Below the pieces are notes generated by a model. That model was not told where the DNA came from. It searched no databases and saw nothing but the letters and a program-made list of their open reading frames with translations. From Caldimicrobium thiodismutans (GTDB lineage: Bacteria > Desulfobacterota > Thermodesulfobacteria > Thermodesulfobacteriales > Thermodesulfobacteriaceae), in assembly GCA_002877875.1 (NCBI GenBank), contig PNIE01000005.1, forward strand, positions 1 through 36,024: a DNA stretch of 36,024 nt, given 5' to 3'. The translations under genes were made by a program, and so were the position numbers. Numbering within the stretch: position 1 is the stretch's first letter; each line of letters begins with the position of its first letter. Positions 1-36,024 of this stretch are shown one piece after another.

Positions 1-18
1 AAGCCCCCTCTTTTTTTT
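1..18 (+). terminator. 3' half of an intrinsic terminator of the gene upstream of the window
   Basis: The window opens with GCCCCCTC followed by eight T residues. This looks like the descending arm and U-tract of a rho-independent terminator whose ascending arm lies outside the window; the complete terminator at 12761-12788 has the same GCCCCCTTTTTT ending. If right, the upstream gene (in this family usually aprA) ends its transcript here and qmoABC is made from its own start or by read-through. Confidence 0.4.
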
Positions 19-19
19 A

Positions 20-66
20 TTTTCAGGATTGAGATTCCTCTAGTCTAGGAATCTCAATCCTGAAAA
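20..66. repeat. Perfect 20-bp inverted repeat upstream of qmoA
   Basis: The arms TTTTCAGGATTGAGATTCCT (20-39) and AGGAATCTCAATCCTGAAAA (47-66) are exact reverse complements around a 7-nt loop, CTAGTCT. No U-tract follows on the plus strand and an A-run follows on the minus strand, so it is not a standard terminator in either direction. It lies 12 nt before the AAGGAGG ribosome site of qmoA, so in RNA it would be a very stable 5'-leader hairpin; as DNA it could be a dimeric operator. Confidence 0.9.
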
Positions 67-89
67 AGTAAGTCTTCAAGGAGGTTAAA

Positions 90-1331
90 ATGGGAAACTC
101 AACAATATTGGTAGTTGGTGGAGGAATTAGCGGTGTTACAGCTGCAATTGAGGCAGCTGAGATGGAAACTGAGGTTATATTGGTTGAGAAAGAACCTAGT
201 TTAGGAGGAAGGGTAAGTCAATTAAGGTACTATTTTCCAAAGCTATGTCCTCCAACTTGCGGTCTTGAGATTAATTATAGAAGAATTAAGGCAAATCCTC
301 ATTTAACAGTTTACACTATGACGGATGTGCTTGAAATTAAAGGAGAACCTGGTAATTATCGAGTTAAATTAAGGAAAAGACCTCGTTATGTTAATGAGAA
401 CTGTACTGCTTGTGGAGAATGTGAGAAGGTCTGCGAGGGTGAGGTAGTAAGTGAATTTGATTTCGGTCTTGGGAAAAGAAAGGCTATATATCTTCCTAAT
501 CCTATGGCTTTTCCTTTAAGGTATGTGCTTGATAAGGAGGCTTTAGCGCCAGGTGATTTAGAGAGAATAATGGCAGCTTGTAAATACAATGCTATTGATC
601 CTGATATGAAAGAAGAGATTTTTGAGGTTGAAGTTGGAGCTATTATTTGGGCAACAGGGTGGAAGCTTTATGATCCATCTAAGCTTGATAATCTCGGTTT
701 TGGGAAATATGCTAATGTGATTACTAATATGCAAATGGAAAGAATGGCTTCTCCCTGGGGGCCAACCGGTGGAGATATTATTAGACCCTCTGATGGAAAT
801 TTTCCTCAAAAAGTTGCTTTTGTACAATGTGCTGGCTCACGTGATGAAAATCATTTGCCTTATTGTTCTTATATATGTTGCCTTGCAAGTCTCAAACATA
901 GCTTATATTTAGCGGAAAAATCACCTGAGGCACAGTCTTTAATTTTTTACATTGATATAAGAACTCCTGGTAGATATGAAAAATTCTTGAGAAGGGCTCA
1001 GAATGAGGCTAAAATAACTTTTATCAAAGGTAAAGTTGCAAAGATAGAGGAGGATCCCGAGACAAAAGATCTTATAGTTACAGCAGAAGACACCCTTTCT
1101 GGCAAGAAAATTCATGAAAGAGTAAATTTAGTAGTTTTAGCAATGGGTATGCAACCAAGTATAGCTGGAGAGAAGATTCCTGGGCTACCCGTAGATGAAA
1201 ATGGTTTTGTAATCGAGACAGAGGGGATAATACCTGTTGGATGTGCTAAGAAACCCCTTGACGTTATGACTTCTAATGAGACAGCGACTGGTGCTGTTAT
1301 TAAAGCACTTCAAGTTATAAAAAGGGCTTAA
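90..1331 (+). CDS. qmoA: QmoA, HdrA-like flavoprotein subunit of the quinone-interacting membrane-bound oxidoreductase
   Basis: QmoABC exchanges electrons between menaquinone and APS reductase in sulfate reducers and sulfur disproportionators. The 413-aa length is usual for QmoA. An N-terminal dinucleotide fold is visible (VVGGGISG, residues 8-15) with the following acidic VEKE at the strand end, expected to bind FAD. A four-cysteine set, CTACGECEKVC (105-115), suggests one Fe-S cluster, and the HdrA-type stretch FVQCAGSRDENHLPYC lies near residue 250. There is no membrane segment, so it is a cytoplasmic-face subunit. The start is set by AAGGAGG seven bases upstream. It is followed after 13 nt by qmoB with its own strong ribosome site. 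The identification rests on three successive genes in the canonical qmoA-B-C order and sizes. Confidence 0.95.
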   Translation: MGNSTILVVGGGISGVTAAIEAAEMETEVILVEKEPSLGGRVSQLRYYFPKLCPPTCGLEINYRRIKANPHLTVYTMTDVLEIKGEPGNYRVKLRKRPRYVNENCTACGECEKVCEGEVVSEFDFGLGKRKAIYLPNPMAFPLRYVLDKEALAPGDLERIMAACKYNAIDPDMKEEIFEVEVGAIIWATGWKLYDPSKLDNLGFGKYANVITNMQMERMASPWGPTGGDIIRPSDGNFPQKVAFVQCAGSRDENHLPYCSYICCLASLKHSLYLAEKSPEAQSLIFYIDIRTPGRYEKFLRRAQNEAKITFIKGKVAKIEEDPETKDLIVTAEDTLSGKKIHERVNLVVLAMGMQPSIAGEKIPGLPVDENGFVIETEGIIPVGCAKKPLDVMTSNETATGAVIKALQVIKRA

Positions 1332-1344
1332 AAGGAGGTAAGAG

Positions 1345-3546
1345 ATGGAAAAAATTGGTGTTTTTATATGTAAGAGCTGTGGAATAGCAGATAGGTTAAA
1401 TATTGAGGAGCTTGAGGCCAAAGCAAGGGAACAGGGAATTAATTCAGTGTATAGTGCGGATTTTCTTTGTTCTAAAGAGGGAAAGGAATTTATTAATACA
1501 AAAATTCAGGAAGATGGTCTTGAGGCCATTTCAATTTGTGCTTGTTCTTTCAGAGTAAATTATGATGTTTTCAATTTTGGAAGAGTAGCAGTGGATAGAG
1601 TGAGTTTGAGGGAGGGTGTTGTATGGAGTAGGTTCCCAGTGGGTGAGAATGGCGAAATCCTTGAGGATTCAGTAGAAATTACAAGTGGTGTTACCTTTAA
1701 AGATGAATTAATGGCACTTGCTAAAGATTATATTAATATGAGTATTGCTAAATTAAGGTCTTATAAATTACCTGAGCCTTTCAAGCCAGAGGAGGAGATT
1801 TCTAAAACTATTCTTGTAATTGGTGGTGGGGTAGCTGGGCTTACAGCAGCACTTGAATGTGCCAAGGCTGGTTATGAAGTTGTCCTAGTAGAAAAGGAAA
1901 AGGAACTTGGTGGTTTTGTAGCTAAGATGAAAGCTCATTGTGAAACCAAGCCACCTTATAGAAATTTAGTTGAACCTGTAGTTAAAGGTTTAATATCTGA
2001 GGTAGAAAAACATGAAAAAATTAAAGTTTATAAAGGTGCAACAGTATCTAGCATTGCGGGTGGTCCAGGACTTTATAAAGTTAAGATTAAAATAAGTGCT
2101 AAAGAAGAAGAAGTAAAGATTGGTGCTGTTGTTCTTGCAGTTGGATTTAAGCCATATGACGCAAGTAAACTGTCACATCTTGGCTATGGAGTAGTTCCCA
2201 ATGTGGTTACTAATGTCGAATTTGAAAAAATGGCAGCTGAAGGAAAGGTTACGAGACCATCCGATGGGGCTCCTATTAAAAGTGTGTTATTTATTCAGTG
2301 CGCTGGGCAGAGGGATGAGAATCATCTTCCCTATTGTTCAGGTTTTTGTTGTTTAGCAAGTCTTAAGCAGGCAAAATATATTAGAGAAGCAGACCCTGAA
2401 GCAAAGGCATACATTGTATATGAATATATGAGAACGATGGGTATCTATGAGAATTTTTATAAAACTCTCCAGGATGATCCTGGTATCTTTTTGACCAAAG
2501 GTGAGGTGGTAAGTGTAGGTGAAGGGGAGAATGGTAAGGTAAAGGTTGTAGTTGATAATACCCTACTTGGTGAAAAGATTGAGCTTGAGGTTGATTTGGT
2601 AGTTCTTGCTACAGGAATGGTTCCAGTTACAGCAACAGAGCCCGTATTGAATTTAGAGTACAGGCAAGGTCCAGCTCTTCCTGAGCTTGAGCTCTTTTAT
2701 GGTTATGCTGATTCTAATTATATTTGTTTTCCTTATGAAACTAGAAGGACAGGTATTTATGCAGCCGGAGCGGTCCATCAACCTATGACCATAGATCAGG
2801 CTATAGAGGATGCAAGAGGAGCAGCTTTAAAAGCCATACAATGTCTTACGGCTATAGAGGTCGGGCATGCTGTGCATCCAAGAACTTGGGATTATGCATA
2901 TCCAGAATGGGATCTTAAGATGTGTACTCAATGCAAGAGATGTACTGAAGAATGTCCTTTTGGTGCTTTAAATGAAGATGAGAAGGCCTTTCCTATACCA
3001 TTTATAACTCGTTGTAGAAGATGTGGAACCTGTTTTGGTGCTTGTCCACAGAGAATTATTAATTTTAAAGACTACTCCATTGATATGATAGGGAATATGA
3101 TTAAAGCAACGGAGATGCCTGAACAGGGATATGAGCGATATAGATTTATGGCTTTTGTTTGTGAAAATGATGCCTATCCTGCCCTCGATATGCTTGCTTA
3201 TAAGAGAATGAGTATACCAGTTAGTTTTAGGGTTATTCCGGTTAGATGTCTTGGAGCGGTAAATGTAGCTTTTGTTAAAGATGCTATGAGTAAGGGATAT
3301 GATGGAATACTTCTTCTTGGATGCAAATTTGGAGAAAATTATCAATGTCACTTTATAAAAGGAAGTGAATTGGCAAACAGACGAATGGAAAATGTTCAGG
3401 AAACTTTACAGCAACTTGCTTTGGAGATGGAGAGAGTTACTATTGACACCGTAGCTATTGATGATTTGGAAAAAATTGTTAAGGTTTCCAGAGATTTTGC
3501 TGAGACTATAAAGAGCTATGGTGAAAATCCATTTAAAGGATGGTAA
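1345..3546 (+). CDS. qmoB: QmoB, HdrA-like flavoprotein with ferredoxin and MvhD-like domains
   Basis: This is the large cytoplasmic subunit of Qmo (733 aa, normal length). Order of domains: an N-terminal HdrA-like region with CKSCG near residue 9 and CAC near 65; an FAD fold with VIGGGVAG at 158-165; the conserved FIQCAGQRDENHLPYC (317-331) shared with QmoA; two [4Fe-4S] ferredoxin motifs, CTQCKRCTEECP (527-538) and CRRCGTCFGACP (557-568); and a C-terminal domain (about 600-733) with scattered cysteines (FVCEND, VRCLGA, LGCKFGENYQC) resembling MvhD/FrhD, the electron-transfer subunit that partners HdrA in methanogens. QmoA and the central part of QmoB are clearly paralogous. AAGGAGG precedes the start. 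Confidence 0.95.
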   Translation: MEKIGVFICKSCGIADRLNIEELEAKAREQGINSVYSADFLCSKEGKEFINTKIQEDGLEAISICACSFRVNYDVFNFGRVAVDRVSLREGVVWSRFPVGENGEILEDSVEITSGVTFKDELMALAKDYINMSIAKLRSYKLPEPFKPEEEISKTILVIGGGVAGLTAALECAKAGYEVVLVEKEKELGGFVAKMKAHCETKPPYRNLVEPVVKGLISEVEKHEKIKVYKGATVSSIAGGPGLYKVKIKISAKEEEVKIGAVVLAVGFKPYDASKLSHLGYGVVPNVVTNVEFEKMAAEGKVTRPSDGAPIKSVLFIQCAGQRDENHLPYCSGFCCLASLKQAKYIREADPEAKAYIVYEYMRTMGIYENFYKTLQDDPGIFLTKGEVVSVGEGENGKVKVVVDNTLLGEKIELEVDLVVLATGMVPVTATEPVLNLEYRQGPALPELELFYGYADSNYICFPYETRRTGIYAAGAVHQPMTIDQAIEDARGAALKAIQCLTAIEVGHAVHPRTWDYAYPEWDLKMCTQCKRCTEECPFGALNEDEKAFPIPFITRCRRCGTCFGACPQRIINFKDYSIDMIGNMIKATEMPEQGYERYRFMAFVCENDAYPALDMLAYKRMSIPVSFRVIPVRCLGAVNVAFVKDAMSKGYDGILLLGCKFGENYQCHFIKGSELANRRMENVQETLQQLALEMERVTIDTVAIDDLEKIVKVSRDFAETIKSYGENPFKGW

Positions 3547-3558
3547 GGAGGATGTCAT

Positions 3559-4758
3559 ATGAGTAATGAAGTGTTAAAGGTAGATGCGGATCTATCTGCA
3601 GTAAAGGTAATTCAATCAGTAGGTGGAGATACTGTAAAGAGGTGTTACCAATGTGCTACCTGTTCTTCTGTGTGTCCTCTTTCATCTGATGAAGCCCCTT
3701 TTCCAAGAAGGCAGATGATTCTTGCTCAATGGGGATTTAAAGAAAGACTCTTGTCTGATCCTTCAATTTGGTTATGTCATCAATGTGGAGACTGTACAAA
3801 GTATTGTCCCCGAAATGCAAGACCTGGGGATGTTTTTGCCTCTTTGAGGCTTCTTGTTACCAGGGAGCTTGTACCCTTTAGATTTATGCATACTTTTTAT
3901 AATAATCTTTGGGGATTGCCAATCTTGATTTTGATAGCCCTGATGTTTATTTTACCGGTGATGTTTCTTACTTTTAAGGGAGTTCCCAATATATCTGATC
4001 CGGTTAGTTTCCCCTATAATCCCGAATTAAACTACAAGTTAGCTTTCATAGAATTGCCAGCAAGAGTTTTGATGATCGACCTCATCTTTTTGCCTTTGGC
4101 AGTTTTTATTATAGTTATTATGGCTAATGCTGTAAGTCGTATGTGGAATATGTACTTAGATTATTATAAAATTCCTGTGGCATATAGGTCTAGTTGGATA
4201 ACAATTATTAAGACCTATCTTGGTCCGGCGTTTAGAGAAATACTTGCACATAGCAGATTTGAAAAGTGCGGATCCAATTCATGGAGGGCCAATCCTCATA
4301 AAATGCTTCTTTATGCCTTTATTATTCTTTTTATAACTACAGGTACAGTTTTCATTTTAGCTGACATACTTGGAATGCATACCCCCTGGAACCCTTTTAC
4401 TCATCCTGTTAAATGGTTAGGTAATGTAGGAGGAATTCTACTCTTATACGGAATAATTTCTTTAATTACAGGAAGAAACAGAGCAGTCCTTGAAAATTCC
4501 TTAAAAACTGCTTATCCAGATGCCTTCCTACTTTGGTTAATTTTATTTGTAGGTATTTCAGGCTTTTCAATCGAGATTGCTAGAATGATTCCGGTATTTT
4601 ATAACTTTGTAGGTTTTATATATTTATGTCACATTATTTCTGTTTTCCTTTTATTCTTAGCCATACCTTACAGTAAATTTTCTCATCTTGTTTTTAGAAC
4701 TACAGCTATGACGTTTGATCTGTATTATAAGGATATTCTTAAGAAAAAAGATTTATAA
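3559..4758 (+). CDS. qmoC: QmoC, HdrC-HdrE-like iron-sulfur/cytochrome b membrane subunit
   Basis: This subunit anchors Qmo to the membrane and handles quinone. The N-terminal HdrC-like domain has two [4Fe-4S] motifs, CYQCATCSSVC (29-39) and CHQCGDCTKYC (73-83). The rest is hydrophobic, with about six membrane segments between residues 115 and 375, and resembles the HdrE/NarI-type cytochrome b part that carries two b haems in characterised Qmo. The 399-aa length is typical. The gene follows qmoB by 12 nt with AAGGAGG in the gap and is followed directly by an intrinsic terminator, so it closes the transcription unit. Confidence 0.95.
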   Translation: MSNEVLKVDADLSAVKVIQSVGGDTVKRCYQCATCSSVCPLSSDEAPFPRRQMILAQWGFKERLLSDPSIWLCHQCGDCTKYCPRNARPGDVFASLRLLVTRELVPFRFMHTFYNNLWGLPILILIALMFILPVMFLTFKGVPNISDPVSFPYNPELNYKLAFIELPARVLMIDLIFLPLAVFIIVIMANAVSRMWNMYLDYYKIPVAYRSSWITIIKTYLGPAFREILAHSRFEKCGSNSWRANPHKMLLYAFIILFITTGTVFILADILGMHTPWNPFTHPVKWLGNVGGILLLYGIISLITGRNRAVLENSLKTAYPDAFLLWLILFVGISGFSIEIARMIPVFYNFVGFIYLCHIISVFLLFLAIPYSKFSHLVFRTTAMTFDLYYKDILKKKDL

Positions 4759-4766
4759 TTTTCTCC

Positions 4767-4797
4767 AGGGCCTTTTTAAAAAGGCCCTTCCTTTTTT
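4767..4797 (+). terminator. Intrinsic terminator after qmoC
   Basis: The perfect palindrome AGGGCCTTTTTAAAAAGGCCCT (4767-4788) is followed by TCC and six T residues. It lies 9 nt after the qmoC stop codon and separates qmoABC from the sensor kinase gene. Confidence 0.9.
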
Positions 4798-4820
4798 AAA
4801 AAATAGCCTAATTTAGTTGA

Positions 4821-7163
4821 ATGAGATTTAATTTATTTTTCTTTTTGGTTCTTTTTTTGATCTTTTCCTTTTTTATCACCGTCAATCTTTTTTTTGAAAG
4901 ATCCTTTCAAAGAGAGGCTATAGAACTTACTCATAAAGAGCTAGGCTTACTTACCCATAGTCTTTCAGATAGGCTTTCTTTTATACTAAATATTTTGCCA
5001 CAAAAATATATTTCTATAGAAAATTATTTAAAAAATAGAGCCTTTGATTTAGATGAAAACTTTTTTAAAACCATTTTCATTGAAGATTTCGAGAGACTTA
5101 CTCAATTGAGGGTGTCTTATTCTATTAAAAAAGTACCTAAAAAAATAAATCAAGATTTTTTTACAGAGGTTAATATTCCTGACAGAAAGATAATTTATCA
5201 TTTAATTTTTTCAAGAAAAGGATTTATTTATGATTATCAGGTTTTTTTAAGCTTAGATGATATTTTTGAAAAATTTTTAAGGTCATTTAGGTTTAGTGAA
5301 AAAGGCTATGCTTGGCTTATCTCAAAGGATGGAATTCTTATTTACCATTCTACTCAACCTGATATGATAGGAAATAATATTTTTACTAATAATCCAATAT
5401 GTTTTAAGTGTCATAAAGATTTTGAAATAGAAAAGTTAATCTTGAAAAGAGAAATATCAACAGGATATCAATATTATTTTTCGCCTGAAAAAAAAGATAA
5501 AGTAGTTTATTATTCAAAACTTTCTTTATTAGACAAAGAATGGATCTTTTGTATAAGTGTTCCCTATTCTGAATTAATGGCACCTATAAATAAAAGTATG
5601 AAATTACATTCTTTAATTGTTATTTCAATTTTTCTTTCTATGATAATTTTGGGTTTGTTATTTTATTATGTAAACACTAAGCGAATTACAGCTGAAGAAA
5701 AGCTGAAATTTTATTCTTTACTTGAAGGTATTATTGAAAGCACTCAGTCAAAAATAGTAGTTATTGATACAAATTACAATATAATTTTAGCTAATACGCA
5801 ATATGCTAAAATATTAAAAAGAACAAAAGAAGAAATTATTGGAATTAACTTTTTTGATATTTGTCCACAACAACTTTCAGAGTATAGAGATGACTTAAGA
5901 AATATGATAAGTAAAGCTTTTAAAGGAGAGTATGGTGAGCTACTTGGATACCCTTTAAGGGAGAATGGAGAAATAAGATATCATCATATTACAGTCACAC
6001 CTTTGAAGATATCAGGAGAAATAACAGGAGCTGTAATCACCTGTGATGATATTACAGAGGAGATTAATCTTAGAGAACAGATTAAAAATTATGCTAATCA
6101 GTTAGAGGAATTAGTTGCTAAAAGAACAGAAGAATTACGGACTGAAAAAGAGAAATTATCTATAATTATGCAATCGGTTAACTCAGGTATTTCTATCATA
6201 GATGAAGAAGGTAATATTACTTGGATGAATTCTAAAATGGAGGAGCTCTTACAGTTATACAAGAGGAAAACAAATACTAATAAAATTAATCTTTGTGAAC
6301 TTTTTTCTAAAATTGGAGATTGTCTAAATCCGGCACAATCAATGCAATTTGTTCAAGAAATAGTAACTAATGGTCAAAGAAAGATTTTTCAAGTTCAAAC
6401 TACTCCTTTTAAGGTGGCTGATGAAAAAACAAATTATATATGCTTAATTCAAGACATTACTGAGCTTAAACTCATGGAGGAAAGGATTATGCAATCAGAG
6501 AAATTGCAAGCCCTTGCTCGAATTTCAGCTGGGCTTGCCCATGAAATAGGAAATCCACTTACCTCGATCTCTTCTTATGTTCAGGTGTTAAAAGAAATGG
6601 ACCTTGGAGAATTTCCCAACCAAGCTTTAGACGTTATTTCAAGGCACATTTTCCGTATTTCTGAAATTATCAGAAATATTTCTAACTTTGCTAAACCTAC
6701 AAAAGGGGAAAATGTTCCCACTAATGTAAGCGAAGTTTTAGAGAGTAGTTTGAATTTAGTAAAATTTGATAAACGCATGAAGGATATAAATATTAAACTT
6801 GATCTTAAAGAAGTTCCTCAGGTTATGGTAGATCCTAATCAACTTTCTCAGGTTTTTATAAATACAATTTTAAATGCGGCAGATGCTATGCCCCAAGGAG
6901 GAGACCTCATAATTGAGACTAAAGCTACCAATGATTATGTGGAAATAAGTTTTACAGATACAGGTATAGGCATTCCTCCTGAACATCTACCTTACATTTT
7001 TGACCCTTTTTTTACCACTAAAGAAAAAGGAACGGGTTTTGGTCTTTCAGTTTCTTATAGTATTATAAAAAATTTTGGAGGTGATATAGAGGTTAGAAGT
7101 GAAGTGGGGAAAGGGTCTACCTTCATTGTTAAGTTACCAATAAAAAGAAGAAGTGACCTATAA
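4821..7163 (+). CDS. Sensor histidine kinase with a haem-c motif in the periplasmic domain, two PAS domains, HisKA and HATPase
   Basis: 780 aa. Membrane segment 1 is at about 4-24 and segment 2 at about 263-284, enclosing a periplasmic domain of about 235 residues that ends with WIFCISVPYSELM, typical of Cache sensor domains. Inside it is CFKCH (194-198), a CXXCH covalent haem-binding motif, as known for the haem-c PAS/Cache chemoreceptor sensors of Geobacter. The cytoplasmic part has PAS domains at about 300-415 and 445-550, joined by a coiled coil (420-445), then HisKA with ARISAGLAHEIGNPL (phospho-accepting H574) and a HATPase domain with the N, G1 (DTGIGIP) and G2 (GTGFGLS) boxes. No clear ribosome site precedes this ATG. 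The response regulator starts 2 nt after the stop. Redox or small-ligand sensing through haem is inferred. Confidence 0.93.
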   Translation: MRFNLFFFLVLFLIFSFFITVNLFFERSFQREAIELTHKELGLLTHSLSDRLSFILNILPQKYISIENYLKNRAFDLDENFFKTIFIEDFERLTQLRVSYSIKKVPKKINQDFFTEVNIPDRKIIYHLIFSRKGFIYDYQVFLSLDDIFEKFLRSFRFSEKGYAWLISKDGILIYHSTQPDMIGNNIFTNNPICFKCHKDFEIEKLILKREISTGYQYYFSPEKKDKVVYYSKLSLLDKEWIFCISVPYSELMAPINKSMKLHSLIVISIFLSMIILGLLFYYVNTKRITAEEKLKFYSLLEGIIESTQSKIVVIDTNYNIILANTQYAKILKRTKEEIIGINFFDICPQQLSEYRDDLRNMISKAFKGEYGELLGYPLRENGEIRYHHITVTPLKISGEITGAVITCDDITEEINLREQIKNYANQLEELVAKRTEELRTEKEKLSIIMQSVNSGISIIDEEGNITWMNSKMEELLQLYKRKTNTNKINLCELFSKIGDCLNPAQSMQFVQEIVTNGQRKIFQVQTTPFKVADEKTNYICLIQDITELKLMEERIMQSEKLQALARISAGLAHEIGNPLTSISSYVQVLKEMDLGEFPNQALDVISRHIFRISEIIRNISNFAKPTKGENVPTNVSEVLESSLNLVKFDKRMKDINIKLDLKEVPQVMVDPNQLSQVFINTILNAADAMPQGGDLIIETKATNDYVEISFTDTGIGIPPEHLPYIFDPFFTTKEKGTGFGLSVSYSIIKNFGGDIEVRSEVGKGSTFIVKLPIKRRSDL

Positions 7164-7165
7164 TT

Positions 7166-8521
7166 ATGGAAAAACCAAAAATTTTAGTGGTTGATGACGA
7201 AGTAGATATCTTAAATATTTTGAAATTTCTTTTAGAAAGAGAAGGTTATGAGGTAGATACCACTTTAAATGGAGAGGAGGCTATTAAGAAAATCGAAAAA
7301 AACTATTACGATATAGTATTAACAGATCTCAGGATGCCAGGTATAAGTGGAATAGTGCTTCTTGAAAAAACAAAGGAACTTAGCCCCTCAACAGAGGTGG
7401 TTATTATGACCGCCTATGCAAGTATTGAGTCAGCTGTTGAAGCTATAAAGAAGGGAGCTGCTGATTACATTGTAAAGCCTTTTATAAATGAAGATCTAAA
7501 AATGAGGCTTCGTCGTATTCTTGAACATAAAAAACTTCAAAGAGAAGTTGAGATTTTAAAATATCAACTAAGTCAAAAAATTACAGGAGATCTTTTTTTT
7601 GGAACCTCTCCTCAAATGCAAGAAATCTTAAAGCTTCTTGAAAGGATAACTCCTACTAAAAGCACAGTTTTAATATTAGGTGAATCAGGAACAGGAAAAG
7701 GAGTACTTGCCGAGTTTATTCATTACAATAGTCCTAGAAAGGACAAACCCTTTATAAGTATAAATTGCTCAGCTATTCCTGAAACTCTGCTTGAATCTGA
7801 ACTTTTTGGTTACAAAAAAGGTGCTTTTACAGGTGCAGTGAGTGATAAAAAGGGCCTTATTGAACTTGCTAATGAAGGAACCCTCTTTTTAGATGAAATT
7901 GGCGATATGCCTCTTAATCTTCAAGCTAAAATTTTAAAGTTTCTTGAATTCGGAGAATTTATTCCCTTAGGGGATACTGTTAAAAAACAGGTTGATGTAA
8001 GGGTTATTGCAGCAACTAATAAAGATCTTGAAGCTTTAATTAAAGAAGGAAAATTTCGAGAAGATCTTTACTATAGACTCAATGTCATTGAAATTAAAAT
8101 TCCTCCTCTTAGAGAGAGAAAAGAAGATATTCCAGCCTTAACTTACTTTTTTATTGATAAGTTAAGTAAAGAACATGGAAAAAAAATTAAGGGTATAACC
8201 AGTGAGGCTCTTACTTGTTTGATGCAATATAATTGGCCTGGAAATGTGCGGGAACTAAAAAATGTAATTGAAAGGGCTATAATTCTTGCAACAGAGGAAT
8301 ATATAACCTTGAATGAACTTCCCGAAAGAATAAAAGGTGAGAAAAATTTATCTCAAAGTTTTAAGCCTTTGAAAGAGGCTTTAGAGGAATTTGAAAAAAA
8401 TATAATTCTTAAAACTTTAAAACAGTGTGCTTATAATAAAGAGAAGGCAGCCCAACTTCTTGGTATTGATTTAGCAACTTTATATAGAAAACTCAAAAAA
8501 TATCAACTGACTGAAGATTAA
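7166..8521 (+). CDS. NtrC-family sigma-54-dependent response regulator
   Basis: 451 aa in three domains. The receiver (1-120) has the DD pair at 10-11, phospho-acceptor D54 in VLTDLRMPG, and the conserved K in IVKPF. The AAA+ domain (about 145-380) has Walker A GESGTGKG, the sigma-54 contact loop GAFTGA, Walker B LFLDEIG and the arginine-rich REDLYYRLNV stretch. The Fis-type HTH (about 415-451) includes AAQLLGIDLATLYRKLKKY. It should activate sigma-54 promoters when phosphorylated by the kinase immediately upstream (2-nt gap). Target promoters are not certain; the paired palindromes at 8808-8866, just beyond the operon, are the best local candidates for its binding sites. Confidence 0.95.
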   Translation: MEKPKILVVDDEVDILNILKFLLEREGYEVDTTLNGEEAIKKIEKNYYDIVLTDLRMPGISGIVLLEKTKELSPSTEVVIMTAYASIESAVEAIKKGAADYIVKPFINEDLKMRLRRILEHKKLQREVEILKYQLSQKITGDLFFGTSPQMQEILKLLERITPTKSTVLILGESGTGKGVLAEFIHYNSPRKDKPFISINCSAIPETLLESELFGYKKGAFTGAVSDKKGLIELANEGTLFLDEIGDMPLNLQAKILKFLEFGEFIPLGDTVKKQVDVRVIAATNKDLEALIKEGKFREDLYYRLNVIEIKIPPLRERKEDIPALTYFFIDKLSKEHGKKIKGITSEALTCLMQYNWPGNVRELKNVIERAIILATEEYITLNELPERIKGEKNLSQSFKPLKEALEEFEKNIILKTLKQCAYNKEKAAQLLGIDLATLYRKLKKYQLTED

Positions 8522-8524
8522 GTT

Positions 8525-8806
8525 GTGTCCAGACCTTTTAGGCTTGGATTTTTTATAGGCTTTGTTTTGGGTATAGCGATTGCTTTTATCATAGATTTTG
8601 CCTTTAGAGATTATTTTGGAGGTACATGGTTTGATGCTGTTTCACATGATTTGTCAAGATTACTAGGTAGGCCTGTCCCACCGGACTCACCCATAGTTTT
8701 GCTTGGAGTTACCTTTGTGATAATGTTTATTGGGTTAATAGGAGAACTTTTAGGAGGTTTGGCTAGTAAGTTAATTTTTGATTTTCTTGATTCCCTTGAT
8801 TCCTGA
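8525..8806 (+). CDS. Small membrane protein of unknown function, third gene of the two-component operon
   Basis: 93 aa starting with GTG three bases after the regulator stop, so probably translationally coupled; no upstream ATG is available. There are two hydrophobic segments, FFIGFVLGIAIAFII near the N-terminus and PIVLLGVTFVIMFIGLIGELLGGL in the second half, with a polar loop (RDYFGGTWFDAVSHDLSRLLGRPVP) between. I do not recognise a family. Its place behind a sensor kinase and regulator suggests an accessory membrane component of signalling or of the respiratory module that follows. Confidence 0.75.
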   Translation: MSRPFRLGFFIGFVLGIAIAFIIDFAFRDYFGGTWFDAVSHDLSRLLGRPVPPDSPIVLLGVTFVIMFIGLIGELLGGLASKLIFDFLDSLDS

Positions 8807-8807
8807 T

Positions 8808-8825
8808 TTTTGCAATTCTGCAAAA
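8808..8825. promoter_or_regulatory. Palindromic site 1, possible enhancer/operator
   Basis: TTTTGCA-ATTC-TGCAAAA is a perfect 7-bp-arm palindrome directly after the stop codon of the small membrane protein gene. A second copy lies 42 bp downstream (centre to centre), exactly four helical turns, so dimers would bind on one face. Paired palindromes upstream of a gene cluster are typical binding sites for NtrC-type regulators such as the one encoded just upstream; that assignment is inference. Confidence 0.55.
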
Positions 8826-8836
8826 CAATAATCTTT

Positions 8837-8847
8837 ACAGAAACTGT
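8837..8847. promoter_or_regulatory. Small inverted repeat between the two palindromes
   Basis: ACAG-AAA-CTGT is centred at 8842, between the two TTTGCA palindromes. It is short and could be chance, but it lies nearly midway in the 42-bp interval. Confidence 0.2.
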
Positions 8848-8850
8848 CTT

Positions 8851-8866
8851 TTTGCAATTCTGCAAA
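8851..8866. promoter_or_regulatory. Palindromic site 2, possible enhancer/operator
   Basis: TTTGCA-ATTC-TGCAAA repeats the core of site 1 including the same spacer, ATTC. The two copies share the 16-base core exactly. See site 1 for spacing and interpretation. Confidence 0.55.
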
Positions 8867-8907
8867 TTAAAGCTCCTAAATAGCAAGAAAAAATCATCAT
8901 CTATTTT

Positions 8908-8929
8908 GGGCATGATTTTTGAATATAAT
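8908..8929 (+). promoter_or_regulatory. Candidate promoter downstream of the paired palindromes
   Basis: Two overlapping readings are possible. TATAAT at 8924-8929 is a perfect sigma-70 -10 box but has no good -35 at 16-18 bp. GGGCATGATTTTTGA (8908-8922) resembles a sigma-54 promoter with GG and TTG at the right distance, but the -12 GC dinucleotide is GA, which would be weak. A start near 8936 would give about a 265-nt leader before the gene at 9202. Confidence 0.35.
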
Positions 8930-9027
8930 GATAACAAAAGGTGGTGCTAAAATTAAAGGCTTAGCCGAGAAAACCACAAACAAAGAAATCAAACATATAA
9001 GATTCTATAAATTATTTACTGGTTTTT

Positions 9028-9184
9028 ATGGTTTTCCAAATGAGCATTTATCCGTCTCGGGAAATATTAGGTAGTGAGATTTTAAAGAGGGTTTTATTTT
9101 CAAATAAATATTTTAGTAGTTGCAGGAGTTTTTATAGGTAGTCTTTTTTATTTGATATTTAAAAATCTTAAAAATCAAAAATAA
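9028..9184 (+). pseudogene. Possible frame-disrupted small membrane-protein gene in the intergenic region
   Basis: From ATG 9028 (or 9040) one frame reads MSIYPSREILGSEILKRV and then runs out at 9139-9141. The next frame, from the TTTT run at 9097-9100 on, reads QINILVVAGVFIGSLFY and ends at TAA 9182-9184 just before the ribosome site of the next gene. Removing one T would join them into a roughly 50-aa protein with one membrane helix. No ribosome site precedes either ATG. It could be a decayed gene, a slippery-site product or coincidence. Confidence 0.3.
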
Positions 9185-9201
9185 AAAAAGGAGGTGGGAT
9201 T

Positions 9202-9501
9202 ATGTTAGGAAAAGTTGATGTTAAGAGGGGTATTTACATTGGAACAGGGGCTGGTTTGATTCTCTTTGTACTACTTGGATTCTTTCCTAGTGCTATGGTG
9301 GGAGGATATGTGGGATTAAAACTTGCTGAGCTCATGGTGGGGCCTGGTAGCATGGGAGTTATTACGAGAGTTCTTACTGCTATAAGTATGATAGGAACTG
9401 TAATAGTCACAGCTGTAGCCTTCATTCTTGGTGGTGCTCTTGCTGGATATGTTATTTCTCAGAGGCTTGTAACAAGAGTAGAAGCAAAAGTTAAAGTTTA
9501 A
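9202..9501 (+). CDS. Small glycine-rich membrane protein, paralogue of the next gene
   Basis: 99 aa with AAGGAGGTGGG upstream. Segments IYIGTGAGLILFVLLGFFPSAM, MVGGYVGLKLAELMV and VIVTAVAFILGGALAGYVI make two to three membrane helices rich in Gly and Ala, followed by a basic tail. It aligns over its whole length with the 9599-9895 product: shared elements include LGF-PSA, GG--G-KLAEM/L and a central MI/MIL segment. No known family recognised. First gene of the run that leads into the NrfD module, so a membrane accessory role is plausible but unproven. Confidence 0.8.
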   Translation: MLGKVDVKRGIYIGTGAGLILFVLLGFFPSAMVGGYVGLKLAELMVGPGSMGVITRVLTAISMIGTVIVTAVAFILGGALAGYVISQRLVTRVEAKVKV

Positions 9502-9508
9502 ACTTAAA

Positions 9509-9575
9509 GAAGGAACTTCCCTTCCTACCCCATTCCCATTAGCTCCCAAAAAATATTGGTGAGGGAAGCTCCTTC
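9509..9575 (+). repeat. Large intercistronic inverted repeat between the two paralogues
   Basis: GAAGGAACTTCCCT (9509-9522) and AGGGAAGCTCCTTC (9562-9575) pair at 13 of 14 positions around a 39-nt loop. There is no U-tract after it, so it is not an ordinary terminator. It ends where the ribosome-site hairpin at 9575-9589 begins, so the two structures compete for base 9575. Confidence 0.6.
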
Positions 9576-9589
9576 CTCCATAAAGGAGG
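9575..9589 (+). promoter_or_regulatory. Hairpin sequestering the ribosome binding site of the 9599 gene
   Basis: CCTCC (9575-9579), loop ATAAA, GGAGG (9585-9589). The GGAGG is the Shine-Dalgarno of the gene starting at 9599 (to ATG 9599-9601), so this five-pair all-strong stem would hide it. Together with the larger repeat just upstream, this may set the relative output of the two paralogues. Confidence 0.4.
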
Positions 9590-9598
9590 TGATTCTTT

Positions 9599-9895
9599 AT
9601 GACTAGAAAGATTAAAAAGGGAGCTTTTATAGGTGCTTTTGTGGGATTGGTTATTTTTGTAATCCTTGGATTTTTACCTTCTGCTTACACCGGTGGTCTT
9701 ATTGGTTTTAAGCTTGCTGAGATGCTTTTTGGATCTCCTCTTGCCCCATCAACAGGTCCAAGAATCTTGGTTGGAATTTTAATGATTTTAAATGTGATTA
9801 TATCAGGTGCCTTTTTTATAGTTGCGGGAGCTATAGCAGGCTGGATGATAAGTACTCTTTTAGAAAAGAAAAAAATTAAAGAAAAAGTTTCTTAG
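9599..9895 (+). CDS. Small glycine-rich membrane protein, paralogue of the preceding gene
   Basis: 98 aa. A basic N-terminus (MTRKIKK) is followed by GAFIGAFVGLVIFVILGFLPSAY, GGLIGFKLAEMLF and IISGAFFIVAGAIAGWMI, i.e. two to three membrane helices, and a charged tail (LEKKKIKEK). It is a tandem duplicate of the 9202 gene, diverged mainly in the central loop (SPLAPSTGP against VGPGSMG). The ribosome site AAAGGAGGTG lies in a possible hairpin. Function unknown. Confidence 0.8.
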   Translation: MTRKIKKGAFIGAFVGLVIFVILGFLPSAYTGGLIGFKLAEMLFGSPLAPSTGPRILVGILMILNVIISGAFFIVAGAIAGWMISTLLEKKKIKEKVS

Positions 9896-9922
9896 GAAAA
9901 TATTTTTACAAGGAGGGGGTGT

Positions 9923-10273
9923 ATGAAATTCATAGTAAGCAGAACAAGGGTTCCTTTGTGGAGTAAGGGGAAACCCTGTGATGAGGCAGTCGAGGAAGAG
10001 TTAACTCCTCTTGATTATAGGATGGTTCCAAGTATACAGGAAGCTAAAAAGAAAATCTGGTTTAAGGAATGGTGGGAGGGAGGTGTTAATCATCGAGAAG
10101 AAAATGGAATGATTGTGTGCGAAAAGAAACAGAAGGAGAAAAACTGGGTGATTGAAATTAATACTCATGAAGATCTTATAAAGTTTCAAGAAAAGTATGG
10201 TGAGATTATGAATCTTGATAGCCCACCCTATAAAGAAGTTAAAAAAGAAATTCGTATATTGAGAGCAAAATAA
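9923..10273 (+). CDS. Uncharacterised 116-aa soluble protein
   Basis: AAGGAGGGGGTGT precedes the ATG. The protein has no membrane segment or signal peptide and is rich in Lys, Glu and Trp: MKFIVSRTRVPLW at the start, a central KKIWFKEWWEGGVNHRE and a WVIEINTHEDLIKFQEKYG segment near the end. I recall similar short proteins with the pattern 'KFIVSRT ... GxNHR ... IEINTLEELMEF..YG' scattered in bacteria and phages, all without a function. It lies 13 nt before the NrfD gene, in the same transcription unit. Confidence 0.8.
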   Translation: MKFIVSRTRVPLWSKGKPCDEAVEEELTPLDYRMVPSIQEAKKKIWFKEWWEGGVNHREENGMIVCEKKQKEKNWVIEINTHEDLIKFQEKYGEIMNLDSPPYKEVKKEIRILRAK

Positions 10274-10286
10274 AGGAGGGGGAGGT

Positions 10287-11522
10287 ATGAGTGAGAAAAA
10301 AAATCCAGTAGTTACAGAAGTTGAAGTAACAACCTTTTCTCAAATCTGGCTGACAAGTTTATTAGAGTTTTTATCAGGCACAAGGGCCTTTTATTTTTTA
10401 GTTGGTATAGCTGCTTTAGTAGTTCTTATAGCTGCTATGTTTGCTGTTAATGCAATGTATACAGGTTATCGCCATGCGTATGGCCTTACTAGAGAAATTC
10501 CCTGGGGAATTTTAATTTCAGGCTATGTATTTTTTGTGCTGACTTCATCAGGTTTATGTATAGTTTCATCTATAGGACATGTTTTTGGGGTTAAATCTTT
10601 CATGCCCATTGCTAAGAGATCTGTTTATTTATCTCTAGTAACTGTAGTGGCAGGATTTACGGTGATCTTTTTTGATTTAGAAAATCCTTTTAGACTTCTT
10701 ATATGGAATATTTTATCTCCTAATCTAACTTCTAATATATGGTGGATGGGAACTCTTTACGGAGCTTATTTATTTTTTATGGCCCTTGAATTTCTATTAT
10801 TACTTCTTGAAAAGCATAGATATGCTATGCTTTCTGGTCTTCTTGGTTTGATTTCTTTGATTGCTGAAGTTGCTGCTTCCAGTAATTTAGGGGCAGTTTT
10901 TGGAATGCTTCATGGAAGAGAATTTTGGTATGGACCTTATATACCAATTTACTTCATTGCCTCAGCTGCAGCCTCTGGGTGCACTGCCATCATCTTCTTC
11001 ACCTATCTTGGATATAAAATTACTGCAGAAAAAATGGACAGAGCTATGGAATTATCTTTACAGGCTGTAGGAAAAATCTGGGCTCTCTTTTTAGCAGTCC
11101 TTATGTTTTTTACTACTTGGAAAATAATAACAGGCTTTGTAGGCGGAGAAGGGAAAGTTCTTGCTTTAAAAGAATGGCTTACAGGTAAATATGCCCTTAA
11201 CTTTTGGCTCTTTGAAGTTGGTTTTGGACTTTTGATCCCCTTCTTTTTACTTCTAATTTCTGGTTTCAAAAATTTGAATCAAATGTTTGTGGCCTCAGTA
11301 TTTGCCTTTATCGGGATCTTCTTTATGAGAGTTGATCTTGTAGTAGTGGGACAGATTGTCTCTCACTATTTTGAATTTAAAGTTACAGATTTTCCAGTGA
11401 TTTTGAGTTATAAACCTAGTATTTATGAAATTATGATAATAGTTGGAGCCATAGCTTTCTGTATGATGGCCTTTTTAGTTGGGGAGAAAGTATTTAAGGG
11501 TCACAAGACAGAAATTCATTAA
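10287..11522 (+). CDS. NrfD/PsrC/HybB-type quinone-interacting integral membrane subunit
   Basis: 411 aa with about ten hydrophobic segments. The early part matches the HybB/NrfD pattern: YTGYRHAYGLTREIPWG after the first helix, SGLCIVSSIGHVFG, then FDLENPFRLLIWN. NrfD-type subunits oxidise or reduce menaquinone and pass electrons to a partner ferredoxin subunit; they carry no haem of their own. The partner gene follows after 15 nt (AAGGAGGAGGGGG), then a triheme cytochrome. No molybdopterin or hydrogenase catalytic subunit is linked, so this looks like a quinone:cytochrome electron-transfer complex; that role is inferred. Confidence 0.88.
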   Translation: MSEKKNPVVTEVEVTTFSQIWLTSLLEFLSGTRAFYFLVGIAALVVLIAAMFAVNAMYTGYRHAYGLTREIPWGILISGYVFFVLTSSGLCIVSSIGHVFGVKSFMPIAKRSVYLSLVTVVAGFTVIFFDLENPFRLLIWNILSPNLTSNIWWMGTLYGAYLFFMALEFLLLLLEKHRYAMLSGLLGLISLIAEVAASSNLGAVFGMLHGREFWYGPYIPIYFIASAAASGCTAIIFFTYLGYKITAEKMDRAMELSLQAVGKIWALFLAVLMFFTTWKIITGFVGGEGKVLALKEWLTGKYALNFWLFEVGFGLLIPFFLLLISGFKNLNQMFVASVFAFIGIFFMRVDLVVVGQIVSHYFEFKVTDFPVILSYKPSIYEIMIIVGAIAFCMMAFLVGEKVFKGHKTEIH

Positions 11523-11537
11523 GGAGGAGGGGGAAAT

Positions 11538-12296
11538 ATGTTCAAGGGAATAAAAGATTGGCTTTTAAATTTAAAAAACGAAGGAGTTGAAAAAGTTCCT
11601 GATGAGACAAAAAGAGAATTTTTAAAGATTGGCCTTATCATTACAGGAGTTTTTGCCGGAGGTAGCCTTTTTTCTGTAATATCAAGGGTTGCAGAAGGGC
11701 TAGCAAGCTCAGAGGAACTTCATAAGAGCTATCCTTATAAGCCGCATTACTCTATGGTTTTTAAAATTGATAGGTGTATAGACTGTGAACTCTGTATGGA
11801 GGCTTGCAGAAAAACCAATCATGTACCTGATTATGGTTGGAGGACTATGATTTTAAGGAGATATGATGAGAGTGCTCTTGATCAAAAAACCATGTTTATG
11901 CCCATTCTTTGCAATCACTGTAATAATCCTCCCTGCGTCAGGGCCTGTCCTACAAAAGCTACTTATAAAGATAAAAAAACAGGGATTGTAAGAATGGCCT
12001 ATGATAAGTGTATAGGATGTAAAACTTGTATGGTGGCCTGCCCTTATAATGTAAGATATTTTAATGAAGAAAAACATGCAGTGGATAAATGCGATTTTTG
12101 TTGGGAATCAAGACTTTCAAAGGGAATAACCATCACTGCTTGTGCAGAGGCCTGTCCAGCAGGTGTGCGAATTTTCGGTGATCTTTCTGATCCTGGTAGT
12201 GAGGTATATAAATTAGTCCATCAGCTTGCCAAACCTGTTTGGGTTTTAAAGCCAGAAACGGGTGCTAAACCCAATGTTTTTTATACTATTAGTTAG
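11538..12296 (+). CDS. HybA/NrfC-type ferredoxin subunit with four [4Fe-4S] motifs, probably Tat-exported
   Basis: 252 aa. Near the N-terminus KREFLKIG (25-32) precedes a hydrophobic stretch (IGLIITGVFAGGSLF), resembling a twin-arginine signal or anchor but with KR in place of RR. Four clusters are visible: CIDCELCMEAC (80-90); CNHCNNPPCVRAC (125-137) completed by C188-type cysteines further on; CIGCKTCMVAC (158-168); and CDFCWES...CAEAC (185-206). This is the layout of the electron-transfer subunits of DMSO reductase, NrfC and HybA. It would accept electrons from the NrfD subunit and hand them to the triheme cytochrome encoded 12 nt downstream. Confidence 0.9.
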   Translation: MFKGIKDWLLNLKNEGVEKVPDETKREFLKIGLIITGVFAGGSLFSVISRVAEGLASSEELHKSYPYKPHYSMVFKIDRCIDCELCMEACRKTNHVPDYGWRTMILRRYDESALDQKTMFMPILCNHCNNPPCVRACPTKATYKDKKTGIVRMAYDKCIGCKTCMVACPYNVRYFNEEKHAVDKCDFCWESRLSKGITITACAEACPAGVRIFGDLSDPGSEVYKLVHQLAKPVWVLKPETGAKPNVFYTIS

Positions 12297-12308
12297 GGGA
12301 GGAGAGGG

Positions 12309-12755
12309 ATGCGCAAAGTAAAAATCTTAATTGGGACCTTAATTCTTTTACTTAGCTTTACTGGAATAGCCTTTGTATCTGAAAAAAATAAGGGAGAAAG
12401 TGTAAAGCTTGAAGAGCCACAGGAGGTTATTTATTATGAATCAGAACAATTTGGAGGGCCTGAAATTGTTTATGTTAAACCAGTGAGAGGGGTTCTATTT
12501 AGTCATAAAAAACACGTAGGGGAGCTGGGTTTTCCCTGTGAATCCTGTCATAATTCCCTATTTGAGATGCAAGCTTTGAAATCTCAGGAAAATCCTGATT
12601 TTAAAATGGAGGCCCTTTATCAGGGGAAGTATTGTGGAGCTTGTCATAATGGCCAAGCGGCTTTTGCTTCAAATACCAAATGTGCCACTTGCCACATAGG
12701 GGTCAAAGGCTTAAAAGAGTACATGAGAAAACTTGCAAGTAAAGAAAAGAAGTAA
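12309..12755 (+). CDS. Periplasmic triheme c7-type cytochrome
   Basis: 148 aa. The signal peptide is MRKVKILIGTLILLLSFTGIAFVS (cleavage around residue 22-24). Three CXXCH motifs are present: CESCH (77-81), CGACH (109-113), CATCH (125-129). His66 and His69 in FSHKKH are likely distal ligands, giving bis-histidine haems as in c3/c7 cytochromes. The spacing and the FGGPEIVYVKPVRGVLFSHKKH stretch match the triheme c7-type domain family found next to NrfD/FeS modules in deltaproteobacteria-like bacteria. The C-terminal third of the decayed cytochrome on the opposite strand is homologous (SHTFH...CNICH..LFKM...YCFSCH). Last gene of the operon, followed by a terminator. Confidence 0.92.
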   Translation: MRKVKILIGTLILLLSFTGIAFVSEKNKGESVKLEEPQEVIYYESEQFGGPEIVYVKPVRGVLFSHKKHVGELGFPCESCHNSLFEMQALKSQENPDFKMEALYQGKYCGACHNGQAAFASNTKCATCHIGVKGLKEYMRKLASKEKK

Positions 12756-12760
12756 ATAAG

Positions 12761-12788
12761 AAAAAGGGGGCATTTAGCCCCCTTTTTT
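12761..12788. terminator. Intrinsic terminator after the triheme cytochrome gene
   Basis: AAAAAGGGGGC (12761-12771), loop ATTTA, GCCCCCTTTTTT. It has an A-run and a T-run on opposite sides, so it can stop transcription from both strands; the stop codon of the convergent pseudogene (12787-12789) abuts it. Confidence 0.93.
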
Positions 12789-13739
12789 ATCTACCCTTAT
12801 GGCAGATTTCATAATTGAAGTTAGTAGACTTATTTTCACCATGACAAGAAAAACAATAGTGATCAGTAAGGTGTGTGTCCATGGTAATTTCACTTGTGCC
12901 TGCTTTCATTTTAAAAAGTGAAGGATGACAGATATTACAATCAAACATCTGCACATGGAAAGTATGAGAGAATTTGGCTGGATTACCTCTTTTGGAAAGC
13001 CAGAGATCACTCATTCGAATAATCTCTTTATTTTTTTCATGACAACTTGAACAAACGCTCTCTCCCTTACAGATATTCTCTGAAGTTAATTGGATTAGTT
13101 CCCCTCTGGGCTACTCTTCTACGACAAAAAGAACAATGAATACTTGCCTTAATGTGTGAGGTATGTTTAGGATCTATAGGATTTCTTCTTACCTTATCTG
13201 TCATAATATCAATCATATTCTTAGAAAGCCGATAATTGGGATTTTTAACCGTATCCATAGGTCTAAAGGTGATTCCAAAAAAGGTCATTATTCTCTCTTT
13301 ACGGATTTTTTGATTATAATAATCTGTGTGACAGAAAAGACAGGATTCCATGGAGACAACTTTTGAGGCATAAATAGGATCATTAAAGGCCTTGTGAAGA
13401 ATTTTTAACATATGTTCCTGACCATGAAAGGCAAAATTAAAAGTATCCTTCAATCCCTTAAGCTTAGCTTTTATATAGTAGAAAAATCCTGGTCTTCCAT
13501 GGCAATCAAGGCAGGCTACATTATTTTGCGAGTGGATATTTTTACCCCAAGTAAAAACTTCTCCTAAGGGACCAGGCTCATTCCTAGGATGACATTTGGC
13601 ACAGAACTGGGGATTACTTGTAAAGTGAAGAACTTCAATATTAAGGTAAACAAACCCTACAAGAAAAAAACAAGAATTACTAAGGTTAAGAGTGGTTTTT
13701 GTTGAACAAAATCTTTAACCCTTGAGATAATACCCCCAT
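12787..13739 (-). pseudogene. Decayed membrane-anchored octaheme c-type cytochrome (NapC/NrfH-like N-terminus, c7-like C-terminus)
   Basis: Reading the minus strand from ATG 13739, three frames join to one multihaem protein of about 315 aa. Breaks are in single-base runs: G5 at 13733-13737, T7 at 13664-13670 and G4 at 13101-13104. The restored order is MGGIISRVKDFVQQKP, a membrane anchor (LLTLVILVFFLVGFVYL), then CAKCH, CLDCH, CLFCH, CSFCR, CSSCH, CNICH, CFSCH and YEICH. In the fourth site the haem ligand His is Arg (CGT for CAT, 13121-13123); in the eighth the first Cys is Tyr (TAT for TGT, 12811-12813). Frameshifts plus lost ligands make true decay far more likely than assembly error. The ORF-track entries 12787-13014 and 13067-13453 are pieces of this one gene. 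Confidence 0.9.
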
Positions 13740-14050
13740 TTCCTATAAGCTCCCTCTTTGAAAATATACAATATTAACTAAAAAGCTTTTTTTAGAAGAA
13801 AAATCCTTTTTGACAAGATATTTTGGAAAATTTTAAAAATTAAATACATAGAAAATCACACAAAATATGAAATTGAAAGCTGAAGTTTCTGCCCTAATTA
13901 AGCCAAGAATTGCCAAAGATAAAAGGAAGAAAGAGTAGAATTCTAAAAATTTTTTCATTCTTATAAAATATGGAGGCCTTCCCATCTTGACAGAATGAAA
14001 AAAAGCCTTAGTATTTTAAGTAAATACCAAAATAAAGAAAGGGAAAAAAT
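13740..14050. other. AT-rich intergenic region
   Basis: About 310 bases between the decayed cytochrome and the flgM promoter. Apart from the weak 41-aa ORF on the minus strand it holds a TTGACA at 13987-13992 with AGTATT 17 bp downstream, a possible sigma-70 promoter toward flgM, and another TTGACA at 13810-13815 without a good -10 box. I see no RNA gene or repeat. Confidence 0.4.
13833..13958 (-). CDS. Possible 41-aa hydrophobic peptide
   Basis: ATG at 13958 (minus) opens a frame reading MKKFLEFYSFFLLSLAILG, then IRAETSAFNFIFCVIFYVFNF and a TAA at 13833. The start looks like a signal peptide or first membrane helix. No convincing ribosome site lies at normal distance (AAGG is about 20 nt away). 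It sits upstream of the dead cytochrome on the same strand and may be another remnant. Confidence 0.22.
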   Translation of the reverse strand: MKKFLEFYSFFLLSLAILGLIRAETSAFNFIFCVIFYVFNF

Positions 14051-14077
14051 TAAAGGGGGGCGAAAAAGTGCCGATAA
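14051..14077 (+). promoter_or_regulatory. Sigma-28 (FliA) promoter of flgM
   Basis: TAAAGGGG (14051-14058), 11 bases, GCCGATAA (14070-14077). The -10 box is a perfect match to the flagellar sigma-28 consensus (TAAAGTTT-N11-GCCGATAA), and the -35 and spacing also fit. The predicted start near 14084 gives a short leader to the ATG at 14107. It shows that the ORF-track GTG start at 14068 lies inside the promoter and is wrong. Confidence 0.88.
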
Positions 14078-14106
14078 ATAAAATAAAAAACTTTGAGGGT
14101 ACATAT

Positions 14107-14406
14107 ATGAAAATCAACGAAATTACAGCCCAAAAAACAGGAATAACTAAAGAAAAAGAGGTTAGATCTGAAAGGGGAAAAATTAATGTCACTAATGAAA
14201 AAGAGCCTGTTAGAGCAGAGGATAGAGTAAGAATTTCAGCCAAAACTGTGGTGGAGAGTGCGAAGGCAAAGGCTTCTAATCTTCCTGAAGTCAGAGAAGA
14301 AAAGGTCGCTCAATTAAGAGAAAAAATTCAGAGCGGAACTTATCAGGTATCAAATAGAGAAATTGCGCGCGCTATGATTGGGACTCTTCTTTCTGAGCTT
14401 GCCTAA
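14107..14406 (+). CDS. flgM: FlgM, anti-sigma-28 factor
   Basis: FlgM binds FliA (sigma-28) and blocks late flagellar genes until the hook is finished and FlgM is exported. With the start at ATG 14107 (ribosome site GAGGG at 14095-14099) the protein is 99 aa, the usual length. It begins MKINEIT, has a low-complexity charged N-terminal half expected to be disordered, and the C-terminal sigma-binding part VREEKVAQLREKIQSGTYQVSNREIARAMIGTLLSEL, which fits the FlgM family closely. It is transcribed from a sigma-28 promoter, giving the known autoregulatory loop. No other flagellar gene is in the window. The stop overlaps the convergent downstream gene by 4 nt. Confidence 0.92.
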   Translation: MKINEITAQKTGITKEKEVRSERGKINVTNEKEPVRAEDRVRISAKTVVESAKAKASNLPEVREEKVAQLREKIQSGTYQVSNREIARAMIGTLLSELA

Positions 14407-15611
14407 ATCTTTCTTATTTTTTCAATGATTTTAGAGGTAGATATATCATAACTAAACTCAATTCTTACGACCTTTCCACCATAGGACTTAACCAAAGAAG
14501 CTCCAACGATTTCCTCTTCTTTCCAATCAGCTCCTTTCACCAGGATATCTGGTTTTAAAGCCTTTATAAGATTTTCAGGAGTTTCTTCATCAAACAGAAT
14601 TATATAATCTACACATTCTAAAGCTGAAAGCACCTCTATTCTTAATTCCTGAGGATTAATAGGTCTATAGATCCCTTTTAGTTTACTTACAGATAAATCA
14701 CTATTTAATCCAACTATTAAGAAATCACCAAGTTTTCTTGCCTTTTGTAGATAATCTACATGACCTGCATGAAGAAGATCAAAACAGCCATTTGTAAAAA
14801 CCATTATTTGGCCTTTTTTGCGCCTTTTTTCAGCAATTTCTAAAAGCTCATCAATAGATCTAAGTTTAGGCGTTTTAAATAAGGGAGTTCTAAGAGGGTA
14901 AGGAAGAGAGGGATAATTTAAATCAAGGTTAATTTCTCCAAGAGCTTCTTCATCTTTTAAAGAGAGAACTTCAGAGCCAAAAGGATCAATTACAGAAGAA
15001 CATCCACCAAGACGCTTGTCTCCAATTTTTCCAACTCCATTTATGCCAATCACAAAGATTTGACTCTCAATAGCTCGAGCTTGTAAGAGAGTTTTAAAAT
15101 GCTCGATACGACTCTCTGGCCACTGAGCTGGAACCATTAAACCATCGATACCTTCTCTTAGCCAAGATCTGATTGCCTCAGGACTTCTCAATTCAAAACA
15201 AATGACTATACCCCACTTTGAATGATCCAAAAAGAGAAGCCTCCTTCTTCCCCCTTTACTAAACCCAGAAAGATCGTCAAGCCCAGGGAAGAGAATTTCT
15301 TTTTCTGCAAATATCTGATACCCTTCTGAGGTAATAGTATAATAGGCATTATAAAGATTTTTGCCCTGAATACGGGGAGCACCAAGAAGGATTAATTTAT
15401 CTCCTGCTTTTTTTTGAATTTCCTTAAGAGCCATTATTATTTGAGAATTTATAGAAGGAGTAAAGGCTTGATAACCAGTAAGAGCCAACTCAGGAAAAAG
15501 AATAACCTTCCCTTGGGCCCTCTCTATACACTGAAGAATTTTTTCAAGGTTTTTTTCAATCCAAGGGGTTATTTCGATTTGAGCCAAAGTGAGTCTCAAT
15601 CTTGATTTCAT
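14403..15611 (-). CDS. Fusion of a nitrilase-family amidohydrolase with a heptose-1-phosphate adenylyltransferase (RfaE2/HldE-C) domain
   Basis: 402 aa from ATG 15611, chosen over the track start 15626 because GGGAG lies six bases before it. Residues 1-250 form a carbon-nitrogen hydrolase domain: catalytic Glu in LFPELALTG, Lys in AEKEILFPG, and Cys in GIVICFELRSPEA. Residues about 265-402 form a nucleotidyltransferase: TNGCFDLLHAGHVDYLQKA with the HXGH motif, GLNSDLSVSKLKG and PDILVKGADW, as in RfaE2, which adenylylates heptose-1-phosphate for LPS core synthesis. RfaE2 is usually alone or fused to the heptokinase, not to a nitrilase. The hydrolase substrate is unknown. It overlaps the upstream AddB-like gene by 56 nt. 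Confidence 0.9.
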   Translation of the reverse strand: MKSRLRLTLAQIEITPWIEKNLEKILQCIERAQGKVILFPELALTGYQAFTPSINSQIIMALKEIQKKAGDKLILLGAPRIQGKNLYNAYYTITSEGYQIFAEKEILFPGLDDLSGFSKGGRRRLLFLDHSKWGIVICFELRSPEAIRSWLREGIDGLMVPAQWPESRIEHFKTLLQARAIESQIFVIGINGVGKIGDKRLGGCSSVIDPFGSEVLSLKDEEALGEINLDLNYPSLPYPLRTPLFKTPKLRSIDELLEIAEKRRKKGQIMVFTNGCFDLLHAGHVDYLQKARKLGDFLIVGLNSDLSVSKLKGIYRPINPQELRIEVLSALECVDYIILFDEETPENLIKALKPDILVKGADWKEEEIVGASLVKSYGGKVVRIEFSYDISTSKIIEKIRKI

Positions 15612-18555
15612 AGTGAACTCCCTCATATCTTAAATTATTTCTTAAATTCTTGCAGGGGAATTGATAATTACAATATCTACAGTTTGATTCATCTTCTGTA
15701 AAATAAAAGGCTTCTGAGTTTAAAAGATGGTTAAGTATAAAGATAATTATCATTTCAAAGTCAGTTTCTATAAATTTTAAGAATTGGGTATAGTCCTTAG
15801 GTTTGAGATTTGTGAAAAGATATTTCTCTGGTTTTTCAAGATTAGAAGGAGTAAGATATCCAGCATTTATCTCTACTCTTAAAAAATTATCCTCTTTTAA
15901 AAGATTTTTCCTATTTTTTAAAAAAAGATACAAATAAAAGAGAAGCTGAAAGTTGGTTAGATCCTGTCCAAAAGAATTTTTAACTTTTTGGAGAGCCTCT
16001 TTATCATAGTTTTCGGGAAGATGTAAATTCAACAGAGATTTAAGAGATCTCTCCGCTGGAGTTTTTCTTGGATTAGCTTTAAAGTCAAAGAGATAATATT
16101 TCGTTAATCCTTCTTTGCGCCTAATAAGAAAATCAATCCTTCCCCAAAGATTAAGATTATAAGAATTATAAGGGACTTCTGAAAAAAGTTCCTTTTCAAC
16201 TCCAAGAATTAAGGTTTCTTGAATTCTACCCTCTTTTTCAAGTTGGCTTAAGGCGGTGAAATAATTTTTAATGGAAGAGATGGCTATTTGTTCAGAGATC
16301 CATAGACTCAAAGGGTCAAAGATCTTTTCAAATCCAAAAATTTTCCACAGGTCTTTAAAAAGGGAGAGCCAAAGAGAATTTTCTAAAAGCTCGCTAAAAC
16401 TAACTGGTTTATTCAGATATGATGAAAAAAGGGTTTCAAAGAACTTATGCAGAAAATTGCCAAGAAGTTTGTCTTCTAAAAGGGTTTCTTCTTGAGGTTT
16501 TAAGCCAAGAAGATATTGAAAGTAAAATTTTACAGGGCAGGTGAGATAGGTCTCAAAGAAGCTTCTACTGAGTTTTCCCTGATCTAGGAAAGATAGAATG
16601 GTCATCTGATCCTCTTCACTTTTTGGAAGGGCCTCAAGTTTTTTTGGGCATATCAATCTTTGAGAAAAAATCATTTCCCTAAATTCTTTTTTTTCTTTTT
16701 CTCTTTGCCACTTTAATTTCTGAATAAAGCGTGAGGGCTCCTTAAAGAATTCGGTTTTACCCTTAGAGGTTTTAAAATAAAAAAGGTGAACTCTTTGGGA
16801 AGAATGAATAAGCCTTTCAAAATAATAATCCCAGAGTTCATTCCTATAAACAGGCAATCCTAAATACCTTTTTATTTCTTCAGTCAATAAAGGATTTAGA
16901 GGGGATGAGGGAGGAAGGGATCTTTCATTTACATCAAAAACTATAAGATTTTCAAAGGAAAGAAGTCTTGTCTCTAAAAAACCGAGTATCTGAACTCCTG
17001 CTAAAGGTTCTCCCATAAGTGGTAATTCCCCAGAATTTAAGAGATATTCCAAAAATAAGAGATAAAATTCCTTGTTCTTAGAAAAGGGTAAATCTTCCCA
17101 CAGAAGGGAGATCTCAAAGAGAGGGTAAACCTCCTTTTCAAGAAAAGAAAGATAAAATCTTGTTAAATAGGTATAGAGATTTTCTTCTTCAGAATTCTTA
17201 ATAAAGAGAGGTTTAAAAACCTCTAAAATTTTATTTAAGGCTGATTTAACTTTATCAGGGCTTTCTAAATCCTCCCAGTTTTTGAAAAGTATTTGGTAGA
17301 TACTATCAAAAAATTCTTTTTCTATGGGAGAAAGGATTTCATCAATATCTTCTTTAGATATTTTGAGATATTTTTTAGTTTCTAAAAAATTTTTTAATTT
17401 TTGTAAAAGATGAAAAAAATAAGCTTTTTCTTTAAAAAGAGCTTTTAAAAGTGGATGATCTATGATTTTAAAAAAGTTTTCAGATAAATATTGATTTTCT
17501 ATTCTGTCTTTTTGAGCTTTTAAAAGAGTTAAGATGAATTGATTCAAAGGTAAAAAGGTTGTGGGAAAAGGAAGGGTAATATTTATTTCAATTTCTAAAT
17601 CCTCTAATCTTTGAATAAGAGGTAAAAGGGTAACTCCTTGTGGTAAGACTATTCCAAGATAGTCGGGTTTTGAAGAAAAAGAAATAAGTTCAACTCCCTT
17701 TTCCACCTCGGTTTCAATATCTGAAAAAGGATAAAAAAAGATCTCAGGTTCTTTCGGAGGTAATTCAAGATATTCCTTAGGTAGAGGCTGAAGGTTTATC
17801 TTAAGATCTTTTAGAGTTTCTTCTATTAAAGGATGGGGCGGAAAATCTGTTTCAAAAAAGATATTACAAGGTTTATTAGCTTTTATAAGCGTTTCCATTA
17901 AAATTTGCCAAATATCTCTTTCAGCCTTTCTTAAGGCAGCAAAACCACAAAAATAAAGGCCTTCCATAAACTCAAGGATTTTATTCTTAAAGGCTAAGAG
18001 GAGCTCTCTTACCTCTTTTAATAAAAAAGAAGAAAAAATAATCCCCTTCTCCTTTAAAAGGCTTCTGAATTTAATATAGGTTTGAGAGAGATTTTCAAAA
18101 ATGGCTTTGGCCTGAGTAGGAAGTTCTTCAGGTGGATAGAGAAGATTGGGAGGAATAGTCCCCTCTTTCTCAAATTCCTCAAATACCTCAAGAAATTTGG
18201 AAGCCCAAAAAAACACTCTCAAGGGATCTTTATCCAAACTTTCAGATTTAAGACTCTTTAAAAAGAGAAGAATTTTGGCTGAGTCTGGAAAGATTAAGGC
18301 AGGCTCTGGGGTCAATTCTACGTATAAGAATTGTATAAATTCTTCCCAAGACAAAATTTTGGGGAAGAAAAAAGAGGCTTTTTCAAGTTTTTCTACTAAA
18401 TAATATTTAAAAAAGAAACAGGCCCTTTTAGTTGGAAAGATAAAAAAAATTTTGGAAATTTCAGGTGCTTCAAAGATTAAATTTTTAAGGCAAAAATTAA
18501 CTAAACTTTTCAAAAATTGAGAGCTGGGTGGAATGGAAAAGGCCCTTATTTCCAT
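15556..18555 (-). CDS. addB: AddB-like Fe-S PD-(D/E)XK nuclease with inactivated helicase-like region
   Basis: 999 aa. The N-terminal part resembles the helicase-like region of AddB/RexB (IFFIFPTKRACFFFKYYL near residue 35) without a proper Walker A. The C-terminal RecB-type nuclease has GNFLHKFFETLF (motif His), GRIDFLI (Asp) and YLFDFKAN (D-x-K). Four cysteines expected for the 'iron-staple' [4Fe-4S] cluster are present: YLTCPVKFYFQY, then CRYCNYQFPC near the C-terminus. AddB works with the AddA helicase-nuclease to resect double-strand breaks. No AddA helicase is adjacent; instead a separate RecB-like nuclease gene overlaps its start by 59 nt. Identification as AddB is good, pathway role inferred. 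Confidence 0.82.
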   Translation of the reverse strand: MEIRAFSIPPSSQFLKSLVNFCLKNLIFEAPEISKIFFIFPTKRACFFFKYYLVEKLEKASFFFPKILSWEEFIQFLYVELTPEPALIFPDSAKILLFLKSLKSESLDKDPLRVFFWASKFLEVFEEFEKEGTIPPNLLYPPEELPTQAKAIFENLSQTYIKFRSLLKEKGIIFSSFLLKEVRELLLAFKNKILEFMEGLYFCGFAALRKAERDIWQILMETLIKANKPCNIFFETDFPPHPLIEETLKDLKINLQPLPKEYLELPPKEPEIFFYPFSDIETEVEKGVELISFSSKPDYLGIVLPQGVTLLPLIQRLEDLEIEINITLPFPTTFLPLNQFILTLLKAQKDRIENQYLSENFFKIIDHPLLKALFKEKAYFFHLLQKLKNFLETKKYLKISKEDIDEILSPIEKEFFDSIYQILFKNWEDLESPDKVKSALNKILEVFKPLFIKNSEEENLYTYLTRFYLSFLEKEVYPLFEISLLWEDLPFSKNKEFYLLFLEYLLNSGELPLMGEPLAGVQILGFLETRLLSFENLIVFDVNERSLPPSSPLNPLLTEEIKRYLGLPVYRNELWDYYFERLIHSSQRVHLFYFKTSKGKTEFFKEPSRFIQKLKWQREKEKKEFREMIFSQRLICPKKLEALPKSEEDQMTILSFLDQGKLSRSFFETYLTCPVKFYFQYLLGLKPQEETLLEDKLLGNFLHKFFETLFSSYLNKPVSFSELLENSLWLSLFKDLWKIFGFEKIFDPLSLWISEQIAISSIKNYFTALSQLEKEGRIQETLILGVEKELFSEVPYNSYNLNLWGRIDFLIRRKEGLTKYYLFDFKANPRKTPAERSLKSLLNLHLPENYDKEALQKVKNSFGQDLTNFQLLFYLYLFLKNRKNLLKEDNFLRVEINAGYLTPSNLEKPEKYLFTNLKPKDYTQFLKFIETDFEMIIIFILNHLLNSEAFYFTEDESNCRYCNYQFPCKNLRNNLRYEGVHYEIKIETHFGSNRNNPLD

Positions 18556-19114
18556 AGGTTGTATGAGTCTCTCCTTCAGCTTTTATTTCCTGTAAAAGAG
18601 TTAATTTGAAAGGCTCAAGGGTAAGAAGGTAAACTTTAATAGGGTTGGAAGGATAAAGCTCTTTTAAAAAAGAGAGATAGAGATTTATTTGTTCTTCCTT
18701 AAGATCCTCTTGGTGAAGTTTTATTTCTATAAGGTATAAAACAGAATTTTTGACAATCAAAAGATCAGGGCGCAATCCCTGATTTTCCTTTTGGTAAAAA
18801 CCTTCAATTTCATAATAAATCTCACTGGGTTCTGAAAGAAGATCTTTTAAAAATTTCCAGGCTTCACTTTTAAGGGCCTTACTTAGAATATTATAAGCTT
18901 TTTCTTCAAAATATTCTCTCTCCGAGAGAAGTTCTTGATTAAAGGAGATAGCTTTTGTGATCAAAATTTTTAATTCTTCCCTTGAAGGATTAAAAATTTT
19001 TTGGTAAAGGAGGTGTTCTATTAAGAAGTGTAAAATTTCACCAAGTCTTTGATAGGTAGTTTTTTCTTGTAATGATTTTGAAATCTCTCTCTTTTGATAA
19101 AATTTTAAAGGCAT
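18497..19114 (-). CDS. Stand-alone RecB/Cas4-type PD-(D/E)XK nuclease
   Basis: 205 aa, the size of a nuclease domain alone. Motifs in order: RLGEILHFLIEHLL (His of motif I), YYEIEGFYQ, GLRPDLLIV (catalytic Asp), LYLIEIKLHQ (E-x-K), and EQINLYLSFL (the QxxxY helix of RecB-family nucleases). This matches the C-terminal nuclease of AddA without its helicase. It has no Shine-Dalgarno; a TTGACA/TAATTT promoter places the transcript start at the ATG, so it may be leaderless. It overlaps the AddB-like gene downstream, suggesting the two act together. It could be a detached AddA nuclease module or a Cas4-like enzyme; no CRISPR genes are nearby. Confidence 0.75.
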   Translation of the reverse strand: MPLKFYQKREISKSLQEKTTYQRLGEILHFLIEHLLYQKIFNPSREELKILITKAISFNQELLSEREYFEEKAYNILSKALKSEAWKFLKDLLSEPSEIYYEIEGFYQKENQGLRPDLLIVKNSVLYLIEIKLHQEDLKEEQINLYLSFLKELYPSNPIKVYLLTLEPFKLTLLQEIKAEGETHTTYGNKGLFHSTQLSIFEKFS

Positions 19115-19120
19115 ATAAAT

Positions 19121-19148
19121 AAATTAACATGGAAAAAGAAGTTGTCAA
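19121..19148 (-). promoter_or_regulatory. Promoter of the nuclease-AddB-nitrilase operon
   Basis: On the minus strand TTGACA (19148-19143) and TAATTT (19126-19121) are 16 bp apart. The start predicted about 7 bp further on falls at the ATG at 19114, implying a leaderless message, which agrees with the lack of a ribosome site. The -35 box overlaps that of the divergent ilvE promoter. Confidence 0.5.
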
Positions 19149-19168
19149 AAAATTTAAAAAGGTATAAT
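19142..19168 (+). promoter_or_regulatory. Promoter of ilvE
   Basis: TTGTCA (19142-19147) and a perfect TATAAT (19163-19168), 15 bp apart (16 if the -35 is read one base earlier). The predicted start near 19175 leaves about 27 nt before the ATG, including GAGGG. The -35 bases are shared with the divergent promoter. Confidence 0.55.
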
Positions 19169-19201
19169 TTTTAGATTAAGATTTTTTTGAGGGATGAGAA
19201 A

Positions 19202-20290
19202 ATGGAAATAGAACTTAATCTTCTTCCAGAGGAGAAGAGAAAGGCTCCAGACTTTGAAACCCTTAGTTTTGGCCGAGTTTTTACTCCTCATATGTTTTTA
19301 ATGAATTACGATTGTAGTAGGGGGTGGCATTCAGCCAGAATAGTTCCCTTTAGCAAGCTAGAACTTCATCCTGCAGCCATTGTGCTACACTATGCTCAGA
19401 CTATTTTTGAAGGCTTGAAGGCTTATTTTGGAGTTGATGGAAAGATTAGGCTTTTTAGACCCTGGGAAAATGCTAAAAGATTTAATCGTTCTGCTGAGAG
19501 ACTTTGTATTCCTACCATTGATCCTGACTTTTTTCTCAAAGCTATAAAGACTCTGGTTTGGATTGACAGAGATTGGATCCCAAGAAAAAAAGGAGCCTCC
19601 TTGTATATTAGACCTTTTGTTTTTGGAACTGAAGGAACCTTAGGGGTTAAACCAAGTCATGAATATCTCTTTGTGATTATTTTATCACCTGTTGCAGCCT
19701 ATTACGAAGAGGGCTTTAATCCCATAAAAATTTATGTAACTGAGAATTATGTAAGGGCCTTTCCAGGAGGTACAGGGGATGTTAAAGCTGGTGGAAATTA
19801 TGCTGCCAGTCTTAAGGCCCTTGAAGAGGCTAAAAAGAAAGGATATACCCAGATCCTATGGCTTGATGGGCTTGAAAGAAAATATGTAGAAGAAGTAGGA
19901 ACTATGAATATCTTTTTTTACTTTGAAGATGAACTGGTAACTCCTACTTTAACAGGATCTATTCTTCCAGGAATCACAAGAGATTCCGTCTTAAAACTAG
20001 CTCAACATCTCGGAATTAAAGCTGTTGAAAGAAGAATATCTATTGACGAGGTTATTGAAGGTATTGAAACAGGAAGACTCAAGGAATGCTTTGGAACAGG
20101 GACTGCTGCTGTTATCTCTCCTGTAGGTAAAATTTATTTTCGTGAGAAGGAGTATTTGATTAATAACGGTGAAACAGGTCCAATTGCTACAAAGTTTTTT
20201 AATTATTTAACAGGCCTTCAATACGGAGAGATTGAAGATGCTTTCGGTTGGACTATGATTCTTGAAGATCCCTTTAAAAATAAGGATTAA
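19202..20290 (+). CDS. ilvE: Branched-chain amino acid aminotransferase
   Basis: This fold-type IV PLP enzyme performs the last step of Leu, Ile and Val synthesis. I place the start at ATG 19202 (ribosome site GAGGG, 8-nt spacing) rather than the track's TTG 19187, giving 362 aa, the length of the eukaryote-like 'type II' IlvE. Features: IVLHYAQTIFEGLKAY near the N-terminus, RLFRPWENAKRFNRSA, the PLP-lysine site GGTGDVKAGGNYA, ERKYVEEVGTMN and GTGTAAVISPVG. It stands alone, divergent from the nuclease operon, and its stop overlaps the convergent TPR gene by 4 nt. Confidence 0.93.
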   Translation: MEIELNLLPEEKRKAPDFETLSFGRVFTPHMFLMNYDCSRGWHSARIVPFSKLELHPAAIVLHYAQTIFEGLKAYFGVDGKIRLFRPWENAKRFNRSAERLCIPTIDPDFFLKAIKTLVWIDRDWIPRKKGASLYIRPFVFGTEGTLGVKPSHEYLFVIILSPVAAYYEEGFNPIKIYVTENYVRAFPGGTGDVKAGGNYAASLKALEEAKKKGYTQILWLDGLERKYVEEVGTMNIFFYFEDELVTPTLTGSILPGITRDSVLKLAQHLGIKAVERRISIDEVIEGIETGRLKECFGTGTAAVISPVGKIYFREKEYLINNGETGPIATKFFNYLTGLQYGEIEDAFGWTMILEDPFKNKD

Positions 20291-20742
20291 GCAAAATCTA
20301 TTATTTTTTGAGCTTTTGCCATTTCACGATGAGCAGAAACAGCTTTGTCAAGTTCTAAATCTGCAGCCTCTTCAAGCCCCTTATCCCTTAAAACTTGACT
20401 TCTTGCCATATAAGCGGCGGGATACATCGGATTAAGGTCAATAGCTTTAGTAAAGAGTTCTAAGGCCCTATCTAAATCCTTTTTCCTATAATAAATTTGT
20501 CCAAGTCGAAAATAGAGTCTATAGTTTTCAGGTTCAATTTCAAGGGCAAAGTTCAAATCTCTTTCCGCAGCTTCAAGATCCCCTTTTTGAAGATAAATAA
20601 CAGCTCTTGCCTCAAGGGCCTTAACATGCCGTGCATCAAGCTCAAGAATTTTATTAAAATATTCAAGAGCGCTATCAAAATTCTTAACAGCAAGTTCTTT
20701 GGCTCCTTCTAAAAAAAGCTCCTCAAGGTCTATTTCAACCAT
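20287..20742 (-). CDS. TPR-repeat protein
   Basis: 151 aa, with AGGAGG seven bases upstream of the ATG. It is built almost entirely of about three to four tetratricopeptide repeats: GAKELAVKNFDSALEYF, ARAVIYLQKGDLEAAERDL, YRLYFRLGQIYYRKKDLDRALEL and AYMARSQVLRDKGLEEAADLELDKA. It has no signal peptide or membrane segment, so it is probably a cytoplasmic scaffold or assembly factor; partners cannot be told from sequence. A TATAAT about 40 nt upstream, at 20775-20780 on this strand, probably belongs to its promoter. Confidence 0.88.
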   Translation of the reverse strand: MVEIDLEELFLEGAKELAVKNFDSALEYFNKILELDARHVKALEARAVIYLQKGDLEAAERDLNFALEIEPENYRLYFRLGQIYYRKKDLDRALELFTKAIDLNPMYPAAYMARSQVLRDKGLEEAADLELDKAVSAHREMAKAQKIIDFA

Positions 20743-20980
20743 CTGAAACCTCCTGAGTTCTTTTTAGTTTCAATATTATATAACAAAATAACATTTCCCT
20801 TATCAAAAATCAAGAGAAGGTATTCCTCTATATCTTCTCATTTTATCCTTAACCACCTAATTCCTTTCCCTCTTTTTGGCATTTTTGGTTTAATTGGAAA
20901 GAACCCAAATCTATGAACTTATGTACTTTTCCACTTTTTATATTGACTTAAGGGAGTTATTGATTAATGTTTTTAAGGTG
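20743..20980. other. Divergent intergenic region between the TPR gene and the ttuA-like gene
   Basis: It holds a TATAAT on the minus strand at 20775-20780 toward the TPR gene, without a well-spaced -35 box. Toward the plus-strand gene the sequence is pyrimidine-rich with no clear promoter; the in-frame extension from TTG 20894 has no ribosome site of normal placement. I see no RNA gene. Confidence 0.4.
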
Positions 20981-22300
20981 ATGCAGTATATAAAATGTGG
21001 AGCAGAAAAATTTGAATTTGAGATTAAACCCTTAGGGGGGTTATGCAAGCGTTGCCAAAAAGAGATTCCCGTTGTTTCTCTTACTACTCAGAATTTAAAG
21101 CTTTGCAAGTCTTGTTTTAATGCTATTCAAGAAAAAAGAGTTTATGAGACTGTTAAAAAATTTCGTATGTTTAATAAAGAAGATAGAATTGGGATTTTCC
21201 TTTCTGGCGGAAAAGACAGTGCAAGTTTAGCTACCCTCTTAAAGCGACTCTTTCCTGATTATTCCTTTCAAGGAATTTATCTTAATTTAGGAATTGGATA
21301 TTACTCTGAATATGCTGAAAAAACGGTAAGAGAATTGTGCGAAAAAATTGAGCTACCTCTCTTTGTGTATAATCTCCCCAAAGAAGAGGGTTTCTCTATT
21401 GATGAATTTGTTTTTACTAATTTTAGAGATAAGATTTGCTCAGTCTGTGGTGTCATAAAGAGATATTTATTTTCCAAGATGGCTAAGGCCCTTGGTCTTA
21501 CAGTTATTGCTACAGGACATCATCTTGACGATCTCCTCTCCACCTATTTAACCCTTTTTTTCAATGGAGATTTCCTTTCTTTAAAAAGGTTGTCGCCGGT
21601 AAATCTACCCTTGTATCCAGGCCAGGCTAAAAAGGTCAAACCCCTTTGCCAAATTCCTGAAAGGGAGCTTTTTTATTATGCCATTTTGAATGAACTTCCT
21701 TTAGAGGGATGTGCCTGTCCTCACGGAGAAATAACCCCTGCCAAAAAAATAAAATTCCTCATTGAGGAACTTTCGAAAGAGAATAGAACTTTTAAATATC
21801 AATTAATGTCAGTGTTTTTAAATAAATTTTTACCCTTGCTAAAAGAGGAAATTAAGGAAGAGACTCAGTTTAAACCTTGTTTAAGATGTGGTGAACCTAC
21901 AGCCTCAGCCAATGAACTATGTAATCACTGCCGAAGGATTGAACTCTTAGAGAGAGTAAAAGATAGAAGGCTTGAGTTAACCTTTGAAGAGTGGTTGAAA
22001 TATTCTCAAGGGGAATCCAAAGAGAGCTGGGTCATTTTTGATGTAAGAGAAAAGGAGGATTATTTAAAAGGCGCTTTACCTGAGGCTAAGTGGATTTCTA
22101 AAGATCTCCTTGAGAATGAAAGAGAGCTTATAAAAACTTTTAAACCCTTTAGAGATAAAAACCTTCTCTTTTACTGCTATACTGGAAGATTGAGCTATTT
22201 TTTTACCTTAAAATTAAGAAAGTTAGGATTTAAAGCTTATAATTTGAAACATCCTGAGGAAATTTTCAATAAAGTTGATACTTTACAAAAAAATGTTTAA
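20981..22300 (+). CDS. TtuA/TtcA-type tRNA 2-thiolation enzyme with fused C-terminal rhodanese domain
   Basis: The start is probably ATG 20981 (439 aa); the track's TTG 20894 adds 29 unlikely residues, though no strong ribosome site marks either. Two N-terminal CXXC pairs (CKRC, CKSC) form a zinc finger. The ATP-pyrophosphatase loop is FLSGGKDSASLA. Cysteines CSVC and the later CACPHG match the three ligands of the [4Fe-4S] cluster in TtuA, and a second zinc finger follows (CLRC...CNHC). Residues after about 350 form a rhodanese domain with IFDVREKEDYLKGA and a catalytic loop CYTGRLS. TtuA makes 2-thiouridine at tRNA position 54 in thermophiles; the fused rhodanese could deliver persulfide sulfur. 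Confidence 0.85.
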   Translation: MQYIKCGAEKFEFEIKPLGGLCKRCQKEIPVVSLTTQNLKLCKSCFNAIQEKRVYETVKKFRMFNKEDRIGIFLSGGKDSASLATLLKRLFPDYSFQGIYLNLGIGYYSEYAEKTVRELCEKIELPLFVYNLPKEEGFSIDEFVFTNFRDKICSVCGVIKRYLFSKMAKALGLTVIATGHHLDDLLSTYLTLFFNGDFLSLKRLSPVNLPLYPGQAKKVKPLCQIPERELFYYAILNELPLEGCACPHGEITPAKKIKFLIEELSKENRTFKYQLMSVFLNKFLPLLKEEIKEETQFKPCLRCGEPTASANELCNHCRRIELLERVKDRRLELTFEEWLKYSQGESKESWVIFDVREKEDYLKGALPEAKWISKDLLENERELIKTFKPFRDKNLLFYCYTGRLSYFFTLKLRKLGFKAYNLKHPEEIFNKVDTLQKNV

Positions 22301-22332
22301 AATAATTAAAAATTATAAGCAAAGGAGTTGCC

Positions 22333-23670
22333 ATGGTTAGATTGGCTTTGGAAAGAGATTTACAAATCCTAAAAAATTTATTATTGGATATGGCTACCTC
22401 TGTTAGTGAAATGACTAGTGGAGCGATCCTTGCCTTTGAAAAACTTGAGGAATATAAGGCTAAAAAAGTCATAGAATTTGATAATCAAATAGATTATATG
22501 GAACACATGGTAACTCTTACCGCCCTTGAAATTGTTGCACTTCAGCAACCTGTAGCCAAAGATCTGCGGTTTATAGTTAGCTCCATAGATATCGCCAGAA
22601 ATCTTGAAAGACTTGCTGACCAGGCAGTGAATATTGCAGAAAGAGTGGCTAATCTTCTAAAATACAAGGATCATCTTCTTGTTTCTTGTAAGCTTAATAT
22701 TTTGGATATGGCAAGGGAAGCCCTTTTAATGCTTGAAAATGCCATTAATGCTTTTATTTCTGAGGATACAGAAAAGGCAAGAAGAGTTATAGCTCATGAT
22801 GATGTGGTGGATGAACTAAAAAGAGAATATATTAAACAGATAAAAGATTGTATGAGAGGAGATCCTTTACTTGTAGATGCAGGGGTAGAATATATTATAG
22901 TGGTTCAAAATCTTGAGAGAGTGGCAGATCTAGCTTGTAATATTGCAGAGGGTGTGATCTTTACTGTTGAAGGAAAGATGCCCAAGATAGAGAAAGTCAC
23001 TCTTCCCACAGTTCATGAGTTGCTCTTAAAGGAACTTCCTGTCTTTGATTATCTTCTCAAACATGCCAGGCTTGTCCTTGAATGCATAGAAAGACTTCCT
23101 TTAGCTTTTGAGGCCTATTTTAAACAAGATAAATCTCGCCTTGAGGAAATTGTAAGACACATTATCGAAATAGAAAGAGAGGCAGATAAAATAAAAACTA
23201 ATATTAGAGGACACCTTCCAAAGGGCCTTATTTTACCTGTAGAGAAATTTGAACTCTTTCTTTATTTAAAAGAACAAGACGCTATAGCTGATTCTGCTGA
23301 GCAAATCTTAACCTGGCTTTCCTTTAAAGAGATTAAATATCCTGAAGAGTTTTCTCAAAAACTTGAAGACTTGCTTTTGCAGAGTATTGAACCTTTAAAA
23401 TACTTTGAAGATATGATTAAATACTCCGGAGATTTTCTTATTACCTGGAATGAAGATTCAAGAAACCGGGCTAAAGAGCTCATTAGAGCCATTCGCTATA
23501 AAGAATTTTTAACCGAAGAGGCTGGCAATCAATTGAAAAAGTTCACCTTCGAGAGGCTAAGTGATCCAATGGAACTTTTATTTACTCTAAAGCTTATTGA
23601 TCTTATTTGCGATATTCCAGGTCACGCAGAAAATGCTGCTGACCTTATGAGAGCTATGATAGCCAAATAG
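22333..23670 (+). CDS. PhoU-DUF47 fusion, phosphate-signalling/transport accessory protein
   Basis: 445 aa, AAGGAG upstream. Residues 1-215 are a full two-repeat PhoU: FDNQIDYMEHMVTLTALEIVALQQPVAKDLRFIVSSIDIARNLERLADQAVNIAERV, then a second copy with HDDVVDELKREY and NLERVADLACNIAEGVIF. These contain the E/DxxxD metal-binding motifs of PhoU. Residues about 225-445 resemble DUF47, the PhoU-like partner of Pit phosphate transporters: ERLPLAFEAYF, IIEIEREADKIKTNIRGHLPKG, LKEQDAIADSAEQILTWL and LIDLICDIPGHAENAADLM. No Pst or Pit gene is adjacent. PhoU usually restrains phosphate uptake via PhoR and Pst; here the exact partner is unknown. Confidence 0.85.
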   Translation: MVRLALERDLQILKNLLLDMATSVSEMTSGAILAFEKLEEYKAKKVIEFDNQIDYMEHMVTLTALEIVALQQPVAKDLRFIVSSIDIARNLERLADQAVNIAERVANLLKYKDHLLVSCKLNILDMAREALLMLENAINAFISEDTEKARRVIAHDDVVDELKREYIKQIKDCMRGDPLLVDAGVEYIIVVQNLERVADLACNIAEGVIFTVEGKMPKIEKVTLPTVHELLLKELPVFDYLLKHARLVLECIERLPLAFEAYFKQDKSRLEEIVRHIIEIEREADKIKTNIRGHLPKGLILPVEKFELFLYLKEQDAIADSAEQILTWLSFKEIKYPEEFSQKLEDLLLQSIEPLKYFEDMIKYSGDFLITWNEDSRNRAKELIRAIRYKEFLTEEAGNQLKKFTFERLSDPMELLFTLKLIDLICDIPGHAENAADLMRAMIAK

Positions 23671-23673
23671 CTC

Positions 23674-24279
23674 TCAATTGATCAAATTTCCTATACGAGA
23701 AAATCTTATTCTTCCCTTTTCACTGTCCCAAGAAAAGTAAATTATCAAGGCTTTCCCTTTAAGAGAATGAATAGGAACAAAACCCCAGAATCTACTGTCA
23801 TAACTTTGATCTCTGTTATCCCCCAGCACAAAAATATGACCCGGTGGAACCTTTACTGGCCCAAAATTATCTCTTGGGCTTATCTCTTTGGGATACACAG
23901 TGTTATCCGTAAATTGCACATAGGGTTCACTTAAAGGCCTCCCATTTACAAAAACCTTTTTGTTAATAATTTCTACTGTATCCCCCGGAAGGCCAATTAC
24001 CCTCTTTATGAAATCAAGTTTTTTATCTTCAGGATAGGTAAATACTACGATTTCCTGACGGTGAGGTAACCCCCAGCGATAGAGAAAATCGTCTTTTATG
24101 GGATTTCTGATACCAAAGGAAAGTTTATTGACTAAAAGATAATCCCCAACAAGCAAGGTAGGAATCATTGAGCCTGATGGAATTTTGTAAGCCTGAACAA
24201 TAAAGGTGCGTATAAAAAGAGCAAGAATTAGAGCAATAACTATACTTTTTAACCATTCAGCTATTTTATTCTGGAGCAT
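23674..24279 (-). CDS. lepB: Signal peptidase I
   Basis: 201 aa. An N-terminal membrane anchor (IVIALILALFIRTFIV) is followed by box B with the catalytic Ser in KIPSGSMIPTLLVGDYLL, box D with the catalytic Lys in DFIKRVIGLPGDTVEI, and box E, LGDNRDQSYDSRFWGFV. It cleaves signal peptides of Sec- and Tat-exported proteins on the outer face of the inner membrane, including presumably the cytochromes here. Ribosome site GAGGTGAAAG. It follows lepA by 23 nt, the classic lepA-lepB pairing. Confidence 0.96.
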   Translation of the reverse strand: MLQNKIAEWLKSIVIALILALFIRTFIVQAYKIPSGSMIPTLLVGDYLLVNKLSFGIRNPIKDDFLYRWGLPHRQEIVVFTYPEDKKLDFIKRVIGLPGDTVEIINKKVFVNGRPLSEPYVQFTDNTVYPKEISPRDNFGPVKVPPGHIFVLGDNRDQSYDSRFWGFVPIHSLKGKALIIYFSWDSEKGRIRFSRIGNLIN

Positions 24280-24302
24280 CTTTCACCTCAGAGTACAAAT
24301 TT

Positions 24303-26111
24303 TTAAATCTTCAAAACCGCAAGAAAAGCCTCCTGTGGTATCTCTATATGACCTATAGCTTTAAGTCTCTTTTTACCCTCTTTTTGTTTTTCAAGGAGTT
24401 TTTTCTTTCTGGTTACATCTCCTCCATAACATTTAGCAAGGACATCTTTTCTTAGGGGAGGAATTCTTTCTCTTGCAATAATCTTACTTCCTATGGCAGC
24501 CTGAATTATTACCTCAAAAAGCTGTCTTGGAATAACCTCTTTTAATTTGGAAACAAGTTCCCTTCCCCTATAATAGGCCTTTTCCCTATGAACAATTAAG
24601 GAGAGAGCATCAACAGGCTGTTTATTTATAAGAATATCCATTTTTACAAGATCAGAGGCTCTATATCCTATAAATTGATAATCAAGGGAGGCATAACCCC
24701 TGGAATAGCTCTTCAATTTGTCATAAAAATCAAGGACGACTTCACTAAAGGGAAGCTCATACACGATAATTACCCGGTCTGGGGAAAGATATTTGATTTC
24801 CTTCTGAATACCCCTTTTTTCTTCACAGAGAGTTAAAAGGGAGCCAATATATTCTTTGGGAGTATAGATTTCGGCACGAATGTAAGGTTCTGAAACCTCA
24901 TCAATGAGTCCTGGATCTGGCCAATGAGCGGGATTTTCTATTTCAAGCTCTTTACCATTTTTCAAGCGAATTTTATACTTCACAGAAGGGGCAGTGGAAA
25001 TCAAATTTAACTTAAATTCCCTTTCAAGCCTTTCCTGAACAATTTCCATATGAAGAAGCCCTTGGAAACCACATCTAAAACCAAACCCAAGGGCTGCAGA
25101 GGTTTCCATTTCATAAGAAAAGGCAGGATCATTTAGCCAGAGTTTTTCAATAGCATCCTTAAGGGCTGAAAAGTCATCACTATCTACTGGGAAAATTCCA
25201 GCAAAAACCACTGGCTTTATCTCTTTAAATCCCGGAAGGGGTTCAACGTTGGCACTAGCCTCTGTAATGGTGTCCCCAATTTTAGCATCTCTTACCTCTT
25301 TAATCCCAGCAGCTATAAATCCTACCTCTCCTGCATATAAACAGTCTAGAGTAGTAGCCTCAGGAGCAAAAACTCCCACTTTGGTGACCTCAAAAACTTT
25401 TCCGGTAGAGAGGAATTTGATCTTCATTCCAGGATAGATTTTTCCATCAACTACCCTTAAAAGCACTACTACTCCTAAATAAGGGTCATACCAGGAGTCA
25501 AAAACAAGGGCCCTTAAAGGAGCCTCTCTTTTTCCCTTGGGAGGAGGAATTTTATTTACGATGGCTTCAAGAACCTCCTTAATCCCAATTCCCTGTTTAG
25601 CACTAACAAGAAGGGCATCCTCTGCAGAAAGCCCAATAATCTCCTCAATCTCTCTCTTAGTTTTTTCAATATCTGCCTGGGGCAGATCAATTTTGTTGAT
25701 TACAGGGATTATCTCAAGATTATTTTCTAAGGCAAGATATACATTGGCAAGAGTTTGAGCTTCAACTCCCTGGGAAGCATCTACGACAAGAAGAGCTCCT
25801 TCACAAGCAGAAAGAGCTCTTGAGACTTCATAACTAAAGTCCACATGCCCTGGAGTATCAATAAGATTTAACTGATAGATTTCTCCATTTTCCCTTTCAT
25901 AATAAAGTCTTACTGCCTGAGCTTTTATGGTAATTCCTCTTTCTCTTTCAAGGTCAAGTCTATCAAGATATTGTTCTCTCATCTCACGGGCAGATACTGC
26001 CCCAGTGATTTCAAGTAGACGGTCTGCAAGGGTAGATTTTCCGTGATCAATATGGGCAATAATACTAAAATTTCTTATCCTCTCCTGAGGAAATACCTTT
26101 TCTCTTTTCAT
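24303..26111 (-). CDS. lepA: Elongation factor 4 (LepA), ribosome back-translocating GTPase
   Basis: 602 aa from ATG 26111, the normal LepA length; the track's extra 13 residues start with TTG and are not conserved-looking. G-motifs: [14 protein letters not shown] (P-loop), DTPGHVDF (G3), NKIDLPQAD (G4) and SAKQGIG (G5). The effector region has the [15 protein letters not shown] signature of translational GTPases. The C-terminal LepA-specific domain is seen in [31 protein letters not shown]. Cotranscribed with lepB. Confidence 0.97.
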
Positions 26112-26164
26112 AGTTAAGCTTAAAAATAACCAATCTGAAAGAAAAAACAAGATACTATAAGGGT

Positions 26165-26962
26165 CTATTCTCCTATTTTTACCAGCTTTCCTTCCTTTTT
26201 AGCAAGAGAAAAGGCATAGAAAAAGCACAAACTGCTTATTAATAAATATAGAAAAGTGAGAAGATAGCCTTTATAAAGAAGGTTGAAAGAAATTTTTTTG
26301 AAGAGAAGGAGGGTTCTGAAGGTTTCAAAGAAGTAAGAGGGTGGAACCAGGGTAGAGATTTTTTGAAAGGTAACTGGTAAGGCAGATACAGGGTAAAAGA
26401 CTGCGGAAAAGGGGAGAAATAGAAGGGCAAGAGCCCAGGCAAGAATTTCTGCCTCCTGCCCAAGATAAAGAATAAAAGCCATAGTAATAAGCCCTATGGA
26501 CCAGGCAAAAAGGATTAATCCAAAGGTGAGGTAAAAAACCAAAACTCCTTGGGAGAGAAAATTAAAATCAAAAAGTAAGCAGGAAAGCACCGTCATAATA
26601 CCTGAAGCAAGGGTTGCCTTAAAAAGGCTGTAAAGAACCAGTCCTAAAAGGTATTCAAAGATAGTTAAGGGAGAGACAAAAAGATGTAAAAGATTTCTTG
26701 CCCATATATCTTCAAGGAACCCAACAGCAAGTCCCTGCTGAGCTCTTATAAGGATATTCCAAAAAATTAGAGCTCCAAGAAATAGAGAGGGCATATTAAT
26801 CCCTCCCAAATCCTTCTGAAGATAAAGGGTTATAAATCCCCAAAGAAGGAGGTCTACAGTGGGCCAATAAAGTAAATCAATCCACCTACTCAAAGAATGC
26901 TTAAGCAAATAAAGATGTCTTAGTAAGATACCCTTTACTCTTCTGGGGCTAAAGGTTAACAT
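26165..26962 (-). CDS. ABC-2-type transporter permease
   Basis: About 265 aa from ATG 26962; the track start 26992 is a TTG without support. There are six hydrophobic segments (for example [62 protein letters not shown]). The last ones, with FYPVSALP, match the ABC-2 (NodJ/DrrB-type) permease signature. The N-terminus overlaps the 3' end of the ATPase gene by 14 nt, so the two are translationally coupled and form one exporter. Substrate unknown. Confidence 0.88.
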
Positions 26963-27680
26963 CTCCAAAAACCTTAAAATATAGATCCTCAAGGTGAGAC
27001 ACAGAAAATTTATGAAAAACTTCCTTTAGAGTTCCGTATCCAATTATTTTTCCCTCTTTCAATAAAAGAATTTTATTAATAATTTTCTCAAGTTCTCCCA
27101 ATTGATGGGAAGTTAAAATAATAGCTTTGCCTTGCTTTTCAGCCCTATCTTTCAGAATAGTTCCTACATATTTAACATATTCTGGATCAAGGCCAGCTGT
27201 AGGCTCATCAAGAAGAAGGATCTCTGGATCAGAAAGATTAGCTCTAACTAAATTTAATCTCATCATTTCTCCAGAGGATAGAGCCCTTGAAAGGACCTTT
27301 TCTTTTTCTTTTAGTTTGAAAAGTTCTAAGAGTTCGTTAATTTTTCTTTCTGGCTCCTCTACCTCATAAAGATGAGAAAAGACCATAAGATTTTCTTTTA
27401 CGGTAAGGGAGTAGGGAAGGCTCACATATTGAGAGGCAAAGCCTACTCTTTTAAGAAGAGAGCTCCTCTCTTGAAAAAAATTTCTTCCAAAATAAAAAAT
27501 TTCTCCCTTTTCAGGAGTAATTATTCCAAGAAGAATATAAAGGAGGGTACTTTTTCCAGCTCCATTGGGACCTATAATACCTAGAATATCCTTAGGGTAA
27601 AGTTCAAATGAAATGTCTTTTAGAACCTCTTTTTTCCCAAAGCGTTTATAGATGCCCTTAACCCTTAAAAGAGGTTCCAT
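26949..27680 (-). CDS. ABC transporter ATP-binding protein
   Basis: 243 aa with all motifs: Walker A GPNGAGKSTLL, Q-loop in FASQYVSLPYSLTVKENL, signature SSGEMMRLNLVRA (SSGEM rather than LSGGQ), Walker B ILLLDEPTAGLDPE and the H-loop ILTSHQLGELE. It belongs to the exporter class with ABC-2 permeases. There is no evident ribosome site: the ATG lies right behind the terminator hairpin at 27688-27712, so it may depend on read-through or an unusual start. Confidence 0.92.
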   Translation of the reverse strand: MEPLLRVKGIYKRFGKKEVLKDISFELYPKDILGIIGPNGAGKSTLLYILLGIITPEKGEIFYFGRNFFQERSSLLKRVGFASQYVSLPYSLTVKENLMVFSHLYEVEEPERKINELLELFKLKEKEKVLSRALSSGEMMRLNLVRANLSDPEILLLDEPTAGLDPEYVKYVGTILKDRAEKQGKAIILTSHQLGELEKIINKILLLKEGKIIGYGTLKEVFHKFSVSHLEDLYFKVFGDVNL

Positions 27681-27687
27681 AATGACA

Positions 27688-27712
27688 TAACAAAAGCCCG
27701 CCTACTCTTGTG
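27688..27712 (-). terminator. Weak intrinsic terminator between the small basic gene and the ABC operon
   Basis: AAAGCCC and GGGCTTT(T) arms enclose an 11-12-nt loop; on the minus strand the hairpin is followed by TTGTTATG, a poor U-tract. Likely a partial terminator of the gene at 27746-27982. Confidence 0.55.
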
Positions 27713-27745
27713 GGCTTTATTAAGAAGGCAGAAGATAATAGGAAA

Positions 27746-27982
27746 TTATTGATCTTGAGGAGTTGGTTGATCACTAATTTTAGCTTTTTCTAAACGAGCC
27801 AGAGCCTGCTCAAGAGTCATTATGCCTTTGGCAACAGCATAAGCTACATAAGAATAAACAGTAGGATCATAACCCTCAGGTCTAGGGAAAAGGCCCTTAG
27901 CACGAAGCTTAGCTAATTTAGCCCTTCTTCTCCTCCTTCTCTCAATCTCCCTGACTCTTTCAATCTTCTTATGCCTTGCCAT
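27746..27982 (-). CDS. Small highly basic protein of unknown function
   Basis: 78 aa, GGGAGG 11 bases upstream. The first 30 residues are extremely basic (ERRRRRRAKLAKLRAKG within an otherwise helical stretch), followed by FPRPEGYDPTVYSYVAYAVAKGIMTLEQALARLEKAK and a polar tail. The charge suggests binding to RNA or the ribosome. I do not recognise a named family. Monocistronic or the last gene after arsA, with a terminator downstream. Confidence 0.75.
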   Translation of the reverse strand: MARHKKIERVREIERRRRRRAKLAKLRAKGLFPRPEGYDPTVYSYVAYAVAKGIMTLEQALARLEKAKISDQPTPQDQ

Positions 27983-28040
27983 TGAGAATAAGACCTCCCT
28001 AACTGAATTTTACCTAAATATAAAATGATTTAACTTCTTG

Positions 28041-29189
28041 TCAAGAGGAAAAAACTATCTCTAAAATCTGGCCTTTAATTTTTGCTCCTTCGATCACCTT
28101 ATTGATCAAACTTCTTGGAAGGAAAAAGTGTTTTTTAAAGTTTCTAATTTTAATAATGAGGTCGTCTTCTTTCCTCACAATATCTGGCATTTCTTCAGGA
28201 ATATCTTTTAAATATAGCCTTAAATAGCATTTGCCGTCTCTCTCTAAAATTTCAAAGGGTTTGTCTTTATAAAAGACAAGGCTTGGGTCTTTTTCCCTGT
28301 AAATAGCTCTTCCAAATTCCTTTAGATTTTCTAAACCAAGAATTTCTCTTTCAAAATGGGGAATGAGAAAAACAGGAGTTGGCTCAAAGGTTTTTAAAAT
28401 TCTCTCCACGTAAGTCCTCTGATATTCATAAAAAGGGCTATCTTCCTTTGGGACTCTATTTAAAAAGAGGGCATCTACATTAAATCCAAAGAGGTGAAGA
28501 TAGGTATAGGCCTTTTCTGTTTCTCTTAAAACCATTTTTTCTGGATTGGTAACTAATCTAATACTTGAGATTTCAGGATTTTGAAGGAGATGATAAAGAT
28601 TATAGACCTGTCGGAACAAGTCCTCCAAGGCATCATAGGTCTCCTCTTCAGGAAGGGGCATATCTGATACCATTTTAGCAGCAGGCCTTATGAAACGCAT
28701 AACCTTTCTTTGAAGAGGAAGTATCTTTGTGATCCACCAACTAGCAGCATCAGGAAGACTAAGAAATCTCAAGGTCTCACCGGTGGGTGCTGAATCCACC
28801 ACAATAACCTCATACTCTCCCTCTTCATAATGTTTATTAATCCAAAGAAAGGCACAGACCTCTTCCATTCCGGGAAGGATTGCAAGCTCATCTGCCACAA
28901 TATTGTCTACCCCCTGCCATCTAAGTAAACTCTTCAAGTAATCCTTAAGCTTTCCCCAAAACTTCTCCACAGAAAAATAGACATCTATTTCCTGGGCATA
29001 AAGATTTTTATCTATTTTTAAAGGTTCTGGAGAAAGTTCTCTTTCAAGGACATCTGATAAAGAATGAGCAGGATCCACCGAGACTACAAGAACTTTTTTT
29101 CCAAGTTCAGAGAGAAAGGCAGCTGTTGCAGCTGAAATAGTAGTTTTCCCAACACCTCCTTTACCAGTAAAGAGAATAATCCTTCTCAT
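28041..29189 (-). CDS. ArsA/Get3-family ATPase
   Basis: 382 aa. Deviant Walker A GKGGVGKTTISAATA at the N-terminus, switch I SVDPAHSLSD, switch II VVDSAPTGETLRFL, and a C-terminal beta-rich extension (LRLYLKDIPEE...) like the alpha-crystallin-type domain often seen in bacterial ArsA/Get3 homologues. No arsenic genes (arsB, arsC, arsR) are near, and the CXC-type metal site of true ArsA is not obvious, so a Get3-like protein-targeting or chaperone role is at least as likely as arsenite export. It is paired with a 70-aa coiled-coil protein gene 6 nt upstream. Confidence 0.88.
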   Translation of the reverse strand: MRRIILFTGKGGVGKTTISAATAAFLSELGKKVLVVSVDPAHSLSDVLERELSPEPLKIDKNLYAQEIDVYFSVEKFWGKLKDYLKSLLRWQGVDNIVADELAILPGMEEVCAFLWINKHYEEGEYEVIVVDSAPTGETLRFLSLPDAASWWITKILPLQRKVMRFIRPAAKMVSDMPLPEEETYDALEDLFRQVYNLYHLLQNPEISSIRLVTNPEKMVLRETEKAYTYLHLFGFNVDALFLNRVPKEDSPFYEYQRTYVERILKTFEPTPVFLIPHFEREILGLENLKEFGRAIYREKDPSLVFYKDKPFEILERDGKCYLRLYLKDIPEEMPDIVRKEDDLIIKIRNFKKHFFLPRSLINKVIEGAKIKGQILEIVFSS

Positions 29190-29195
29190 AAAGTT

Positions 29196-29408
29196 TTATT
29201 TTTCCTTTTCCACTTTGATTTTCTTTACTTCCTTTTTTTCTTCTTCAAGATCTTTAATTTTTTCCTCAAGGGCACTTTTAAAAGCAAGCAGAATCTCCTT
29301 TTTGGCATTTTTTAGATGCTTCTTTGTATCTTCAGGAACAAAAGAAAATATGTCTTCTAAAAAAGTATCCCAGGCTTTAATTAAATGTTCTACCCATCGT
29401 GCCTGCAT
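29196..29408 (-). CDS. Small coiled-coil protein upstream of the ArsA/Get3-like ATPase
   Basis: 70 aa with a GGGGG ribosome site. After ARWVEHLIKAWDTFLEDIFSFVPEDTKKHLKNAKKEILLAF comes a Lys/Glu-rich coiled coil (EEKIKDLEEEKKEVKKIKVEKEK). It has an amphipathic helical look and no membrane segment. Its stop is 6 nt before the ATPase ATG, so the two are almost certainly cotranslated; a partner or adaptor role is inferred. Confidence 0.75.
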   Translation of the reverse strand: MQARWVEHLIKAWDTFLEDIFSFVPEDTKKHLKNAKKEILLAFKSALEEKIKDLEEEKKEVKKIKVEKEK

Positions 29409-29497
29409 ATTTTTCCCCCTTCTTGAGCTTCCTTTCCTTTTTATTAATTTTAAAATAATTTTATACTTAGGACAAGGTTTTTTTACGAAAGTTTTTA

Positions 29498-30607
29498 TTA
29501 AAGGTTAAACCTAAAATAGATTAAATCTCCCTCTTGAACTAAATAATCCTTTCCTTCAAGGCGTAAAAGTCCAAGTTCTCTTGCCTTGTGAAAGGATTCT
29601 ACTTGGAGATACTCTTCAAAGGAAATAACCTCTGCACCAATAAATCCCTTTTCAAAGTCAGAATGGATTATTCCTGAGGCTTCTTTAGCTGTTGTGCCCA
29701 CTTTGATAGTCCAAGCCCTAGCTTCATTTTTATTAGCTGTAAAAAAAGTAATTAGGTTTAAAAGCTTAAAACCTTCTCTGATCATTTTATTAAGCCCAGG
29801 CTCCTTAAGTCCATAGGCTTTAAGAAATTCTTCTCTTTCCTCTTCTGTAAGCCCTATCAGTTCAGCTTCAAATTTTCCGGCTAAGGGAATTAAGGGAACT
29901 TCTTCCTTTTCAGCCTTTTCTTTTAAAGCTTTAAAATGGGGATTTTCTAAAGGATTCAGTAAATCCTCTTCCCCAAGATTAGCTATATACATCATAGGCT
30001 TTAGAGTTAATAAAAAAAGTTGTTTTTCTAGAAAAGTGATCTCTTCCTGGGAAAACTGGTCTTTAAAGAGTCTTAAGGGCCTTAAGTCTTGCAAAAAAAA
30101 GAGGGCCTTTTCTATAATTGCCAGTTCTTCTTTAGCTTTTTTATCAGTTTTTCCTAGTTTTTCTGTTTTTTCTTTTCTTTTCTCAAGAGTTTGGATATCT
30201 GCAAGGATTAATTCCAGATCCACAATTTCAGCATCTCTTACAGGGTTAACTGTACCTTCCACATGAATAATATCTTCCTTTTCAAAACATCTCAAAATTT
30301 GAGCTATAGCTGAAACATTGCGAATATGAGATAAAAATTGATTACCAAGCCCTTCTCCTTTGCTTGCTCCCTTTACGAGCCCTGCAATATCAACAAATTC
30401 AATAAAAGCAGGAGTAGCTTTAGCACTTTTTTCCTTTTTAGCAATTATTTCAAGCCTTTCATCAGGAATGCTTACCATTCCAAGGTTAGGCTCTATAGTA
30501 CAAAAAGGATAATTGGCGACCTCTGCCTTAGCCTTTTGAATTAGGGCATTAAAAATAGTTGATTTTCCTACATTAGGAAGGCCAATAAGACCTATTTTTA
30601 AATTCAT
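29498..30607 (-). CDS. ychF: YchF/Ola1-type redox-regulated ATPase
   Basis: 369 aa, close to the family's 363. G1 GLPNVGKSTIFNAL, G3 DIAGLVKGASKGEGLGNQFL, the altered G4 (NLGEED instead of NKxD, the reason this family prefers ATP), a coiled-coil insert (QTLEKRKEKTEKLGKTDKK), and a C-terminal TGS domain with EARAWTIKVGTTAKEASGIIHSDFEKGFIGAEVI. It binds the ribosome. No Shine-Dalgarno is visible before the ATG; the AT-rich leader lies 21 nt after ybgC. Confidence 0.96.
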   Translation of the reverse strand: MNLKIGLIGLPNVGKSTIFNALIQKAKAEVANYPFCTIEPNLGMVSIPDERLEIIAKKEKSAKATPAFIEFVDIAGLVKGASKGEGLGNQFLSHIRNVSAIAQILRCFEKEDIIHVEGTVNPVRDAEIVDLELILADIQTLEKRKEKTEKLGKTDKKAKEELAIIEKALFFLQDLRPLRLFKDQFSQEEITFLEKQLFLLTLKPMMYIANLGEEDLLNPLENPHFKALKEKAEKEEVPLIPLAGKFEAELIGLTEEEREEFLKAYGLKEPGLNKMIREGFKLLNLITFFTANKNEARAWTIKVGTTAKEASGIIHSDFEKGFIGAEVISFEEYLQVESFHKARELGLLRLEGKDYLVQEGDLIYFRFNL

Positions 30608-30628
30608 AAAAAATAATATAAAACAAAA

Positions 30629-31024
30629 TTATTTTTTAAGAAGGTTAATTACCTCGTATGGAAGGCGGACAATTTTCCCTTCTCTATTTATAGGTACATG
30701 AAGCGTTTTTCCCTCACAAAGAAGCTCTCTCTCACGATAAATTTCATAAAGAAAGGTAATTTTGTAAGATTTTACTTCTAAAAGGGCCGTTTTAATAGTT
30801 AGTATATCGTCGTATCTTGCAGGAGCTTTATATTTAGCATAAACTTCAATCACAGGAAGGATGATTGCAAATTTCTCTTCAATTTCACGATAGCTTATCC
30901 CTTTTTTACGGATATATTCCGTTCTTCCTATTTCAAAGAGCCGAAGATAATTGGCATAATACATCACTCCGCCGCAATCGGTATCTCCATAAATAACTCT
31001 ATAAGAAAATTCAATCCAATCCAA
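30629..31024 (-). CDS. ybgC: YbgC/4-hydroxybenzoyl-CoA-type acyl-CoA thioesterase
   Basis: 131 aa, a single hot-dog domain. The active-site segment is VIYGDTDCGGVMYYANYLRLFEIGRTEYIR, with the catalytic Asp in YGDTD as in YbgC. It hydrolyses short- or medium-chain acyl-CoAs; in Gram-negatives it often sits with tol-pal, but not here. Ribosome site AAGGGG. It is divergent from pyrR across 44 nt and followed closely by ychF. Confidence 0.9.
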   Translation of the reverse strand: MDWIEFSYRVIYGDTDCGGVMYYANYLRLFEIGRTEYIRKKGISYREIEEKFAIILPVIEVYAKYKAPARYDDILTIKTALLEVKSYKITFLYEIYRERELLCEGKTLHVPINREGKIVRLPYEVINLLKK

Positions 31025-31068
31025 GTTTTTCCCCTTGCTAAATTTAAAAAGAAAGGTATCTTTAAATT

Positions 31069-31626
31069 ATGGAGAATATTTTATCGCAAAAACCAAAAAA
31101 GGTAATAGCCGGTAGCAAAAGAGTTCAAAATTTAATTGAAAAATTGGCTCAATCTATTTTAAAAAAACATCCCTTTCTCGAGGATGTGGTGCTTATTGGT
31201 ATAAAATGCGGAGGCATTCCTGTTACTAATCGTCTTAAAGAAATCTTTAAAAAAAAGTTTGGAGTTAATCTTCCCGTTGGCTATCTTGATATTACCCTAT
31301 ATAGGGATGATTGGACTCGCATTTCTCAACATCCCGAGGTAAGAAAAACGGAAATAACCTTTTCAATAGAGGATAAATGCATTATTTTAGTGGATGATGT
31401 TATATTTACAGGAAGGACCGTGCGTGCTGCTATGGATGCCCTAATTGATTTAGGAAGGCCTAAAAAGATAGAACTAGCTGTTTTGGTTGATAGGGGAGGA
31501 AGGGAATTCCCTATAGAACCTAATTATTGTGCCTTAAGAATTAAGAAAATTGCTCCTTATGATTATGTATCCGTTTATTTTAAAGAATTACATGGAAAGG
31601 ATCAGATTTGTCTTGAGAGTAAATAA
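31069..31626 (+). CDS. pyrR: PyrR bifunctional pyrimidine regulator / uracil phosphoribosyltransferase
   Basis: 185 aa. The PRPP-binding loop is CIILVDDVIFTGRTVRAAMDAL; upstream GIKCGGIPVTNRL and PVGYLDITLYRDD are characteristic of PyrR, and VLVDRGGREFPIEPNYCALRI closes the fold. PyrR binds pyr mRNA leaders in a UMP-dependent way and has weak UPRTase activity. No pyr biosynthetic gene or recognisable PyrR-binding loop is in the window, so its target lies elsewhere. Confidence 0.93.
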   Translation: MENILSQKPKKVIAGSKRVQNLIEKLAQSILKKHPFLEDVVLIGIKCGGIPVTNRLKEIFKKKFGVNLPVGYLDITLYRDDWTRISQHPEVRKTEITFSIEDKCIILVDDVIFTGRTVRAAMDALIDLGRPKKIELAVLVDRGGREFPIEPNYCALRIKKIAPYDYVSVYFKELHGKDQICLESK

Positions 31627-31647
31627 AGACAAAGAGGGGTAACATAA

Positions 31648-32133
31648 ATGGGTGGAAGATCCAGAAAATCTATTTTAAAACAAAAAATTGCTAAGTATTA
31701 CAGAGAGAGAGAAAATCCACTTGCTCTTCTTGCCCTCCAAGATGAAATAATTCGTCTTAATCAGGATAAGTTAAGGCTTTTTCAACAAAATCTTGAATAC
31801 TTAAGAGAGCTTGATACGAAACCAAGGGAAGAAAAGGTTTCCAAATTGGTCATTCGAAAATACACTCATGAGCTTGATAAAAAATTTGCCAATAAGGCCT
31901 TCTATGAAAGTTTATATCCTATAACCTTAGAATACAAATTTATGCCTCTTCAAGCCATTTTTGTGTGGTATATGAGAAGCCTTGAGATGATTTTTGGAGA
32001 AAAAATTCCTAAGTTGCATCTAAATAGGCTTCAGAAATGGGTAAAATATTGGTTGTCCTGTTTAACACCTGAGCAAGAGCTTCAATTGAAAAGTGCTATT
32101 ATTTCGTGGATTATGAATAGATCATTTACTTAA
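31648..32133 (+). CDS. Hypothetical 161-aa protein
   Basis: Ribosome site GAGGGG nine bases upstream. The N-terminal part is basic and helical (GGRSRKSILKQKIAKYYRERENPLALLALQDEIIRLNQDKLRLFQQ), the rest mixed helical with Trp and aromatic residues (FVWYMRSLEMIFG, LNRLQKWVKYWLSCLTPEQE). No cysteine motif, signal or membrane segment. I do not recognise it. It lies between pyrR (21-nt gap) and the DUF4198-like gene. Confidence 0.75.
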   Translation: MGGRSRKSILKQKIAKYYRERENPLALLALQDEIIRLNQDKLRLFQQNLEYLRELDTKPREEKVSKLVIRKYTHELDKKFANKAFYESLYPITLEYKFMPLQAIFVWYMRSLEMIFGEKIPKLHLNRLQKWVKYWLSCLTPEQELQLKSAIISWIMNRSFT

Positions 32134-32153
32134 AAATTGAAAGTAATTAAGCC

Positions 32154-32945
32154 TTGCTCTTTTTGTTAAAAATTTTTATTGTTAATTTAATTTTATTAAT
32201 TTCTGTTTCTAATCTGAAAGCCCAGATTTTAATTCTTTATACTGATAACGATTCCTACGGAAAAGTTGGGAAAGAGAAAATCTTTACCCTGGCTGAAGGG
32301 CAACCGGCTTTTGCCAATTTTTTTGATCTAAAGGTACCTTCTCACTTTTTTATTATTACACCTAAGGGAGAAAAACAAAAACTTACTCTACTTCGCAAAA
32401 AGCTCTATGATCCCTGGTTCAACACCCCAAGGATTGCCTATGAAATAAAGATACAACCTAAAGAAGCAGGTGACTATCTTCTCTGCATTGAGGGTGATGA
32501 TACCCTTACTTTAAATGGAACTTTAAAGAGGTCTTATGCCAAAACCCTCTTTCATGTGCAAAAGGAGACCTCTTGGGATAGATTTTGCGCTTTTCCCCTG
32601 GAGATAAAACCTTTAACCAGGCCCTATGGTCTTAAGAAGGGAGTCCTTTTTAGAGGTCAAATTTTCTATGAAGGCAAACCTCTTAAAGAGATTGAAATCG
32701 TGGTGGAAAGATTAAGATTTAAACTCAATCCCTCAGAACTTCCTAAGGATTCCAATGAGGAAATTAATGTGCCTTTATTTTTAAAAAAGTTGAAAACAGA
32801 TAATCAAGGTTTTTTTTACACTAATTTTGAAGAAGAGGGCTGGTGGGTAATAACAGCTAAATTCCCAAGAGGAATTAAACTCTATGGAAATAAACAATAT
32901 CCCTATGAACTTCAAACTCATCTTTGGATCTTTGTTTTTCCATAA
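32154..32945 (+). CDS. Secreted DUF4198-like protein
   Basis: Up to 263 aa. The N-terminus LFLLKIFIVNLILLISVSNLKAQ is a signal peptide. The body is beta-rich: FANFFDLKVPSHFFIITPKG, YEIKIQPKEAGDYLLCIEGDDTLTLNG, a central FPLEIKPLTRPYGLKKGVLFRGQIFYEGKPLKEIEI, and a closing NQGFFYTNFEEEGWWVITAKF. This order matches DUF4198 proteins, periplasmic factors often linked to nickel or cobalt uptake. The start is uncertain: only TTG codons (32154 or 32163) precede the signal peptide and neither has a ribosome site. No metal transporter is adjacent. Confidence 0.75.
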   Translation: MLFLLKIFIVNLILLISVSNLKAQILILYTDNDSYGKVGKEKIFTLAEGQPAFANFFDLKVPSHFFIITPKGEKQKLTLLRKKLYDPWFNTPRIAYEIKIQPKEAGDYLLCIEGDDTLTLNGTLKRSYAKTLFHVQKETSWDRFCAFPLEIKPLTRPYGLKKGVLFRGQIFYEGKPLKEIEIVVERLRFKLNPSELPKDSNEEINVPLFLKKLKTDNQGFFYTNFEEEGWWVITAKFPRGIKLYGNKQYPYELQTHLWIFVFP

Positions 32946-32963
32946 AAATTTTGAATTTTTATG
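32941..32963. repeat. AT-rich inverted repeat overlapping the usp promoter
   Basis: CATAAAAATT, loop TTG, AATTTTTATG: perfect 10-bp arms overlapping the stop codon of the preceding gene and the -35 box of the next promoter. It could serve as a weak terminator or as an operator; AT-rich sequence makes chance palindromes common. Confidence 0.4.
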
Positions 32964-32978
32964 ACTTTTATCTATAAT
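32951..32978 (+). promoter_or_regulatory. Promoter of the universal stress protein gene
   Basis: TTGAAT (32951-32956), 16 bp, TATAAT (32973-32978). Expected start near 32985, about 30 nt before the ATG at 33016. Confidence 0.55.
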
Positions 32979-33015
32979 AATTTCTACAGTTTGAATCAAA
33001 TTGCAGGAGGGAAAA

Positions 33016-33882
33016 ATGAAGACTTATTGTAAAATTTTAGCCTGTATTGATGGTTCAGAGGTATCCTTCAATGCCTATAAAAATGCTTTATGGTTAGCTA
33101 AAAGTCTCAATGCGGAAGTATTAGTTATGACTGTTCTCCCTGTAGGACAAGCCCTAAGTAGTGCCCTTTCTCTTTTTATTGGTATGAAAGATACCCTTAG
33201 AAAGGGGGCTGAAAAGATTTTAAAGGAAGCTTCTTTTATGGCTGAAGAAGAGGGAGTTAAGGTCAAAGAGATCCTTGAAGAGGGGGAGCCTTTTCAAAGA
33301 ATCATTGATACTGCTTATGCAGAGGAAGTAGATCTTATAGTGCTTGGAAAAACTGGAAAGAGTGGCTTAGCTAAAGGAATCCTTGGAAGCACTGCTACGA
33401 GAACTATAGGTTCAAGTCCTGTGGATTGTTTAGTTATCCCTAAAGAGGCCACTTTAAGAATAAGAAAACTACTTTTGCCAGTAGATGGATCTCCCTATTC
33501 AGAAAGAGCTAATGAGAGAGCTCTCTTTTTGGCAAAAGCCTTTAAGGCATCCGTTAGCATTCTCTTTGTAGTTGAACTTCTCTTTGAGCTTTATGAAACT
33601 CCGGCTGAATTAGTTAATCTTATTGAAACTTTAAGAAATGAGGGGGAAGAAATTGTCAGAAAAATGAGACTTAAATTTAAAGAAGAAAATATCCCATCTG
33701 AGGCTTTTGTAGTTCAAGGAAATATAGCAGAACAAATTATAGAATTCTCCAATAAAGAAGAGGCTGATTTAATTGTGATGGGGTCCCATGGAAAAACTGG
33801 CTTGAAGAGACTTTTACTTGGAAGTGTAACCGAGAAGGTTATAAATTTTGGAAACAAACCTGTATTAGTAGTAAAAATTTAG
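33016..33882 (+). CDS. Tandem universal stress protein (two UspA domains)
   Basis: 288 aa from ATG 33016 (ribosome site AGGAGGG, 5-6 nt before), not the track's TTG 33001. Domain 1 (about 1-145) has ILACIDGSEVSFNAYKNAL and the ATP-binding signature GKTGKSGLAKGILGSTATRTIGSSPVDCLVIP. Domain 2 has LLPVDGSPYSERANERALFLAKAF and MGSHGKTGLKRLLLGSVTEKVINFGNKPVLVV, an intact G-2x-G-9x-G(S/T) motif. Such proteins bind ATP under stress or energy limitation. It is convergent with, and overlaps by 4 nt, the sigma-54 regulator gene. Confidence 0.92.
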   Translation: MKTYCKILACIDGSEVSFNAYKNALWLAKSLNAEVLVMTVLPVGQALSSALSLFIGMKDTLRKGAEKILKEASFMAEEEGVKVKEILEEGEPFQRIIDTAYAEEVDLIVLGKTGKSGLAKGILGSTATRTIGSSPVDCLVIPKEATLRIRKLLLPVDGSPYSERANERALFLAKAFKASVSILFVVELLFELYETPAELVNLIETLRNEGEEIVRKMRLKFKEENIPSEAFVVQGNIAEQIIEFSNKEEADLIVMGSHGKTGLKRLLLGSVTEKVINFGNKPVLVVKI

Positions 33883-35246
33883 GGATTCTCTTCTAGGCCA
33901 TACTTTTTTAATTTTCTCCAAAGGGTAGCTCTATCTATACCAAGTATTTGAGCAGCAAGACTTTTATTCCAGCCAGTTTCCTTTAAAACAAATTTTATAT
34001 ATTCTTTTTCTTGCTCCTCTAAGGTCAAAAGTTTTTGTTCCCTTTTACGAAAGGTAAAGATTTTAAATTTCCTAAATTCTTCAGGAAGGTGATGAACCTC
34101 AATTTTTTCGCTGGTAGTTAAAGCTACTGCTCGGGCCACTATGTTTTCAAGCTCTCGTATATTTCCGGGATAATCATACTCCATTAAAAGTTTCATAGCA
34201 TCTTCGTCTATTTCGGTAACTTTTTTGTGCATTTCTTTTGCATATTTCCGGAGAAAATGATAAGCAAGAAGAGGGATATCTTCTTTTCTCTCACTAAGAG
34301 GAGGAAGTTTTAAAGTTACCACATTTAGACGGAAGTAGAGATCCTCTCGAAAATAACCTCCTTCAATTTCCTTACGAATATCTTTATTTGTTGCGGCAAT
34401 GAAACGAACATCTACCTTAATAGGTTCGGTGCCACCAATTCTTAAAAACTCTTTTTCTTGTAAAACTCTTAAGAATTTCACCTGCATTGTAGGACTCATT
34501 TCTGTTATTTCATCAAGAAAAAGGGTGCCACCATCAGCAATTTCCAAAAGTCCTTTTTTGGTTGTCACTGCCCCAGTATAAGCTCCTTTTTCATGCCCAA
34601 AGAGCTCATTGGCAAGCAACTCCTCCGTAAAGGCACCGCAATTAATAGCCAGAAAGGTTTTATTCCGGCGATGGCTCTTTGAATGAATATACCTTGCCAG
34701 GAGTTCTTTCCCTGTCCCAGTCTCACCTAAAATAAGAACTGGACAATCAGTAGGAGCAATCTTTTCAGCTATATCAAGAATCCTTTTCATTTCTGGATTT
34801 TTGGTTATTATCTTGACCTCCTCTTTATTTTTTTCAAGTTCTTCCTTTAATTTTTTGTTTTCTTTTTTTAAATACACTTTTTCAACCGCTTCCTTTACCA
34901 CTTTTCTTAATTCTTCTAATTTAAAGGGTTTCATAATGTAATAATAAGCACCCTTTTTCATAGCCTCAATGGCAGAATCTACTGTGGCATAAGCAGTTAT
35001 TATGACTACTTCAGTATCAGGCCACCATTCCTTACACTTTTCAAGGACATCCAGCCCTGTTACTTTCTCCATTTTTAAATCGGTAATCACTACATCAAAT
35101 TCCTCTTCCTGAAGATATTTTAGAGCCAAGGTACCACTCTCAGCTGTTTTTACTTCATATCCCTCTTTACTTAAAACATAACTTAAATTTTTTAAAGTTA
35201 ACTTTTCATCATCCACAACAAGAATTTTAGGAGTTTTCTCTATCAT
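33879..35246 (-). CDS. Second NtrC-family sigma-54-dependent response regulator
   Basis: 455 aa. Receiver with DD (11-12), VVITDLKMEKVTG carrying the phospho-Asp, and YIMKPF; AAA+ domain with GETGTGKE, the sigma-54 loop GAYTGA (Tyr in place of Phe, a tolerated variant), Walker B LFLDEIT and REDLYFRLNV; Fis-type HTH ending AAQILGIDRATLWRKLKKYGLEE. The ATG overlaps the 3' end of the partner kinase gene by 20 nt, so they are coupled. It is a paralogue of the 7166-8521 regulator but has a different kinase. Confidence 0.95.
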   Translation of the reverse strand: MIEKTPKILVVDDEKLTLKNLSYVLSKEGYEVKTAESGTLALKYLQEEEFDVVITDLKMEKVTGLDVLEKCKEWWPDTEVVIITAYATVDSAIEAMKKGAYYYIMKPFKLEELRKVVKEAVEKVYLKKENKKLKEELEKNKEEVKIITKNPEMKRILDIAEKIAPTDCPVLILGETGTGKELLARYIHSKSHRRNKTFLAINCGAFTEELLANELFGHEKGAYTGAVTTKKGLLEIADGGTLFLDEITEMSPTMQVKFLRVLQEKEFLRIGGTEPIKVDVRFIAATNKDIRKEIEGGYFREDLYFRLNVVTLKLPPLSERKEDIPLLAYHFLRKYAKEMHKKVTEIDEDAMKLLMEYDYPGNIRELENIVARAVALTTSEKIEVHHLPEEFRKFKIFTFRKREQKLLTLEEQEKEYIKFVLKETGWNKSLAAQILGIDRATLWRKLKKYGLEENP

Positions 35247-36024
35247 TTATTACCTTTCCCTCCTCTTTGGGTAGATTTATAATAAAGGTGGTCCCTTTTC
35301 CTACTTCACTTTCAATTTTAATACTACCCTGATTGTTTTTAATTAAATTATAAACTATGAAAAGACCTAATCCATAGCCTTTATTTCCTTTGGTTGTAAA
35401 GAAGGGATCAAAGATATGGGGAAGATCTTTGGCGGGAATGCCAGGTCCTGTATCAGAAAAATAAATGGTGTTATAATCTTTATTTTCTAAACCTTTAACA
35501 ATTATTTTCCCTTTAGACTCTCCTATGGCTTCGAAGGAATTTTTAAAAAGGTTAATAAAAACTTGTTTTAGCTGTTGAGGATCAGCAAAAACCATAAAAT
35601 CCTCAGGAATTTCCAAATTAATCTCTATTTGAGGAGGAATTTTTCCTCTTAAAAGATAAAGGGTCTCGTTTAAGAGATTTTTAAGCTTAATTTTTTCTTT
35701 TTGACCTGGTTTAGAATAATCAAGAATACTTCTTATAATTTTTTGGACCCTTTCAATTTCCTTTTCAATTTCTAAAAGGAGTTCACGTTTAAATTCAAGA
35801 TTTTCTCCTTCAAGTTCTTCAAGAAGAATTTGACAACTTGTATAAATATTGTTTAAGGGGTTATTTAATTCATGGGCTAAACTAAAAAGAAGAGTTCCGA
35901 AAGTAGCCAGCCTTTCAGTCTGAATAAGATATTCCTTTCTCTTATTTAGTTCCTCCAGCATTTTATTTATAGCTTCAACTAGTAAAATCATCTCTTTATC
36001 TTCAAAATCCGGAGGAACGGCACA
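35227..36024 (-). CDS. Sensor histidine kinase, 5' part beyond the window
   Basis: The frame stays open from the stop at 35227 to the last base, so the track's Met at 35991 is internal. The first visible residues (CAVPPDFEDKEMILLVEAINKMLEEL) look like the end of a HAMP linker, so a membrane sensor part lies outside. HisKA: ERLATFGTLLFSLAHELNNPLNN (phospho-His in AHELNNPL). HATPase: FINLFKNSFEAIGES (N box), FSDTGPGIPAKDLPHIFDPFFTTK (G1/F) and GLGLFIVYNLIKNN (G2). Partner of the overlapping sigma-54 regulator. The signal sensed cannot be judged here. Confidence 0.93.
   Translation of the reverse strand, partial: CAVPPDFEDKEMILLVEAINKMLEELNKRKEYLIQTERLATFGTLLFSLAHELNNPLNNIYTSCQILLEELEGENLEFKRELLLEIEKEIERVQKIIRSILDYSKPGQKEKIKLKNLLNETLYLLRGKIPPQIEINLEIPEDFMVFADPQQLKQVFINLFKNSFEAIGESKGKIIVKGLENKDYNTIYFSDTGPGIPAKDLPHIFDPFFTTKGNKGYGLGLFIVYNLIKNNQGSIKIESEVGKGTTFIINLPKEEGKVINDRENS

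Follow-up and report, generated by a model that had tools for sequence, protein, structure and literature searches.

Several routes have been described by which sulfur is brought to tRNA thiolases. The Thermus rhodanese TtuD channels sulfur to the ubiquitin-like carrier TtuB (PMC8584467, PMC6225789), and a rhodanese-type sulfur relay by TtuD or Tum1, in the TtuB and Urm1 pathways, is assigned to s2U and s2T synthesis (PMC6225789). In the ThiI of Escherichia coli type, the s4U8 synthase, a rhodanese is fused to the PP-loop thiolase itself and accepts persulfide from a desulfurase (PMC8584467, PMC10067955). Other thiolases do without a dedicated carrier or cysteine desulfurase: the TtuA of Thermotoga maritima, which has no TtuB, and the NcsA of Methanococcus maripaludis are proposed to use sulfide in PMC7138817 and PMC10067955 (for sulfide serving TtuA where ttuB is absent, see also PMC8584467), and no fused rhodanese is described for either in the papers covered by our literature search. 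Free sulfide works in vitro, and reviews point out that it has yet to be proved in vivo (PMC6225789, PMC8584467).

The window that we analysed is a stretch of 36,024 nucleotides, positions 1-36,024 of contig PNIE01000005.1, from the Caldimicrobium thiodismutans assembly GCA_002877875.1, a MAG of 1.30 Mb that is 84% complete. On its forward strand, positions 20981..22300 form a single ORF of 439 aa that joins a TtuA to a rhodanese. The ATG at 20981 was taken as the start, as most of the aligned relatives have a methionine at this place, the stop-to-stop frame being longer. Pfam recognizes ATP_bind_3 (E 5e-10) and Rhodanese (E 2.6e-10, residues 346-423) in the protein, both above the curated cut-offs, and no THUMP domain, the mark of ThiI, was matched up to E 1. 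Among NCBIfam models TtuA comes first (184 bits), followed by NcsA (100) and TtcA (87). The 184 bits do not reach the 450-bit cut-off of this TtuA equivalog model, NF049949, though it is the best one; because its name points to a Pyrococcus-type TtuA, we read the low score as divergence more than as another function. The nearest PDB entries by sequence are the TtuA structures 5mko/3vrh and 5gha (E about 1e-38), and the nearest by predicted structure are 5mkq, 5ztb and 5gha (TM 0.87 over the TtuA part). The prediction for the full-length protein is confident (pLDDT 93.7, pTM 0.91), so that in the model the two domains appear to be set in a definite arrangement.

The motifs agree with this assignment, and all of them lie on the forward strand. 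The N-terminal zinc ribbon (C22/C25/C42/C45, 21044..21115, alignment A2) is followed by the ATP pyrophosphatase PP-loop motif SGGKDS (21203..21220), of which S75, G76, G77, D79 and S80 are invariant in a 70-row alignment of TtuA, while K78 is kept in 90% or more of the rows. The putative [4Fe-4S] cysteines C153 and C156 in the motif CSVC (21437..21448) and C246 (21716..21718) are invariant in the same 70 rows, as is the C-terminal zinc ribbon (C300/C303/C314/C317, 21878..21931). K160, which ends the segment CSVCGVIK, is invariant in alignment A1 and kept in 90% or more of A2; it aligns with Lys137 of the T. thermophilus TtuA, a basic residue whose role is treated in PMC7138817. In the genomes that carry the fusion, the fused protein is the sole TtuA-like match, the other matches, PP-loop proteins or rhodaneses, being weaker and in most cases shorter. 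Judged by its family, the gene would thus encode the only TtuA of the organism, a [4Fe-4S] ATP-dependent 2-thiolase. It shares with the T. thermophilus and Pyrococcus horikoshii enzymes (5gha, 5ztb, 5mko, 5mkq) the PP-loop, the three cluster cysteines, the two zinc ribbons and the fold, but differs from them by an identity of about 30%, by its place in a separate deep clade, by a cysteine in the N-terminal ribbon where the unfused relatives have a histidine at the fourth position, and by the extra C-terminal domain. After the ttuA gene comes a PhoU-family gene (20981-23670 for the pair); this pair, with lepA and signal peptidase genes nearby, recurs in the genomes G001, G006 and G015, and other neighbours of ttuA are found in G011 and G017.

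The rhodanese domain (PF00581) occupies 22016..22249, an interval that was also recovered in the genome search, and it is predicted as an alpha/beta fold with block pLDDT mostly at 90-98. Its active-site loop, C399-Y-T-G-R-L-S (22175..22195), is intact, so that the TtuA-type thiolase with a C-terminal rhodanese and a complete Cys loop, as described in the original prediction, is borne out by Pfam, NCBIfam, the PDB relatives and the motifs, CYTGRLS included. A foreign origin of the domain was considered from its composition and set aside, GC3 being equal (29%) in core and rhodanese. In joining a PP-loop tRNA thiolase to a C-terminal rhodanese, the protein resembles ThiI; ThiI, however, has THUMP and NFLD domains and, in E. 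coli, no cluster, whereas the fusion has the [4Fe-4S] TtuA core and a rhodanese cysteine that is dispensable in relatives. Unlike it, TtuD and Tum1 are separate proteins that act toward their carrier and are not joined to the thiolase.

The same fused ORF is present in 20 other genomes, at 50-79% identity, which rules out chance or an assembly artefact. The 21 genomes, window included, belong to three genera (g1, g2, g6) that form one clade within Thermodesulfobacteriaceae, and the relatives found by name are Caldimicrobium and Thermodesulfobacterium. They comprise T. hydrogeniphilum DSM 14290 (G017), T. thermophilum DSM 1276 (G019) and T. hveragerdense DSM 12571 (G022); C. thiodismutans is probably G001, T. 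commune G013 and T. geofontis G015. In the tree, the fused proteins group together with full support, on a long branch, so that the fusion is an old one, made once, in a divergent TtuA. In the family's other genera g4 and g5, and in the rest of the phylum as sampled, the TtuA matches end before the rhodanese, and most of them are of 300-345 aa; among the other TtuAs listed from 395 genomes of the phylum the fusion was not found. A scan of named genomes, with patterns biased to the fused clade, likewise found none outside it. No description of a TtuA-rhodanese fusion was found in the passages of the open-access literature that we consulted.

The loop is covered in 20 of the 21 fused sequences, since one (L020) ends at a contig end before it. 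It reads CY[ST]GRLS in 11 of them, namely in all six aligned rows of the window's own genus (window included), in g2 and in four Thermodesulfobacterium; it is altered to CYSEKLS or CYSKKLG in two, and has no cysteine in seven. The cysteine is thus not conserved in relatives, which is one of the two observations that the original prediction had named as telling against it. The catalytic residues of the TtuA part are unchanged in all 20, including the seven Cys-less and the two altered ones. On the tree, the loss of the cysteine needs at least two changes, with weak support near the base.

With regard to carriers, the original prediction held that a direct persulfide supply could bypass a sulfur-carrier protein and proposed a check for ttuB and ttuC. 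In the window's 84% complete genome we found no ThiS-type carrier, even at a relaxed E-value, no ThiF-type E1 and no dedicated ttuB or ttuC, the carrier partners of Thermus type. The closest relative, G005, has an operon of ThiF-rhodanese, NIL, ThiS, ThrC, JAB and a CysK-like gene. At the syntenic site of the window's genome, the flank is conserved at 80% DNA identity and adjoins the last 38 codons of the ThiF-rhodanese gene (L217 6653-6766, G000:C88), after which come unrelated genes. This remnant indicates that a deletion removed the operon at this site, and incomplete assembly is not the whole reason for the absence; the carrier-free setting looks real, although a carrier may lie elsewhere in the missing part of the MAG. 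For reading the ThiS matches as TtuB there is no support, as no copy neighbours ttuA in the regions that were read: the copies inspected in g1 and G024 are beside NIL, ThiF-rhodanese and ThrC, with JAB and CysK-like genes as well in G001 and G005, and those inspected in G013, G021 and G009 are beside an aldehyde ferredoxin oxidoreductase (gene names by eye). Weak ThiS matches in G006, G017 and G001, in frames of ~730 aa, are presumably TGS domains of RelA/SpoT, by their length and position. The operon of G001 and G005 (L093 5098-9388, L094 5693-10020) resembles one for thiocarboxylate-dependent cysteine (or homocysteine) synthesis, as it contains ThiF-rhodanese, NIL, GG-ended ThiS, threonine-synthase-like, JAB peptidase and CysK-like genes.

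Across the clade, the presence of ThiS and ThiF and the state of the loop do not match, and we therefore rejected, as a general rule, that the lack of carriers is what keeps the rhodanese in place. No match to either ThiS or ThiF passes the cut-off in G015, G017, G025 and G026, where the cysteine is lost, in G010 and G012, where TtuA is unfused, and in G006, where the loop is intact (the ThiF matches of G006, G017 and G026 are short and fall under it). In G001, G002 and G005 an intact loop occurs together with ThiS and ThiF-rhodanese, which are in a cysteine-synthesis-type operon that is not beside ttuA, so the pairing of an intact rhodanese with a missing carrier does not hold; G024 has a dead loop together with ThiS and ThiF. 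As TtuA is carrier-free in the four Cys-less and the two unfused genomes, the rhodanese is not needed for carrier-free work, and its bypass fails as a general rule. For the window itself the proposed direct supply keeps part of its ground: the lack of ThiS and ThiF, the operon remnant, and the presence of a cysteine desulfurase-family enzyme and of TusA, both possible persulfide sources, speak for it, and the loss or alteration of the loop in nine relatives speaks against it. A sulfide- and polysulfide-rich habitat, also invoked there, does fit; however, direct use of sulfide by TtuA fits it at least as well (PMC7138817). Such a use, reported for the Thermotoga enzyme, would in our analysis explain carrier-free work better than a rhodanese bypass.

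With regard to the substrate, the window's genome encodes both TrmFO, which makes m5U54, and MnmA, which serves U34. This fits an action of TtuA at U54, the position that we infer for it. In G024 (92% complete), the fused TtuA is present and no full-length match to TrmFO was found. We give an even chance to the following reading: a sulfide-using, carrier-free TtuA, likely converting m5U54 to m5s2U54, to which the rhodanese adds an accessory and dispensable inlet for sulfane sulfur. The enzymes of the fused family would work without a dedicated TtuB/TtuC carrier, and the [4Fe-4S] enzyme would most likely turn the m5U54 of tRNA into m5s2U54, and most of the sulfur would arrive at the cluster's open iron as free sulfide. 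A persulfide may form on C399, from cysteine desulfurase, TusA or polysulfide, and the rhodanese would then pass its sulfur on within the polypeptide, to the cluster. This inlet would be of use in cells that exchange sulfane sulfur by way of many rhodaneses, and its activity would have been lost, with the scaffold kept, in the lineages that abandoned such rhodanese-based sulfur traffic.

That the fused rhodanese is instead the principal sulfur donor, directly replacing the ubiquitin-like carrier as in ThiI of E. coli, seems unlikely to us. The invariant loop in the window's own genus, in g2 and in the four Thermodesulfobacterium agrees with it, as do the deletion of the carrier operon in the window's genome and the precedent of ThiI, a PP-loop tRNA thiolase that likewise carries a rhodanese (PMC8584467), but it has to face the seven relatives that lost the cysteine while keeping an intact TtuA core, four of them without ThiS and ThiF, the unfused carrier-less TtuAs of G010 and G012, and the intact rhodaneses that stand alongside ThiS and ThiF in G001, G002 and G005.

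The way in which the domain decays is among the grounds for our preferred reading and bears as well on a further, slightly less probable explanation, in which it is mainly structural or tRNA-binding and its sulfurtransferase chemistry is incidental or for something else. R356, C399, Y400, G402 and R403 are shared throughout the intact group and are missing from the degenerate one, which keeps K385, F387, Y406, L410, L412, K414 and F417 of the scaffold, and the rhodanese/core divergence ratio is 1.71 in the degenerate group vs 1.17 in the intact one. The Pfam rhodanese match is gone in the four Cys-less proteins scanned (L014, L016, L018, L021) and retained in L012 (altered loop) and L007 (intact loop). 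The scaffold residues and the predicted fold thus outlast the catalytic loop, for the Cys-less G015 protein a single well-ordered chain is still predicted (pLDDT 92, pTM 0.90), and the domain carries a positive net charge in every row that has it complete, all of which would suit a structural or tRNA-binding role. What argues otherwise is that the five catalytic residues are retained together in 11 of 11 rows with an intact loop, whose overall identity is about 55-79%, a sign that catalysis is under selection in the lineages concerned. As for a TtuD-like role, with sulfur passing from the rhodanese to a shared ThiS-type carrier (CysO- or MoaD-type) and then to TtuA, it recalls the separate Thermus rhodanese (PMC8584467, PMC6225789) and the GG-ended ThiS proteins and ThiF-rhodanese of close relatives, but we hold it to be quite improbable given the loss of the operon from the window's genome, the intact rhodanese of G006 with neither ThiS nor ThiF above cut-off, and the location of the carriers in CysO/JAB/CysK-like/ThrC or AOR neighbourhoods, away from ttuA.

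The accessory inlet of our preferred reading can be set beside the number of rhodanese domains per genome, which is 5-11 in ten intact-loop relatives, 1-2 in eight degenerate-loop genomes, and three in the window's own, 84% complete MAG. The loop state tracks this number, a link that is suggestive only and may be due to shared ancestry, because the loop states are clustered on the tree and the independent events are few. Among the other rhodaneses of these genomes, we observed three-repeat rhodanese-like proteins with one in-frame TGA in the loop region of the first repeat, in G011 (L087), G013 (L088), G019 (L089), G022 (L090), G006 (L092), G002 (L070) and G004 (L068). The contexts read YCEGPR-U-ALTP and YCGGPT-U-PFSP, with U a likely selenocysteine; the related L091 (G004) and L072 (G006) have no TGA and read GGCLSP at that place.

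As to what the fusion could mean, the series of intact, altered, dead and absent rhodaneses tentatively suggests a one-polypeptide relay, in which the rhodanese would load persulfide sulfur directly onto the TtuA cluster, with no ubiquitin-like carrier, and would be gained or lost with the sulfur supply of the cell. Cultured species of the clade share the same TtuA with a rhodanese that is intact in T. thermophilum and T. hveragerdense and dead in T. hydrogeniphilum, so that the contributions of protein persulfide and of free sulfide to the supply of the TtuA/Ncs6 cluster in carrier-less organisms are directly comparable.
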